From a virus, in IMG/VR virus record IMGVR_UViG_3300023109_002746, positions 1 to 52,443 of that record: a DNA stretch of 52,443 bases. One strand, 5' to 3'. The notes under the pieces were generated by a model. It was not told the origin of the DNA and did no database searches. It saw only the letters and a list, made by a program, of their open reading frames with translations. The position numbers and the translations under genes are program-made. This document shows positions 1-52,443 of the stretch, piece after piece. Position 1 is the stretch's first letter. Every line of letters starts with the position of its first letter.

Positions 1-127
1 CTTGCATCGAGTTATCAACCCAAACTTGTAGCTTGGAGAAAGAACCTAAACGAACCCAAGTATCATCATTTGCTTTAGTATCAAAGTATCCTAACGCAAA
101 TTTCTTCTTCATGTCAATACGATCCAT
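1..127 (-). CDS. Partial hypothetical protein, N-terminal end only
   Basis: An open frame begins with ATG at 127-125 and runs off the left edge without a stop. About 42 residues are visible (start MDRIDMKKKFALGY); they are mixed polar/hydrophobic with no signal peptide. An AAAGGA-type ribosome site lies upstream and a cassette promoter with perfect 17-base spacing is at 159-187. Not recognised. Confidence 0.7.
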   Translation of the reverse strand, partial: MDRIDMKKKFALGYFDTKANDDTWVRLGSFSKLQVWVDNSMQ

Positions 128-215
128 AATATATGTCCTTTTCTCAATTTATAGTACCATTATAAACGGTTTCATAAAGAATGTACACCATTATTTGCAC
201 TTTTTTTAGATCATT
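128..215 (-). repeat. Promoter/stem-loop cassette, copy A
   Basis: One of five related intergenic units. In transcription order it holds the half-site CTAAATGATCTAAA, an A-tract with GTG, the TGTACA promoter, GGTAC, a leader related to ATAAATTAATTGATAAGGAA and then the gene. This copy has a diverged leader and a TATAAT -10. The family resembles mobile regulatory cassettes known from T4-type phages. Confidence 0.7.
159..187 (-). promoter_or_regulatory. Sigma70-type (early) promoter, TGTACA class
   Basis: On the minus strand: -35 TGTACA (187-182), 17-base spacer, -10 TATAAT (164-159), then GGTAC. It lies 32 bases upstream of the partial gene at 1-127. Confidence 0.75.
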
Positions 216-229
216 TAGTTATAAGGATA

Positions 230-811
230 TTACGAAACGGTCACCTGAAATGCTATATTCATGCGCTGTTTGTCGCTGGTATTGATACCAACTTCATGTG
301 GTAACCAGCCTGGGAACAACACAAGCTCACCATCTTTTGGCTCAAATACAATACCACGCATATATGGTGATACCGTATAGTAGTTGTTCAGTAAGTTTAC
401 TGGATTTGGAAATTTGAGAGCGCCGGTACCTTCAGCTTGTACATAGTAGACACAAGCGAAAGTAGACTCAGGATGGCTGTGCAAAGCGTTAAAGCTTCCC
501 GGCTCATTAATGTTACTCCAAGATTGGAGCGAGATTTGATTTTTTTGAATGGCTCTAGCGAACGTAGGATCAGCTTCTTTATAGAACTCTATAGCTTCCT
601 CGATCATTTCGTGGAGACCCCCGATGAGCCATTCAGCGTCTGGATACTGGACTTCATTACGCCAACATCCAACGTTACTGTTTCGGATACTGTCAGGCAA
701 AGAAGCCCGAGCATCATGCATTTTTTTCTTCAATTGCTCACGTTCGCTCACCGTTCCTACTTCCTTGTAGGACAGGTGAGACATGAACAGATCTGTACGA
801 CTAACCGCCAT
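230..811 (-). CDS. 2OG-Fe(II) oxygenase-like protein
   Basis: A 193-residue protein of the putative 2-oxoglutarate/Fe(II) oxygenase family common in marine phages. Visible family marks are LHSHPES (His111, His113) followed by YYVQ, the FPNP strand, the LVLFPGWLPHEVG segment (His172, third metal ligand) and Arg183 as the likely 2-oxoglutarate contact, followed by the core strand MNIAFQV. The substrate is unknown; family members hydroxylate proteins or small molecules. Its ATG overlaps the upstream stop (TAATG), with GAAGG seven bases before it. A second, divergent member lies at 46508-47104. The family call is firm; the reaction is inferred. Confidence 0.8.
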   Translation of the reverse strand: MAVSRTDLFMSHLSYKEVGTVSEREQLKKKMHDARASLPDSIRNSNVGCWRNEVQYPDAEWLIGGLHEMIEEAIEFYKEADPTFARAIQKNQISLQSWSNINEPGSFNALHSHPESTFACVYYVQAEGTGALKFPNPVNLLNNYYTVSPYMRGIVFEPKDGELVLFPGWLPHEVGINTSDKQRMNIAFQVTVS

Positions 812-1074
812 TAAGAAGCCTTCAAAAGACTAGGAGAGACCTTCCACATGCCGTTAGTTGTAGATACCTTTATAGTCTTAGGATTAATCTTAAGAATGGT
901 TCCAGTGACTTTCATGCCACGCTTATCGTTGAAAAATACAGCATCTCCAACTGAGAATGAACCTTTAATTTCTTGTGAAATCATTGAACGGCGAGCTCTG
1001 ACCATGCTAATAATTGCATCAAGAGTATCGTTGTCAGCGTTACGGATAGCGTTCATAGTGGTTTTGTTCAACAT
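811..1074 (-). CDS. Small conserved phage protein with SH3/KOW-like C-terminal half
   Basis: 87 residues from the ATG at 1074, which sits eight bases after AAGGAA in the cassette leader; an in-frame TTG further upstream overlaps that ribosome site and is less likely. The N-terminal half is helical; the C-terminal half (VGDAVFF, GTILKINPKTIKV, WKVSPSLL) has the alternating beta pattern of small SH3/KOW-like folds found in T4-like phages. Function unknown. Transcribed from the cassette promoter at 1109-1137, with the 2OG oxygenase downstream. Confidence 0.75.
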   Translation of the reverse strand: MLNKTTMNAIRNADNDTLDAIISMVRARRSMISQEIKGSFSVGDAVFFNDKRGMKVTGTILKINPKTIKVSTTNGMWKVSPSLLKAS

Positions 1075-1108
1075 AATGTAATTCCTTATCAATTAATTTA
1101 TAAGTACC

Positions 1109-1137
1109 ATTCTAACAGGATATGAGCAGTTTGTACA
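1109..1137 (-). promoter_or_regulatory. Sigma70-type promoter, TGTACA class
   Basis: -35 TGTACA (1137-1132), 17-base spacer, -10 TAGAAT (1114-1109), 35 bases before the ATG at 1074. A run of seven A's just upstream on the minus strand may act as an UP element. Confidence 0.75.
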
Positions 1138-1153
1138 CCTTTTTTTCACTTTT

Positions 1154-1195
1154 TTTAGATCATTTAGTTATATCCTTATTCCTAAATGATCTAAA
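1154..1195. repeat. Perfect 14-bp palindrome with 14-base loop
   Basis: TTTAGATCATTTAG (1154-1167) pairs with CTAAATGATCTAAA (1182-1195). On the minus strand it is followed by A's, not T's, so it is not a classical intrinsic terminator. At 20183 the same arm is followed by the reverse complement of this loop, so the two copies are in opposite orientation. Confidence 0.85.
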
Positions 1196-1209
1196 TTAAA
1201 AAATTAAAT

Positions 1210-1434
1210 TTATGATTCCCATATTAGAGTTTTAAGTTTTTTTTCAGTTGGGATAAACCCGAGTGTTTGTTGGATTAATTCTTCGAGGTGGTCAAAATTG
1301 CCAGAAGAGAATTGAATGAGTTGTTTAGAGGCTTTAGATTTAATAATTTTATAGGTGCAACCGTGTGAAATTGCAAATTGGTTGAGTAGGTCTAGAGATT
1401 TAGTAGGGATGTGAAGTTGAGTGTTATATGTCAT
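1210..1434 (-). CDS. Hypothetical small protein
   Basis: 74 residues (start MTYNTQLHIPTKS), soluble, alpha/beta composition with no motif I recognise. The ATG at 1434 is preceded by AAGGA of the common cassette leader; a second upstream ATG overlaps the ribosome site and is rejected. It is a single gene behind its own cassette promoter (1468-1496), flanked by cassettes on both sides, so it looks like an exchangeable early-gene module. Not recognised. Confidence 0.65.
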   Translation of the reverse strand: MTYNTQLHIPTKSLDLLNQFAISHGCTYKIIKSKASKQLIQFSSGNFDHLEELIQQTLGFIPTEKKLKTLIWES

Positions 1435-1437
1435 TTT

Positions 1438-1560
1438 TCATTCCTTATCAATTAATTTATGGGTACCATTCTAACAGGATATGAGCAGTTTGTACACCTT
1501 TTTTTGAAAATAATTGCACTTTTTTTAGATCATTTAGTTATATGGATATAACCGGATATA
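1438..1560 (-). repeat. Promoter/stem-loop cassette, copy C
   Basis: Leader, promoter and upstream block are nearly identical to copy B over about 60 bases. The upstream half-site TTTAGATCATTTAG (plus sense) is present, but its partner arm is degraded. Confidence 0.75.
1468..1496 (-). promoter_or_regulatory. Sigma70-type promoter, TGTACA class
   Basis: -35 TGTACA (1496-1491), 17-base spacer, -10 TAGAAT (1473-1468), 34 bases before the ATG at 1434. Confidence 0.75.
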
Positions 1561-1571
1561 ACCAAAGTGAA

Positions 1572-2012
1572 TTAGAAGGCTACTGATATCGATACACCAA
1601 TATGATCATTATGAGCTACCACTCCCCATCGACCTATGTTTCCTCCGATCAATGCAGGTACAAGATCGTCTGGTTCATACGATCCTATCATATAGTATAA
1701 GCCACTCAAGAGCAAACCATTGATAATTAGTGATTTGTCCTTCGATGGATTATTTCCATAGATGAGCGTATTTTCCTCGCTAAAACAATTACAAGGATGA
1801 TTCAAGGCCCACTGTGTTTGCTTATGGTCAACGTATGCCGCAAGAGTATAACCACTGAAAAGAAGCTGCTCCTTTTTAGTCCAGTCTTCAAAGTGTCTGA
1901 TCTCACTCTTCGCGGCACATGCAAATACTAGAAATAATAAAGCTAGTAATTTACTAACCTTCCCCAAGTGGATTGTCGAGTGCTTTTTGTATTGTATCTC
2001 GTAAACTTTCAT
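1572..2012 (-). CDS. Exported or membrane-anchored hypothetical protein
   Basis: 146 residues from the ATG at 2012, which has GGAG seven bases upstream. This start overlaps the preceding gene by 59 bases; a shorter TTG start would place the hydrophobic stretch (KLLALLFLVFACAA) at the very N-terminus like a signal peptide. A second hydrophobic segment (LIINGLLLSGLYYMIG) suggests membrane contact. The tail (GVVAHNDHIGVSISVAF) could form outer-membrane-like beta strands. Last gene of the exported-protein cluster at 1.5-5.9 kb. Function unknown. Confidence 0.65.
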   Translation of the reverse strand: MKVYEIQYKKHSTIHLGKVSKLLALLFLVFACAAKSEIRHFEDWTKKEQLLFSGYTLAAYVDHKQTQWALNHPCNCFSEENTLIYGNNPSKDKSLIINGLLLSGLYYMIGSYEPDDLVPALIGGNIGRWGVVAHNDHIGVSISVAF

Positions 2013-2508
2013 CTAGCTTCTCCATCTTATCATCAATACGATCTTCTACTTCCCTCATCGTATTTCTAACGTCCTTTTCGGACTCTCTGCTGATGTCTGA
2101 TACTTGTCGCAATCTTGTGTCAATCTCGTCTTGTACTGTCTTCACTCGGTTGCTAGCCGACTCAGCTACTCTTTCTGTTCTTATAATGTCATCACGTAAA
2201 CTATTCTTAATATCTCGAGTGTACTCAATAGCATCATCTAATTTACGCTCAATCGCTACGTTACGAGCTTCTACTGCTTCGATATCTAATACTTCAAGCT
2301 TTTCGCTCATCTCTTGAAAAGCTTTGTATGATTCAAATCCACCATACAATGCAGCGAGTATTGAACTCAGTAAACCAAACGCTACACCTATTGTTGTCGG
2401 AGTCATACTGATTCCGAACAACTGGAATTTTTTGTTCTTTAGATTCTCGACACCTTCTTCAAGGTTTTCTGTCATCTCACCTAAGTCTTTTTGTTTTCTT
2501 CTTGCCAT
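1954..2508 (-). CDS. Membrane protein with long coiled coil
   Basis: 184 residues. A charged N-terminus (MARRKQKDLGE) precedes one transmembrane segment at about 36-60 (GVAFGLLSSILAALYGG). Residues 65-175 form a highly charged heptad-rich coiled coil (IDTRLRQVSDISRESEKD region). Similar proteins recur in marine T4-like phages without known function. It overlaps its neighbours on both sides within the exported-protein cluster and could be an inner-membrane scaffold for it. That role is inference. Confidence 0.75.
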   Translation of the reverse strand: MARRKQKDLGEMTENLEEGVENLKNKKFQLFGISMTPTTIGVAFGLLSSILAALYGGFESYKAFQEMSEKLEVLDIEAVEARNVAIERKLDDAIEYTRDIKNSLRDDIIRTERVAESASNRVKTVQDEIDTRLRQVSDISRESEKDVRNTMREVEDRIDDKMEKLDESLRDTIQKALDNPLGEG

Positions 2509-2624
2509 GTTTTAGCCTCTCGTGCCAACGTCAGGTTGGTCGTTCTTATTATTAATGAACCATCATCAGAATATACTGTGTATGTTCTTCGCAGTTCTCT
2601 ATCGATTTCAACTCTATAAGTCAT
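2481..2624 (-). CDS. Small hypothetical protein (47 aa)
   Basis: A short frame from ATG 2624 to TAG 2481 (start MTYRVEIDRELRRTY). It is joined to the previous gene by an ATGA overlap and extends 28 bases into the next gene, typical of translational coupling. The sequence reads as a small beta-strand pair followed by a helix (VEIDRELRRTYTVYSDDGS). No recognised family. The tight junctions on both sides support it as real. Confidence 0.55.
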   Translation of the reverse strand: MTYRVEIDRELRRTYTVYSDDGSLIIRTTNLTLAREAKTWQEENKKT

Positions 2625-3085
2625 GTTATCAGTACCAAAGTACCAAATACCACAACTCCCGCAAGCAGCACAGCGCCTACACCTATCAGTATATCAGTCC
2701 AGAATGCTTTGTTTTCTGCTTTTTTACGAGCGGCTGCCATACGAGCGTTACGTATTTTTCTACGTTCCCGCATCATATCTTCGTAAAAATTGATTTGACC
2801 TGAATAGATCAAGAAATCTCGTAGCTCTTTCTCGATGTTTGCTATACGGTGATTTGCTGCCGTAATCTGCAAAGCCTGAGCTTCAACGCTCTTGCCCGAG
2901 AAAATGCTTTTCATTTTCGACGTATTGCGTGCTTCTATTGCTGCTTCTGCTATACTTTCTTTCGCGTCAAAAAATCTTGTAAAACCTTCGTAGAGATCTT
3001 GTGCTTCTCGACCTCTCTCCACACCATTCTTTATCATGTTATAAGCAGAGCCAGCTAGCTGTAAAGCTACTGTAACTTCCACCAT
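2621..3085 (-). CDS. Membrane protein with C-terminal anchor
   Basis: 154 residues. The N-terminus is hydrophobic-amphipathic (MVEVTVALQLAGSAYNMI), the middle is Arg/Lys-rich and helical (MMRERRKIRNARMAAARKK), and a single transmembrane helix closes the protein (DILIGVGAVLLAGVVVFGTLVLIT). Probable tail-anchored inner-membrane protein. It lies between the exported proteins and the coiled-coil membrane protein, so it may be part of the same complex. Function not recognised. Confidence 0.7.
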   Translation of the reverse strand: MVEVTVALQLAGSAYNMIKNGVERGREAQDLYEGFTRFFDAKESIAEAAIEARNTSKMKSIFSGKSVEAQALQITAANHRIANIEKELRDFLIYSGQINFYEDMMRERRKIRNARMAAARKKAENKAFWTDILIGVGAVLLAGVVVFGTLVLIT

Positions 3086-3110
3086 GATTATTTACCCTTC
3101 AGTGTTTTCC

Positions 3111-3557
3111 TTAGTTTTCAAATTTTAATTGCTTTAACTGTTGTATCTCTTGTCGCAGCTTCATGACTTCTAGACGTTTCTTTTCGAGTTCAAGTGCGTA
3201 TAGTTTACTACAATCCAAACGCTCTTTAGGAGCACCGATTGGAATCGTAATCCTACCATACACACCAACATCTCGAACAAAATTGTCGGAAAACTGATTA
3301 TAGTACATCGGGTCGTTTTGCATTGCAAACTGATTCATCAATGGATCGCTCTGGTTTAAAATACCCACAACTCCAAATTCTACATTAGTAGAAGAACCAA
3401 TCGCTGCAGAACACTCAACGTCTCCAGCTCTTACTCTATCACTTTGAAATGATGTTTGAGATTGTGGAATTGCGAGGTTTAAGCTACTTTGTCCGTAAGC
3501 TCCACCACACCAAAATCCGACAACAAAATACACCATCATTATTAATATTCTAGTCAT
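3111..3557 (-). CDS. Exported protein with C-terminal coiled coil
   Basis: 148 residues with a Sec-type signal peptide (hydrophobic MMVYFVVGFWCGGAYG, likely cleavage after AYG). The mature part starts QSSLNLAIPQSQTSFQSDRV, has a GRITIPIG strand and two cysteines, and ends in a charged coiled coil (ELEKKRLEVMKLRQEIQQL). This type of exported protein recurs in marine T4-like phages, function unknown. It overlaps the previous gene by eight bases. The coiled coil could bind another cluster product; that is inference. Confidence 0.7.
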   Translation of the reverse strand: MTRILIMMVYFVVGFWCGGAYGQSSLNLAIPQSQTSFQSDRVRAGDVECSAAIGSSTNVEFGVVGILNQSDPLMNQFAMQNDPMYYNQFSDNFVRDVGVYGRITIPIGAPKERLDCSKLYALELEKKRLEVMKLRQEIQQLKQLKFEN

Positions 3558-3933
3558 TTTTAATCTTCGAACATATTCTAGATGATATAACAGTAGCTGA
3601 AAAATCTTCAGCTAGCAACTTAGATCGAGAGCAAATATACACAGCATTTTGTAGATCCACTTCTCGAATGTAGACTTCAATGTCAATTTGACGAAGATAA
3701 TCAAGTCTTAATATTCTTTCTTTGGTCGCAAATGTGACCGACTTCATATCTTTATCTAACACTTGTATTTCATAGTAGGAAACTTCTGGCCTACCATTAA
3801 ATAACTTTAGTCTAGTACTATATATCCCATCTACAAAGGAGGGACTTAAAACAGGATACGTAGGTGTCCATTGATGCGCCTGAACTGACCCACCAATGGA
3901 CAACAGCATCCATACTATCAAAAACTTCATCAT
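3550..3933 (-). CDS. Exported protein with PapD/pilus-chaperone-like Ig pattern
   Basis: 127 residues with a signal peptide (FLIVWMLLSIGGSVQA, cleavage before HQWTP). The mature protein alternates short beta strands: STRLKLFNGRPEVSYYEIQV, then RILRLDYLRQIDIEVYIREV. This resembles the N-terminal Ig domain of periplasmic pilus chaperones, where a strand of N-x-x-P type is followed by a YxV strand. The second chaperone domain is absent. The next gene downstream of it in the genome order (upstream in transcription) looks pilin-like. The similarity is by eye and tentative. Confidence 0.55.
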   Translation of the reverse strand: MMKFLIVWMLLSIGGSVQAHQWTPTYPVLSPSFVDGIYSTRLKLFNGRPEVSYYEIQVLDKDMKSVTFATKERILRLDYLRQIDIEVYIREVDLQNAVYICSRSKLLAEDFSATVISSRICSKIKND

Positions 3934-3946
3934 ATAAATTTCTCAT

Positions 3947-4462
3947 TTAGATTGCTATACACTCAGCTTGTACAATGGCACGGTAAGTTCCCGCTGGCCA
4001 AGACTTCTGATATCCGTATTGTACTTCCGACTCAACTTTAAACCATGTGCTACCGGCGTAAGTTAATGCAATTTCTGTAACATTATCGTACTCAATTTTA
4101 TCTGTGTCGTAAGAAGACATCTGAGCATCAGAAACTTCTTTTACAGATACTTCACCAGTCCACGCAGTGGTGTCAGTTAAAGCAGGACTTTCAGAAAAAG
4201 AAATTGGATGTGTGATGTATGCCTTGTAGTAGCTAGATTGAACTACGTCATAGCGAATCACTGGCTCCACACCAGCATCAGCTTGAGCTGTGCTTAACTT
4301 GTATGGAAGTGGGTTACCATAAATACCCATCGTGTCTGTAGTCACTGTGCATCTTGATTCAACAGTTCCCACTAAAGGGGTGTCAACTGCTAATGCGGTG
4401 CTGGATGCCAATGGGGCTGCCAACACAGCCAGTCCGAGTATTACTTTATTCAGTTTGAACAT
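3947..4462 (-). CDS. Exported pilin-like/spore-coat-U-like protein
   Basis: 171 residues with a clear signal peptide (VILGLAVLAAPLASSTALA, cleavage before VDTP). The mature part is beta-rich with two cysteines, one near the N-terminus (SRCTV) and one in the last strand (AIVQAECIAI), suggesting one disulfide linking first and last strands. The ending WPAGTYRAIVQAECIAI resembles the closing strand of fimbrial or spore-coat-U domains. Homologous-looking proteins occur in marine T4-like phages. A surface or periplasmic role is inferred. Confidence 0.6.
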   Translation of the reverse strand: MFKLNKVILGLAVLAAPLASSTALAVDTPLVGTVESRCTVTTDTMGIYGNPLPYKLSTAQADAGVEPVIRYDVVQSSYYKAYITHPISFSESPALTDTTAWTGEVSVKEVSDAQMSSYDTDKIEYDNVTEIALTYAGSTWFKVESEVQYGYQKSWPAGTYRAIVQAECIAI

Positions 4463-4477
4463 TTATTGTTCTCCTTA

Positions 4478-5368
4478 TTATTTTTCGCTTTTATACTGCA
4501 AATTTACCAACTCATTATGCAATTTATCTTGCGCAAAGTTCACTCGTCTAGCCCGAGTATTATCGGGTAGAGTACCATCTTTTAGCTCAACCTTTTCTAT
4601 ATAACTCGTTGAGGGCAATGCGACTAAGTAGCTTGTAGGGATCAAGTCTAATGCTTGTAGTCCTGCAAAAGCTAACTGAGAAGCTCCCGCCATAGCGGTC
4701 CCATTTTCTGCGCCGAGGAGTTTTTCAAGGCGTTCGTCTTCGCCTTCTTTCTCTTCAGCGAATTTTTGTCGCTGTCGTTCGTCTTCGTCTTCTTCATCCA
4801 TTACAGCTTTTCTATCAAGTTCTGCTTGGACTAAATCATCGTCCATTGGATCATAAGCGACAACTTCACCACCGATAGGTATCGACGGATCTTTCCAGCC
4901 TGGGCACCGCGGATCAGATTGTGGATCAAAACAAGGATCGTATTTGTATCCATAGACAACCATTGGATTTTCTACGCTACCTTTGCCTTCAACTTCAATC
5001 GAACCCAGTCCCCATAATTCTCGAGGTATATTCGATACACCTACAGCTTTATTAATTGTGTTGCCTGGGATTCCCGACCAATCATCAGTCTCACGGAAAA
5101 TATATCCAGGCCCTTGTGCATTCTCGTTTTGAACATGCACTAGCATATCGTCATCTTCTTCTTTAATCGTTGTATAACGATAGATGACTGTATTCACTGT
5201 TAAACCAGCTTGCTGAGGTAATATATTCTGCATCACCCACTGCAAACCAAAATCAGCGGCATTGTTAGTTGAGCCGTACTGAGTTTCGGTCGTAAACGAA
5301 TCAGAGTAAGAGTAGGAGGAGCAAACTAGCAACGCCAGCCCCGCCAAGAAGTGTCTTCGAACTATCAC
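4478..5368 (-). CDS. Large exported protein of a marine T4-like family
   Basis: 296 residues. The start is a GTG at 5368 with an excellent AGGAGG six bases upstream, read in a different frame inside the end of the preceding gene (68-base overlap). Signal peptide (FLAGLALLVCSSYSYS), then a beta-rich domain with FRETDDWSGIPGNTI and WGLGSIEVEGKG, a cysteine pair (DPCFDPQSDPRCPGW), and an acidic/charged helical region (EEDEDERQRQKFAEEKEGED) before a hydrophobic stretch. The RETDDW-GNTI-WGxGSI pattern recurs in exported proteins of marine T4-like phages, function unknown. Confidence 0.7.
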   Translation of the reverse strand: MIVRRHFLAGLALLVCSSYSYSDSFTTETQYGSTNNAADFGLQWVMQNILPQQAGLTVNTVIYRYTTIKEEDDDMLVHVQNENAQGPGYIFRETDDWSGIPGNTINKAVGVSNIPRELWGLGSIEVEGKGSVENPMVVYGYKYDPCFDPQSDPRCPGWKDPSIPIGGEVVAYDPMDDDLVQAELDRKAVMDEEDEDERQRQKFAEEKEGEDERLEKLLGAENGTAMAGASQLAFAGLQALDLIPTSYLVALPSTSYIEKVELKDGTLPDNTRARRVNFAQDKLHNELVNLQYKSEK

Positions 5369-5891
5369 TCATGCCCTCCTTTTCTTTAGTGTCGTTTGGC
5401 TGAGCTTCAACATCAGCTTGCCAAGCAACTTTGGCTGCATCTCCGATTTGCCCATCGTAAGGACAAGGCGTACCGGCCATCATCATTGCATCAAAGACTC
5501 GTTTGTCCTGACACATTGTCGATACTGCAGCAACTTTCATTCCCATATCGTATAGAGTTTTTGAAAGTTTTAACCTTTCGCAATTATCGTCAGTAACTTG
5601 CGTCCCTGTCGATATGCCCAAAATTTGTGTTTGAATCGCCCCTGCTACACCGAAAGTACAAAGATCCGAGTTCGATGTGTTGATCGTCGGAGTAATCGCC
5701 GATGCAGGTGGTGATTTCAAAGTTGTAGTAGTGTTACCTTGCGTAGTTACCGTACTCGTCGATATCGAATCTGTTCGTATTACATCGTCCGGTAATGTAC
5801 TTCCATCGTCTGGAGTCGTTTCATTTTCTTGAGCGACTGCACAAGCTGATGCCACGAGTAACAATACTAACCCTAATTTGATCAATTTCAT
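5301..5891 (-). CDS. Exported protein with four-cysteine domain and C-terminal hydrophobic tail
   Basis: 196 residues from the ATG at 5891; an earlier in-frame TTG is less likely. Signal peptide (LIKLGLVLLLVASACAVA), a Thr/Ser-rich linker, then a conserved-looking domain with four cysteines (LCTFGVAG, DDNCERLKLSKTLYDMGM, TMCQDKRVFDAM, GTPCPYDGQIG). It ends in GGAGVASLLLLLLL, a possible membrane or sorting tail. First gene of the exported cluster, with a near-consensus late promoter (GATAAATA) 47 bases upstream. Function unknown. Confidence 0.7.
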   Translation of the reverse strand: MKLIKLGLVLLLVASACAVAQENETTPDDGSTLPDDVIRTDSISTSTVTTQGNTTTTLKSPPASAITPTINTSNSDLCTFGVAGAIQTQILGISTGTQVTDDNCERLKLSKTLYDMGMKVAAVSTMCQDKRVFDAMMMAGTPCPYDGQIGDAAKVAWQADVEAQPNDTKEKEGMSDSSKTLLGGAGVASLLLLLLL

Positions 5892-5937
5892 AATGTCCAC
5901 CAATGTTTCTATATAGATTCATTCAAACTACATAGCT

Positions 5938-5945
5938 TATTTATC
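5938..5945 (-). promoter_or_regulatory. Possible late promoter (GATAAATA)
   Basis: One mismatch from the T4 late element TATAAATA, 47 bases before the ATG at 5891. It would express the exported-protein cluster late. The gap 5892-6019 otherwise holds only TGTCA/TGACA repeats, including the short palindrome at 5985-6002. Confidence 0.4.
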
Positions 5946-6019
5946 AATTAAAATCCTACAGCAGTCTATTTATTGACGGTTACGCTGTCATAATATTGAC
6001 AGTTTTGCCTATTCTGTCA

Positions 6020-6238
6020 TTATCTAATAGGTAGACGATGAAACGTAGTTGCTTCGTACTCTTCGTCTGCTAGCTGCCTCCAGTAAAGCTTGCAAATTTC
6101 CAAATAGCGTTTTTCAATGCTGTCTGGAAGTTTAAAGCTTTCGTTGTTCAGTTTGTAAAGCTCGATTTCTTTTACAAGAGCTCGTAGAGCTTTCTTTTCC
6201 TGGAAGTCAAATTCCAGATTATGCATTTTCTCTGCCAT
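6020..6238 (-). CDS. Small hypothetical protein
   Basis: 72 residues (start MAEKMHNLEFDFQEKK), predicted all-helical, soluble and charged. Two bases separate it from the previous gene, so it belongs to the run 7377 to 6020 behind the promoter at 7410-7438. Not recognised. Confidence 0.6.
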   Translation of the reverse strand: MAEKMHNLEFDFQEKKALRALVKEIELYKLNNESFKLPDSIEKRYLEICKLYWRQLADEEYEATTFHRLPIR

Positions 6239-6240
6239 AA

Positions 6241-6423
6241 TTATGTTCCAAAAAAATCACCTAAAATGCGTTCACCATTCACACTTACCCACTCGGTTCC
6301 TTTCCAAACAAAGCGGACTGTATGATACCATGCTTCAAATACAAGAACAGGGACGATCACTAATGCGACCTTCCCTATGTGTTTCCATTTTATCTCACGG
6401 AAGAACTCTTTGATTTTCGCCAT
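6241..6423 (-). CDS. Small single-pass membrane protein
   Basis: 60 residues from the ATG at 6423, chosen because GGGGG lies seven bases upstream; an ATG six bases earlier is too close to it. A basic amphipathic start (MAKIKEFFREIKWKH) precedes one transmembrane helix (VALVIVPVLVFEAWYHTV), so the N-terminus probably faces the cytoplasm. Function unknown. Confidence 0.6.
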   Translation of the reverse strand: MAKIKEFFREIKWKHIGKVALVIVPVLVFEAWYHTVRFVWKGTEWVSVNGERILGDFFGT

Positions 6424-6434
6424 ACACATACCCC

Positions 6435-6665
6435 CTATGTGTTATCACCATCAAAATATTTCACCTTACTTTTGTCAAACGCATCTTTCGCTGACTTACC
6501 CCATGAACCGAAAAGGTATGCCGACCATCCAACAAATCCTTTTTCCCAAGGAAGAGCTATTGTTCTTTTCTGTCTTTTCTCTTCTTGGATGTGCGCTGAC
6601 GTACACACAAATAGTAGTGCACCACATATGAATAATAACTGAATTAGTATTTCAACTACGAACAT
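6435..6665 (-). CDS. Small membrane protein
   Basis: 76 residues from the ATG at 6665, preceded by GAGGAG at nine bases; a longer in-frame start would overlap the SWIM gene by 86 bases. One hydrophobic helix (VEILIQLLFICGALLFVC) near the N-terminus, then a basic cytoplasmic-like tail (EEKRQKRTIALPWEKG). Function unknown; same transcription unit as its neighbours. Confidence 0.6.
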   Translation of the reverse strand: MFVVEILIQLLFICGALLFVCTSAHIQEEKRQKRTIALPWEKGFVGWSAYLFGSWGKSAKDAFDKSKVKYFDGDNT

Positions 6666-6957
6666 GCTTGCAATCTCCTCTATAAATGAATCCAGGGCAA
6701 GAACATTTTCCGTCCAGTATATTATATATACGACCACTGGATCCTGCTATTCGCTTTACATTCGGATGATACGTTTCTGTACGCTCGCCGATCTTCTTGA
6801 ACTTACGACGACTCTTGCTAAATTGCTTGAGCGGATTTTTAAACACCTTGTCGTTGTACTGAACCAAGTGGCCAGCACTATTTACGTGATAAATTCCATT
6901 TTGAACTTGATGACCAGCTTTAGACCAGTCAGTCACTTCTTGTAGAATCTCAATCAT
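6652..6957 (-). CDS. SWIM-type zinc-finger protein
   Basis: 101 residues. The C-terminus holds a textbook SWIM zinc-binding motif, CSCPGFIYRGDCKHV (Cys85, Cys87, Cys96, His98). The N-terminal part is basic (FSKSRRKFKKIG). SWIM domains bind DNA or proteins and occur in nucleases, transposases and ubiquitin ligases; here it stands almost alone. Start 6957 is favoured because GAGGA lies at good distance and the ATG overlaps the previous stop; 6960 and 6993 are alternatives. Possible host-takeover DNA-binding protein (inference). Confidence 0.7.
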   Translation of the reverse strand: MIEILQEVTDWSKAGHQVQNGIYHVNSAGHLVQYNDKVFKNPLKQFSKSRRKFKKIGERTETYHPNVKRIAGSSGRIYNILDGKCSCPGFIYRGDCKHVRS

Positions 6958-7066
6958 CATCTTCCTCGTTCGTTCGTTCACGGATTTGCTCAATAATATC
7001 TACGATAGACAGAAGTTCATCAGCATCACGTACAGTATCAAGCTCAATTTCAATTTTGATTTTCAT
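6950..7066 (-). CDS. Small acidic protein (38 aa)
   Basis: ATG at 7066 overlaps the previous stop (TAATG) and the TGA at 6950 overlaps the next start. Sequence begins MKIKIEIELDTVRDADELL and ends in an acidic tail. It reads as a beta strand plus one helix. No family recognised. Double translational coupling supports it. Confidence 0.55.
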   Translation of the reverse strand: MKIKIEIELDTVRDADELLSIVDIIEQIRERTNEEDDD

Positions 7067-7377
7067 TACCATTTCCTACGCTGGTGAATGTAGATGTCGA
7101 TTCGCTTAGAATTGGCGATACCGCCATACACATCACCGTTGATTCGATAAGATCTACCACGAGGGCATTTCTCAATTGCTTCCCTACCTTTCAAAGAAAC
7201 GCGGTATTGTAAAGCGTAACCATAACGATCCACAGCATTCGATTCACGAAGCTGCTTATTCAAATACGTTACAATACCGCGTATTTCTTCAATCTGCATC
7301 ATGTCACCAACACATTGTGTGTCAGCACTTCCAATGTAGGACTCAGAGTTTCGCTTTTTCATATTCACTAATTTCAT
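7066..7377 (-). CDS. Hypothetical protein
   Basis: 103 residues from ATG 7377, six bases after TAGGAA. Mixed alpha/beta with a basic C-terminal half (KGREAIEKCPRGRSYRING, IYIHQRRKW). No recognised motif. First gene behind the strong promoter at 7410-7438, so probably early; it leads into five small genes joined by overlaps. Confidence 0.65.
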   Translation of the reverse strand: MKLVNMKKRNSESYIGSADTQCVGDMMQIEEIRGIVTYLNKQLRESNAVDRYGYALQYRVSLKGREAIEKCPRGRSYRINGDVYGGIANSKRIDIYIHQRRKW

Positions 7378-7409
7378 AACAAATTCCTAATCAATTTAAG
7401 ATACAGACC

Positions 7410-7438
7410 ATTCTATACTAGTTCAAAGCAAATGTCAA
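7410..7438 (-). promoter_or_regulatory. Sigma70-type promoter, TTGACA class
   Basis: -35 TTGACA (7438-7433), 17-base spacer, -10 TAGAAT (7415-7410), 33 bases upstream of ATG 7377. The upstream part (AACAGTTGACATTTGCTTTG) is shared with the promoter at 8672-8700. Confidence 0.85.
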
Positions 7439-7446
7439 CTGTTTTT

Positions 7447-7650
7447 TTAACTTTTTTTGCTAAAGAAAACAGACCGAGTTAGACCACCAAAGTAGTAAGA
7501 CATAAACAGAGCAGAGACTACGATGAGTGCTGTTGCTGCCGCTTCCTTATCACCACCGATTGCAGTACCGACTATTAGGAACAGTTGAGTGCCGCCGATG
7601 ATAACTCCCATTGCAATGAGACCTACCGCCATATTTTTAAACATTTCCAT
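7447..7650 (-). CDS. Small two-helix membrane protein
   Basis: 67 residues with two hydrophobic helices (MAVGLIAMGVIIGGTQLFLIVG and ATALIVVSALFMSYYFGG region) joined by a short polar loop (GGDKEAA). AGGAG precedes the ATG. It follows the DUF932 gene after a terminator, so it needs read-through or its own promoter. It has the size and shape of a small holin or antiholin but sits far from the lysis genes. Function unknown. Confidence 0.6.
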   Translation of the reverse strand: MEMFKNMAVGLIAMGVIIGGTQLFLIVGTAIGGDKEAAATALIVVSALFMSYYFGGLTRSVFFSKKS

Positions 7651-7666
7651 AAGATTTCTCCTTAAT

Positions 7667-7690
7667 AAAAAAAGGTAGCTTACGCTACCT
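7667..7690 (-). terminator. Intrinsic terminator overlapping the DUF932 stop codon
   Basis: Minus strand: stem AGGTAGC (7690-7684), loop GTAA containing the stop TAA, stem GCTACCT (7679-7673), then seven T's. The gene's last codons form the first arm of the stem. Confidence 0.8.
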
Positions 7691-8636
7691 CCGCCATTTC
7701 AACCGCTAGGTCGAGGGCTGCAACTTTACGCTTAGCGTTTGTACCGAACCAAGCCGAAGTGGCTCGAGCATCAGCAGAACGTCCAAGCTCGTGATCAGTC
7801 ATGTAAGTGACTGCGTTGTATGCATTCCACCAAGTACCACGAGCAAAGTCCGCGCCTGGTTGAGTGTCTACAATTTCGAAGGCACGTTCAGCGGTTCGGC
7901 TGAGTGTGCGATGTTCTTGGGAGGAAGTACCGAAGACTTGTCCAAGGAAGTTCTTGAACGACTCGTCGGTGTATCGCTTCTTACCAAGGAACTCAGCAGC
8001 TTCTTTGAACTGTCCCATACGCATATGTGAGATTCCAAGAGCAGCTTTAACCTGATCAGCATCGAACTCATTACGATGAGAAACTCGTACTGCAGGTTGA
8101 CCTTTTTCGGTAAGAGCCATAGTGAGGGTATTGTTACAAACAGTTCGTGTCATTACAAATTTGCAATCAATGGAACGTCCGTATACGTGAGGATTCGAGA
8201 ATAGAAGGTAGCCCTTCACCTCGTCACCGCCGAACAGAGTGAATCCATCTTTGACATCAGCTGATGCCCATACAATTTGTCCGTCTTTCAACGAACCAGC
8301 AGTGTCCATTACCATGTCACCAGCTCGTACGAATTCGTTAAAGAACTCGAAGGCTGTGTCGTTTTGGCATGGATTCCACTTGCCACCCACGTTTGTAAGA
8401 ATCTTGTTATCGGTATCACGTACCAAAGCTTGTTGACCAGTGAGAACTTGCTCACCGTTGATGTTAATATAAGAATCTTCAAGACGTACTTTCCAATCGA
8501 GTCCTGCAGCAACCTGCATTTCACGTGGAGTCATGTCGTCTTCTACTGCTGTTCCAAGACCGTGCCAAGGCACACCAGAGGAGAGTCGATAAGCCATTTG
8601 AGCTTCGCCGTTTACCATTTCAAGTTCATGAGACAT
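7680..8636 (-). CDS. DUF932 / phage-plasmid-like protein (TIGR03299 type)
   Basis: 318 residues. The N-terminal pattern PWHGLGTAVEDDMTPREMQ with AGLDWKV, and later VLTNVGGKWNPCQN, LFSNPHVYGRS and TRTVCNNTL, are the marks of the DUF932 family carried by phages and plasmids. Its function is not established; some members are linked to replication or stress. It forms a single-gene unit: strong promoter at 8672-8700, common leader, and a terminator that overlaps its stop. Such isolation suggests high early expression. Family firm, role unknown. Confidence 0.85.
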   Translation of the reverse strand: MSHELEMVNGEAQMAYRLSSGVPWHGLGTAVEDDMTPREMQVAAGLDWKVRLEDSYININGEQVLTGQQALVRDTDNKILTNVGGKWNPCQNDTAFEFFNEFVRAGDMVMDTAGSLKDGQIVWASADVKDGFTLFGGDEVKGYLLFSNPHVYGRSIDCKFVMTRTVCNNTLTMALTEKGQPAVRVSHRNEFDADQVKAALGISHMRMGQFKEAAEFLGKKRYTDESFKNFLGQVFGTSSQEHRTLSRTAERAFEIVDTQPGADFARGTWWNAYNAVTYMTDHELGRSADARATSAWFGTNAKRKVAALDLAVEMAEVA

Positions 8637-8671
8637 AATGTAGTTTCCTATTCAATTAATTTATGAGTACT

Positions 8672-8700
8672 ATTATACTCTAGTTCAAAGCAAATGTCAA
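8672..8700 (-). promoter_or_regulatory. Sigma70-type promoter, TTGACA class
   Basis: -35 TTGACA (8700-8695), 17-base spacer, -10 TATAAT (8677-8672), followed by a leader like the cassette leader (ATAAATTAATTGA). Both boxes match the host consensus exactly. Confidence 0.9.
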
Positions 8701-8719
8701 CTGTTTTTTTGATTTAATT

Positions 8720-8917
8720 TCAATTTTTTTTCGTTTTGGAGATCCTGTAGTTCAGACCTCCAAATGTTACTGTTTGAAGCCAGCAAATTGCTAGCCAGTT
8801 CGTTACTGTGAACGCAATACCGAGATTGAACAACGTGTTCAAAGCCCAGATCGTGACCAAAGGAGCGAGGAATACCCCCGCTACAATGACCAAAAGAATT
8901 GCGAATGCTTTACTCAT
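8720..8917 (-). CDS. Small membrane protein
   Basis: 65 residues with two hydrophobic helices (FAILLVIVAGVFLAPLVTIWAL and FTVTNWLAICWLQTVTF) and a short basic tail. Its start overlaps the end of the next upstream gene by four bases. Function unknown. Confidence 0.6.
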   Translation of the reverse strand: MSKAFAILLVIVAGVFLAPLVTIWALNTLFNLGIAFTVTNWLAICWLQTVTFGGLNYRISKTKKN

Positions 8918-9099
8918 TGCTGAGGTCCTTTTCGTACAAGTTCGGGCAGAGGACTGTCAGAGTACACACTCACCGCTTTAACAGCAGAAAGTGGGAAAGC
9001 CGTTGGGGTATGCTTAGCAAACTCTACAATCTCGTCGAACGTCATGCCAAGGAAGGCTGCTTCCTTCCGAATGATTTTAATTGCTGCGTTAACAGTCAT
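8914..9099 (-). CDS. Small hypothetical protein
   Basis: 61 residues (start MTVNAAIKIIRKEAAFLG). Mostly helical, soluble. The ATG overlaps the preceding stop as TAATG. That junction is a near-exact copy of the one at 9271-9300. Not recognised. Confidence 0.6.
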   Translation of the reverse strand: MTVNAAIKIIRKEAAFLGMTFDEIVEFAKHTPTAFPLSAVKAVSVYSDSPLPELVRKGPQQ

Positions 9100-9124
9100 T
9101 ATGCTACATCCTCCATTTTTTCAC
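9095..9124. repeat. 30-base gene-junction direct repeat, copy 1
   Basis: Matches 9271-9300 at 29 of 30 positions. On the minus strand it encodes the last codons of one gene (MEDVA, stop) overlapping the ATG of the next. Confidence 0.9.
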
Positions 9125-9275
9125 GAAAGTTTTGAGTCCAAGCAGAAAAGATCTCTTTGGCCTCTTCATTAGAAAGATCAAATGCTTCTTGCAGATGTCG
9201 TGGAGCACCAAACATGTTGATGGTACCACCCTCTCTCAGAGCATCAAGGTACGAAAAGTATTCTTTCAAAGTCAT
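9099..9275 (-). CDS. Small hypothetical protein (58 aa)
   Basis: Frame from ATG 9275 to TAA 9099 (start MTLKEYFSYLDALREGG, end KMEDVA). Helical and acidic. It shares its C-terminal MEDVA and its start context with the gene at 9275-9619, because both junctions carry the same 30-base repeat. Coupled to both neighbours by TAATG overlaps. Not recognised. Confidence 0.6.
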   Translation of the reverse strand: MTLKEYFSYLDALREGGTINMFGAPRHLQEAFDLSNEEAKEIFSAWTQNFREKMEDVA

Positions 9276-9300
9276 TATGCTACATCCTCCATTTCTTCAC
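9271..9300. repeat. 30-base gene-junction direct repeat, copy 2
   Basis: Matches 9095-9124 with a single mismatch (C at 9295 versus T at 9119). It encodes the end of the gene at 9275-9619 and the start of the gene at 9099-9275. Confidence 0.9.
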
Positions 9301-9619
9301 ATTTCATGAAACCTATTGGAGCAACTTCATACTTCCCATCTTCAGTGAACATAACGTCACCAACCGATGTAGAACGAAGACCGTATCCACCTTCACAAAG
9401 TGAAGCCACTCGAGTAACGTTAGGATTGAAGTCACCGTTATCTTCGATGTCGGTACGTGACCAAGAACCCATAACGTTGTTAGTCCAACGATAAGCATAC
9501 TCTAAAGCTTCCATTACATTATCCATAGGAGCTTCTACTACAGCAACTCGAGTAAAGACTTTCTTTTCGTCGTTGTTTCGAGCGAAGAGGCTTTCGTTGT
9601 GGTAGACAGTTACTTTCAT
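9275..9619 (-). CDS. Hypothetical protein
   Basis: 114 residues from the ATG at 9619, nine bases after AAGGA; the ATG at 9628 overlaps that ribosome site. Begins MKVTVYHNESLFARNN, alpha/beta, with an acidic C-terminus (KCEEMEDVA). Similar small proteins occur in other phages, function unknown. First gene behind cassette copy D. Confidence 0.65.
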   Translation of the reverse strand: MKVTVYHNESLFARNNDEKKVFTRVAVVEAPMDNVMEALEYAYRWTNNVMGSWSRTDIEDNGDFNPNVTRVASLCEGGYGLRSTSVGDVMFTEDGKYEVAPIGFMKCEEMEDVA

Positions 9620-9621
9620 GT

Positions 9622-9735
9622 TTTTCATTCCTTATCAATTAATTTATGAGTACCATTCTACCCTAAAAAGCAACGGTTGTACACCTTTTTGTGCAATTAT
9701 TTTCACTTTTTTTAGATCATTTTGGAATAAAGATT
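9622..9735 (-). repeat. Promoter/stem-loop cassette, copy D
   Basis: Carries the same leader, GGTAC, TAGAAT and TGTACA boxes as copies B, C and E. The spacer is diverged and the upstream half-site is one base shorter (TTTAGATCATTT). Confidence 0.75.
9655..9683 (-). promoter_or_regulatory. Sigma70-type promoter, TGTACA class
   Basis: -35 TGTACA (9683-9678), 17-base spacer, -10 TAGAAT (9660-9655), 36 bases before ATG 9619. Confidence 0.75.
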
Positions 9736-9755
9736 GAAGTTCTTAGATCAAAAAG

Positions 9756-10283
9756 TTATATGGCCTGCTCCCAATGGCTTTCCAGCATATGGGTGGCTCG
9801 TTCGACTAAGATGGGATTTGCTTTCGTAAGCATATTGAGCATATATCTCTTCTCATGCTTGAAAGCTCTGTGGAAGAATTTTTGGTCATGCTTAATGATC
9901 GAATCGGCATTCGAGATCAAGTCAGCAATCTTGATAGTCTGAGACTCGGCAGGTCCCAGAGCGAAGTGGTCAGCATCCATCTTCTTACGAAACGTTCTAT
10001 TTCCATCCATCTTTTCGGAAACATTCGTACAGTAGTGAACATACATACCAATCTTAGGTCCAAACTTATTGCATAGCTCGTCCATAGTGACATCGCAATC
10101 TTCTACGACATCATGCAACAGAGCAGCCGCAATCATATCTGGAGTATGATCAACAGTTTCGACGATTTCAGCAACAGCAACAGTGTGCGTAATGTACGGC
10201 TCACCTGTGTACTTTCGTCTTTGGTTCCCATGTGCTTTGATAGCGAACATGAGGGCATCATTAACTAGCTTTTTTGAATTCAT
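9756..10283 (-). CDS. HD-domain protein, MESH1/SpoT-hydrolase-like
   Basis: 175 residues from the ATG at 10283, just after the previous stop. The metal-binding motifs of the RelA/SpoT-type HD hydrolases are present: KAHGNQRRKYTGEPYITH (His33), LLHDVVED (His57, Asp58, then Glu61-Asp62), and KIADLISNADSI near residue 120. Stand-alone proteins of this kind hydrolyse (p)ppGpp or other nucleotide alarmones with Mn2+. In a phage it could remove the host stringent-response signal. The fold is well supported; the substrate is inferred. Confidence 0.8.
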   Translation of the reverse strand: MNSKKLVNDALMFAIKAHGNQRRKYTGEPYITHTVAVAEIVETVDHTPDMIAAALLHDVVEDCDVTMDELCNKFGPKIGMYVHYCTNVSEKMDGNRTFRKKMDADHFALGPAESQTIKIADLISNADSIIKHDQKFFHRAFKHEKRYMLNMLTKANPILVERATHMLESHWEQAI

Positions 10284-10284
10284 G

Positions 10285-10638
10285 TCAATGTATCGTTTGT
10301 GGTGACTTATCATCGAATAGGCCATCAATCATATCGTGAGTAAAGTCACCGTGTCCCGATTTGATTAGCTCGATAGCACTAGGGTATTCTGTTTCAGACT
10401 CAACCGGCAAAATAAGCAGGTCCTTTCTTTTGTTGGGTGGAAAGGCATTCGAGACAAAGAAGCGTGCGTGTTCCTTTGTTTTGAATGAGCATGCGCTGGT
10501 TAAACCGAATGGATTCTGAGAAGCAAAACAAATATAGATCTTTCCTTCATCAGAGTCGTCTCCCCATTCCTCACTATTGTAAGTTCCTAAGAAGACTCCC
10601 ATTTTCTTATCAGCTAGTACGTACTTTGTCTTTTTCAT
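10285..10638 (-). CDS. Hypothetical protein
   Basis: 117 residues, soluble, starting MKKTKYVLADKKMGVFLG. The strand pattern (KYVLADKKMGVFLGTY, KIYICFASQNPFG, FKTKEHARFFVS) suggests a small alpha/beta fold. It overlaps the exonuclease gene by 29 bases and ends just before the HD gene. Not recognised. Confidence 0.65.
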   Translation of the reverse strand: MKKTKYVLADKKMGVFLGTYNSEEWGDDSDEGKIYICFASQNPFGLTSACSFKTKEHARFFVSNAFPPNKRKDLLILPVESETEYPSAIELIKSGHGDFTHDMIDGLFDDKSPQTIH

Positions 10639-11296
10639 AGAGGTTTGAATATGCCTCCCTTACAGCTTTAAAATGTTCGATGTATTCTTCTGTGTCGATA
10701 ACAAAGGTCTGAGGTTCAGAATCATCTACCCCTATTAGTACTACACCTTTACGGATAGGAGTGCCTGTACGCTCTTCGAAGGCCTTCGCATAGAAAGAAA
10801 CTTGCATAAAGTAATTCTGGATCTTATCAGGACTCTTTATTCTACGTGATGTTTTAAAATCAATCACTGATAACTCACCTTCAAACTCAGCAATACAATC
10901 GACTTGTCCTGCTGTTGCGAGTTCATCACTATAGAGAAAACATTCCTGGAACCATATATTATTTATTTTTTCGTCAAGCAATGGCTTCATAGTATTGAAC
11001 ATGTGAATGTTTGCAGGCATGTGCTTTTTAGAATAGTCTTCTTTATTATCAATGTAGTCTTCGCAGAGTTTATGAACTGCGGTACCACGGCCTGCGGCTT
11101 GTCTTGAGATTTGATTGGCTTTATCTTCACCTACTCGCTTACGCCATTCCATTAGTTCCTTCTTACCAAGGATACCAAGAACGGTAGTTACTGAGGGATA
11201 GGCTTCGCCTGTGGGAGTAAAGTAACGACGTCCAGCTTCTGTCGTCTTACGTGTTAGGGTAGGTAGATCAATACCATGATCAGCATGGGTAAACAT
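10610..11296 (-). CDS. PD-(D/E)XK exonuclease, Cas4/RecB-like
   Basis: 228 residues. The nuclease core is visible: GRGTAVHKLCEDY (motif with His), AGQVDCIAEFEGELSVIDFKTS (Asp...Asp-x-Lys catalytic centre) and YFMQVSFYAKAFEERTG (QxxxY helix). This is the Cas4/RecB-type single-strand exonuclease fold found in many T4-like and other phages, likely acting in recombination or DNA degradation. No four-cysteine Fe-S cluster is visible. First gene behind the strong promoter at 11325-11353. Confidence 0.85.
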   Translation of the reverse strand: MFTHADHGIDLPTLTRKTTEAGRRYFTPTGEAYPSVTTVLGILGKKELMEWRKRVGEDKANQISRQAAGRGTAVHKLCEDYIDNKEDYSKKHMPANIHMFNTMKPLLDEKINNIWFQECFLYSDELATAGQVDCIAEFEGELSVIDFKTSRRIKSPDKIQNYFMQVSFYAKAFEERTGTPIRKGVVLIGVDDSEPQTFVIDTEEYIEHFKAVREAYSNLYEKDKVRTS

Positions 11297-11324
11297 AATA
11301 TAGCCTTTTCAATTTGAATGTACC

Positions 11325-11353
11325 ATTATAACACAGCTAATTGTAATTGTCAA
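11325..11353 (-). promoter_or_regulatory. Sigma70-type promoter, TTGACA class
   Basis: -35 TTGACA (11353-11348), 17-base spacer, -10 TATAAT (11330-11325), GGTAC, 29 bases before ATG 11296. Perfect consensus in both boxes. Confidence 0.9.
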
Positions 11354-11374
11354 CTGTTATTTTAGCGGATTGTC

Positions 11375-11623
11375 TTACCCGAGATCAACTGTTCTATCGT
11401 CATTTGTGAACTGCTCTTGCAATGCAGCAGCGTCAGCAGCCTTTTCAAACTGAAAAGTGTATTGACCATCGTCTGGATCGATTGAGTATTCCCAGACCTT
11501 TTCGTCAAGATTAGAATTGATCCACTTGATACATGCAGGTCCTTCAACATCCTTAAGGATGACTCTAAATGATTGGGTCATCAACCAGTTTAATTTATAG
11601 TCTTGAATTTCTTGAGTGCTCAT
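11375..11623 (-). CDS. Hypothetical protein
   Basis: 82 residues (start MSTQEIQDYKLNWLM), acidic, alpha/beta with FRVILKDVEGPACIKW and YTFQFEKAADAAAL. It stands alone after the phoH terminator and before the exonuclease promoter. Not recognised. Confidence 0.6.
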   Translation of the reverse strand: MSTQEIQDYKLNWLMTQSFRVILKDVEGPACIKWINSNLDEKVWEYSIDPDDGQYTFQFEKAADAAALQEQFTNDDRTVDLG

Positions 11624-11644
11624 GTTAGTCTCTCGTTTTTAATG

Positions 11645-11681
11645 ATAAAGAAAAGCTGCCCTATCGAAACAGGACAGCTTT
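11645..11681 (-). terminator. Intrinsic terminator after phoH
   Basis: Minus strand: AAAGCTGTCCT (11681-11671), loop GTTTCGAT, AGGGCAGCTTT (11662-11652; one G-U pair), then TCTTTATC. It lies just after the phoH stop. Confidence 0.75.
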
Positions 11682-11698
11682 CACCTCCTATTTTTTAT

Positions 11699-12454
11699 TT
11701 ATGCAACGGCTCGCATTGGTTTAGTTTCATATCTTTCTTTTGCGATTATGTATTCCTTTACGAGGCCTGAGCGAACAATATCCTCGACTCCAAACTGAAC
11801 TAGTTCAAATGAAGGTATACTTTTAATCACATTAATAAAAGATACTAAGCCAGAAACATCGTTCCTGTTTCTAGATCCAGCCAGGTCATCCTGTCTGGTG
11901 TCTCCGCAGAAAATGATCTTTGAAGACTCACCTACCCGAGTAATAATACTATCAAGTTCATGATAGGTCATACTCTGGCATTCGTCTACTACGATAATCG
12001 AATTGTCAAACGTCAATCCTCTTACGAAAGATGAAGTCATAAACTTAATTTGGCGTTTTTGGATGAGAATTTCCCAGGCATCACCTCGACCAAACAAATC
12101 ACGTGTAATATCGGCATAGGGTATTGCGTATACTGCTTCCTTTTGCGCTTGTGTACCAGGCATGAATCCTTGCTCTCTGGTCTGAACCGCGGATCGGATA
12201 ATAACTATTTGATCGTAACCTTCATCGCTGAGTACGTCTTGAAGTGCAAGATATAATGCACACATAGTTTTACCAGTTCCTGCCGTTCCTATTGCAGCAA
12301 TATTTTTACCGCTTCGATATTCGTAGAACATATCCTCCTGTGTTTGTGTAATTGGTCTGATTTGTCTCATGCTAAACTTGGAATTTAATGTTCCATTATT
12401 CTCACGCTGTTGTCTACGCTTCTCTTTTGTAGTTAAGCGACGTTGTTTCGACAT
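11699..12454 (-). CDS. phoH: PhoH-family P-loop ATPase
   Basis: 251 residues. Walker A GTAGTGKT at 56-63, Walker B IIVVDECQS around 150, and the arginine-rich N-terminus typical of phage PhoH (LTTKEKRRQQRENNG). PhoH proteins are ATPases related to superfamily 1 helicases and are common in marine phages; bacterial forms link to RNA turnover. The exact phage role is not established. It ends the unit RNase H to PhoH and is followed by a terminator. Confidence 0.9.
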   Translation of the reverse strand: MSKQRRLTTKEKRRQQRENNGTLNSKFSMRQIRPITQTQEDMFYEYRSGKNIAAIGTAGTGKTMCALYLALQDVLSDEGYDQIVIIRSAVQTREQGFMPGTQAQKEAVYAIPYADITRDLFGRGDAWEILIQKRQIKFMTSSFVRGLTFDNSIIVVDECQSMTYHELDSIITRVGESSKIIFCGDTRQDDLAGSRNRNDVSGLVSFINVIKSIPSFELVQFGVEDIVRSGLVKEYIIAKERYETKPMRAVA

Positions 12455-12484
12455 ATAAAACCTCCTTAATCAAGATCAAGAGGA

Positions 12485-12727
12485 TTAGAAATCGTTGATC
12501 TTGTTGCCTGAATAAGCCTTATTGGCTTTCATGTTTCTTAGGACATCACGAAATCCTTGGTCTGGTTTTTTCAGACCAAGTCGCACCGAATCACCTAATG
12601 CCGGTGCTGAATTTATAATAGGATCTAAATGAGGGTTTTCTTCGAGGAATTTGAGCTTATCATCGTATGACATCATACGATCAAATGTTTCTTGTGTGTT
12701 GTTGTCTCGGAAGGAGTACGTTGGCAT
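12485..12727 (-). CDS. Conserved T4-like small protein
   Basis: 80 residues from ATG 12727 (12730 is equally possible). The N-terminal MPTYSFRDNNTQETF resembles the start of FmdB-type regulators, but the cysteines are missing; the C-terminal APALGDSVRLGLKKPDQGFR is well conserved among marine T4-like phages as far as I recall. Function unknown. An exact late promoter (12756-12763) lies upstream, suggesting virion or late-stage use. Confidence 0.7.
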   Translation of the reverse strand: MPTYSFRDNNTQETFDRMMSYDDKLKFLEENPHLDPIINSAPALGDSVRLGLKKPDQGFRDVLRNMKANKAYSGNKINDF

Positions 12728-12755
12728 CAATTGGTTCTCTTCTTCATATAAGGAT

Positions 12756-12763
12756 TATTTATA
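12756..12763 (-). promoter_or_regulatory. T4-type late promoter TATAAATA
   Basis: Exact TATAAATA on the minus strand, 28 bases upstream of the ATG at 12727 (25 bases upstream of the alternative ATG at 12730). Confidence 0.65.
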
Positions 12764-12764
12764 A

Positions 12765-13340
12765 TTAACCGACTACATAATTGTAGATTTCTTTCCAATT
12801 ATATACACGTTTTGCGTCACCGCTATAATCCTTATTATGTTGGTGGTCAACTAAGATACTATCTAAACCGGCCTGAATTCCTACATCGGCATTTTCCGGC
12901 TTGTCTTCAACCCATATACACCCACTATCTTTATAGCGTGCTAGGGCTTCGTCCTTGTCAGCTCCAGTGTCCAAGTACGTATACTTTTCAAATACTGTTG
13001 GGCCAAATAGTTCAATTAAGTTCTTAGTTCGTAAGTGTTGAGCGTAATCATCATTACTTAACGATGTAATGGCGTGGAAGATATATCCATGCTCTTGGTG
13101 TAGCTTTTTAACGTACTTAATAGCATCAAGGTACGGAGGGAGTTTACGAATCCAGGCTGATTCATTAAACATTCTAACTAGCCTTCGACTATCTTCTTTA
13201 TTAATTAGATACCTATCGTGAATGCTATAAGTATCGGTACGCATTTCTTTATAACCGTGACGACTCATCCATTGGTTGAATGAGTATGCCCAATCAAGTA
13301 GGACGCCGTCACAATCAGTTAAAATTACCTTTTCTCTCAT
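12765..13340 (-). CDS. HAD-superfamily phosphatase
   Basis: 191 residues. Motif I is TDCDGVLLDW (Asp9 nucleophile, Asp11); motif II is the ITSLS stretch; KDEALARYKDSGCIWVEDK supplies the motif III lysine and motif IV acids. Such small HAD enzymes act as nucleotidases or polynucleotide phosphatases; T4-like phages often carry one near nucleotide metabolism genes. Its ATG overlaps the previous stop (TAATG). The superfamily is firm; the substrate is unknown. Confidence 0.8.
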   Translation of the reverse strand: MREKVILTDCDGVLLDWAYSFNQWMSRHGYKEMRTDTYSIHDRYLINKEDSRRLVRMFNESAWIRKLPPYLDAIKYVKKLHQEHGYIFHAITSLSNDDYAQHLRTKNLIELFGPTVFEKYTYLDTGADKDEALARYKDSGCIWVEDKPENADVGIQAGLDSILVDHQHNKDYSGDAKRVYNWKEIYNYVVG

Positions 13341-13510
13341 TAATATTTCTCATCTCTAAAGTCTTTAAAATTTTTGTACTTTTCTTCGTACTTGCTGCGT
13401 TTGTTTTTGCGCCGCTTTCCTTTTTCTTTTTCTTTAAAACGATCTTCTTTACGAACATCTTCCCAGTCATCAAATCCAGCGTCACGGATATCTTTAAAAC
13501 GCTTAGCCAT
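13340..13510 (-). CDS. Small highly basic protein (56 aa)
   Basis: Frame from ATG 13510 to TAA 13340 (start MAKRFKDIRDAGFDDWED, then a Lys/Arg-rich middle KEKEKGKRRKNKRSKYEEK). Similar tiny basic proteins are common in T4-like phages and may bind nucleic acid. A longer frame on the same strand (13315-13518) is rejected because this one has TAATG coupling to the HAD gene and sensible composition. Function inferred only. Confidence 0.7.
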   Translation of the reverse strand: MAKRFKDIRDAGFDDWEDVRKEDRFKEKEKGKRRKNKRSKYEEKYKNFKDFRDEKY

Positions 13511-13528
13511 GGTGTCACACTTCCCTTG

Positions 13529-13969
13529 TTAATCTAGTTTGATCGGAGTGGTAAAGAGATCAGGGAACGCTTCTTCAAGCGTCTTGTATGTAAGACCTTT
13601 TACCGATTTATGCGAAATCATATTCTTTGCAAGAATGTCTGCATCTTCATTCATGAGATCTTCTAAAAGACTGATGAATAAAGCTTCACGCTTAAGTTGA
13701 GCGATATGATCATAACCACCGCCTTTTACGAAAATACGTAAACGACGAGCTTCACGATACAGCATAGTATGTGCATCGGTTAGCTTATTGTACCTCCACG
13801 GCGGAGGAGTTTCAGGTAATAGAAACTCAACATCCTTATCATAAATGAGTCTAACTACTTGTCGAAAAGGTTGCGAATCATTCTTTCGAAGAAAGTCAAT
13901 CTTATCTTGCTTTTTAGTTAGTTTACCCATCTCAGCTAGTATTTCTGAGACTGCCAATTTAATTGCCAT
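13529..13969 (-). CDS. DUF6433-like conserved phage protein
   Basis: 146 residues (start MAIKLAVSEILAEMGKL). The segments KIDFLRKNDSQPFRQVVRL, PPPWRYNKL and LFISLLEDLMNEDADIL match a family I recall as widespread in T4-like marine phages next to the RNase H gene. All-helical, no enzyme motif visible. Two bases after rnh, in its operon; likely a replication-linked accessory. Family by memory, function unknown. Confidence 0.7.
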   Translation of the reverse strand: MAIKLAVSEILAEMGKLTKKQDKIDFLRKNDSQPFRQVVRLIYDKDVEFLLPETPPPWRYNKLTDAHTMLYREARRLRIFVKGGGYDHIAQLKREALFISLLEDLMNEDADILAKNMISHKSVKGLTYKTLEEAFPDLFTTPIKLD

Positions 13970-13971
13970 TA

Positions 13972-14835
13972 TTAAAAATCCTGTATGTCAGTAATTAAGT
14001 TCTTGAGTTTCTTCTTTACAAAGTAATTGAATAGATGTTCTCTGCCAATTTTCTTATCGATGTTGAACTGCTCAAGAATCTTTTCTTGGTATTCTGAAGG
14101 TATCTGAGAAAGATCAATCATTTTCTTGTTTCGATTATATCTTAACTTTGTTTCTTCATCCATAGAGCCTTCAGGATCACCTAAGAAAGCAGTGATACGC
14201 TTTTTAGTCATAGGCTTTTGACGCTCACCAATAGCTAAACAGTTGTCGCTGCTTAGAATATTTGGTACTCCATCACCGACATCACCTTTTAGAACATGTT
14301 CCTGAAGGTATTTATCAGGGCTATCACTTCTTACCCACTTTTTCAACACAGGATTGTATTGATCTACATTAGCATATGTGTGGAGCTGAATAAAGTCTTT
14401 GTCACCAGATAAGATGAGATACTTTTCAGATCCTATGTTAAGATCAGTACCTACCTCATTAATAACAGTACCAATGATGTCATCGGCTTCGCAACGATCT
14501 ACACTGATTACTTTGTATGGGAAGAACTCGTCGATCTCAGAACGAATACGATGAATCGATTCGAACAACTTATTCCAATCGAGTTCAGACTCGTCTCGAG
14601 ACTTCTTACGATTCGCTTTGTAGTAAGGGAAGTAATCTCGCCGCCATACATCTTTGTTGTCAACGCAGATGATGATCTCGCCGTACTCATTGTGGAACTT
14701 TTTTCGATTGAATCGAATCGAATTGAGGAACATGTGGCGTAGAAGATTTTCATCCACGTCCATGTCAGTGTGGTTACCAATCCCAGCGAAGAGACTGGCC
14801 AGCATTACCTGATTATAGTCAACTAAAATAGCCAT
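13972..14835 (-). CDS. rnh: T4-type RNase H (5'-3' exonuclease / FEN-like)
   Basis: 287 residues, close to T4 RNase H. Acidic metal-site motifs: MAILVDYNQVMLAS (first Asp), IICVDNKDVWRRDYFPYYKANRK, DRCEADDIIGTVI (three acids) and LILSGDKDFIQL. The enzyme removes RNA primers from lagging-strand fragments and degrades flaps. First gene behind the perfect promoter at 14865-14893 and followed by DUF6433, the basic protein, HAD, the FmdB-like gene and phoH. Confidence 0.9.
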   Translation of the reverse strand: MAILVDYNQVMLASLFAGIGNHTDMDVDENLLRHMFLNSIRFNRKKFHNEYGEIIICVDNKDVWRRDYFPYYKANRKKSRDESELDWNKLFESIHRIRSEIDEFFPYKVISVDRCEADDIIGTVINEVGTDLNIGSEKYLILSGDKDFIQLHTYANVDQYNPVLKKWVRSDSPDKYLQEHVLKGDVGDGVPNILSSDNCLAIGERQKPMTKKRITAFLGDPEGSMDEETKLRYNRNKKMIDLSQIPSEYQEKILEQFNIDKKIGREHLFNYFVKKKLKNLITDIQDF

Positions 14836-14864
14836 AATTTATTCCATTGTCAAATTGAAGTACC

Positions 14865-14893
14865 ATTATACCACAGCTGGGCTCAACTGTCAA
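14865..14893 (-). promoter_or_regulatory. Sigma70-type promoter, TTGACA class
   Basis: -35 TTGACA (14893-14888), 17-base spacer, -10 TATAAT (14870-14865), GGTAC; 30 bases before ATG 14835. Perfect consensus; the -35 overlaps the end of the previous gene. Confidence 0.9.
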
Positions 14894-15849
14894 CTGTTAT
14901 TTTGTTTAAACCTAGAAAGAACCGCGGTCCACATGGTTTGGAACGAAGGAATATTGTTTCTTGCTAAATTAAATCGATCTGAGTATGTAAACCCATGAAA
15001 GTAATTTGGATCATTGACCATAGTCTGAACAACCTGGCGAGCTACTGAGAATGCATAGTTAGCATGAACCTGTGGATCTTCGTTAAAGTCATACATGACT
15101 GTGGAGTTCGATGCAGTCTCTGTCAGTGCTCCATAGTTTGGATGGATACAAAGTACCTGAGACTTGATTGCCTCGATCAAAGCGATACATGAAGTCTCAG
15201 TCCAAATACACGGATACAAGAAGATGTGTGAGTTATCCAATGCTTCAAGTACCACTTCATTTGGCTGTGCACCATGGTAAGTCATCTGAGGATGTGTTTC
15301 AATCCGCTTGAACAAACCTTCATAAGAAGCATTTCGCTCAGGCCAACCATAAATGTCAAAGCTTGAGAATACATCAAGATGAATATTCGAAAACTCTTTA
15401 GACAAAGCTTCGAAGATAGGAATCAGTAGCTCGAGGCCACGATGTGGTGTTGTATGATAAACGAATCGAATCGTCTCCATATCTTTTTGACGTGGGCTAT
15501 ATTCCTTCTCGACAGCATTATGGATGACTGCGCACTTTGAAAATGGAATACCAAATCTCAGAATGTATTGATCTCGTTGCCACGCTGATACAAAAACAAA
15601 ATGGTCAAACTTTTCCCATCCGCCATCACTTAAGATTTTGTTTTCTGGGTCTTCTGCTAAATCGTGACACCAAAGGATATTCGGTACATCATCATATAGC
15701 TCCCTGGGTCGAGACAAATGAACTGCCACATTTTCCAATAAAGACTTATCGATATTCTTGATCAGTCTTGTTCTCATCTGCTCAGTACCACCCCACGAGT
15801 TCATAGACAACTCTGTGTCAATTACTTCGCCTTTGTAGATACAACTCAT
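14890..15849 (-). CDS. GT-B glycosyltransferase (family 4-like)
   Basis: 319 residues. Donor-domain signs of GT4 enzymes: FVFVSAWQRDQYI, CAVIHNAVEKEYSP, RFVYHTTPHRGLELLIPIFEAL, MTYHGAQPNEVVLEAL and LYPCIWTETSCIALIEAIKS (the E-x7-E region). N-terminal SWGGTEQMR is a GG acceptor-side motif. Likely modifies DNA, a virion protein or a host glycan; target unknown. ATGA overlap with the GT25-like gene upstream suggests the two act together. Confidence 0.8.
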   Translation of the reverse strand: MSCIYKGEVIDTELSMNSWGGTEQMRTRLIKNIDKSLLENVAVHLSRPRELYDDVPNILWCHDLAEDPENKILSDGGWEKFDHFVFVSAWQRDQYILRFGIPFSKCAVIHNAVEKEYSPRQKDMETIRFVYHTTPHRGLELLIPIFEALSKEFSNIHLDVFSSFDIYGWPERNASYEGLFKRIETHPQMTYHGAQPNEVVLEALDNSHIFLYPCIWTETSCIALIEAIKSQVLCIHPNYGALTETASNSTVMYDFNEDPQVHANYAFSVARQVVQTMVNDPNYFHGFTYSDRFNLARNNIPSFQTMWTAVLSRFKQNNS

Positions 15850-16655
15850 AATTCTAATACTCCATACGTTTTATGACTCTCACGGTCATTGTCAAAAATT
15901 TCTTCTAGGGTCATTTTGCTGCCTTTTAGTTCCCACCATGCTTTAATAAACTCGTAGGAATAAATTGCAGACTGAGCCTGCTTGTTGTAATAGTATATAT
16001 TCTTCGAGCGGAAGTCAGTTACATTTTGATTAAACAAAGGGAATGACACCACTAGCCCGAAGCCATGCAATACATTGTTTTCAAAAGAAGGAGGAGCTGC
16101 TAATGGCATCCTAATGTGAATTTGCCTTTTGGGCGAATCGAAATAGTAGTCAACAATCTTTTGTGCATATTCTCGCTTGAGCATATAACATTGCAGACCA
16201 TGATCCCACATCTTACGTCTACGAGGTACCATTGCTGGATATTCGTTGTCTACGTCATAGGGATATTCAAATACATTACATAGATGTAAAGCACCCCACG
16301 AATCACCACATCTGTCGATAAACTCCTGCAACGTAAAGGGCCAATGCTCTATTGCAGAGAAATCTACATCGTCTTCGAAAAAGATTCCTGCAGGTTCATC
16401 GGTGTTTTCTAGCCACCACTTGATTGTAAGTAGGTGAGAAGAAGTAACGCCAGGTGTAATACCTTTGATGAGCTCTGGGTCTCCAACAAAAGGTATCGGA
16501 TCTGGATCTTCAGTATACCGCTTATAGGTATGCATATGTATGTTAGGAATACCTAAGTTCCGAAAATGTTCTTCGGTATATTCCTTACGGTCAACGCACT
16601 CAGCTAGATTTATCACATTGGGAATCGGTATTCCCTCGAGTTTCTTCGATAACAT
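15846..16655 (-). CDS. Glycosyltransferase family 25-like protein
   Basis: 269 residues from ATG 16655; a GTG at 16664 is possible. GT25-like features: VINLAECVDRKEYTEEHF at the N-terminus, GVTSSHLLTIKWWLEN, the acidic FFEDDVDF and the late GLQCYMLKREYAQKIVD. GT25 enzymes add galactose or glucose to LPS or proteins. It overlaps the dNMP kinase gene by about 55 bases and the next glycosyltransferase by four. Target unknown. Confidence 0.75.
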   Translation of the reverse strand: MLSKKLEGIPIPNVINLAECVDRKEYTEEHFRNLGIPNIHMHTYKRYTEDPDPIPFVGDPELIKGITPGVTSSHLLTIKWWLENTDEPAGIFFEDDVDFSAIEHWPFTLQEFIDRCGDSWGALHLCNVFEYPYDVDNEYPAMVPRRRKMWDHGLQCYMLKREYAQKIVDYYFDSPKRQIHIRMPLAAPPSFENNVLHGFGLVVSFPLFNQNVTDFRSKNIYYYNKQAQSAIYSYEFIKAWWELKGSKMTLEEIFDNDRESHKTYGVLEL

Positions 16656-17274
16656 ATTGTTCACTTAATTCTTCAAAAATATTATTTAGCACATCATGAA
16701 AATTACGAATGCTTCCATTATTATGTATACGATATGTGAGGATGTTGAGTTCCTCAGGCAACACATATTGACTTTCAATTTCCGTCGACTCGTTAATAGT
16801 AAATGTTTTACGTAGTCTACCATTAAAGTAACGACGAGAATCTGTAGAATAGTCATGCCCTTCACGAGTAAGCTGAACGATTACAATATTTTCAGCACCT
16901 ACTCGTTCGACCAAAGGTTGAAGCTCTTCTACGAATCCACCATCAGCAATAGCATAATGATTACCATCTTCGATTTCTTCAGCAACTGTACGACCAAAGT
17001 AATCTAAGCCTTTCTTTGGCTTAAGGATATCTTCCGACACGTATATCATAGCTTCGCGACGAGACATATCATTCAAAGCAACCTCTTGCTTTTCCTTAGT
17101 GGTTCGATCATCGTAACCTTCCATGAACCACTGCTCATCAACTTCAAAGTGATTAATGGTTTCTTTGAATAGCTGATACTTAAAGGATAGATTACCAAAG
17201 CCAAAGTTTTCTTTATAGAAAGCAGCAGCTTCATCTTTACCTGAGCCCGGAGGCCCGTTGAATATTACTATCAT
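16600..17274 (-). CDS. Deoxynucleoside monophosphate kinase-like (T4 gp1 type)
   Basis: 224 residues. P-loop GPPGSGKD at 7-14; SRREAMIYVSEDILKPKKG and FGRTVAEEIEDGNHYAIADGG match phage dNMP kinases; RRYFNGR could be the lid arginines. It would phosphorylate dNMPs for phage DNA synthesis, complementing the ribonucleotide reductase and ThyX genes. The C-terminal tail overlaps the next gene by 55-65 bases. ATGA overlap with the RuvC-like gene upstream. Confidence 0.8.
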   Translation of the reverse strand: MIVIFNGPPGSGKDEAAAFYKENFGFGNLSFKYQLFKETINHFEVDEQWFMEGYDDRTTKEKQEVALNDMSRREAMIYVSEDILKPKKGLDYFGRTVAEEIEDGNHYAIADGGFVEELQPLVERVGAENIVIVQLTREGHDYSTDSRRYFNGRLRKTFTINESTEIESQYVLPEELNILTYRIHNNGSIRNFHDVLNNIFEELSEQYVIEETRGNTDSQCDKSS

Positions 17275-17822
17275 AAGTCGTTCCTATATTCGAATCCAAA
17301 CTTACATATGTAGTATGCATCTACTACGTCTGAAATAGGATTCCAAGTTTTAGTTTTAATTCCAAGTTCGTCTCTTATATCGACACCACATTCTTCTTCG
17401 AATGCTTCCACCATACGTTCTTTATTTGCATTACCTTTGCCGGTGGCGAACTTCTTAATCTCAGTAGGAGCTGGCGTTAATACGGTTAGACCAGTCTCCC
17501 ATAGTTTGAGTTTTAAGATTCCTGCGTTTTCTGCGATCTGGAAGACTCTTCCGACAGCACCAAATGCATATCCTTCAAGAGCAACTCGAGTGACGTTCGA
17601 TCTAGATAAATGACCGACTGACCAATTGGCCAAGTTTGTAAAACGCTGGACATCATGATTCCAGTGTGGATATTCTTCACCAATGTACTGCTTAGTTTTT
17701 TGAGCCAACTTATCATTTTTTACCAAGTAATAAAATTTGCAATTTGAGTACGACCAAGTTTCACCTTCGTGGATACATAGTGCTGGGCTTGTTAAGCTGT
17801 AATCGATTCCAGCTACTGCCAT
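17271..17822 (-). CDS. RuvC-like Holliday-junction endonuclease
   Basis: 183 residues from ATG 17822, six bases after GGAG; the ATG at 17834 overlaps that site. RNase H-fold acids are in place: AGIDYSLTSPA (Asp), RVALEGYAFGA (Glu), and PISDVVDAYYI (two Asp). The segment TEIKKFATGKGNANKERM is the RuvC-type basic helix. It likely resolves branched DNA before packaging or during recombination. A near-consensus late promoter (17854-17861) sits upstream. Confidence 0.8.
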   Translation of the reverse strand: MAVAGIDYSLTSPALCIHEGETWSYSNCKFYYLVKNDKLAQKTKQYIGEEYPHWNHDVQRFTNLANWSVGHLSRSNVTRVALEGYAFGAVGRVFQIAENAGILKLKLWETGLTVLTPAPTEIKKFATGKGNANKERMVEAFEEECGVDIRDELGIKTKTWNPISDVVDAYYICKFGFEYRNDL

Positions 17823-17853
17823 TGTTATCTCCATTCATAATATACGATAGAGA

Positions 17854-17861
17854 TATTTATC
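17854..17861 (-). promoter_or_regulatory. Possible late promoter (GATAAATA)
   Basis: One mismatch from TATAAATA, 32 bases before ATG 17822 of the RuvC-like gene. T4 resolves branched DNA late, so the position makes sense. Confidence 0.4.
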
Positions 17862-18375
17862 ACTCTGCTCTATAGAAGATATGAGAACCAATGTGACCTA
17901 CTAAACTAAACCGCGTACGCCACGAAGGTTCTACATAAGTCGCATGATAGTGTGTTGCACCTTCAGTGATACCTCGATACAGACCACCTTCGATCATTTG
18001 ATATGCAACGAGCCGGCTTTCAGCCCAAGCATCCATATCAGTAGGATCATCACTACGACCATCACAATACCAACTAAACTGGCATTTGTTTCGAACAGGT
18101 ACTTCACGCCCTTGCTCAAGATGCCACTTACTTAATACAGCTTGCTTTACAACACCACAAATTGTATTAGGATAGCGATTATCATTAACACGATTCAGTA
18201 CAACATCTGATACAGCAAACTTACCAGCAAGATTCTCACTACGAGCTTCGTGGTAAACATTCAGTGCAAGACAATACTCGTCGTCACTGATTACTTGAGC
18301 ATCTGCAACATACGATTGAGCGAAGAAGTATAACAATATGATTGCTATACCAGCATGAGTTCTAGTAATTTTCAT
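17860..18375 (-). CDS. SleB-type cell-wall hydrolase, exported
   Basis: 171 residues. Signal peptide (AGIAIILLYFFAQSYVADA), then a complete Hydrolase_2/SleB domain: YCLALNVYHEARSE (catalytic Glu43), AVSDVVLNRV, FSWYCDG and GATHYHATYV. These enzymes cut peptidoglycan (lytic transglycosylase or amidase). Being exported and early-transcribed, it may loosen the wall or block superinfection rather than act as the main endolysin, which is the T4-type lysozyme at 35491. ATGA overlap with the next upstream gene. Confidence 0.85.
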   Translation of the reverse strand: MKITRTHAGIAIILLYFFAQSYVADAQVISDDEYCLALNVYHEARSENLAGKFAVSDVVLNRVNDNRYPNTICGVVKQAVLSKWHLEQGREVPVRNKCQFSWYCDGRSDDPTDMDAWAESRLVAYQMIEGGLYRGITEGATHYHATYVEPSWRTRFSLVGHIGSHIFYRAE

Positions 18376-18650
18376 GCTTGTTTCGTTATGCTGTATGCAT
18401 TAAGCAATTCTTCATCAGACATACGCTTTCCAAACGTATGAATAAGTTTACCATTCTGAAAACGTTCGATATAACCAGCATTGTATTCAATGTCAGTTAC
18501 ACTCTTAGTCATACCAGCGGTATCGTCAGGACGATCATCGTAGTACATAGAATCCATAGAATGTGTATGGATGCAAGCAGCACCACGAGACCATTCAAGC
18601 GCTTCTTGCATCATGGCAAAATCTTCAACCATCTTAGTATATTGTGTCAT
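18372..18650 (-). CDS. Hypothetical protein
   Basis: 92 residues (start MTQYTKMVEDFAMMQEAL). Soluble, with several His and Met residues (ACIHTHSMDSMYYDD). Overlaps the zinc-ribbon gene by 17 bases and the SleB gene by four. Not recognised. Confidence 0.6.
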   Translation of the reverse strand: MTQYTKMVEDFAMMQEALEWSRGAACIHTHSMDSMYYDDRPDDTAGMTKSVTDIEYNAGYIERFQNGKLIHTFGKRMSDEELLNAYSITKQA

Positions 18651-18921
18651 AGTTTTTCTCCACTACTTCCATTGTCCATCGGTCGAAGACTGTTTCACAT
18701 TCAGTACATTTCCAATAACTGACACCATCGTGTTTACCTTGGATTTCTATTCCAACTACGTTCTTACCAAAATGCTTTGGTGACTTATGAGTACATCCAT
18801 ACAATGCTGCGGTCTGTACTGCTTTCCTACGAGAGTAACCTTGACTCTCAAAGTACTCTGTGATTGTTTCGTCTTCTTCCCAATCAGTGTTACAACTTGG
18901 GCAGTTCTTACCTGCTGCCAT
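18634..18921 (-). CDS. Zinc-ribbon-like small protein
   Basis: 95 residues with two paired-cysteine knuckles, NCPSCNTDW near the N-terminus and WKCTECETVF near the C-terminus, separated by about 60 residues including YGCTHKSPKHFG. Likely binds one zinc ion; function unknown, possibly nucleic-acid or protein binding. Confidence 0.65.
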   Translation of the reverse strand: MAAGKNCPSCNTDWEEDETITEYFESQGYSRRKAVQTAALYGCTHKSPKHFGKNVVGIEIQGKHDGVSYWKCTECETVFDRWTMEVVEKNYDTIY

Positions 18922-18947
18922 CGTAAAACTCCTCTAAGTGTTTATGC

Positions 18948-19436
18948 TCATTTCAGTTTCCACGTCAATTCGATACGTTCTTCGCCGGACTCACCCCAAA
19001 ACCATTCGCATCCACACTCTTCGATAATAGGAAGAATTGCTTTGAGATTCTTAACACCTTCAGCACTACCATCGAAGCAAAAAGTACTATCGTCTTGTTG
19101 TTCAGGCGTGTTGCAAACAAACCCAGGCTGACTCGTATCGTAATCATCGGTGTTTAGATTCGAGTAGCTCATGCCTGTGCCGTTACACTCAGCGCAATCT
19201 TCGTCATCCTCGTCGTATCCCTCACCATCACAGAACTCACATTCTGCTTCGTCATCATCATATACTTCGCAGTCTTGGCTATGATTAAAGAGAACTTTTG
19301 AAAAGTCAATTTCTGTCCCATCATCAAATTCAAAAGGAACGTCCTCCCAAGCACATGTTTGGCAGCAGTAATGATTCCATCCTACATACCAGCCTTCTTC
19401 ACGAAGACGTTCTTGAAGCTTACGAAATCCGTTCAT
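18948..19436 (-). CDS. Acidic protein with DnaJ-like CxxCxGxG zinc motif
   Basis: 162 residues, very acidic. The centre has CEFCDGEGYDEDDEDCAECNGTG-type paired motifs (two CxxCxGxG knuckles at about residues 66-88), as in the DnaJ zinc domain. N-terminal CCQTCAW and a later ECGCEWFWG add more cysteines. Binding of zinc is likely; a chaperone-like or protein-binding role is speculative. ATGA overlap with the previous gene. Confidence 0.65.
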   Translation of the reverse strand: MNGFRKLQERLREEGWYVGWNHYCCQTCAWEDVPFEFDDGTEIDFSKVLFNHSQDCEVYDDDEAECEFCDGEGYDEDDEDCAECNGTGMSYSNLNTDDYDTSQPGFVCNTPEQQDDSTFCFDGSAEGVKNLKAILPIIEECGCEWFWGESGEERIELTWKLK

Positions 19437-19651
19437 GCCAGCTTACCTAAAATCCAAGGAAGTACGTCATCACAATAGATGTCCATAATTTCTTGAGCAG
19501 TAAAGCCGAAGCCCTGCATATGATCGATGAACTGATCTTGATCAATTTCTTCTTTCGAAGCTCGTTCAACGATATCTAGAACGAGTTCACCAAGTTCACC
19601 TTCTAAATAATACGAAGGAACAGCTGCGTTAAGATGAAGTTTAGTAATCAT
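19433..19651 (-). CDS. Small acidic hypothetical protein
   Basis: 72 residues from the ATG at 19651, which overlaps the stop of the small membrane protein upstream (ATGA); an ATG at 19666 is the alternative. Helical and acidic (GELGELVLDIVERASKEE). Longer frame extensions run through the membrane-protein gene and are rejected. Not recognised. Confidence 0.6.
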   Translation of the reverse strand: MITKLHLNAAVPSYYLEGELGELVLDIVERASKEEIDQDQFIDHMQGFGFTAQEIMDIYCDDVLPWILGKLA

Positions 19652-19746
19652 ATCATTGTTATCCATGTTGAGGCTGCTACAGCAAGTATACACATAAAGA
19701 CAGGAATCATGATGAGACCTACAGTTCGAAATATTAGATCTCTCAT
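19648..19746 (-). CDS. Tiny membrane protein (32 aa)
   Basis: ATG 19746 is preceded by AGGAG at eight bases and the TGA at 19648 overlaps the next ATG. The product (start MRDLIFRTVGLIMIPVFMC) is almost entirely one hydrophobic helix. The strong ribosome site and double coupling make it credible. Function unknown. Confidence 0.6.
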   Translation of the reverse strand: MRDLIFRTVGLIMIPVFMCILAVAASTWITMI

Positions 19747-20111
19747 GCAAATAACTCCTGTTGAACTGGGGCTGAAAGGTTTTTAGGACGTAGCATCTTC
19801 ATCATGTTACTGTTGATGTAGTGACCACGTCCCTTTTCAGTACGAATCATGTAATAGTCAGCATTCTTACGAGGATCGCCAGTAGGTAAGTCTCGATTGA
19901 TATAAGCAACATGACCTTGAATCGTACCTGCGCCACCAGTCCACTCAACCTTGTCACCTACATCAGCGAAGTCACAGTTGACTTTCCAATTGCCATCCTG
20001 CTTGATAACCAAAGCTTTTGGATTAGGATAAGTCAAACGAACAGTTTCAGCCATACGCTTATCAGTGAAAGGACCTGCTTTACGAAAACCATTACAAACT
20101 AGAAAGAACAT
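19743..20111 (-). CDS. Hypothetical protein
   Basis: 122 residues (start MFFLVCNGFRKAGPF). The central VGDKVEWTGGAGTIQGHVAYIN pattern looks like a small SH3-like beta barrel; the C-terminal YMIRTEKGRGHYINS is similar in style. First gene behind cassette copy E, so probably early. Function unknown. Confidence 0.65.
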   Translation of the reverse strand: MFFLVCNGFRKAGPFTDKRMAETVRLTYPNPKALVIKQDGNWKVNCDFADVGDKVEWTGGAGTIQGHVAYINRDLPTGDPRKNADYYMIRTEKGRGHYINSNMMKMLRPKNLSAPVQQELFA

Positions 20112-20225
20112 ATAAAAACCTTATCAATTAATTTATGAGTACCATTCTAACAGGATTTTTGCCGCTTGTACACCTTTTTTTCACTTTTTTTAGATCATTT
20201 AGGAATAAGGATATAACTAAAGTGA
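20112..20225 (-). repeat. Promoter/stem-loop cassette, copy E
   Basis: Same leader, GGTAC, TAGAAT-17-TGTACA promoter, A-tract and TTTAGATCATTTAG half-site. Its loop is the reverse complement of the loop in copy B, and the second arm is truncated to CTAAA. Confidence 0.8.
20144..20172 (-). promoter_or_regulatory. Sigma70-type promoter, TGTACA class
   Basis: -35 TGTACA (20172-20167), 17-base spacer, -10 TAGAAT (20149-20144), 33 bases before ATG 20111. Confidence 0.75.
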
Positions 20226-20232
20226 ATAAGGG

Positions 20233-20670
20233 TCATCTTCCCATTCTGGAGATCTCTTTAGCTTGCTCGGTTCCTCGCATGACTGGGACTGCGTTGGACT
20301 TGTGCATTGTAGCGATTCCGATGACGAGGTCTCCTGTGTACTGCTGTCGTTCTGATCTTCCTGCCGACTGGCCAGGCGCAAGCTTGTTCGGCGCTGGGAG
20401 GCTTGACGATGGATAGTGCGGTGTCTCGCGGCGATACGATGTGTTCGGTTCATAAGCTTTGAATTCCTTTTTTACTGTTACTTTACCGTGGCAATAATCG
20501 AGATATTCTTCGAACGTATCATAGCGCAAATCATGATTGCCGGATTGTTTCATTTGCTTGTTGTGAGTGCGCCAAGCTAGCTGAAGCTCATTAATACGAC
20601 CTTTAGTTAGCTTACGCTTGGGTTTACGAGTATTGAGAGAGTTGGCCCCTCGGATTAGATGCATAGTCAT
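20233..20670 (-). CDS. Conserved phage protein with ATMHKSN motif
   Basis: 145 residues from ATG 20670, seven bases after GGAGAT. The N-terminal half is basic and helical (TRKPKRKLTKGRINELQLA); the C-terminal half, after a Pro/Ser linker, has the conserved pattern YTGDLVIGIATMHKSNAVPV. I recall this ending in many T4-like marine phage proteins and in other tailed phages; function unknown. Behind the perfect promoter at 20701-20729, so likely early. Confidence 0.7.
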   Translation of the reverse strand: MTMHLIRGANSLNTRKPKRKLTKGRINELQLAWRTHNKQMKQSGNHDLRYDTFEEYLDYCHGKVTVKKEFKAYEPNTSYRRETPHYPSSSLPAPNKLAPGQSAGRSERQQYTGDLVIGIATMHKSNAVPVMRGTEQAKEISRMGR

Positions 20671-20700
20671 TATACAGATCTCCACGATTCAATATTTTCT

Positions 20701-20729
20701 ATTATACCAGGATCTGACATGATTGTCAA
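20701..20729 (-). promoter_or_regulatory. Sigma70-type promoter, TTGACA class
   Basis: -35 TTGACA (20729-20724), 17-base spacer, -10 TATAAT (20706-20701), 31 bases before ATG 20670. Perfect consensus. Confidence 0.9.
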
Positions 20730-20742
20730 CTGTTTATTTCAA

Positions 20743-21063
20743 TTAAACAGTAAAACTTTCACCACAGCCACATTCTGCTGCTACATTTGGGTTTCTAAAC
20801 ACAAATCCTTCGTTTAATCCGGTACGAATAAAGTCTACTGCAGTTCCGTCTATGTACACATTACTTTTAGGATCTACGAATACATCTACATCACCGCATT
20901 TAGATATTATATCATCTTCTTGTGGAATGTCAACAAATTCTATAATATATGCTAGGCCAGAGCATCCGGTGGTTGTTACACCAAGACGGATACCTGCCCC
21001 TTTATTACGAGCTTTAAGACTCTTAATAGCATGTTCTTGAGCTTTTTGTGACATAGTAATCAT
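20743..21063 (-). CDS. A-type iron-sulfur carrier (IscA/ErpA/HesB family)
   Basis: 106 residues with the three cluster-binding cysteines of A-type carriers: TTGCSGLAYI (Cys34) and ECGCGESF (Cys98, Cys100), plus the conserved VDPKSNVYIDGTAVDF core. It would accept or deliver Fe-S clusters. Start 21063 or 21054. It ends the long block from 33.2 kb and works logically with IscU (22061) and glutaredoxin (22431). Family firm; IscA versus ErpA not resolved. Confidence 0.9.
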   Translation of the reverse strand: MITMSQKAQEHAIKSLKARNKGAGIRLGVTTTGCSGLAYIIEFVDIPQEDDIISKCGDVDVFVDPKSNVYIDGTAVDFIRTGLNEGFVFRNPNVAAECGCGESFTV

Positions 21064-21064
21064 A

Positions 21065-21571
21065 TTACTTTGCTTCTTTTGCGCTCTTTTTTTCCATCAG
21101 AATGACTGCTTTGTCGTACTTAGCTTTGTCAACGATACCTTCTGATAGGAGTCGTTCACGATTGACCAAGTGAGCTGCTTGAGTCTCTTCCTTACTTCCA
21201 CCGAAATAAGGTACACAATGACCTTCTTCAGCCATGATCTCAGTCACTCGGCACCAACGGTCATTCTTTCCATCGTAGACTTCGAAGTCACCAAGTACTC
21301 GACCGAACTTACCTTTCATGTCTTCGCCATGCTTGTCTTCGGTCGTCATTAGTTTAGCACCACCTTTCAGTAATACTTTCAAGCGAGCCTTTGCAGCTTC
21401 ACCGAATAAATCTTCGACCCTATCACTAGTACGTGACTCGGGTGTATCGATACCCATGATCCGTACGCGCTCGTCTGTGAGCGTAATGCCGAAGCCTAAA
21501 TCAATGTCTACGTCTACCGTATCTCCATCGACTACCTTGAGTACTTTTACATCGTACTTATTGTGCTGCAT
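21065..21571 (-). CDS. Staphylococcal-nuclease-like (SNase) thermonuclease
   Basis: 168 residues, no signal peptide. SNase marks: VLKVVDGDTVDVDIDLG at the N-terminus, ERVRIMGIDTPESRT (catalytic Arg37, Asp42, Glu45) and GKFGRVLGD (Arg91). All three catalytic positions are filled, so it should be an active Ca2+-dependent nuclease, acting inside the cell, perhaps on host DNA or RNA. One base from the A-type carrier gene. Confidence 0.85.
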   Translation of the reverse strand: MQHNKYDVKVLKVVDGDTVDVDIDLGFGITLTDERVRIMGIDTPESRTSDRVEDLFGEAAKARLKVLLKGGAKLMTTEDKHGEDMKGKFGRVLGDFEVYDGKNDRWCRVTEIMAEEGHCVPYFGGSKEETQAAHLVNRERLLSEGIVDKAKYDKAVILMEKKSAKEAK

Positions 21572-21585
21572 TTTATTATTCTCCT

Positions 21586-21873
21586 TTAACTAAATTTTTT
21601 TTGTAACCATTTGAATGTTGCGTATATGGATAAACCATAAAATGCTAACACGCTCATTGGTAGTGCAATGTAAGCGAGTTCCCAAGGACTTAAAAATAAT
21701 ACTTGCCACGTAAAATCAGCTACTGCTTGCGCATCACCGATATCTGCCATTTCCATAGAACCTAACTCATCAGTCAATTCAACTTCATGTTCGTTTACAA
21801 AGTCAAACCACTGTTCGCTGGTAAGACACACCATATCATCAGGACATTGATGTGCTTGGACTACTTGTTCCAT
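21586..21873 (-). CDS. Membrane protein
   Basis: 95 residues. An acidic N-terminal half (EVELTDELGSMEMADIGD) precedes one or two hydrophobic helices (FTWQVLFLSPWELAYIAL, VLAFYGLSIYATF) and a basic end (KWLQKKFS). TAATG-like one-base coupling to the next upstream gene. Function unknown. Confidence 0.65.
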   Translation of the reverse strand: MEQVVQAHQCPDDMVCLTSEQWFDFVNEHEVELTDELGSMEMADIGDAQAVADFTWQVLFLSPWELAYIALPMSVLAFYGLSIYATFKWLQKKFS

Positions 21874-22061
21874 CAGTAATCTACTTTTCGCCTCGTAAGC
21901 TCATTGCGAATTTTTTGCTTGAGCTTTGGCAAAGTGTTGCGACCTTCAAGAGCATTCTTCAGCTCGTCAGTCGAAATATTTTTAATGTAAGATCGTCGTG
22001 TTTCAGTCTTACCAGATTGTCGGTCTTTAACAACAGTGTCTTCTTTATATTTAATAGGCAT
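21873..22061 (-). CDS. Conserved small basic T4-like protein
   Basis: 62 residues (start MPIKYKEDTVVKDRQSG). The pattern YIKNISTDELKNALEGRNT followed by PKLKQKIRNELTRR matches a short family I recall in many T4-like phages. Function unknown; its basic C-terminal helix suggests nucleic-acid binding. One-base overlaps on both sides. Confidence 0.7.
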   Translation of the reverse strand: MPIKYKEDTVVKDRQSGKTETRRSYIKNISTDELKNALEGRNTLPKLKQKIRNELTRRKVDY

Positions 22062-22444
22062 TATACTTCCTCATGTTTTTGTCTATAGTCATTTACTGCA
22101 GCTTTGATTGCGTCTTCTGCAAGTACACTACAGTGGATTTTAACTGGTGGGAGGGCAAGCTCTGAAGCAAGGTCTGTGTTCTTAATCGCTTCAGCTTCAT
22201 CAAGACTTCTTCCTTTAACCCATTCGGTAAGCAAGCTGGAAGACGCGATAGCACTTCCGCATCCGTAAGTTTTGAACTTTGCATCTAATATCACTCCATC
22301 TTTTACTTGTATTTGTAACTTCATAACATCGCCACATGCCGGAGCACCGACCATGCCTGTTCCTACATCATCATCTTTCTCGTCCATCCTACCGACATTG
22401 CGAGGATTTTCATAATGATCTATCACTTTATCAGAGTACGCCAC
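22061..22444 (-). CDS. iscU: IscU-type Fe-S cluster scaffold protein
   Basis: 127 residues, full length for IscU. All cluster residues are present: ACGDVM (Cys37, Asp39), YGCGSAIASSS (Cys62), IHCSVLAEDA (Cys105). The chaperone-recognition motif LPPVK precedes Cys105, so it should dock the host HscA/HscB system. No phage cysteine desulfurase is seen nearby; sulfur would come from the host IscS. Overlaps the glutaredoxin gene by 14 bases. Confidence 0.95.
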   Translation of the reverse strand: MAYSDKVIDHYENPRNVGRMDEKDDDVGTGMVGAPACGDVMKLQIQVKDGVILDAKFKTYGCGSAIASSSLLTEWVKGRSLDEAEAIKNTDLASELALPPVKIHCSVLAEDAIKAAVNDYRQKHEEV

Positions 22445-22667
22445 TTGGAATCCTTAAGTGTTTTTTAAGATTGTTAAGATTACCTATGTAATTACCGTCA
22501 GAGAAAATATGAGGCATAGTTCGAGTATCGCAACCGGTTGCTACTAGTTCTTTATAATACATGGTAATTCCTGCATCATAGTATTGATACGGCTTTCCAT
22601 ATTTCCTACATTCTTTTACAGCTTGTGTACAGTACCCACATCCGCGAGTACCATAAATCTTAATCAT
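22431..22667 (-). CDS. Glutaredoxin (NrdC-like)
   Basis: 78 residues from ATG 22667, which has GAGGAA at the right distance and overlaps the preceding stop; the longer frame is rejected. GTRGCGYCTQAVKEC gives a CGYC active site, TRTMPHIFSDGNYIGN the cis-proline and glycine-rich parts. It may reduce ribonucleotide reductase or take part in Fe-S handling next to IscU. A second glutaredoxin domain is fused to NrdB. Confidence 0.85.
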   Translation of the reverse strand: MIKIYGTRGCGYCTQAVKECRKYGKPYQYYDAGITMYYKELVATGCDTRTMPHIFSDGNYIGNLNNLKKHLRIPSGVL

Positions 22668-22810
22668 TGCCAAATTCCTCCACCACTGAAAAATCCAAAA
22701 AAAGTAAAACTTAATAATGCTAGTGCTGCTATTAGTCCATACCAAGTTTCTGAATCCGACCAATCTTGTCCCGCTTGGATTTGTTTATAGCGAGGTTTTT
22801 TCTTTGGCAT
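22664..22810 (-). CDS. Small membrane protein (48 aa)
   Basis: ATG 22810 to TGA 22664. A basic start (MPKKKPRYKQ), then one transmembrane helix (WYGLIAALALLSFTFFGFF). Its TGA overlaps the glutaredoxin ATG (ATGA). Function unknown; perhaps a small membrane regulator. Confidence 0.55.
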   Translation of the reverse strand: MPKKKPRYKQIQAGQDWSDSETWYGLIAALALLSFTFFGFFSGGGIWQ

Positions 22811-22824
22811 TGCTTCGTCCTGAG

Positions 22825-23130
22825 TTAAGTTAGATCTTCACCATACCTGCCTCGTTCACGATTACCATCACCATTAAGCTCAGTATGATCCTGTTGCTTA
22901 TGTTTTTGATTTTTATCATTCCAGTCAAACTTCTCAGCTGCTTTAGGATACCGAGTTTCTGCTGGATGAATAGTTTGCCCAGGATCGTAAGGTCGTTCAG
23001 TAGGATTATCAGACTCGTAAGCTAAGTCTCTATCCTTTGAACCGAATATACGATCCCACCCATCTTCATATTTTTTCGTTGCGGCTTTGCTTTTGATAGC
23101 ATCGCCAGTAATATCGTTTTTTGCTGCCAC
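22825..23130 (-). CDS. Conserved T4-like hypothetical protein
   Basis: 101 residues, hydrophilic and probably partly disordered. NDITGDAIKSKAATKKYEDG followed by WDRIFG is a pattern I recall from marine T4-like phages. The rest is rich in Asp, Asn, Lys and Pro. Nine bases after the methyltransferase gene. Function unknown. Confidence 0.65.
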   Translation of the reverse strand: MAAKNDITGDAIKSKAATKKYEDGWDRIFGSKDRDLAYESDNPTERPYDPGQTIHPAETRYPKAAEKFDWNDKNQKHKQQDHTELNGDGNRERGRYGEDLT

Positions 23131-23139
23131 CGTCTTTCC

Positions 23140-23799
23140 TCAGATTTTCGCGCTACGGTACATTCTACCGCCCTTAATCGTATCTCGACGAAGTTCAAAT
23201 GAGAGTCCACACTCTGCAAAGATTTCTTCGAGGTCCTCTTCCCAACGCCAATAAGTTTTTTGAAAACGATCGTACACATAATCGTCTGGCGTTGGTTCCG
23301 TATCACCATTAGCAGCAGGTGGTGCCCCGCCAAACGTCGAAAACATAGCTGACGTTGGATGATCATCCAATGCTTCTCTTACATTGCGCAAACCAATTCG
23401 TAGTTTCTCATCATTGACATGCGGCCATAGAGAATAAGCCCAAACAATATGTACTTTCTCATCGCCTAAAGACGAAAGGTCAAAATTATCATTGACAATA
23501 AACCTAGGCTTTTGAGCTTCGAGAACTTTAGGATTAATCTCGTGGTTAAGACCATAATCAATAATCCTTTGATTCGTATCAAGACCAATATACTTACCAG
23601 TACCGTGAGTCTTAATTAGTCGTGCACCAAGTCGTAAAGACCCACAACCTAAATCTAAAAAGATTTTATCTTTGTCGTAAGCCATTAGCTCGTCATTAAT
23701 AAAATCCCATTGCCATTTCTGAACTTCGGGCCAGTTACCACCTACCCATCGTCTATATTGCTCCATACCGTAGTGTGGATCAACTGCTTCTTCACTCAT
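23140..23799 (-). CDS. SAM-dependent methyltransferase (class I)
   Basis: 219 residues. SAM-binding motif I is FLDLGCGSLRLGARLIK, followed by GKYIGLDTNQ (acidic ribose-binding Asp). Downstream HIVWAYSLWPHVNDEKLRIG resembles the post-I region of small-molecule methyltransferases. The substrate cannot be read from the sequence. Three bases from the neighbour upstream. Confidence 0.8.
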   Translation of the reverse strand: MSEEAVDPHYGMEQYRRWVGGNWPEVQKWQWDFINDELMAYDKDKIFLDLGCGSLRLGARLIKTHGTGKYIGLDTNQRIIDYGLNHEINPKVLEAQKPRFIVNDNFDLSSLGDEKVHIVWAYSLWPHVNDEKLRIGLRNVREALDDHPTSAMFSTFGGAPPAANGDTEPTPDDYVYDRFQKTYWRWEEDLEEIFAECGLSFELRRDTIKGGRMYRSAKI

Positions 23800-23802
23800 T
23801 AT

Positions 23803-24153
23803 CTAATCTCCCGGTTGCTTTTCTTTCCAATCATTAATGAATCGTAATTTACGCTCGTGGCTCCAACCGTCTGGACCTTCTGACAAGTATTTATTGTCAT
23901 CGTCAAATAGTTCAAGCATACGAGCCTGATCAACGATTTGTTCATCAACAATTTCTTCTCCCAAGTATTTTTGAGAGAACTCTTTCAGCTCTTGTGCATG
24001 AACAGCTTCACCTGCCCACTGCTTTGCAAGTTCAGCGGTTAGCTCAACTTCCTCATTAAAAGATTGAAGTGCTTCAGTTGGTATAACGTAACGTTGTCTA
24101 AAACTCGTTGTGCACGTTAATACAACATACTGACCTTCAAGTTCGCTCTTCAT
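23803..24153 (-). CDS. Hypothetical protein
   Basis: 116 residues. N-terminal beta strands (YVVLTCTTSFRQRYVIPTEAL) and an acidic helical C-terminal part (WSHERKLRFINDWKEKQPGD). A similar YVIP-type start is common among short T4-like phage proteins as I recall. Function unknown. Confidence 0.6.
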   Translation of the reverse strand: MKSELEGQYVVLTCTTSFRQRYVIPTEALQSFNEEVELTAELAKQWAGEAVHAQELKEFSQKYLGEEIVDEQIVDQARMLELFDDDNKYLSEGPDGWSHERKLRFINDWKEKQPGD

Positions 24154-24162
24154 TATGTACTC

Positions 24163-24273
24163 CTATAATATAAAAATAATAGCTAAAATAAACCCCACAT
24201 TCAAACCAATAGAACAAACAGTGATAAAGTCTTTAGTAAAACTTCTCTGCTCGAACTCTACAGTTTTGGGCAT
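24163..24273 (-). CDS. Tiny membrane protein (36 aa)
   Basis: ATG 24273, seven bases after GGAG, to TAG 24163. A polar start (MPKTVEFEQRSFTKDF) and one transmembrane helix at the C-terminus (IGLNVGFILAIIFIL). Fits exactly between its neighbours. Function unknown. Confidence 0.55.
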   Translation of the reverse strand: MPKTVEFEQRSFTKDFITVCSIGLNVGFILAIIFIL

Positions 24274-24280
24274 GTAACTC

Positions 24281-24430
24281 CTAGTCGTTGTAATTGATGG
24301 ATTTCGTCAACTTTTGTTTCTCAGTAATCTTATCCTGAGCTTGCTGAGAAACAACAGCGGTTATTCCCCCGAACACCATAGGACACATCATAACGCTAAG
24401 AATACCTAACAATAACCCTAGGTTTTCCAC
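24281..24430 (-). CDS. Small membrane protein with GTG start (49 aa)
   Basis: GTG 24430 with GAGG about ten bases upstream, to TAG 24281. One hydrophobic helix (GLLLGILSVMMCPMVFGGI), then a charged tail (QQAQDKITEKQKLTKS). It overlaps the previous small gene by 13 bases in another frame. Function unknown. Confidence 0.5.
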   Translation of the reverse strand: MENLGLLLGILSVMMCPMVFGGITAVVSQQAQDKITEKQKLTKSINYND

Positions 24431-24558
24431 TTAGCTTTTTCCTCACCCTTAATCAGTTTACGAGTACTATTGGGCGCACCAAAGTCTCGCTCATAAACTG
24501 TTTTCCCACGATCGGGACTTTCATAAATTTTAGGAACGCGCTTTACACTATCGTTCAT
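24418..24558 (-). CDS. Small hypothetical protein (46 aa)
   Basis: ATG 24558, six bases after AGGAG-like sequence, to TAG 24418. Begins MNDSVKRVPKIYESPDRGK and ends in a basic tail. Hydrophilic, probably disordered. The three short genes at 24163-24558 together fill what would otherwise be a 400-base gap. Confidence 0.55.
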   Translation of the reverse strand: MNDSVKRVPKIYESPDRGKTVYERDFGAPNSTRKLIKGEEKAKWKT

Positions 24559-24568
24559 ATCAAATCTC

Positions 24569-24796
24569 CTAATATTTCTGATCGTTCTTTAATCTTCTCT
24601 GAATTCTGTATATTATATATTCAGCCTCAGGAAGGTCATCACCCATAAACTCAATAACTTTATCTATCATATCGAGCTTTTCTATTTCATCATGCATGCG
24701 CTGAGCATGCCTCAGCCGAGCGTACATCTCAGAAAACTCGTGAGGTCCGAACGGCTTTTTGTTCTTGTTAGAATCTTTTTCGTTCACTTCAGCCAA
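24569..24796 (-). CDS. Small hypothetical protein
   Basis: 75 residues, charged and helical (MYARLRHAQRMHDEIEKL, IIYRIQRRLKNDQKY). Overlaps the DUF454 gene by 13 bases. Not recognised. Confidence 0.6.
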   Translation of the reverse strand: MAEVNEKDSNKNKKPFGPHEFSEMYARLRHAQRMHDEIEKLDMIDKVIEFMGDDLPEAEYIIYRIQRRLKNDQKY

Positions 24797-25203
24797 CCAA
24801 TTTTCAGACCAGCCGCTTTGCGTCGGTCGTACTCCTCAACAGAACCTGGATATCTCCAAGCCCATACAAGCCAAAATAACATGAATAAACCTATACCGAT
24901 AATTGCTGCCGGCTTAAGTTGTAGGTATATAAGCCAAGCAAAAGAAAAAGCCATACATGCTGCCATAATATACTTTGCTTTTGTTGGGTAGATTCTCTTC
25001 TCAGTCCATGCTCGAACGTATGGACCAAACGTTGGATGTTCCCAAATCCACTGTTGTAAAGCTGGAGAGCCTTTACTGAAACACCATAGCGCAAGTAGCA
25101 AGAAAGATGTTGTAGGAATGCCGGGTACCAGTACTCCAATGTAAGCCATTCCCACCGATACTAGACCGGCGCCCCGCCACAAATATTTTGTTACGCTATT
25201 CAT
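24784..25203 (-). CDS. DUF454 (YbaN-like) inner-membrane protein
   Basis: 139 residues. The family signature is clear: YIGVLVPGIPTTSFLLLALWCFSKGSP near residues 20-47, then HPTFGPYVRAWTE and two more hydrophobic helices. DUF454 proteins are small inner-membrane proteins of bacteria with no settled function. They are unusual cargo for a phage, so this may be an acquired host gene. Nine bases after the ClpP-like gene. Confidence 0.85.
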   Translation of the reverse strand: MNSVTKYLWRGAGLVSVGMAYIGVLVPGIPTTSFLLLALWCFSKGSPALQQWIWEHPTFGPYVRAWTEKRIYPTKAKYIMAACMAFSFAWLIYLQLKPAAIIGIGLFMLFWLVWAWRYPGSVEEYDRRKAAGLKIGWLK

Positions 25204-25211
25204 AATTTATA

Positions 25212-25859
25212 CTACTCCTTTGGTTCAGATGCTTTTCGGCGTCTCCTTTTGGGTTTCGGCTTTTCGGCCTCTTCCTCTTCTTGTAATTTAAGCTGTAAGG
25301 CTTCTGCCTTCAACCGTATGCGTCCTGTTACCTCGTCTCCATTCAACCAAATGTCTTTGTTATTAAACATCAGTTGAAGTTCTTCCTCGGTGAGAAATCC
25401 ATCGTAGAAATCTCGGAACATATTCTCGGACCATTCTGCTTCATATTTAAGCTGATCCATCATTTCACCACCCTTTCCAAATGTACCACCACTATAGTTA
25501 TGGAACATAAACATCGAGTGGTCAGATACTTCTACAAGGTCAGCTTGTAAAAATATAATCGTAGCTGCTGACATACACTGTCCTTCAACTGAGCATACGA
25601 TAGTAGCTGCTGTCTCTTGTAAAGCTCGAACGATTTGTAAAGTCGTTAATAGATTACCACCATTTGAATTAATGTGAATCTTAACAACATCGTTTTCGCT
25701 ACAATTACGAATGGTATCCAGCCAGTCGGTATAATCTTCAGGTGAACCTATCTCATAAAGATAGAATGAGTGCATCATTGAACCTGCTCGTGAATAGAAC
25801 GGAGGTCCTCCCCCTAGCACTTTACCTAAATCGATTTTTTGTTGATCGTTACTTCTCAT
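25212..25859 (-). CDS. ClpP-like serine protease
   Basis: 215 residues. ClpP/crotonase-fold marks: IHINSNGGNLLTTLQIV (oxyanion region), VEGQCMSAATIIFL (nucleophile Ser97) and MFMFHNYSGGT (His120). The C-terminus is a lysine/arginine-rich tail (KPKPKRRRRKASEPKE) absent from bacterial ClpP. Role could be proteolysis of host or virion proteins, alone or with a host Clp ATPase. Catalytic Asp not assigned. One base from the membrane-protein gene upstream. Confidence 0.8.
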   Translation of the reverse strand: MRSNDQQKIDLGKVLGGGPPFYSRAGSMMHSFYLYEIGSPEDYTDWLDTIRNCSENDVVKIHINSNGGNLLTTLQIVRALQETAATIVCSVEGQCMSAATIIFLQADLVEVSDHSMFMFHNYSGGTFGKGGEMMDQLKYEAEWSENMFRDFYDGFLTEEELQLMFNNKDIWLNGDEVTGRIRLKAEALQLKLQEEEEAEKPKPKRRRRKASEPKE

Positions 25860-25860
25860 G

Positions 25861-26940
25861 TTATACTGGTCTCCTAGACATCACAGTGGTTAAACCTTTT
25901 GTTTCTTGTAGGTATTTATCTTCTACACCAGCATGTTGATCGAGTATTTCCGGACCACCGAAGACATCAATTGCCCGTCCTTGTCGTACGTATAATCCAC
26001 TATCTGCTGTACTCCGTCCTTCGGAAGAGTTGTTACTACTTGCTTCCTCATTCCTTCCTGACTCTTTATCGGCATCGGCTCTTGGCTCTTCTGATACATC
26101 ATGTCCGTTGCCGGTGCTCCCGTCGCTGCTATTTCCGTCATCGATATCCATCCTCATTATTTGATCTTCGTTGACCAATGGGTTAATTTTAAGTCTATCT
26201 CTTTTGAATGCACCTGTCGATACAATCAAAAGCATGATAGCTAGTGGATCAAAAACTACAACTAGTAATATGATAATCCAACGTACTGCCACATCAAAAT
26301 AATCAGCTGCATTTTCTTTTCCATATACAAATTCAGCAATATATTTTAAAGGACCAATCTCAACCTCGAGCTCAAGCCTTTCTTGTTGTAGAGGCGCGAG
26401 TTCCGTTTGGAGTTCTTCAATGCGTATGTACGCAACATCGATGCTCTCGTTGAGGCCTTTCCTTTCTTCTGCTTGACCTTGACGAGTTGCAATCGAACCT
26501 GAAGGACCTCGAATTCTGTCGTATTCGATAAGTGTTTGAACTTGAGAATCCAGTTGCGAGAGTACCGTTTCTGAGTCTGTAATGATTGACTGCTGCCTTG
26601 CAATCTGTCTCTCCAAGTTTTGCATTTGTAATTCATTGTTGCCTCCAGCTTTCACAGACTGTTCGATGTGAGCTTTTGAAAGATAACCAAATATGCCCAT
26701 ACTAGTTATGAACATGAGTATTAATATTGCTGTGGTAAAGTATGCACGTGTAAGTACATTAATCCTTTCCCACTCATAGTGTAGCCAAGCTGCACTGACA
26801 AGTTTACCTATTTCAAGTACACCAGCCATAATCATTACTGATAAGGCGGCACCACTAAAAATAGTCATGATGCCGACGATACTAAACCAAGCAGCACATG
26901 CCGCTAAAAGAATTGCAGTAAATAAAGTTAGCCACTTCAT
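25861..26940 (-). CDS. Large membrane protein with periplasmic or cytoplasmic coiled coil
   Basis: 359 residues. Three N-terminal transmembrane helices (about 5-30, 33-52, 68-90), a coiled coil at 105-200 (NNELQMQNLERQIARQQS and onward), a fourth helix (WIIILLVVVFDPLAIMLLIVSTG) and a disordered acidic tail. The layout and the FDPLAIMLL segment occur in membrane proteins of many T4-like marine phages. Function unknown; candidates are superinfection exclusion or membrane organisation. Confidence 0.75.
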   Translation of the reverse strand: MKWLTLFTAILLAACAAWFSIVGIMTIFSGAALSVMIMAGVLEIGKLVSAAWLHYEWERINVLTRAYFTTAILILMFITSMGIFGYLSKAHIEQSVKAGGNNELQMQNLERQIARQQSIITDSETVLSQLDSQVQTLIEYDRIRGPSGSIATRQGQAEERKGLNESIDVAYIRIEELQTELAPLQQERLELEVEIGPLKYIAEFVYGKENAADYFDVAVRWIIILLVVVFDPLAIMLLIVSTGAFKRDRLKINPLVNEDQIMRMDIDDGNSSDGSTGNGHDVSEEPRADADKESGRNEEASSNNSSEGRSTADSGLYVRQGRAIDVFGGPEILDQHAGVEDKYLQETKGLTTVMSRRPV

Positions 26941-26970
26941 TTTAAGTATCCTTTGTTTACCTCGCTATCT

Positions 26971-28170
26971 CTATTTAACATAGTTGAAAGCTTCCTTAAG
27001 AGCCTCGACCAACTCTTCCATCATACCATTGGTGTGAAGTGGTGTCGGTGTAATTCTAAGCCGCTCTGTACCCACAGCGACTGTTGGATAATTAATTGGT
27101 TGAATATAAATTCCATGTACATTTAGTAACCTATCTGATATTTCTTTACATCGCTTAGCATCCCCTACCATTATCGGTAATATGTGAGTGCAAGCGGATT
27201 CGTGTATATCGAGCCCTGCTTCCTTTATCATTGCTGTAAGTAATGCTGCTCGCTCTTGGTGTTTTTGTCTGAGTTCGTCGTGGCTACGAAGATATCGTAT
27301 TGACGCGATGTTTCCGGCACATACAACAGGTGACGTGCTTGTGGTGAAGATGAAGCCGGATGCGATTGATCGAATAGCATCAATAACAATACTATCACCA
27401 GCAATATAACCTCCGTGGCCACCAAACGCTTTTCCCAAGGTTCCATTAATAATATCTACCCTCTTTTCTCCTATCTTTTCGCAGTATCCTCCGCCAGTGT
27501 CTCCATAAAGTCCTACTGCATGAACCTCATCAATGTAAGTCATAGCGCCGTACTCGCCGGCAAGATCACATATTTCTTTTATGGGTGCTACATCACCATC
27601 CATACTGTAAACACTCTCAAACACAACACACGGAATCTTGCCTTCAGCTCGTGTTTTTTGTAAAGCTGATTTGAGCTCATCCATATTGTTATGTTCAAAT
27701 AATATTTTATCTGCGCCAGAGTGTTTAATGCCCATGATAATACTAGCATGATTCATTGTATCACTTACAAAGCAAATATTAGGAATGATTTTTGATAAAG
27801 CGATGAGAGCCCATTCGTTTGCAACATAGGCTGAGGTGAAAAGTAAAGCAGACTCGGTAGCATGCAATAGTGCTAATTCTTTTTCCAACGTTACATGATA
27901 ATGTGATGTTCCACCGATGTTACGAGTACCACCACTACCAGCGCCAGTTTTGTCAAGAGCTGTTTGCATGGCCGTGATTACATGGTGATTCTGTCCCATG
28001 CAAAGATAATCGTTCGAACACCAATTGACTATAGACCGTGGCGAGTATTTACCATACCACGTTGCTTTAGGAAAGCCACCTCGCTCTCTTACAATATCAT
28101 TGAAGACTCGATAATTGCCTTCAGCTTTGAGTTGATCTACTACGTCTTGAAATTTTTGTTTATTAATCAT
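26971..28170 (-). CDS. hemA: 5-aminolevulinate synthase (ALAS)
   Basis: 399 residues from ATG 28170, the usual ALAS length; the 24-codon extension upstream is rejected. Alpha-oxoamine synthase features: [39 protein letters not shown] (Asp214, His217 at the PLP) and [14 protein letters not shown] (Lys247 Schiff base). The family also holds KBL and AONS; the R-x-P-x-W/F-start with [15 protein letters not shown] and TSTSPV are ALAS-like. It makes ALA from glycine and succinyl-CoA, the first step of heme in alphaproteobacteria. Confidence 0.85.
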
Positions 28171-28528
28171 CAACTTGTTCCCAAATATTATCAGCGGTAA
28201 ACCGAAAAGTGCCGATACATTCAAATCGATTCCAATTATCAATTATGCTGAGCATGTGTTCATTATTATCTCTATACAAGTAATATATATGCCCAACACG
28301 AGGAACAAAATTATACTTAGCATTGTATACGAGTTGCGTTAACTCAGCCACCCTTTTCAGTTCTTCATATTCCCTATTGAGTTGTGCTAACCTTTCCTCG
28401 AAATATCGAGCTGCATTAGTCCCTCGTTCGGAGCGGAATAAGTCAGTGTCCGGCAGGGTGATAGCCGGCGCACTGACATTACTTCCATAGGATAATAGGC
28501 CTGGATTCTCAGGCAGCGTATGCGTCAT
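28163..28528 (-). CDS. DUF2452-like protein
   Basis: 121 residues. A disordered start, a coiled-coil helix ([19 protein letters not shown]) and a conserved C-terminal part ([40 protein letters not shown]) resembling DUF2452. Function unknown. It overlaps NrdB by 20 bases and the ALAS start by eight, so it is coupled to both. Confidence 0.65.
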
Positions 28529-29717
28529 CCCAGTTACCTGACAGACCTGCTACTTCATATTCTGTCACACGATTCTCAAAGAAGTTAGTGTGATCAGCTC
28601 CATTCAAAACCCACTCAAGCCAAGGTAGAGGATTCTCTTTGACTTTAAAGTTTGGTTTCATTCCAAGTTGTAGCAATCTCCTATCGGTAATATAGCGAAT
28701 GTATTCTTTTACTTCTGAAACTTCAAGCCCTTCGATTGTACCGAGCTCATAAGCCAAATCAATAAACTTATCTTCGAGATCAACGATGTCACTAGACATC
28801 TCATAGATTTCTTTCTTAAAATCGTTATCAACAACTCGAGCATGCTCCTTACAAAAAGCTTTGAAGAGTTTTGAGTTACCTTCGACATGCATACTTTCAT
28901 CTCGTATAGACCACTCAACAACCTTGCCCATACCCTTCATCTTACCAAAACGCTGGAAGTTCAGAAGCATTACGAACGAAGCAAATAGTGCTACGCCCTC
29001 GTTGAACACTGATTTAGCTAGGGACAATCCAAGCCCTCTGAGAGTGTTTGTATCTGCTTTACGCATGTACTCAATTTTGTCAGCCATTTCTGAATACTCG
29101 AGGAATGCATGATACTCGCTATCTGGAAGACCGAGTGTTTCATTGAGTAGAGCATAGGCTCGTTGATGGATGCCTTCCCTTGCAGCAAAAGATCCTAGCA
29201 TGTTACGTATTTCGTTATTCTTAAACTTAGGAATAAACTGATCATAATAGTTTTGGCCAACAGCAACATCACTCTGAGTAAACAATCTCAATATGTTGAT
29301 AATGTATTCTTTTTCAGTGGCAGTAATCTTACCACCTTTCCAATCAGCTACATCTTCTGACAGGTCAAGTTCGTCTTCGATCCAATGAGCTTTTTCATGT
29401 CGAGTAGTAATCTCAACAGCCCAAGGATAATGAAACGGCTTATAGGTTTCTGAGAACTCTAATAATCCACCTTGCTTCTTAACAAGTTTATCTGAAATTG
29501 CCATAAGATCATTATAAGTTCCGATATGCTTATCATCAATAAAGATCTGAGGTACTGACCTGACTGCTTTACCGTTTGACATCTTTTGATAAAATGCAAG
29601 TCGTTGCTCCTCATTATCAAGGAGAACTTGAGTAAAACCGAAACCATGTTGTGTAAACCAAGCTTTGGCTTTTTCGCAAAATGGGCAATTGCTCTTAGTG
29701 TAAATTAATACTTCCAT
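28509..29717 (-). CDS. nrdB: Ribonucleotide reductase small subunit fused to N-terminal glutaredoxin
   Basis: 402 residues. Residues 1-78 are a glutaredoxin (SNCPFCEKAKAW with Cys11/Cys14, SVPQIFIDDKHIG). The rest is class I NrdB: Asp150 (FTQSDVAVG), AAREGIHQRAY (Glu181, His184, radical Tyr188), FNEGVALFASF and IRDESMHVEG (Glu and His). The radical tyrosine is kept, so a class Ia-type diferric-tyrosyl enzyme is likely. The fused glutaredoxin would regenerate NrdA. It follows nrdA by 15 bases. Confidence 0.92.
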   Translation of the reverse strand: MEVLIYTKSNCPFCEKAKAWFTQHGFGFTQVLLDNEEQRLAFYQKMSNGKAVRSVPQIFIDDKHIGTYNDLMAISDKLVKKQGGLLEFSETYKPFHYPWAVEITTRHEKAHWIEDELDLSEDVADWKGGKITATEKEYIINILRLFTQSDVAVGQNYYDQFIPKFKNNEIRNMLGSFAAREGIHQRAYALLNETLGLPDSEYHAFLEYSEMADKIEYMRKADTNTLRGLGLSLAKSVFNEGVALFASFVMLLNFQRFGKMKGMGKVVEWSIRDESMHVEGNSKLFKAFCKEHARVVDNDFKKEIYEMSSDIVDLEDKFIDLAYELGTIEGLEVSEVKEYIRYITDRRLLQLGMKPNFKVKENPLPWLEWVLNGADHTNFFENRVTEYEVAGLSGNWDDAYAA

Positions 29718-29732
29718 CTTTTGTTTTATCCT

Positions 29733-31523
29733 TTAACCTTGGCAGGCCACACATTCGTCTTGTTGTGGCTCGCTACCGTTACTGAAATTTATTGTGTTTG
29801 GGTTAATAATGTCGTCTAGTTTTTCACGCTCAACTTTTAGTGACACATTTTCAGCCTTATTAGACGTTTCTGTGCGTAAATAATATAGTCCCTTACAACC
29901 TTGTTTCCATGCCTGATAATGAACCTGGTGTAGATCTTTCTTAGTCGCACCGGCCGGGAAGAACACATTAAGTGACTGCCCTTGGCATAGATATTTTTGA
30001 CGATCAGCTGCTAGACGAATAAGTGATAACTGATCAAGTTCAATAGCAGTTTTAAACACTGCTTTGGTGTGATCGTCAAGGAAGTCGAGATGCTGAACAG
30101 ATCCACCATTTGTAATGATCATGCTCCAGACCTCTTCTGTATTTTTACCAATCTTCTCGAGCTCTTCTTCGAGATAGGAATTTTTATTTAGGTGAGAACC
30201 CACTCGTGTACGAGAAGTAAATGCATTTGCTTTCCAAGGTTCAATACTTGGAGATGTGTTTACAATCATAGATGAGTTAGCGTTAGGTGCAATAGCAAGC
30301 ATGTGAGCATTACGACGACCAGTTCCTTCCATATCAGGAGCTTCACCGCGGCGCTTACCCATTTCAAGAGTAGCTTCAACAGCCTTTGCTTTAATGTAAG
30401 AGAAGATTGCGTTATTATGTGCAACAGCTTGTGGGCTATCAAAAGGAATACGATTCTTTTGGAAATAAGAATGCATGCCCATAGCGCCAAGACCTAATGA
30501 ACGTTCTTGTTGAGCTGAGTATCGAGCTCGAGCAATCTCATCACCTGCATTATCAATAAAGAATTGAAGTACGTTATCAAGGAATACTATTAAGTCTTTA
30601 ACCATAGGAGTATCTTTCCACTCGTCATAAGCTTCAAGATTTACTGATGATAAACAACAAACCGCAGTACGATCCTCGCTGGTCACAAGGTGAATTTCAT
30701 TACATAGATTCGATCCCCGAATCTTCATACCTTTTTGCTTTTGAGCGTCAGGCAAAGCAGCATTAGCTGTATCGATAAAGTTGAGGTAAGGCTCACCAGT
30801 ACGATAACGAGTCTCGAGAATATGTTCCCATAGCCGACGAGCCTGAACAGTTTCACGTACATCGTTACCAGCAGGATCACGTAATTCCCAATCAGCATTC
30901 TGCTCAACTGCACGCATGAAGTTATCTGTAATGTTAACAGCATGGTGGAGGTTCAGATTCTTACGATTCACGTCACCAGTAGGAATACGCATGTTAACAA
31001 ACTCAGTAATATCTGGATGATCAACATCCATATATGCCGCGTACGAACCCTTCCGCGTACGTCCTTGTCGATAAGCAACCATGTCAGCATCGACAGTATG
31101 TAGGAATGGCATAGGGCCTGGTGCTTTGTTTGATACAGCACGAATGTCTGACCAATGACCACCGACACCACCACCTTTTACAGACAACCAACGCAATTCT
31201 GCTGAGTGGTCGATTAGGCCATCCAATGTATCTGGAACGTAAGTAAGAAAGCAGCTAATGGGTAACGCCTTTACTTGTTCTCCTTTAATAGGAGCATTCG
31301 AGAGAACAGGAGAAGCATACATAAACCAACCTTTAGATACGTAATCGTAGATCCGCTGTGCAAGTCCTTTATTACCACTACAATAAGCAACTGCTGCTCT
31401 AGCAAATGCATGTTGAGGAGACTTTTCATCATCCCGACAATAATAGTCTTTCAATAATTTAAATGATTGTTCTGATAACAGCTTATCTCTTTTAGTTTCG
31501 ATTTCGATACCTAAGTGCTGCAT
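29733..31523 (-). CDS. nrdA: Ribonucleotide reductase large subunit, class I
   Basis: 596 residues, shorter than the E. coli protein because the N-terminal ATP cone is missing; so no dATP shut-off is expected. Active-site pieces: ALPISCF (Cys91), GSNLCNEIHL (Asn272, Cys274, Glu276), CCLSSVNLEAYDE (partner cysteine), APNANSSMI, LYYLRTET (radical-transfer tyrosines) and the C-terminal redox pair ECVACQG (Cys591, Cys594). It reduces NDPs to dNDPs for phage DNA. Confidence 0.95.
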   Translation of the reverse strand: MQHLGIEIETKRDKLLSEQSFKLLKDYYCRDDEKSPQHAFARAAVAYCSGNKGLAQRIYDYVSKGWFMYASPVLSNAPIKGEQVKALPISCFLTYVPDTLDGLIDHSAELRWLSVKGGGVGGHWSDIRAVSNKAPGPMPFLHTVDADMVAYRQGRTRKGSYAAYMDVDHPDITEFVNMRIPTGDVNRKNLNLHHAVNITDNFMRAVEQNADWELRDPAGNDVRETVQARRLWEHILETRYRTGEPYLNFIDTANAALPDAQKQKGMKIRGSNLCNEIHLVTSEDRTAVCCLSSVNLEAYDEWKDTPMVKDLIVFLDNVLQFFIDNAGDEIARARYSAQQERSLGLGAMGMHSYFQKNRIPFDSPQAVAHNNAIFSYIKAKAVEATLEMGKRRGEAPDMEGTGRRNAHMLAIAPNANSSMIVNTSPSIEPWKANAFTSRTRVGSHLNKNSYLEEELEKIGKNTEEVWSMIITNGGSVQHLDFLDDHTKAVFKTAIELDQLSLIRLAADRQKYLCQGQSLNVFFPAGATKKDLHQVHYQAWKQGCKGLYYLRTETSNKAENVSLKVEREKLDDIINPNTINFSNGSEPQQDECVACQG

Positions 31524-31542
31524 TTTACTATTCTCCTTAAAA

Positions 31543-32214
31543 TTAATTTTTGCTCACATAAGATTCCGCCAACGGGAATACTTCTGCAATAACCTTTGCA
31601 ACCTCTCTTGCGAGCTCCATATGTTCTTTCTGCGTACCATGTCCACTTCGTAATTGAATGAAGTGTATCCAAGAACGTATTGTTCCATTGGCATATAACC
31701 GCGAAACTGTGTTACCTTCAGGTAGGACCGCTCGAGCCTGTTCTTTTGCAATACCATTTTCGATAGCCCAACGGTAAGCTTTCTTTACCTGCATGATAAC
31801 TTTCAGTTGTTCTTCTTCCCACCTTTCATGTAGATAATCACTGTCAGTTTCTACTGAGTTCTGTCTATTCTTAAGATCTTGCAGACGAGCTTCTCTTATA
31901 ACAAAGTCCAAATCTTCTGTTGGATCTGCATATCGTTGACTGAACTCTTGAAAACTAAAACTACGATGTCTTAAGAACTGTCTTGCTATATCTCTTGTTG
32001 TTTCAACTTCTAAACATGCACTTACCATTTCAAACGGTGACCAATGAGCATGCTTTGCTAAGTAACGCAACAGCTTCTCGCTCGTCTCTGAGTTAAATTG
32101 GTTTGTGGGATTACTTACTCGTGCACAGAATGCTATTAGGTCTTCCGCATCGGTAAGACCTTCATCTAATATCTCTTCTGCTGGTTGTGAGTAACTTACT
32201 AAACGCACTTTCAT
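31543..32214 (-). CDS. thyX: Flavin-dependent thymidylate synthase
   Basis: 223 residues from ATG 32214, overlapping the primase stop (TAATG); an upstream extension is rejected. The ThyX signature RHRSFSFQEFSQRY occupies 82-95. C-terminal RSWIHFIQLRSGHGTQKEH carries the second nucleotide-binding arginines. It methylates dUMP using methylene-THF and FAD. Followed by nrdA, so dTTP and dNDP supply are encoded together; the SHMT at 47 kb could feed its folate. Confidence 0.95.
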   Translation of the reverse strand: MKVRLVSYSQPAEEILDEGLTDAEDLIAFCARVSNPTNQFNSETSEKLLRYLAKHAHWSPFEMVSACLEVETTRDIARQFLRHRSFSFQEFSQRYADPTEDLDFVIREARLQDLKNRQNSVETDSDYLHERWEEEQLKVIMQVKKAYRWAIENGIAKEQARAVLPEGNTVSRLYANGTIRSWIHFIQLRSGHGTQKEHMELAREVAKVIAEVFPLAESYVSKN

Positions 32215-33224
32215 TATGTTTTTCTCCATTCCATAAATTTCAATTTTGCTTCCAGTCCTTTGTAAACATTATCTCGTATAACACCCTGAACATCTGTTAA
32301 ACCATTCAGGTACATCTCGTTGATATCTTTACCGGGCACATTAGAGGGCCATATAACGATCTTATAGCCTTGATCAATTACCTTCGCCATCCTTTTATGT
32401 ATTTCCAGATTACGCGGCTCAGCGTCGAATACAAAGACTGCATTGTCGGCTGCACGCCTCAGTGCTTTGGTACTACCTTCCGCACCGTTCATGGCCACTG
32501 AGTTTTTCACGAAGAAACTATCAATGGCACCTTCTACTACGTAATATTGACGATTGAAATCAACAGTATCCAATCCGAAGATCTTGGGGCGATCATCGAA
32601 CATGATAGTGATGTATCGTATACCCTTAGGATCAAACCCACGAGCTGATACACCAAAAACCTTCTTGTGTTCGTCTAAGAAGGGAATTACTAATCGAGGT
32701 TCGTCTTTATCTACCTTTTCGAATTTATTTGGGACGATACTGTTGATCCATCCTTTGAACTTTGGCGTGTAGTAAAGACGATAGTGGTGATTCGCTGGAA
32801 TCTTCCTCTTTTCTATATAGGCTTTTACGGGATGATTCCATGCCAATTGTGAAGCTTTTTTGATACTTTTTAAAGGATTTTTTTCGAACCTCGGAGCTTC
32901 AAACTTAGTTGTCTCGAGGATAGGTTTCGTATTAGCATCTGGCTTTTTAAGAAACTTATCAGCAACCCAGTCATTGTACATCATAGGATCTTGGCTCTTA
33001 AGGAAGTAAGAGAAAGACATAGATGCACCACAGTTATGACAGTAGTATTGGAACTGACTGTCACGTTCAAGTAACCAACCACGAGCTTTAGAGCGAGACT
33101 TTTTACTGTCACCACAGATAGGGCAACGGAAGTTAATCTTATATGGATTGGTGTTACGTATCTTAAAGTTATCTAGCCGGCCGGCCAGTTGCTGAGCATA
33201 TTGCAGGTCTACAAATTCTAACAT
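32214..33224 (-). CDS. DNA primase, T4 gp61 type
   Basis: 336 residues, near T4 gp61 length. N-terminal zinc knuckles FRCPICGDSKKS and YYCHNCGAS (Cys34, 37, 62, 65); a Toprim-like core with YYVVEGAIDSFFVKNSVAM and VFVFDAEPRN acids; and a C-terminal DINEMYLNG. It makes RNA primers with the gp41 helicase, whose end lies at 52 kb. First gene of the long block from the promoter at 33261-33289. Confidence 0.88.
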   Translation of the reverse strand: MLEFVDLQYAQQLAGRLDNFKIRNTNPYKINFRCPICGDSKKSRSKARGWLLERDSQFQYYCHNCGASMSFSYFLKSQDPMMYNDWVADKFLKKPDANTKPILETTKFEAPRFEKNPLKSIKKASQLAWNHPVKAYIEKRKIPANHHYRLYYTPKFKGWINSIVPNKFEKVDKDEPRLVIPFLDEHKKVFGVSARGFDPKGIRYITIMFDDRPKIFGLDTVDFNRQYYVVEGAIDSFFVKNSVAMNGAEGSTKALRRAADNAVFVFDAEPRNLEIHKRMAKVIDQGYKIVIWPSNVPGKDINEMYLNGLTDVQGVIRDNVYKGLEAKLKFMEWRKT

Positions 33225-33260
33225 AATATAAAGAACACTATTGTTTAAGTTGGTAAGAGG

Positions 33261-33289
33261 ATTATAACAGGTCTAGGTGCAAATGTCAA
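33261..33289 (-). promoter_or_regulatory. Sigma70-type promoter, TTGACA class
   Basis: -35 TTGACA (33289-33284), 17-base spacer, -10 TATAAT (33266-33261), 37 bases before ATG 33224. It overlaps the stop of the previous gene. It probably drives the primase-ThyX-NrdAB-ALAS block. Confidence 0.9.
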
Positions 33290-33807
33290 CCAATAAATGA
33301 CATTAAATCAAATTCAGAAGCCATAGTGAGCACGAAAGCAACCGTAGCAGCCATACCTAGTATCCACCACTTCCCATTTTCAATCCCCCTCAAGCGGCTC
33401 TCCTGATCTTCAGTGGCAGCCTTGAGTTCATTCATACGTAGGTCGAGATTACCGTTGAGCTTACTCAGAGCATCCATAATTTCTTTATTACGTTCGGATC
33501 GATTCAGAGCGTTTTGATCGGATAATCTCTTATGATCATCTTTGGAAGCAGCGCGGTATTCTTCGAGACGTTTGTGAAGTACTTTGGTACGAGCAATGTC
33601 TTCTTGCTTATGCTCTTCGACATTTTTTTTAATGTCTGATAGTTGATTGTCAAAGTGTTCGATGATTTGTTGCTGAACAGCGACGCCCTTGGCCATATCT
33701 GACATTTCTGACATAACCGTGTCGACTTTGTCGAAAAAACGTTCGATTGTTTTGATGTCTTTCTTTATAAGAGCGACATCTGTTTTTAGATGATCTTGAT
33801 CTGACAT
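33286..33807 (-). CDS. Tail-anchored coiled-coil membrane protein, XhlA-like shape
   Basis: 173 residues. A long coiled coil (about 10-140: HFDNQLSDIKKNVEEHKQED and similar) ends in one C-terminal transmembrane helix (GKWWILGMAATVAFVLTMAS). This architecture with ESRLRGIENGKWW before the helix resembles XhlA/haemolysin-type lysis accessories. It lies beside the spanin genes but has its own early-type promoter (33835-33863), so a lysis role is only one option. Confidence 0.65.
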   Translation of the reverse strand: MSDQDHLKTDVALIKKDIKTIERFFDKVDTVMSEMSDMAKGVAVQQQIIEHFDNQLSDIKKNVEEHKQEDIARTKVLHKRLEEYRAASKDDHKRLSDQNALNRSERNKEIMDALSKLNGNLDLRMNELKAATEDQESRLRGIENGKWWILGMAATVAFVLTMASEFDLMSFIG

Positions 33808-33834
33808 CTATCAAATTCTCCAGTGAACTTGGTT

Positions 33835-33863
33835 ATTATATCACCGAATCATTATATTGTCAA
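33835..33863 (-). promoter_or_regulatory. Sigma70-type promoter, TTGACA class
   Basis: -35 TTGACA (33863-33858), 17-base spacer, -10 TATAAT (33840-33835), 28 bases before ATG 33807. Perfect consensus. Confidence 0.88.
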
Positions 33864-33880
33864 CTATTTATTTGAAAGGG

Positions 33881-34441
33881 CTACTTTGATTCGGCCTGTT
33901 CTTCTATTTCTTCTGGCTTTTTCTTAGTAGTAACTTCGCGGTAGTATACGATCACCTCTCCGAGTTCACGTATGTACCTACGAAGCTCTTGAACATTACC
34001 AGACATAAGTTCATAATCTTTAATTGTAGATGCAATGAAGAGGACATCTCCACCTGTTGCAATCTTAATATCATCGATAAACTTATCTAAGTAAGTGTAG
34101 TCTTCAGGCTGGTTGGGATTTTCTTTCTCTTCTTGAGAACAAATCTTAGGCCGGCTGGTTTTAGGAGTACCGTCTTCTTTGAGTTCAGGCTCACCTGCCT
34201 CATTGAGTATTGGTACTTTTTTACAAAGGTTTGCCACTCGTGCTTCTGACACGACATACCATTGTGGGGAGTCTAGCTTTAAAGGAGATGGCATTGTAGG
34301 TTGAATGATTTCAATCTCTACTGGTTTAGCAATAATCTCAATAGTCTTTTCAGGCTGGGCACCTACACCCCATCGACCTAGTACTGAACAACCACTAATT
34401 AGGCTGATCGTCACCAAGAGCAGCAATGTTCTTGCTATCAT
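33881..34441 (-). CDS. Outer-membrane lipoprotein, probable o-spanin
   Basis: 186 residues. Lipoprotein signal MIARTLLLLVTISLISGC with Cys18 as lipid anchor. The mature part is long for an o-spanin and has a proline-rich stretch (IIQPTMPSPLKLDSPQ) and helical C-terminus (MSGNVQELRRYIRELGEVI). Its start lies out of frame inside the preceding i-spanin-like gene (47-base overlap), the classic Rz/Rz1 arrangement. Together they would fuse inner and outer membranes at lysis. Supported by layout; sequence similarity is not decisive. Confidence 0.7.
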   Translation of the reverse strand: MIARTLLLLVTISLISGCSVLGRWGVGAQPEKTIEIIAKPVEIEIIQPTMPSPLKLDSPQWYVVSEARVANLCKKVPILNEAGEPELKEDGTPKTSRPKICSQEEKENPNQPEDYTYLDKFIDDIKIATGGDVLFIASTIKDYELMSGNVQELRRYIRELGEVIVYYREVTTKKKPEEIEEQAESK

Positions 34442-34796
34442 TCTCTATCTCCTCAAAAATCTTTTTAGTTGCGCTGTTAGTGCGATTCGTAATCAACCCA
34501 GGCTTAGCTAACGCAAGCTTGTCAAGATTATGACGGGCAAAGATCGACATATAACGATCTTTCTCAGCATTAATCTCTCGGTTTTTAGACTGGAGGTTGG
34601 TTAGCGCTTTTGCCTGTTTCTCAAAGGATTCTCTAACAGCAGCCATTGCAGCTTTTTGTTCTTCAACCGCTCCTTCAAGTTGTACCACATTTCCTTTCAA
34701 TACAGCGTTATTAGCTTCGAGTATTTGATTTTGTTGATAGAACCAACCTGCAGCTCCACCTAGCGCTAGTATAATTACAAAAAAGATCTGGTACAT
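34395..34796 (-). CDS. Probable i-spanin (Rz-like)
   Basis: 133 residues with an N-terminal signal-anchor helix (MYQIFFVIILALGGAAGWFY) and a periplasmic coiled coil (VVQLEGAVEEQKAAMAAVRE; then LQSKNREINAEKDRY). Length, topology and overlap with the lipoprotein gene match inner-membrane spanins. It follows the 34796-35098 gene with a one-base overlap. Confidence 0.75.
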   Translation of the reverse strand: MYQIFFVIILALGGAAGWFYQQNQILEANNAVLKGNVVQLEGAVEEQKAAMAAVRESFEKQAKALTNLQSKNREINAEKDRYMSIFARHNLDKLALAKPGLITNRTNSATKKIFEEIENDSKNIAALGDDQPN

Positions 34797-35098
34797 TATT
34801 CTTCCTCAACGCGATAATTTAAGCCGGCATTAGCTCTTACATTAACACTCTTTTTGTCGGCTGTTATAAAATTAAGCTCTTTCCAAGTTTTCTTCAGAAT
34901 CTTAGGTACACCTTCGTATACTATATCATCTGAATTACCAAACTTAGAATCATAAGACACAGTAATCTTAAACGTAGGCTTAGTGGTCCACCACTTCCAT
35001 AACCAATGTAAACCTTTAAACGGGGATGCAAGTACTAATACAAGCCCCGTCCAAAGTTTACTACCGAATGATTTCACCCACGAGTACAGCGGTTTCAT
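34796..35098 (-). CDS. Small membrane-associated protein
   Basis: 100 residues. A Trp-rich hydrophobic segment (LWTGLVLVLASPFKGLHWLWKWW) near the N-terminus and a beta-rich soluble tail (TFKITVSYDSKFGNSDDIVY). Between the gp67-like protein and the spanins. A holin-like role is possible but unsupported. Related small proteins are known to me from marine T4-like phages. Confidence 0.6.
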   Translation of the reverse strand: MKPLYSWVKSFGSKLWTGLVLVLASPFKGLHWLWKWWTTKPTFKITVSYDSKFGNSDDIVYEGVPKILKKTWKELNFITADKKSVNVRANAGLNYRVEEE

Positions 35099-35106
35099 TG
35101 TGAATA

Positions 35107-35451
35107 TTAACCGCCACAGTTAGATGCGTATAGACCTTCTGCCTTAGCGCCAGTACAACCGTACTTCTCTTTAACTGCTTTCAGTACTTTAGCTTTAGAA
35201 GCACCTTTACCGTGCATAGCTTTCATTTCTTTAGCAACTTCTTCGTCGTCATCGCTATCATCAGAATCGTCGTCTTCAGACTCGTCTTCGTCATCTTCGT
35301 CTTCGTCATCTTCTTCTTTAGCTTCCATCATATCACGATACTTCTCTTCAAGAGCGGTACGGATACGTGCACTCATCTCCTCGTCAAAAGCTTCCTTGAG
35401 CTTCAGAGGATTGTTGTCGATCGCCGTAGCGATGATTTTTTCAATAGACAT
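35107..35451 (-). CDS. Acidic prohead core protein candidate (T4 gp67-like)
   Basis: 114 residues. The N-terminal IIATAIDNNPLKLKEAFDEE followed by MSARIRTALEEK mirrors the short start of T4 gp67, and the centre is a long Asp/Glu run (about residues 46-72), as in gp67. The C-terminal 40 residues form a separate conserved-looking unit (KGASKAKVLKAVKEKYGCTG) not in T4. An exact late promoter lies 36 bases upstream. In T4, gp67 shapes the head core and is cleaved by the prohead protease. Inferred from pattern. Confidence 0.6.
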   Translation of the reverse strand: MSIEKIIATAIDNNPLKLKEAFDEEMSARIRTALEEKYRDMMEAKEEDDEDEDDEDESEDDDSDDSDDDEEVAKEMKAMHGKGASKAKVLKAVKEKYGCTGAKAEGLYASNCGG

Positions 35452-35487
35452 TTCTATTCTCCTTAGTGGAATTTATAACTAGTTTGT

Positions 35488-35495
35488 TATTTATA
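35488..35495 (-). promoter_or_regulatory. T4-type late promoter TATAAATA
   Basis: Exact TATAAATA, overlapping the lysozyme stop codon, 36 bases before ATG 35451 of the gp67-like gene. Confidence 0.75.
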
Positions 35496-35943
35496 TAGCT
35501 TCCAGTCTCGCCATTAGACGCTCAGCGCGATCACCAACCTGGCGGAACCAAATAGAGTCACGACCTTCTGGTGCAGCACCAGCCCAATCGCCCTCTATCA
35601 ATTTTGTGTTAAAGTTTTTAAACTTGCTTAAGCGTGGACGTCCAAGATTGAAGAGCATGTTAACCAAGACTTCTTGTACTTCGTCAGGAAAATCTTCCCA
35701 GGAGTCGCCGTATAAAACAACACACTCGCTAATGGCGATATTGAGGTCTCGATCAAAGCATTCTCGTACTCGTTCTTCGTCGACAGGAGTTCCAACTGAT
35801 TGTCCGTGCTCACTATCTTCTTCAAGGACCAAGTGCCCGACTCCGAAGGTTGCATATCCAAGATGATCTTCGTAGATTTCATATACTACACCTTCATCTA
35901 TTTTAAGTTGTTCAAAAACTCTTTCTTTACTTACAGGGTTCAT
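35491..35943 (-). CDS. T4-type lysozyme (endolysin or virion lysozyme)
   Basis: 150 residues. The catalytic triad of T4 lysozyme is spaced exactly: IDEGVVYEIYEDHLGYATFG gives Glu17, Asp26 and Thr32 (Glu +9, +15). C-terminal FNLGRPRLSKFKNF matches the family. It hydrolyses peptidoglycan glycosidic bonds. No signal peptide, so release would need a holin. ATGA overlap with the upstream gene of the late block. Confidence 0.9.
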   Translation of the reverse strand: MNPVSKERVFEQLKIDEGVVYEIYEDHLGYATFGVGHLVLEEDSEHGQSVGTPVDEERVRECFDRDLNIAISECVVLYGDSWEDFPDEVQEVLVNMLFNLGRPRLSKFKNFNTKLIEGDWAGAAPEGRDSIWFRQVGDRAERLMARLEAI

Positions 35944-36482
35944 TTCGTATCCTTGATCAGATCTTTAAATTGTTTCTTTTTGCGACGAGTCATTGCAAGC
36001 TTAGGCTGATGCTTTACACTTCGCCCAGGCTCACCTTGATCGCCAACACCTAATCCTGCAATAGCACCACTACCCACACTCATAGTTGGTTCTTCTTCTA
36101 TTGCCTTTTCAAATAGAATCGAGTACTCTTCCTCGAATGCTTGTAACAGATATACAAGTTCAGAATCATCAAGATCTGAACTTTCGTTAAGCATGCCCGC
36201 TTCTTCCATACGAGCTTCTTCTTTGACTAACCACAATGCGGCTGCATATGTTCCTAGGCGAGTACCACCACCCGGAAGTTTAGCAAGTAGTTTCTTAATG
36301 TTAAGTATTAACTTATCGAATATACCAAATGCATCACGCTGGGCTTTCCTAACGTAGTCCTTACGCTTGATAAGAATGGTGCCGTCCTTATCTATGATGC
36401 CCAGCTTATACGCCTCCCACTGATCAAAAGGCGTAACAAGCCTTCTGATGAATGAGTAAACTAAAAATAGGTCTACTACCAT
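35940..36482 (-). CDS. Conserved T4-like virion-region protein
   Basis: 180 residues. FIRRLVTPFDQWEAYKLGII followed by KLPGGGTRLGTYAAALWLVKEE are patterns I recall from many marine T4-like phages. C-terminal part is Lys/Arg-rich (TRRKKKQFKDLIKDTK). Function unknown. Gene order with the DUF7207-like protein and lysozyme is typical of this block. Confidence 0.7.
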   Translation of the reverse strand: MVVDLFLVYSFIRRLVTPFDQWEAYKLGIIDKDGTILIKRKDYVRKAQRDAFGIFDKLILNIKKLLAKLPGGGTRLGTYAAALWLVKEEARMEEAGMLNESSDLDDSELVYLLQAFEEEYSILFEKAIEEEPTMSVGSGAIAGLGVGDQGEPGRSVKHQPKLAMTRRKKKQFKDLIKDTK

Positions 36483-36857
36483 TTAAATTTCCTTGAGTCT
36501 GGTGACGATAGCTGAATCGGAATCAATACTATTTGCATTAATCATGATATCATCAAACGCTACAACTTGTGGCATAAAGTTAAGATATTCCACAAATGGC
36601 TTTAAGTATTGGTGATACTCATGCAATCTCATAAACAACATATTAGTAGCTTGAGAGCCAAATACATTGTAAAGAACTATGAGATGGTTAAGAATAAGCC
36701 TTTCTTTTAAATCGTCATCTAATCGATATCGACTGAAAAGTTTTCGAAGATATTGAAAGCGTTTCATATCTTCTTCAAATTCTGTTATCTCAGTGCACTG
36801 TGGATTATCATAGTGCTTCATCGCATATAGTACAAAAGTTGATTCCGTCAATATCAT
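36483..36857 (-). CDS. DUF7207-like conserved protein
   Basis: 124 residues, all-helical. ESTFVLYAMKHYDNPQCTEI and ERLILNHLIVLYNVFGSQAT match a T4-like family I associate with DUF7207. No enzyme motif. It sits directly against the next gene (zero-base gap). Function unknown, probably structural or assembly. Confidence 0.7.
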   Translation of the reverse strand: MILTESTFVLYAMKHYDNPQCTEITEFEEDMKRFQYLRKLFSRYRLDDDLKERLILNHLIVLYNVFGSQATNMLFMRLHEYHQYLKPFVEYLNFMPQVVAFDDIMINANSIDSDSAIVTRLKEI

Positions 36858-36880
36858 AATGTAAAGTTACTACCTGTGTA

Positions 36881-37177
36881 TTAAGCGTCTGCTACGACTG
36901 TATCATCACCAGTTCCGCTAACACCTAAGTCACCAGCAGCAACTGCAGTTACCTTCATAGGTACCAAACACTCTGCAAAGTGACGACTGTTTGCTGTGTG
37001 ATATAACCACCAGCCTGGACCTGTAATACCCTTAGCACGGTTACCAGCAACAGCTGCTTCGGTCAAGTCGACGAATACGGCATTATCCATATCGTGAGAC
37101 TTGTTTGTATTACCAGCAGCGGTTTCCAACCACTTAGGCGCAGCGGCCAATGTGTCAGTCTTTCCCCATAGTGCCAT
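36881..37177 (-). CDS. Probable structural protein of marine T4-like phages
   Basis: 98 residues. Starts MALWGKTDTLAAAPKWL and has GITGPGWWLYHTANSRHFAE and a C-terminal Gly/Asp/Val-rich end (GVSGTGDDTVVADA). The MALWGxTD start and PGW-Y pattern recur in virion-region genes of marine T4-like phages. Beta-rich. Its ribosome site GGAG lies just upstream. Exact role unknown. Confidence 0.65.
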   Translation of the reverse strand: MALWGKTDTLAAAPKWLETAAGNTNKSHDMDNAVFVDLTEAAVAGNRAKGITGPGWWLYHTANSRHFAECLVPMKVTAVAAGDLGVSGTGDDTVVADA

Positions 37178-37220
37178 TTCTATTCTCCTTGGTTTTTATT
37201 ATTATTTTTAATAACAGAAA

Positions 37221-37493
37221 TTATTTCAACTGTGCAAATAGCAAGTCAACAAGCTCATCTTTCAGTTTGCGCTTGTCGAGCTCAAGACCAACTTTCCGAC
37301 CTTCTTCTTCGAGTTGAGTCTTGGTTAATTTTTTCAAAGAAGCTTTAGTTACCTTTGCTTCTTTCTTTGGTGCCGGTTTAGCTTTTGGCTTTTTTGCTTT
37401 TGGCTTAGGTGCCGGCGTAGGTTCTACCACTTCTACCACTTCACCTGGCTTGTCAGTCTTAAAAAGACCTAAAACCCAATCTAATAAAAACAT
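37221..37493 (-). CDS. Basic protein with SAP/Rho-N-like C-terminal domain
   Basis: 90 residues. A hydrophobic start (MFLLDWVLGLFK), a Pro/Ala/Lys-rich linker (PAPKPKAKKPKAKPAPKK), then LKKLTKTQLEEEGRKVGLEL followed by DKRKLKDELVDLL, a helix-extended-helix pattern like SAP or Rho-N DNA/RNA-binding domains. It could bind packaged DNA. Function inferred from composition. Confidence 0.6.
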   Translation of the reverse strand: MFLLDWVLGLFKTDKPGEVVEVVEPTPAPKPKAKKPKAKPAPKKEAKVTKASLKKLTKTQLEEEGRKVGLELDKRKLKDELVDLLFAQLK

Positions 37494-37512
37494 AATTTAC
37501 TCCTAGTATATA

Positions 37513-37707
37513 TTATTTAGCTTCATCTTTTGTCATCGCTTTCTTAATAGCTTTGCGACGTTTATGCAGATACTCATCGGAAGAATCGACATCGCCATCG
37601 TTATCAATGTCAGCGTCAGCCTTTCCTACAGGATCCATTTTCTTTTCTTCCAGTCTAGCAGCGATTGCTTCATCTAACTTAGACTCGATTATTTCTTTAA
37701 GTGACAT
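37513..37707 (-). CDS. Small protein with capsid-targeting-like start and EF-hand/dockerin-like loop
   Basis: 64 residues. The N-terminus MSLKEIIESKLDEA is almost the same as that of the next gene upstream (MSFKEIIESKL). A calcium-loop pattern ADIDNDGDVDSSDEYL has acids at the 1, 3, 5 and 12 positions, as in dockerin or EF-hand loops. The tail is Lys-rich. I recall this pattern from T4-like phages, function unknown. Confidence 0.65.
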   Translation of the reverse strand: MSLKEIIESKLDEAIAARLEEKKMDPVGKADADIDNDGDVDSSDEYLHKRRKAIKKAMTKDEAK

Positions 37708-37709
37708 TA

Positions 37710-38402
37710 TTAGCTCCTTTTCCAGCCTAAGTCTTGAAATTTCTTAACATCTTTAACTTCAACATGTCTTACAGTACCGTTGTCGTTATGCATTCTAACG
37801 TGTCCCGCGGGTACTTCTTTATATTCACCACGATCTTTCATTTTTTGAGATGCAGACTGAGATCCTTTAAACCTTTTCCCAGCGCGCTTATCATGCTCTT
37901 TGCGCTTAGCTGCGGTATAGCCAGGATCGTTGCGCTTTTTATCTGATTGCTTAAATTGCTTAACCGCTTTATCTCGATAACGCTTGAGTAGTGCTGGAGA
38001 CAATTCGTTAATTTCAGCGCCTTCCTTTAGCTCGTCACGCAATAAATCTTTTTCGATTTGAAGTCTGCGATGAGCATCGTCTAACCGGTCAAGGAAGCGG
38101 TCAATCTTTTGAATAGCTATGCCTTTAGCATTGTTATCAATTTGTTGTGCACGAATACGTCTTTTATCTTCTTGATATTTCTCAGATTGCTTATCGTAGC
38201 TATCTTGCTGAGCATCCATAGCTGCGATCTTTTTTCGAATTGCTTCTTTTTGAGAATCATTCAGGGCTTCTGTATAAAAAGATTCAAATTCTTCGTCCGT
38301 CATTTCTGCAATTTGCAAGAAAAGCTCATTATTGAAATCTTCGCCTAAAAAGCCATCGATAGCCCTAGCTAGTTTAGACTCGATTATTTCTTTAAACGAC
38401 AT
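37710..38402 (-). CDS. Basic protein with capsid-targeting-like start
   Basis: 230 residues. Starts MSFKEIIESKLARAI, then an acidic helix, a charged coiled coil (IAIQKIDRFLDRLDDAHRRL and neighbours) and a basic region (RKEHDKRAGKRFKGSQSASQ). The C-terminal GHVRMHNDNGTVRHVEVKDV looks like a small beta domain. A near-consensus late promoter (AATAAATA) is 32 bases upstream. Candidate internal head protein. Confidence 0.65.
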   Translation of the reverse strand: MSFKEIIESKLARAIDGFLGEDFNNELFLQIAEMTDEEFESFYTEALNDSQKEAIRKKIAAMDAQQDSYDKQSEKYQEDKRRIRAQQIDNNAKGIAIQKIDRFLDRLDDAHRRLQIEKDLLRDELKEGAEINELSPALLKRYRDKAVKQFKQSDKKRNDPGYTAAKRKEHDKRAGKRFKGSQSASQKMKDRGEYKEVPAGHVRMHNDNGTVRHVEVKDVKKFQDLGWKRS

Positions 38403-38432
38403 GTCTGTCTCCTAATCCTAATATTATTTAAA

Positions 38433-38687
38433 CTATTTATTTATTGGAGTAATCCTAATCTTAAGATTGTTTACTCCTTTAATTAATCTGTGGTACTCGC
38501 CCTCTCTTATTGTAAACCCTACTCCTGGCGCTAATAAAAAAGGTAGAGAGCTTTCTGGTTGGAGTCTCCATCCATCACCTTCAAGCACTTCGATTATGCG
38601 ATCTTCGTTATCTCTGTGCCACACATACTCACTATCATCTTTTGTTACATCAAAGATACGAACATCATCGATATCCGTATAAGGCAT
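38433..38687 (-). CDS. Cupin-like small protein
   Basis: 84 residues. The spacing of YVWHRDNEDRIIEVLEGDGW, LPFLLAPGVGFTIREGEYHR and LIKGVNNLKIRI fits a single cupin barrel with His in both motifs. Similar short proteins occur in T4-like marine phages. Metal binding is plausible; the substrate is unknown. Confidence 0.65.
   Translation of the reverse strand: MPYTDIDDVRIFDVTKDDSEYVWHRDNEDRIIEVLEGDGWRLQPESSLPFLLAPGVGFTIREGEYHRLIKGVNNLKIRITPINK
38434..38441 (-). promoter_or_regulatory. Possible late promoter (AATAAATA)
   Basis: One mismatch from TATAAATA, 32 bases before ATG 38402. Confidence 0.4.
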
Positions 38688-38688
38688 A

Positions 38689-38940
38689 TTAAATCAAACC
38701 AGATATCATCTTAAGCGCATCAATCGCCTTTTGAGCATATATCTTGTTTTGTTCGCGAGCAAGGTCAGCTTCAACACCTTTCATTTCAAGTAAATCTTCG
38801 ACGAGTTCTTCATACTCGCCCAACGAAAGATTACCACTATCAAATAATTCCTTGAGCTCACGTACAGCAATTTCTGTTTGAGCATGCCATAATGTTAATT
38901 CTTCGAGTTGCTTAACATCTTCAATCAGTGTTTCTGACAT
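38689..38940 (-). CDS. Small coiled-coil protein
   Basis: 83 residues, acidic and helical throughout (IEDVKQLEELTLWHAQTEIA, YEELVEDLLEMKGVEADLAR). One-base overlap with the lipoprotein gene. Function unknown; possible assembly factor. Confidence 0.6.
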   Translation of the reverse strand: MSETLIEDVKQLEELTLWHAQTEIAVRELKELFDSGNLSLGEYEELVEDLLEMKGVEADLAREQNKIYAQKAIDALKMISGLI

Positions 38941-39326
38941 TATTTTCTTCCTCCGAATACTTCAAGTGACTGAGTCGTCACTTTATGTATGTTTTGTCTT
39001 TTAAGCCTACAATATGCATCACTAGGATTTTCCCTAGCAACCAGCTCATCAGTTAGCGAATTTAGTTTTTGATATATGGTCGTAATGTTATCATTTAAAC
39101 GGTATTTAGAATATGTATACAACCAATGAGTTCTATAATCCATTTGACTAAGAATTGGTTTCATGCACCACAGTCCGTCTTCACCCATTGCTGATATTAC
39201 ATTGAGTTCTACGAGTTTACCGTACTCAACATTATCAAAGTCACTTGGTATAAACTTACTAATAGATGTACACCCTGATAGTACAAATATGCATAATGCT
39301 AAACTTACTATATTTTTCATGTTCAT
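38940..39326 (-). CDS. Lipoprotein
   Basis: 128 residues with lipoprotein signal IVSLALCIFVLSGC (lipobox LSGC). The mature part has LVELNVISAMGEDGLWCMKP and two further cysteines. It starts inside the GroES-like gene's end (ATGA). Possibly outer-membrane; superinfection exclusion or lysis roles are both conceivable. Not recognised beyond the signal. Confidence 0.7.
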   Translation of the reverse strand: MNMKNIVSLALCIFVLSGCTSISKFIPSDFDNVEYGKLVELNVISAMGEDGLWCMKPILSQMDYRTHWLYTYSKYRLNDNITTIYQKLNSLTDELVARENPSDAYCRLKRQNIHKVTTQSLEVFGGRK

Positions 39327-39595
39327 GATATTACTGCCCTGATATAATCGGAATGGACTATGACAGCGTCTTGTCCATTAATTCTGACTGGCATTGATTT
39401 ATCCCATTGGAGATATACCGTATCGCCTTGTTCGAGCCAAGTTACTTCTGGCCCTTTAGCAATTACCACACCAGGTTCTGATGCTGTTGCTTTAACTTCA
39501 GATGATAATATAATACCACCCTCTGTCTTTGTTTCTTTTGGTGCAGCTGCTACTAACACATTGTCACCTATCATTTTGATATCACTTTTTTTCAT
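39323..39595 (-). CDS. GroES-like co-chaperonin (T4 gp31-type)
   Basis: 90 residues. Chaperonin-10 pattern: MIGDNVLVAAAPKETKTEGG followed by IILSS (mobile loop area), GVVIAKGPEVTWLEQGDTVY, and the last strand DYIRAVIS. T4 gp31 replaces GroES to fold the major capsid protein. Here the size fits GroES (about 95 residues). It lies in the late/virion block, consistent with capsid folding. Confidence 0.82.
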   Translation of the reverse strand: MKKSDIKMIGDNVLVAAAPKETKTEGGIILSSEVKATASEPGVVIAKGPEVTWLEQGDTVYLQWDKSMPVRINGQDAVIVHSDYIRAVIS

Positions 39596-39867
39596 TTTGG
39601 ATAAACCACCTTCACATTTAATTTTTTAGCGTAATACTCAGCATCTTTCTTTGCTTCACCTTTAAGTCTATGATATAGACCGGATGATTCCCAACCTAAA
39701 CTCTGAGGAAGAGTATGCCAAGCTTCGTAACCATTCTTATCAACTGGAGTTACATACCAACCTAAACCAGGATAGCGTACAACTTCAATTTCATGTACTT
39801 TACCATTACCGACAGAAGGGGCACCAGTTTTGATAACAATTTCGTTAAACTCTTTAAAACCCTTCAT
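39592..39867 (-). CDS. Small protein with capsid-targeting-like start
   Basis: 91 residues from ATG 39867, eight bases after a strong AAGGGG; an in-frame ATG at 39906 (MIRFSRFHEGE) overlaps the previous stop as TAATG and is an alternative. Starts MKGFKEFNEIVIKTG. Beta-rich middle (KVHEIEVVRYPGLGWYVTPV), helical end (AKKDAEYYAKKLNVKVVY). Function unknown. Confidence 0.6.
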   Translation of the reverse strand: MKGFKEFNEIVIKTGAPSVGNGKVHEIEVVRYPGLGWYVTPVDKNGYEAWHTLPQSLGWESSGLYHRLKGEAKKDAEYYAKKLNVKVVYPK

Positions 39868-39905
39868 TTTGATTTCCCCTTCGTGGAACCTACTAAACCT
39901 TATCA

Positions 39906-40271
39906 TTACCAGAAGTAGCTTCCGCCACCTTTGAGTCCAAGTGACTTTGCGTATCTTGGGAGTCGGCAGGCCCAGTAGCCTGGAGAGAGTTTATCATTTT
40001 TAGTGTCGCAAGCGTGTCGCGCTGCAAAGCTTCTTGCCGCGTCTCTATCATTGATTTTAGATGTGAGTCCACCTTTCTCATCACCAAACTCAATCTTTTT
40101 GATATTGCCTGTTTTAGGGTTTCGAACGTAAACGACATATTTTTTCTTACCTGAGCTGCGTTTTGGTGAGTTTAATTCAGGATCTTTGTCTTCTTCTAAC
40201 TCGATCATTGGTTGCTCGAGAGGTACTGTGACTCCCTCGTATATACCAAAGCTATCTTTAAATCTTTTCAT
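39906..40271 (-). CDS. DUF5872-like protein
   Basis: 121 residues. The C-terminal two-thirds match the DUF5872 family: KKYVVYVRNPKTGNIKKIEF, DAARSFAARHACDTKND and PGYWACRLPRYAKSLG. The paired Cys/His residues could bind metal. The start MKRFKDSFGIYEG is weakly like the capsid-targeting starts nearby. The domain is frequent in T4-like phages; function unknown. Confidence 0.75.
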   Translation of the reverse strand: MKRFKDSFGIYEGVTVPLEQPMIELEEDKDPELNSPKRSSGKKKYVVYVRNPKTGNIKKIEFGDEKGGLTSKINDRDAARSFAARHACDTKNDKLSPGYWACRLPRYAKSLGLKGGGSYFW

Positions 40272-40276
40272 CTGTT

Positions 40277-40723
40277 TTACTCAGCGTTGCAATCACAATG
40301 AGGACAATCTGCTGGGCATTTACAGTCTTCAGCTTTTACATCAGAACCGCAACACTTGTCAGAACAACGCTTGGTGTCTTCGTTCAATTTACTAATTTTC
40401 ATACCGGCAACATCAACGTTTTTGCTCAGCGCTGCTTTAATTTTTACTGGATCAAGTTTGCTTGCATCACCGCGAGTACCTACAGATATTGTACCTACTC
40501 TTTTACCTGATTGTGGACTAGGAGATTCTGTATCTGTTACTAAACCGCCTAATGGTTTAACAATCTTTCTTACTTCTGATCGGCAAACATCCCATTCCTT
40601 TTTTAATTCTTCAGCTTCAGTTCTCTTTAAACTGCCTTTAGGAAACGTTGATGTATAATCAACCTTAATCTCAAGTGCTTGAGTTAGCTTTGCCTCTTGA
40701 ATATAAGTTTTAAAATTTAACAT
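40277..40723 (-). CDS. Capsid-targeting-like start with cysteine-rich tail
   Basis: 148 residues. N-terminus MLNFKTYIQEAK matches T4 internal-protein leaders (MKTYQEFIAEA type). Middle domain is alpha/beta (RKIVKPLGGLVTDTESPSPQ). The last 35 residues hold eleven cysteines (KRCSDKCCGSDVKAEDCKCP, then ADCPHCDC), a likely multi-metal site. If packaged, the tail might enter the host with the DNA. Function unknown. Confidence 0.7.
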   Translation of the reverse strand: MLNFKTYIQEAKLTQALEIKVDYTSTFPKGSLKRTEAEELKKEWDVCRSEVRKIVKPLGGLVTDTESPSPQSGKRVGTISVGTRGDASKLDPVKIKAALSKNVDVAGMKISKLNEDTKRCSDKCCGSDVKAEDCKCPADCPHCDCNAE

Positions 40724-41245
40724 TTATCCTCCGAACTCGTGTCCTGCGACTCGTTTCATTTGTTTTGTGAATTCTTTAAAGGATGGTTTGTCCTTGTAAA
40801 GCTTAATGGTGAGATGAGATTTGTCTTTTCCTTTGATTCGCCAGTTGTAACCTTTTTCTTTGTGTTCCGGCTCCGTTGTCTTAACAACTCTACGGGGATA
40901 GCCCTTTTCCCAAGTTTCTGATCCTTCATTTACTTCCTCTTTAAAAGACTCAAGATTCGGAATATTTATGCGGAGATGCTTTGGTAAGTCTCCTTTGTCT
41001 ACTAGCTTATTCAATGTCAGAATCAATTGATTACCGTCTCGAGGATTCAATCCCATTATTCGAATTACTTTTTGAACACCACGATTACCTTGCCCAGGAT
41101 TCTTACGGCGCCAATCAAGGTAAAATCTTACAATCTTTTTCATTTTGGGAGCGAGTACCAAACGACGAATAAGCTCTCCAGTAGTTGTCTCGTCTAGCGC
41201 TTCGTCAAGACGTACCTGCTCGATAAAATTATTGAATGATTCCAT
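40724..41245 (-). CDS. Basic protein with capsid-targeting-like start
   Basis: 173 residues. N-terminus MESFNNFIEQVRLDEA, then a helical basic domain (RFYLDWRRKNPGQGNRGVQK) and a C-terminal mixed region (YNWRIKGKDKSHLTIKLYKD). Zero-base gap to its downstream neighbour. Resembles a DNA-associated internal head protein; function unknown. Confidence 0.65.
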   Translation of the reverse strand: MESFNNFIEQVRLDEALDETTTGELIRRLVLAPKMKKIVRFYLDWRRKNPGQGNRGVQKVIRIMGLNPRDGNQLILTLNKLVDKGDLPKHLRINIPNLESFKEEVNEGSETWEKGYPRRVVKTTEPEHKEKGYNWRIKGKDKSHLTIKLYKDKPSFKEFTKQMKRVAGHEFGG

Positions 41246-41250
41246 GGTGA

Positions 41251-42339
41251 TTATCCGAAGTAATGTTGGAGTTTCATGTAATCGCTGTCTCTTACAAATC
41301 CACGGTCAAGTGGGATTGTATGAGCAGAACCTCTATACGTAAACTCCATTGATCGATCAGTCTTTTTGATTTTAGACCCGCCATTTGAGCGTATTTCTTT
41401 TTCAACAGTAGAAACCGAAACAGCACCTTCTTGTAAGTCTTCTCTTACAATCTTAGCAATGCTGTCACCAGATTTTGCTCGAGGGTACATGCTATTAAAT
41501 GTCTTTGAATCGTGTCTGCTAATACAATCAGCAATATATTCTGCAACGTCTGTGTCTAAACCTTTAATGTGTTTCTTAAGGTCTTGAACCTTAGCGTCTT
41601 TATAAAGATCGTGAGCTTTCTTAAAGTCAGCCTTATCAATGCCACCGGTCTTTGCTTTATTAGCAAGATTCTTAATTACATCTTGACGACCTTCTTTCAA
41701 ACCACCCATTGCATTACCGTAGACTTTCTTTTTGATACTACTTTGACGATTGCCTTCAGGCTTCTTACCATCTTTACGCTTATCTGCTGCAATCTCTGCT
41801 GCAGTTGGCTTACGATAAGCTTCATTAACTCGGCGTAATACAGCACGTATCTGAGGATGCTTAGACAATCCTTTCTTTAACTTTTCAATTGCTTGAGTAG
41901 CACCGGTCATGTTACCACCAGCATACCGCTTATCAGTAGCAATACCAACAGCCTGTCGTATTTCCTTAGTAGTAAAAGCTTCTTCCAAAGACTCTTCATG
42001 CATACGATCAATTTTAGCACTTTTCATGAATGCAAGCTTGACATGCGCAGCAAGTTTAAATAGCTTCCAAGCCTTCTTCAAAGCTTCATCAGTATCTTTA
42101 GCTTGTACTGTATGGAAGGCACCGCCATAAGTAATTTTGAACTTTGGTATCTTAAGAATCCTATTCAATCGATCAGGATCAATCTTAGGAGCTTTTTCTT
42201 CAAGCTTAGCTTTGTTCTTGGCGCCAATGTCAGTGATACCCTGTCCAGGTGTGTCCTTTCTCAAAGTATCGGTGAGCTCTTTAGTTCCCCAGTCACCGGC
42301 TCCGGATTTTTCTACGAGGTCTTTGAACTTAATAGTCAT
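41251..42339 (-). CDS. Capsid-targeting-like multidomain protein
   Basis: 362 residues. Start MTIKFKDLVEKSGAG. Residues 64-100 form a short alpha/beta piece (IPKFKITYGGAFHTVQAKDT). Residues 127-174 (EIRQAV to RRVNEA) match a segment of the adjacent 698-residue protein: both have AIEK, KG-SKH and a similar spacing. The C-terminal part repeats the beta style (RSMEFTYRGSAHTIPLDRGF). No enzyme motif recognised. Five bases from the large gene upstream, same late transcript. Confidence 0.65.
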   Translation of the reverse strand: MTIKFKDLVEKSGAGDWGTKELTDTLRKDTPGQGITDIGAKNKAKLEEKAPKIDPDRLNRILKIPKFKITYGGAFHTVQAKDTDEALKKAWKLFKLAAHVKLAFMKSAKIDRMHEESLEEAFTTKEIRQAVGIATDKRYAGGNMTGATQAIEKLKKGLSKHPQIRAVLRRVNEAYRKPTAAEIAADKRKDGKKPEGNRQSSIKKKVYGNAMGGLKEGRQDVIKNLANKAKTGGIDKADFKKAHDLYKDAKVQDLKKHIKGLDTDVAEYIADCISRHDSKTFNSMYPRAKSGDSIAKIVREDLQEGAVSVSTVEKEIRSNGGSKIKKTDRSMEFTYRGSAHTIPLDRGFVRDSDYMKLQHYFG

Positions 42340-42344
42340 TGCTT

Positions 42345-44441
42345 TTATTTTCCTTTATGCTGTGCCCAGAGATCTTTATCTGCTGTAGTTCGTGTTTTAC
42401 CGCCGGTAGCGAATGAATTAATACGTGCTAATCCCCACTGTGCAGGAGTAGTACCAGGCCTATGACCGGTTCGCCATGCAGCTACACCTCGATCAAATAC
42501 CTTCTTAAGAATACCATAAGAAATACCAGTCTTTTCTGCTTTATTCTTAATAGCTGCTTCTGGATTGCTTTCAAAAATAAATTCAACAGTCTCGGCCAAG
42601 TTGTTAAGATTCTCTTCAACCAATGTACCGTCTAGTTCGGTTACCATTTCATCAAGCTTTGGCTTACGAAACATTTTAAAGCGTTGGTCAAGTTTAACAC
42701 TACCATCTTGCTTAAGTAGCATGTGTGGCTTTTGTAGATATGCTCTTTCAAGGTTACTACTCTTTTCACCAAACATTTGCTGGAATTTAGTGGTATGATT
42801 TGAAGGCTTAGTCTTTGATCTTTTATCACCAGGGGCTGGCTTATATGCAGCAGGATTATCATCATCCATTTTTGCTTGCTTTGCAAACTGAGCTTTGCGC
42901 TTAGATGCAGTACTCTTTGCGAGACCAGAATGATATGATGCGCCTTCATCAACTCGCTGTACAACTGTATACTCGTTATAGGATTCAGGAGTAGATGCTG
43001 CTTCGTCTAAAGCTTGTTTTACCTTAGCGTGTTTACTAATACCCTTACTAATCTTTTCGATTTCTTTGATAGCATAGTTTTGATTAGCACCTAATTGCTC
43101 GGCTAGATCTACTGCACGTTGAATATCAGTCTTACGAGATTCATAAAATGCTTCAAACTTCTGATTGACATCTTCGGTAATCTTTGGTACACTAACAACA
43201 GTTGCACTACGCTTAACTGGATTAGTTGGTCTTGATTTAGCGATACGACTAGCAATACGATCTTTTTCGTCTTGCTTTACTTTAGGTAGCATACGTCGCA
43301 TTAGAATATTAAGTCTGGAATCTGGTATTTTTGCTACTCGATCATCAATACGTTGACGAGCACTATAAGGAAGATCAGCGTAATCTCGTGACTTAGCAAA
43401 CCTTTTCTTTAAAGCACGGATGACTTGACGACGAGCTCGCTTTTGTAAAGTATCAATAGTTGCTTTACGCCTCATTGCTCGACGTCGACCCATTTTAATT
43501 TTACTGCGTAGACGACGCATGATCATCTTACGCTTGAGTCGTTGTTGTCGAGTTAATGCTTCATAGATTGATTCAACATGAACAGGCTTACCATTGATGT
43601 GTACAATAGGCTTACCTTCTTTGTTAACGTTACCGTCCCATAGACCTTGCTTATGAGCTTTACGAGCTTTCTTAACGAGTGGATGATTTTGATTTTCGCT
43701 AAGTTGAGTTGATTCATTAACATTCATACCAGTTCTCACTGAATTAAATACCGCTTTACCTTGACTTCGTAGTTTAGCAGGTAATCCTTTTTTGAATGAC
43801 TCCATGTCACCGTCTTTAGCTAATGCCCTCATTTTAGAGGCTGACATCCCTGAAACATCATCAGCGTCTGGATCGCGTTCCCCCGCAGAAACCACCTTAA
43901 TAGACTTATAGGTGTAATCCTTACCATTATACTTATTTAATAAAGTATTGAACTCTTCAACACGGTCACTACCAGCAACCACGATAAGATTTTCAAATTT
44001 ACCTTGTAATTCTTTAGCTACATCAATAATAGTACGAGCTTTTGATTTTTGAATAAGTTTAGTACCAAAGGCTGTTTTGGCAAACTTGATTTTCTTCTCG
44101 TACGAAAGAGGATTTTTCTTGGCGTCTTGAGAATGAGAAAGGAATATAAGAGGTGTAGCATTATTCTTTACACCTGTACGAATTACCGCGTTTGCAAGTT
44201 TTTCGTGGCCAACTGTAATTGGATTCATTCGACCAAAACTAATAACCGCTGTTGAGTCTGCAGCAGCTTCATCGAGAGTAGGCTTCACATCTACATACTT
44301 AGATGGATTACTAATTCGTTCGCCTTTACCTTTCGACTTTTTGGCTTTCTTAGTGCTAATTGACTTTGCATCATCGGCACCACCATCCACTGTCTGTTCG
44401 GCGTCGTTTCCAATAAATTCTCTTATTGATTTTAAGCCCAT
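42345..44441 (-). CDS. Adenylyltransferase-like domain fused to basic domains and DUF5824
   Basis: 698 residues. Start MGLKSIREFIGND. Residues 62-225 are a nucleotidyltransferase of the NMNAT/cytidylyltransferase fold: SFGRMNPITVGHEKL (TxGH signature at 69-82), IVVAGSDRVEEF and SGMSASKMRALAKDGD (the ISSTxIR-like motif). Residues 298-352 are extremely Arg/Lys-rich, 439-481 share a module with the next gene, 506-560 are another conserved basic piece, and 636-692 match DUF5824 (KTGISYGILKKVFDRGVAAW). Several LDEA/VDEG sites could be cut by the prohead protease. Exact late promoter upstream. Substrate unknown; NMN adenylylation is a guess. Confidence 0.75.
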   Translation of the reverse strand: MGLKSIREFIGNDAEQTVDGGADDAKSISTKKAKKSKGKGERISNPSKYVDVKPTLDEAAADSTAVISFGRMNPITVGHEKLANAVIRTGVKNNATPLIFLSHSQDAKKNPLSYEKKIKFAKTAFGTKLIQKSKARTIIDVAKELQGKFENLIVVAGSDRVEEFNTLLNKYNGKDYTYKSIKVVSAGERDPDADDVSGMSASKMRALAKDGDMESFKKGLPAKLRSQGKAVFNSVRTGMNVNESTQLSENQNHPLVKKARKAHKQGLWDGNVNKEGKPIVHINGKPVHVESIYEALTRQQRLKRKMIMRRLRSKIKMGRRRAMRRKATIDTLQKRARRQVIRALKKRFAKSRDYADLPYSARQRIDDRVAKIPDSRLNILMRRMLPKVKQDEKDRIASRIAKSRPTNPVKRSATVVSVPKITEDVNQKFEAFYESRKTDIQRAVDLAEQLGANQNYAIKEIEKISKGISKHAKVKQALDEAASTPESYNEYTVVQRVDEGASYHSGLAKSTASKRKAQFAKQAKMDDDNPAAYKPAPGDKRSKTKPSNHTTKFQQMFGEKSSNLERAYLQKPHMLLKQDGSVKLDQRFKMFRKPKLDEMVTELDGTLVEENLNNLAETVEFIFESNPEAAIKNKAEKTGISYGILKKVFDRGVAAWRTGHRPGTTPAQWGLARINSFATGGKTRTTADKDLWAQHKGK

Positions 44442-44492
44442 AATCGATTTCAGCCTTTACTTGTTTGGTTTTTAAATGATAGATCTACACTG

Positions 44493-45194
44493 TTATTTAT
44501 AATTTTTTGCAAAGGAAGAAATAAATTCATAGTTCATAACCGAACTGTGGCCACCAGACCAAATAGTACTATCTCGTAACCATCCCATAGCCGGTGTTGG
44601 GCTAGCAATTTTAAGTGGCACTTGAGTTTGTCTTTGTCCTCGTATAAAGTAAGCATTATCAACACATCCCAAGACACCGCGTCTTGCGATTTCAAGACAT
44701 AAGAATTGAGCAGTTTTACGAGTCATCGCGTAGGCGTGAGCGCCTTCGTGCCCGTCTATATCAATGAGTTCTGTGGGTGGGCCTGCTGCTTCGTGGTCGT
44801 AACGGCCTGGCTCTTTAAGTTTATAGCCGAGGGTTACAATATATCCATCAGGTATTTCAATACTGGGATAGTGAAGCATAATTGCATCATGTTCTAGTAG
44901 AATACCAACGTCTTCATTTCCTTCAGCAATACGTTTCCATATTGCGCCGTGGCCGGCAGAACAGGCATTTGCTTTATGTTGAGGAGCAGGTTTGGGTACG
45001 TATCTTACTGGTTCTTGATATTGAGTACGTAGACCTGTTAACGTCCAAGCCATTTTGCCTGTCATGTTTTGGTATCCGCGGTGATACTCCCAATCTAAAC
45101 CAACTCGATCGCAAGAATCGGAGCATACCTTTGCGCAGTCATTTGAAACTGGATCATTTATCTTAAGGATATAAGCTTTAGCTGATTGGGCCAT
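44493..45194 (-). CDS. Glycosyltransferase family 25-like protein
   Basis: 233 residues from ATG 45194; a longer start overlaps the sulfotransferase further. Parts: AYILKINDPVSNDCAKVCSD, ACSAGHGAIWKRIAEGNEDV followed by GILLEHDAIML (acidic centre), and GHEGAHAYAMTRKTAQFLCL. These match the order seen in GT25 LPS-type transferases with EHDA in place of EDDA. Last gene of the island from 49.4 kb. Acceptor unknown. Confidence 0.7.
   Translation of the reverse strand: MAQSAKAYILKINDPVSNDCAKVCSDSCDRVGLDWEYHRGYQNMTGKMAWTLTGLRTQYQEPVRYVPKPAPQHKANACSAGHGAIWKRIAEGNEDVGILLEHDAIMLHYPSIEIPDGYIVTLGYKLKEPGRYDHEAAGPPTELIDIDGHEGAHAYAMTRKTAQFLCLEIARRGVLGCVDNAYFIRGQRQTQVPLKIASPTPAMGWLRDSTIWSGGHSSVMNYEFISSFAKNYK
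44494..44501 (-). promoter_or_regulatory. T4-type late promoter TATAAATA
   Basis: Exact TATAAATA overlapping the end of the GT25-like gene, 52 bases before ATG 44441. Confidence 0.72.
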
Positions 45195-45846
45195 TGGTGA
45201 GTCTCTCGTACATCTCAAAGTCTTCTTTAAAGTGTCTACGCAAATCTGTCATAGCGGCATCATCGAATCCTATTTCGTTTTTACGAGATTTACGAATACC
45301 TGACTTGTGTTGTGGTAGAGGATAAGTAACTTCGATTTTACGATCATACAAAAATTGAAATAGTTCTTCTTCGAGATTTTCGTATAACCAATAACGACCG
45401 ACAGGCTGATCACCTATTTTACATAGGCTTGTTTGACGTATAGCTGAGTTTGCTTCGTTTTTAAATACACCGTTACGAGTCCAAGACTTATATTCGTCAA
45501 GGCTAGCAGAAGTTAATGGTGACTTAAACTTTTTAAAGAAGTAGTACATGCTTTTCTGTCGATCGACTGGATTACGCAATAGAGCAAATATGTCGTATTC
45601 TCGAGCCTGCTGTTCTGTAATAATATTCTCGTCAATTAATTGATTTAGCGTAAAATGGTAGAAAGCATAAGGTCTATATTTACCTACGATCGCTTCATTT
45701 AATGTACCAGGCAGTTTACTATCTTCGACTTCAGTATAAATTGCGTTTGGATCATCTACATTACGGATAAAGAAATCTGATAGGCTACTGCTAGCGGTCT
45801 TAGGGGTGCGTAAGAATAGAAATTTATATTTGTGAGACAAATACAT
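45178..45846 (-). CDS. Sulfotransferase-family protein
   Basis: 222 residues. The PAPS-binding loop FLRTPKTASSSLSDFF (14-21) and the 3'-phosphate-binding FALLRNPVDRQKSMYYFFKK are clear marks of the sulfotransferase family 2. It would transfer sulfate to a carbohydrate, perhaps the glycan built by the neighbouring transferases. One-base overlap with the GT32-like gene; 17-base overlap with the GT25-like gene. Confidence 0.8.
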   Translation of the reverse strand: MYLSHKYKFLFLRTPKTASSSLSDFFIRNVDDPNAIYTEVEDSKLPGTLNEAIVGKYRPYAFYHFTLNQLIDENIITEQQAREYDIFALLRNPVDRQKSMYYFFKKFKSPLTSASLDEYKSWTRNGVFKNEANSAIRQTSLCKIGDQPVGRYWLYENLEEELFQFLYDRKIEVTYPLPQHKSGIRKSRKNEIGFDDAAMTDLRRHFKEDFEMYERLTNGPIS

Positions 45847-46508
45847 TATAAAACTCCATCTGAATATTGTTCACAGAATGCATGCATTCCAGTTGATCCC
45901 CATTTATGGTCAGCATATATTTTATCCGGTCCATTATATCGCTTTGCACCTGCGACATAAAACTGAGGAATGAAATAATGCGAAGGGAATATAGTTAGTT
46001 TTTCTCGCCATGCTGGAACGTGACGAGCTAAAAATTCGTTGCCGGTACTCTTATATGGCTGTATATCTAGTTGCTGAGGCCTAAGCTTGTGTAATTCGTC
46101 TAGCACCATTCGTATAAAAGGATTGCCTGGATTACAACCAAAGATTGGCTGAACAAAGTTTGGTCTGCCCTTTTCATTCTCGAAACAAGTGTAGCAATGG
46201 TCTTCAGGACTTTGTAATAGATCTTCAACGTTGTTTAAGCACACCATATCGGCTTCTGCTATGAACCCACCATTCTCATATAGTAATTCATAACGAATTA
46301 AATCCGATACACCAGGCCAAAGCTTAGCGTTATAATAGGCCTCAATAAGAGATTGATTATACCATCGACGATTCTTAAGCATACTATCAGAGAAAATACT
46401 ATACTCCCAATCAGGGTGCTTATCTCTCCACGTGTACATCCATTTCAACGGAGCCGGCTTGGGCCCAATCCAAATGTGACTCATTTTCTTTTCAATACTT
46501 ACTTCCAT
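45846..46508 (-). CDS. GT32-like glycosyltransferase (OCH1/capsule type)
   Basis: 220 residues. SHIWIGPKPAPLKWMYTWRD at the N-terminus, VSDLIRYELLYENGGFIAEA followed by DMVCL (DxD-type metal site, here EADM), and GTGFLARH-like NEFLARHVP. This is the GT32 pattern in which GGxYxDxD is present; the first acid is shifted to Glu. Likely transfers a hexose. One-base overlaps on both sides. Confidence 0.75.
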   Translation of the reverse strand: MEVSIEKKMSHIWIGPKPAPLKWMYTWRDKHPDWEYSIFSDSMLKNRRWYNQSLIEAYYNAKLWPGVSDLIRYELLYENGGFIAEADMVCLNNVEDLLQSPEDHCYTCFENEKGRPNFVQPIFGCNPGNPFIRMVLDELHKLRPQQLDIQPYKSTGNEFLARHVPAWREKLTIFPSHYFIPQFYVAGAKRYNGPDKIYADHKWGSTGMHAFCEQYSDGVL

Positions 46509-47104
46509 TATTTCGCCCTAAACGGTGGATCAAGATCGCCTTCAATCCATGTATTAAATGCACAACAAAAACGCTTTACATCAGTTTGAGATCGATTCAC
46601 TCCATGCAGTGTCTTAGATGGGAATAACAATATCATTCCATCGGTTGGCTCTACCTCAATAATCCTAGTGTTAATATCATTATCTGAAAATTCAAAATCA
46701 AGTATATCACCGAAAAGATTCTTTTCACGAAAGAAGCATATATTACCACAGTCCTTATAAGTCTGTAAATATAGTACTCCTGATATAATACTATTAGGAT
46801 GCCAATGCATGCCAGATTTATCATCTCGACCGTGCTTCATTACCCAGCTGTCAGTGATCCTAAGCTTATGTCTTCGAGACATGCCTAAACTATTATGAGC
46901 ATAGTCCTCAATACGAGATTGAACTTCATCTTTAAGGAACGCTAAATCATTATCTAATATTTTATAGTTAGATGAATGCCAACGATCTTTAGTATCAATA
47001 CGTTTAAAATCAATATCCGACAAGATAGGATTCAAAACGTTTTTGTCAATTCGAATCCTATCTTTATATATCGGCGTTGAAAAGGCTGGGTGTATCTTAT
47101 TCAC
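46508..47104 (-). CDS. 2OG-Fe(II) oxygenase-like protein
   Basis: 198 residues from a GTG at 47104 whose G is the last base of the SHMT stop (TAGTG); the longer frame overlaps SHMT by 49 bases. Motifs: DKSGMHWHPNSIISGVLYL (His100, His102), ILLFPSKTLHGV (His167) and KRFCCAFNTW. Same family as 230-811 (putative prolyl-hydroxylase-like). Substrate unknown. Confidence 0.78.
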   Translation of the reverse strand: MNKIHPAFSTPIYKDRIRIDKNVLNPILSDIDFKRIDTKDRWHSSNYKILDNDLAFLKDEVQSRIEDYAHNSLGMSRRHKLRITDSWVMKHGRDDKSGMHWHPNSIISGVLYLQTYKDCGNICFFREKNLFGDILDFEFSDNDINTRIIEVEPTDGMILLFPSKTLHGVNRSQTDVKRFCCAFNTWIEGDLDPPFRAK

Positions 47105-48246
47105 TATTGTTGCAACAGGTCTGCTATTCTTTCTGCTAACCTTGAGAACCACGCTTCATCATGGCCTCTCGTTGTTTCAGCAGCCGTACCAATACGAATA
47201 CCACTTGTTTCAATAAAGGAACGAGGATCGTTTGGTACTCCATTTTTGTTTACGGTGATACCATTCTCTTCTAGTAAGTCTGCAAACTGCCTACCACTAT
47301 ATTTGCTCTCACGCAAATCCATTAAGATAATATGTGAGTCAGTACCACTTGTTTGTACAGGTATATCACGTTCTTCAAACACCGCGCACATAGCCTGAGC
47401 ATTTTTAATTACGTTTTCAGCATAATCAAAAAACTCTTTAGTGTCTGCCTCAAGGAATGCTTGTGCTTTAGCCGCAACAACATTCATCAATGGTCCACCT
47501 TGAGTGCCTGGGAAGATAGCTGAGTTAATCTTCTTACTATACTTCTCTTCGTTCCACATGATGATTCCACCACGAGGTCCACGTAGAGTTTTATGAGTTG
47601 TAGAAGTAACTACATCAGCATAAGGTACAGGATTATCGTAAGCACCACCAGCAACAAGCCCAGCGTAGTGAGCCATGTCAACCATTAGTATTGCATCTAC
47701 CGAGTCAGCAATCTCACGGAATCTTTTCCATCGAAGTTGACGTGGGTACGCGGACGCTCCCGCGATGATAATCTTAGGTCGATGCTCATGTGCTAGCCTT
47801 TCGACTTCTTTCATACTAATCCAACCACAAGTATCAACACCATAACTAACACAGTTATAGAGTTTGCCTGAGATATTTACAGGTGCTCCGTGGGATAGAT
47901 GACCGCCACTAGCAAGATCCATACCAAGGATTGTATCGCCGGGCTTAAGGAACGCTTGGAATACAGCGGTGTTTGCGTTTGCGCCTGAGTGAGGCTGAAC
48001 ATTTGCGTATCCGCACTCAAACAAATCTCTGAGCTTTTGTATTGCAAGCAATTCGATTTCGTCCATGTGGTCACAACCATTATAGTAACGCTTGCCGGGA
48101 TAACCTTCTGCGTACTTATTGGTAAACTCAGAACCACATAACTTCATGACCGCGTCAGATGCAAAGTTTTCTGAAGCAATCAACTCAATCGTCGTTTGTT
48201 GACGCTGGAGTTCTCGTTGGTAAATTTTATCTACTTCAATGTGCAT
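47104..48246 (-). CDS. glyA: Serine hydroxymethyltransferase
   Basis: 380 residues, about 35 shorter than most bacterial SHMTs, mainly by C-terminal trimming. TTIELIASENFASDAV, NKYAEGYPGKRYYNGC, ANVQPHSGANANTAVF, LMVDMAHYAGLVAGG and TSTTHKTLRGPRGG (Lys219, PLP) are all intact. It makes glycine and methylene-THF from serine. Methylene-THF feeds ThyX, and glycine feeds ALA synthase, both in this window. Confidence 0.95.
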   Translation of the reverse strand: MHIEVDKIYQRELQRQQTTIELIASENFASDAVMKLCGSEFTNKYAEGYPGKRYYNGCDHMDEIELLAIQKLRDLFECGYANVQPHSGANANTAVFQAFLKPGDTILGMDLASGGHLSHGAPVNISGKLYNCVSYGVDTCGWISMKEVERLAHEHRPKIIIAGASAYPRQLRWKRFREIADSVDAILMVDMAHYAGLVAGGAYDNPVPYADVVTSTTHKTLRGPRGGIIMWNEEKYSKKINSAIFPGTQGGPLMNVVAAKAQAFLEADTKEFFDYAENVIKNAQAMCAVFEERDIPVQTSGTDSHIILMDLRESKYSGRQFADLLEENGITVNKNGVPNDPRSFIETSGIRIGTAAETTRGHDEAWFSRLAERIADLLQQ

Positions 48247-48256
48247 GTTTTTCTCA

Positions 48257-48811
48257 CTATAAGATTAAAGAAAGGTCCATTCGACCCAATATGTGATCAT
48301 AAGCAGCCGATGCATTATCTGGACCTTCTATTTGTTTATAAGGAATTCCAAGAGTTTGGAATTGTTTTAATATATCTAGATCAATCTGTACACTTTGTAC
48401 TTCGTCTTGTGCACGACCATCAACTTCAAAGTTTTCACGAGCTCGAGAGAGCATAAAGTTAATGTTATCATACTTATTATAACACTCTAAAGCAAGCTTG
48501 TCAATAAGATCTGTATATAATGGGTCACCATAAGCTTCCCTATAGATTGGACTCAGCAGGACTGGTGAGTCTGTAATGATATAATCTACCTTATCAGCTA
48601 ACCTCAATATCTTACGATGTTGGTGAGCTAATATCCAAAGTTGATCTGCCAGCATTGGGATATTTTCTTCCCATACACATTCTTTAGCAAACTCATCTGT
48701 GAGTTCTACTTTATAACCTGCTAACTTCATCTTATAAAACAAACCAGCAGCTGCTGTACTCTTACCCGAGCAGGGTCCACCATAAAAATTAATCACACGA
48801 GTTTTTTTCAT
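48257..48811 (-). CDS. P-loop kinase, NadR/AAA_28-like
   Basis: 184 residues from ATG 48811, ten bases after AAAGGA. P-loop FYGGPCSGKSTAAAGLF at 9-25, VDYIITDSPVLLSPI (Walker B) and SRARENFEVDGRAQ (lid arginines). The family includes ribosylnicotinamide and nucleoside kinases. With the NMNAT-like domain at 42-44 kb it could form an NAD-salvage pair; that link is inference. Confidence 0.75.
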   Translation of the reverse strand: MKKTRVINFYGGPCSGKSTAAAGLFYKMKLAGYKVELTDEFAKECVWEENIPMLADQLWILAHQHRKILRLADKVDYIITDSPVLLSPIYREAYGDPLYTDLIDKLALECYNKYDNINFMLSRARENFEVDGRAQDEVQSVQIDLDILKQFQTLGIPYKQIEGPDNASAAYDHILGRMDLSLIL

Positions 48812-48827
48812 ATTATAAAAATTCCTT

Positions 48828-49394
48828 TTACGTCTTTTCAACTAACCAAAGAAAGTCATCCTCTACCTTCCAAGAGTTCGGACCAAAAAACTCAGTTACT
48901 GCTTGTTCAACAGTTGGGAAGTGAATATCATGTCCGATAATCATTCCACCCTTACGTACTTTTGGCGCCCATGCTTGAATGTCTCGAAGACATCCTTCAT
49001 ATCCATGATCTGCATCGATGAATACAAAATCTAGACTTTCATCTGGAACTTGCTTGGCAGCTTCGGTTGTGTAATCTTTGATGATTTCCGCTCGGCCGGG
49101 ATAGCCTTGACAGAACCGTACCAAATCTTGATAGTAATGTTCATGATCCCACGAGTGGCCGTTTTCACCAGAAGTCCACTTTTCAGGTCCATTATTTTCT
49201 GGTTGAGGTGCGTATAGATCTACACCAATAAGATGTAGTCTATGGCATGTTTTAACGAGGTGTTTAAAGGTTTCGCCTAACCATACGCCGAGTTCAGCGC
49301 CTTTAGTCCAACCATTTTTACGAACGTATTTTTCGAGGGTGTTCCATCGATAGATGTTACCTCCATCATGACCTCGGTCACGTATTCGTCCCAT
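48828..49394 (-). CDS. Class I SAM methyltransferase (Methyltransf_24-like)
   Basis: 188 residues. GAELGVWLGETFKHLVK (motif I), LIGVDLYAPQPEN (motif II), SLDFVFIDADHGYEGCLRDI and GGMIIGHDIHFPTVEQAVTE (the GGxxxxHD signature) mark the Methyltransf_24 group, which methylates sugars or small metabolites. It opens the glycan-like island, 75 bases after the promoter at 49469-49497. Confidence 0.85.
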   Translation of the reverse strand: MGRIRDRGHDGGNIYRWNTLEKYVRKNGWTKGAELGVWLGETFKHLVKTCHRLHLIGVDLYAPQPENNGPEKWTSGENGHSWDHEHYYQDLVRFCQGYPGRAEIIKDYTTEAAKQVPDESLDFVFIDADHGYEGCLRDIQAWAPKVRKGGMIIGHDIHFPTVEQAVTEFFGPNSWKVEDDFLWLVEKT

Positions 49395-49468
49395 ATTTGT
49401 CTCCTTTTGTCGCTTTCATATATTTGCCGCACTCGCTAGAGTGAGAACTGTGTCAAAATTCAAATAGT

Positions 49469-49497
49469 ATTATATAACATTGTGGGCTGAATGTCAA
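49469..49497 (-). promoter_or_regulatory. Sigma70-type promoter, TTGACA class
   Basis: -35 TTGACA (49497-49492), 17-base spacer, -10 TATAAT (49474-49469), 75 bases before ATG 49394. The remaining leader has a short CACTC-GCTA-GAGTG hairpin without a T-tract. Confidence 0.88.
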
Positions 49498-49532
49498 CCA
49501 AAGATCAAGGGAAACATAATATAAATTTGAAG

Positions 49533-49784
49533 TTATGGTACTCCGTTGGCGTTTAATTGGTCGTAGAAGTTCTTATTTAATTCGCCTCGTAAAACAGTCT
49601 CACCTGTTTTTCTACAACTAACGTATGTCAGTTGAACCGCGCCGGATGGTGGAGTATATGATCGTACACCGGCTGAATAAGTTCCATTAGCATCTGGATA
49701 AGTGTCTGCTGCTGTGGCGACATTATCATATTGCCATATTCCATTGCTTCCTGGTACTGATACAAATGCCATTATTTTTGCCAT
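49533..49784 (-). CDS. Small beta-rich hypothetical protein
   Basis: 83 residues (start MAKIMAFVSVPGSNGIWQYD). Thr/Gly/Tyr-rich with AVQLTYVSCRKTGETVLRGE and a helical end. Overlaps the ligase-like gene by 13 bases. Reminiscent of small structural proteins; not recognised. Confidence 0.6.
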   Translation of the reverse strand: MAKIMAFVSVPGSNGIWQYDNVATAADTYPDANGTYSAGVRSYTPPSGAVQLTYVSCRKTGETVLRGELNKNFYDQLNANGVP

Positions 49785-51007
49785 CCTTTAATGTATTCTG
49801 TGCTAAAGTTTGCCTTGCTGAACTCTAATCTATCGACTAGTTTCAGAGCACCCTTGCCGATGTGGTCAATAGCAACAAAGCCTTCCTGACCTGTTACTTC
49901 AAATCCGTTCTTCGTTTTAAGTAAAGTACGAAGACCATCTACATGATTTAGCTTTTCGATAACCAGCATCTTGCAGTCAACTAAGAGGTTATACATCTCG
50001 AACACCTTTTCAATATCTTTAATATTACGAGGAGTAAAGATCTTAAGTGCAGTGTCAGCCATAGCGAGTTTCTTATCTTTAGTCGCTTGTTGCTTAACCT
50101 TATCTGCTTCCTTTTGAAAGTATTCACGAGTATGTGCTTGTAAGCCGACGACGAATGCTTTTGTATCTGTAATACGCTCACCATCACGGACTTTTAAATT
50201 GATATAACGATTAGTTCGCTCATTCAGTGTTTTGTTATTAGCAAACTCGTTAAGTATAGGAGCCTTAGTACGTTGGAAAAGTGTACCGGCTTTTGATAGG
50301 ATGTCTGTAATCTTTTTGGTTTCTGCTTTTGTAAATGTAGCATTACCGGATCGATCTTCGAATACTGCGTCTACATGCCAGACCGACGAGACTTGGGTGA
50401 GCTTAGTTGAGATTCTCTCTCCAAAACTTGCCGACATTGATTCAAGATCTGGTCCTGAGTATGTTGTGTGCCAAACCACACCGATTTTGGATCCTGTAAT
50501 TTTCTTTCCGAGTCCGCTGTTTTTTGGTACCGCATAAACAATGGTATTAGGATGGAAAGTAATATGCGCTTCTCCATCAATAGTTTCTTCTTTAATATCG
50601 TCATCCGTATAGAGGAAATCACCTTGAACTACTCCTGTTATTCCGAGCTTACCGAACTCGGCCAGAGCAACTTTGAATTTGTCATTCAGTTCGCCACTCA
50701 AATCATTATCAATATCTGCATTTGTCTTATACAGCTTTGGGCTCTTGTTGAATACACCTTTCTTTGCAACAAAGAACTTACCATCGCCGGGATCGATACC
50801 AGCAAAGATTGCCGGTGCACCATCCCACTTTACTGATACACTTACAGGAGCCGAAGCATTACCTGCTAACATGTCGCGTAAAGCACGAAGGTAATTAAAT
50901 ACATTACGTGTACCTTTAACTCCTCCATCGATAACTGCATCTTCAAGGTGAGTCATGTGCAGGTTTTTACCTGCTGCTTCTTCGAGGTACTGGCTAAATC
51001 TTATCAT
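49772..51007 (-). CDS. DUF6267-like protein with ligase-type KxDG motif and capsid-targeting-like start
   Basis: 411 residues. Start MIRFSQYLEEAAGK. The segment VSVSVKWDGAPAIFAG (Lys60-Trp-Asp-Gly63) has the form of motif I in ATP-dependent DNA/RNA ligases and capping enzymes. Further candidates in correct order are FFVAKKG (78-84), VVQGDFLY (126-133, motif III-like), NTIVYAV (IIIa-like) and GSKIGVVWHTTYSG. The usual EGxV of motif IV is not clear. The C-terminal half is helical. I recall the family as DUF6267. Activity is a hypothesis. ATGA overlap with the next upstream gene. Confidence 0.7.
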   Translation of the reverse strand: MIRFSQYLEEAAGKNLHMTHLEDAVIDGGVKGTRNVFNYLRALRDMLAGNASAPVSVSVKWDGAPAIFAGIDPGDGKFFVAKKGVFNKSPKLYKTNADIDNDLSGELNDKFKVALAEFGKLGITGVVQGDFLYTDDDIKEETIDGEAHITFHPNTIVYAVPKNSGLGKKITGSKIGVVWHTTYSGPDLESMSASFGERISTKLTQVSSVWHVDAVFEDRSGNATFTKAETKKITDILSKAGTLFQRTKAPILNEFANNKTLNERTNRYINLKVRDGERITDTKAFVVGLQAHTREYFQKEADKVKQQATKDKKLAMADTALKIFTPRNIKDIEKVFEMYNLLVDCKMLVIEKLNHVDGLRTLLKTKNGFEVTGQEGFVAIDHIGKGALKLVDRLEFSKANFSTEYIKGWQK

Positions 51008-51993
51008 ATTAGTTTGCTCGTTTTTGCTGCTTTGGCTGCTGGGAAAACTCCGATTCGAGCGTTCTCAATAAATTCACCAGCGACTCGAGCTCCTCGATCG
51101 CCAGTATATCGTGCGTAATAAATTGGTTCATAACCACCACTATCTAATATACTACCATTACTACCTTTATGTGATGAAATGATTTCGTATGTAGCATTAC
51201 CAGGAAGCTTCTTAAGTTTAAGAGTACCTTGATGGAATTCGTCTACGTTTTCAGCAGCAGGTTCGCCACCAAATGCTGTGCCGTATACTGACATATTAAT
51301 AATTGAAACATCTTTACATGGCCGATAAGCTGAGTTACCACGCTCTAATCCGTTTGGATATAGCTTCTTGAGGTCCATAACAAATTGTTTTACGTCAGGA
51401 TTCTCTGAGAATGCACTATCGCTCAATCCACCATATTGCTGGAATTGGCTGGGCTTGGTACCTGCTTTATGAGATAACCAAGCAACCTCTTCACCTGTAG
51501 CATTAACAATTGAGAAATCGGACTTAGGAGCTCGTCGACCCCTTTGAGGAGTTGAAATGATACCAGCACACTCAACGGTACGACCATTGATTTGTAGATT
51601 AATGATGGGCTGATTCTCAGTTGCAAAGACTTTTTCTAATACTTTAGTAAAGTTTTTGAGATAAGCATCCTCAGCTGCAGTACCGGCACCAGCACCTTTA
51701 CCACCAAACTCAGGCGTCTTTAAAAACTCTTTTGAGTAATTGACTCGAACGGGTCTCTTATTCTTGGTGTCAGTTCCAGTAAAGGTATCACGATATCCTC
51801 GCTTCTCCATACCTTTTTCGATATCATCTAAATGACCTCGGTCTAAAACGACAGCGCCCTTCTTAGTCAAGAAGGGTTCACCGTCTTTAACCTTTTGCAC
51901 AAAGACTTGGGTCCGTGCACCACCACGTTTGGTAAGGTCAGAGTGTTTTAGATCAACATAGAGTTCATTAAGAAATTGCTTAAAGCTTAACAT
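51004..51993 (-). CDS. Hypothetical protein with PD-(D/E)XK-like pattern and capsid-targeting-like start
   Basis: 329 residues. Start MLSFKQFLNELYVD matches T4 internal-protein leaders. Residues 106-190 contain AAEDAYLKNF (helix with Glu), RAPKSDFSIV (Asp159), GEEVAWLSHKAG (Ser174, Lys176) and QFQQYGGLS. The order Glu, Asp, S-x-K and Q-x-x-Y resembles HpaII-like nucleases, where the second acid is replaced by Ser. Exact late promoter 36 bases upstream. Function is a hypothesis. Confidence 0.7.
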   Translation of the reverse strand: MLSFKQFLNELYVDLKHSDLTKRGGARTQVFVQKVKDGEPFLTKKGAVVLDRGHLDDIEKGMEKRGYRDTFTGTDTKNKRPVRVNYSKEFLKTPEFGGKGAGAGTAAEDAYLKNFTKVLEKVFATENQPIINLQINGRTVECAGIISTPQRGRRAPKSDFSIVNATGEEVAWLSHKAGTKPSQFQQYGGLSDSAFSENPDVKQFVMDLKKLYPNGLERGNSAYRPCKDVSIINMSVYGTAFGGEPAAENVDEFHQGTLKLKKLPGNATYEIISSHKGSNGSILDSGGYEPIYYARYTGDRGARVAGEFIENARIGVFPAAKAAKTSKLI

Positions 51994-52028
51994 TGATGTC
52001 CCTATTATTATATAATAACTGTTTTAGC

Positions 52029-52036
52029 TATTTATA
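52029..52036 (-). promoter_or_regulatory. T4-type late promoter TATAAATA
   Basis: Exact TATAAATA immediately after the helicase stop, 36 bases before ATG 51993. Confidence 0.75.
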
Positions 52037-52037
52037 A

Positions 52038-52443
52038 TTAATTGATTTGTACATCATCAAACACAGGCCGCTTTTTCTTATTGAGTCTCATGCCAATGTC
52101 AGTCTTGTCAAACACCGGACCACTGTCCTGATTTGAATTAGCACCTCCACTGGAACCTCCACCGTCGAGATTAATATTCTTCTGAGCGGATTCTTCGAGT
52201 TCATAGATCTTCATCTTAGCTCGTTCAATACCAACCAAGAATCGACGATAGTAACCAAGGTCACTCCAACGATTTTTAAGTTGTTTGATCATAAGTTGAC
52301 CGAGTTCGTCCAAAGCTTCAGATGTTACAAGACCAAGAATACAGTCAGCAGTATGAGTAATACCCATAGATTCAGATGTATTAGTAAGGTCAACATCAGA
52401 GTTGCCATAACCATCACGGTTAAACTGAGATGATGTTACAAGA
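52038..52443 (-). CDS. Replicative DNA helicase, T4 gp41 type (C-terminal part)
   Basis: Open to the right edge, so the start lies outside the window; about 134 residues are visible. Upstream of the first internal Met the frame continues as LVTSSQFNRDGYGNSDVDLT, then ESMGITHTADCILGLVTSEA and GIERAKMKIYELEESAQKNI, the RecA-core end of DnaB/gp41 helicases. The C-terminal tail is Gly/Ser/Asn-rich (GGGSSGGANSNQ). It unwinds duplex DNA ahead of the fork and pairs with the gp61-type primase at 32.2 kb. Confidence 0.92.
   Translation of the reverse strand, partial: LVTSSQFNRDGYGNSDVDLTNTSESMGITHTADCILGLVTSEALDELGQLMIKQLKNRWSDLGYYRRFLVGIERAKMKIYELEESAQKNINLDGGGSSGGANSNQDSGPVFDKTDIGMRLNKKKRPVFDDVQIN

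Follow-up and report, generated by a model that had tools for sequence, protein, structure and literature searches.

Exported proteins make up a small minority of what lytic phage genomes encode and are seldom explained, and the question raised by this locus is what a phage would do with five consecutive genes for such proteins. The locus lies in a linear fragment of 52,443 bases, the whole of an IMG/VR record, which is referred to here as the window. PHROG scans of the window identified ribonucleotide reductase, DNA primase, PhoH, exonucleases and glycosyltransferases, and these genes, together with a T4-type late promoter-like box upstream of the locus, indicate that the source is likely a large T4-like phage. 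A preliminary description had proposed a phage-encoded surface or secretion apparatus, with a pilin-like and a chaperone-like product among its components. Open reading frame analysis confirmed the five consecutive overlapping exported-type genes exactly where it had placed them (minus strand, 3111-5891), and the membrane and coiled-coil proteins said to follow are present downstream, at 2621-3085 and 1954-2508. The 68-base overlap with a GTG start is that of P0008 with P0009, the RETDDW/GNTI/WGLGSI signature was located in P0008, and the four-cysteine protein with a hydrophobic tail is P0009, which has four cysteines in its mature part and the tail GVASLLLLLLL. The features are collected in Table 1.

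Table 1. Genes and upstream element of the operon, in window coordinates.
Feature	Coordinates	Strand	Evidence or remark
Late promoter-like box GATAAATA (consensus TATAAATA)	5938..5945	-	47 bases upstream of P0009 start
P0009 = F9, likely exported, 196 aa, four conserved Cys, short hydrophobic C-terminus	5301..5891	-	phrog_20531 1.8e-14; alignment
P0008 = F8b, likely exported, 296 aa, GTG start	4478..5368	-	C-terminal domain common to long F8a
P0007 = T7, likely exported, predicted pilin-like beta-sandwich, 171 aa	3947..4462	-	AlphaFold2 and Foldseek
P0006 = T6, likely exported, probable single-domain PapD-like protein (pilus chaperone N-domain-like), 127 aa	3550..3933	-	AlphaFold2, Foldseek and profile
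P0005 = T5, likely exported, 148 aa, C-terminal coil	3111..3557	-	relatives in phage records and IMG/VR
P0004 = P4, helical, C-terminal transmembrane segment, optional member	2621..3085	-	phrog_32327 2e-4
P0003, 47-aa ORF	2481..2624	-	small ORFs at same place in some relatives
P0002 = NPL, N-terminal transmembrane segment, putative periplasmic coiled coil, C-terminal Asn-Pro-Leu	1954..2508	-	relatives
P0001, small membrane or exported protein overlapping P0002 end	1572..2012	-	similar ORFs in relatives

Export of the five products is likely. A simple, home-made signal-peptide rule (not SignalP) was passed by all five genes, versus 9 of the 80 other minus-strand genes in the window, and at that background five consecutive genes would pass by chance with a probability of about 3e-5. 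Late expression, also suggested earlier, is strongly supported by promoter comparison, which points to the operon being switched on from a T4-type late promoter. The box in the window is one mismatch away from TATAAATA, and among relatives 21 of 42 F8b loci (a few of these being one locus fetched twice) have the exact TATAAATA no more than 150 bases upstream of F9, versus 2.6% of the 1,011 other genes of those loci, a control that takes in operon-internal genes, so that the contrast is somewhat inflated.

Searches of sequence databases assigned no function to these proteins. F9, T5, T6, T7 and P4 match phrog_20531, phrog_37374, phrog_25455, phrog_25895 and phrog_32327, respectively, all annotated without function in PHROG, and only the matches of F9 (1.8e-14) and T5 (3.5e-7) are strong. 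Pfam gave no meaningful match for any of the nine proteins, or for T6 and T7 member by member; the sole NCBIfam match was a coiled-coil match of P0002 to ZorA, below cutoff; and a sequence-profile search of the PDB with T5, T6, T7 and F9 gave no real match. A nucleotide search of cultured phages and tblastn of P0008 and P0007 against phages returned zero matches.

Gene order was more informative. Its absence in relatives had been named beforehand as a possible refutation, and a synteny run found the order F9-F8b-T7-T6-T5-NPL (P0009-P0008-P0007-P0006-P0005-P0002 in the window) to be kept. A second scan, seeded on T5, yielded 30 non-redundant marine viral loci. Of these, 29 have F9-F8b-T7-T6-T5 in full, the remaining one being cut off by the end of its contig, and NPL comes next in 29. 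P4 has an equivalent in about half of the operons and P0001 is possibly another optional member; small ORFs occupy the position of P0003 in relatives L105 (47 aa) and L161 (41 aa). In several relatives (L013, L115, L123) NPL is overlapped by an ORF that resembles P0001 and has an EFRHF..WT motif.

Comparison of gene content across these and other phages shows that the operon joins two modules, one of them F9-F8-NPL, widespread in unrelated marine phages, and the other T7-T6-T5. The former occurs in most of 56 broader non-redundant loci, usually in the order F9, exported F8, NPL. Family F8 exists in two forms, F8a of about 500-1000 aa with cysteine repeats and acidic stretches, and F8b, the 296-residue family of the window. 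The trio T7-T6-T5 lies between F8b and NPL in every F8b locus that extends far enough, and zero F8a loci among the 56 carry it. It is also found alone in Vibrio, Klebsiella and Erwinia phages. Relatives of T5, with the conserved stretches DRVRAGDxECS, EFGVVG and DVGVYxxITIPIG, number 194 phage records at E<=1 and 247 IMG/VR loci. In Vibrio phages pVp-1, Thalassavirus, 51E28.4, 252E42.2, D71 and 1.205.O the order is tail-fibre-like gene, T7, T6, T5, and in Klebsiella phages Eowyn and Miami and Erwinia phage SNUABM_01 it is T6, T5, T7. The Vibrio phages with a T6-carrying trio span several families (T6 is unannotated in 1.205.O); most of the trio-bearing Vibrio phages have a tiny lipoprotein gene shortly after the trio, and in T5-like Vibrio phages the trio stands close to, and just before, holin and endolysin genes. 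F9 was not found in eight phages with the trio, nor T5 in nine phage records that have F9 and lack F8b; on this distribution the two modules are separable, each reused by unrelated phages. The large tail-fibre-like genes beside the trio, called by size and position only, lack signal peptides. The exported proteins of the window have signal peptides and no sequence pointer to tail fibres, and do not look like ordinary tail-fibre components.

F9 is a phage-associated family. Its aligned core is DLCTxGVAGAVQTQILGIS..DENCERLKLSKTLYDMGMKVAAVSxMCQDxRVFDAMMMAGTPCP, and a pattern scan located it in at least 594 IMG/VR loci, with tblastn adding 14 cultured or deposited phage records; it is carried by Pelagibacter podoviruses, myovirus Mosig, Roseobacter phages and the N4-like phage JWAlpha. 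In 84,980 species genomes it was seen in only 18 contigs, all of MAGs or single-cell genomes. A likeness of F9 'AIQTQILG' to CsgF was dropped because other F9 members are without it. Just upstream of the F9 gene of Roseobacter phage CRP-810 lies an unannotated gene for a small lipoprotein (L006:6612-6872) that is similar to a section of the F9 core (37% over 43 aa). The two forms of F8 have a C-terminal domain in common, as detected by profile-profile comparison (Prob 97.9, E 4.3e-13, 59 columns). Three F8a proteins (L053:3204-4778, L057:1552-3546, L063:1410-4445) contain C...CPGY repeats together with strongly acidic stretches that can run to several hundred residues; their N-termini, which have no Pfam match, we take to be nidogen-like.

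The third family of this module, NPL, is defined by its end. Each of 45 NPL proteins, a non-redundant set with similarities below 80%, terminates in Asn-Pro-Leu plus a few residues, an ending seen in one ORF only outside the family. When 16 members are aligned (all 16-35% identical to the window protein except one at 84%), N179, P180 and L181 are the sole invariant residues besides M1, and a coiled coil invariant only in its last three residues suggests a docking tip. P0002 and its relatives have an N-terminal transmembrane segment followed by a coiled coil, as in a type II i-spanin-like subunit, and we infer an inner-membrane anchor for NPL, its coiled coil lying in the periplasm.

The likeness of two products to pilus chaperones and pilins was upheld at the level of fold, for the chaperone more firmly than for the pilin. 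AlphaFold2 models were made from 50 aligned sequences for P0006 (T6) and 46 for P0007 (T7). The T6 model (pLDDT 90) has as its top Foldseek match in the PDB the pilus chaperone DraB (1.9e-4), with MSP domains, SafB, Caf1M, PapD and FimC further down; MSP domains, which have the same PapD-like fold, match T6 as well as chaperones do. Profile comparison of T6 with seven E. coli K-12 chaperones gave a nearly full-length match (Prob 75, E 2.5e-5), versus 0.6-1.8% in crossed controls. The match stands at 75% with Vibrio, Klebsiella and Erwinia members in the alignment and at 1.9% with a larger, mostly marine set, so the sequence signal rests on distant relatives. The C-terminal RICSKIK of T6 pairs in the alignment with ...RIKLFYRP, which closes the N-domain of the E. 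coli chaperone, and when examined for a second domain P0006 (127 aa including the signal peptide) was found to stop where domain 1 of the E. coli chaperones stops. The conserved cleft residues of PapD are R8 and K112; K123 of T6, nearly invariant beside the invariant C121, is aligned near the chaperone RIKLFYRP, and there is no clear equivalent of R8. One of the T6 matches in a viral structure library is a 116-aa protein of Klebsiella phage Eowyn, equal in length to the T6 relative that synteny identifies. The fold of T6 is thus probably of the pilus-chaperone, PapD-like type. The T7 model (pLDDT 89), with cysteines in the first and last strands, has as its top five Foldseek matches a PapG pilin domain, CfaB, 9fy9_F (a subunit of the type 1 pilus tip complex), FimG and PapG, all of them weak (best E 3e-3, none below 0.001, TMt 0.41-0.51); at the profile level the match of T7 extends over only some 40 columns at the N-terminus, part of which are signal peptide. 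These matches are suggestive of a chaperone-usher pilin-type fold.

The apparatus itself was not borne out, and the initial interpretation overall is partly supported. No usher (PF00577) was found in 22 phage records, with an E. coli control positive, although several of the IMG/VR records may be incomplete and a host usher is possible. With no usher in the records searched, and with a one-domain T6, the operon is not a chaperone-usher system by membership. Its likeness to such pili lies in two neighboring genes, one encoding an exported PapD-like protein and the other a likewise exported pilin-like beta-sandwich (PapD/FimC-type and FimA/CsuA/B-type), and the models allow that T6 and T7 may work like the chaperone and subunit of those systems. 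It differs in its one chaperone domain, the lack of an usher among the records searched, and the lack of an adhesin or classical pilin sequence match, and F9, F8, T5 and NPL are phage-only extra partners that are absent from chaperone-usher pili. Pelagiphages carry curli-type (type VIII) fibre secretion genes (PMC9599517), for which a lysis role has been proposed (PMC9004378); as here, exported proteins are co-located, occur across phage families and are suspected of building on the host surface (PMC9599517, PMC9004378). They are a precedent for phages carrying exported fibre genes, but the system of this operon differs, with no common families found and no CsgG in 16 records of phages carrying these genes (controls positive), and a curli reading was rejected on that account. 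No phage-encoded chaperone-usher-like pair was found in the literature searched, which covered few subscription papers.

The reading that we favour, tentatively and with somewhat less than even confidence, is that the genes are a single late operon whose products assemble, in an infected Gram-negative cell, into an envelope complex particular to the phage and containing a pared-down chaperone-subunit pair. NPL would be held in the inner membrane with its coiled coil across the periplasm, its C-terminal Asn-Pro-Leu docking either on F9 or on the conserved domain at the C-terminus of F8. The long F8 of many marine phages, with an adhesin-like N-terminus, cysteine repeats and an acidic stretch, would carry the complex outward; in the lineage of the window F8 is short, and the added trio would provide the outward part. 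T6 would hold T7, the exported subunit, in the periplasm, and T5 could be an outer-membrane partner. The likely purpose would be a late change of the infected-cell surface, such as receptor masking or sticking to other cells. Outward display at the surface is something we infer; how NPL docks, what T5 does and what the complex is for are guesses.

A spanin-like role was considered in view of the topology of NPL. Its likeness to two-component spanins (Rz/Rz1) consists of that i-spanin topology and the coiled coil, and the operon differs from them in having no regular outer-membrane lipoprotein partner and in sharing the window with a separate canonical pair, an Rz-like gene (34395-34796; phrog_739, 1.6e-12) overlapping a lipoprotein gene (33881-34441; phrog_812, 8e-7). 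A lysozyme gene lies at 35491-35943, this lysis set lying 28 kb from the operon, and with its own Rz/Rz1-like pair near the lysozyme gene the window is unlikely to use the operon as spanin. That the operon is an outer-membrane-disrupting lysis device, with NPL as i-spanin-like coiled coil and F9/F8 as outer partner, is accordingly judged improbable, even though late expression would suit it, F9-F8-NPL adjoins holin-like and lysozyme genes in L033, L057, L069, L082, L086 and L088, and the trio immediately precedes holin and endolysin in T5-like Vibrio phages. A lipoprotein gene rarely follows NPL (5 of 29 and 2 of 31 loci, or 7/60, by a lipobox rule; background 8/311), and spanins are already listed for JWAlpha, which carries F9, and pVp-1, which carries the trio (PMC6139136). 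In other lineages, where the module touches holin-like or lysozyme genes, a spanin-like role is possible. The lysis region (33286-35943) also encodes a coiled-coil protein with a C-terminal transmembrane segment that could be a holin. Elsewhere in the window are a second peptidoglycan enzyme, an exported cell wall hydrolase (17860-18375; PF07486, 3e-22), a 128-aa lipoprotein (38940-39326; phrog_3135), similar in size to lipoproteins encoded after NPL in L025, L148 and L163, and a GroES-like co-chaperonin (39323-39595; phrog_3188, 3e-15).

Three further readings concern the cell surface or the virion. A multi-part superinfection-exclusion or receptor-masking device, comparable to the T5 lipoprotein Llp, is unlikely but draws on the position of the trio in Vibrio phages, directly after tail-fibre-like genes and mostly shortly before the tiny lipoprotein gene; known examples are single small proteins, whereas six to nine genes are kept here, and products expressed late would act only shortly before lysis. 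Receptor-blocking exported phage proteins do exist, T5 Llp being an example (PMC9586334). It is quite unlikely that several unrelated phages build a fimbria-like structure on the infected cell from a one-domain chaperone and a pilin with no usher, T5 or F8/F9 serving as the exit and NPL as the anchor. Least probable is that the products are virion-associated, in tail-fibre decoration or entry, with signal peptides that mislead as to the site of action. T4-like virions assemble in the cytoplasm, all five N-termini are signal-peptide-like, and a membrane-anchored NPL stands in the same operon, which argues against it, while late expression and the tail-fibre-like neighbors of the trio in Vibrio phages speak for it. 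JWAlpha virions do contain an Ig-domain protein encoded outside the structural cluster, but the gel-band data for this phage, as weak evidence to the contrary, make no mention of the F9 homologue gp25 (PMC3915230).

With an envelope complex as the preferred reading, the chaperone-like/pilin-like pair is the first testable handle, the invariant NPL tail is the single mutation to make, and cultured phages open the way to experiments, pVp-1 and Thalassavirus for the trio, and HTVC115P and JWAlpha for F9. Should the fimbria-like reading prove true, it would reveal both a new way of assembling donor-strand subunits and a new cell-surface organelle made by phages. More generally, a fixed late operon put together from two reusable modules that unrelated phages share points to phage activity in the host envelope just before release.
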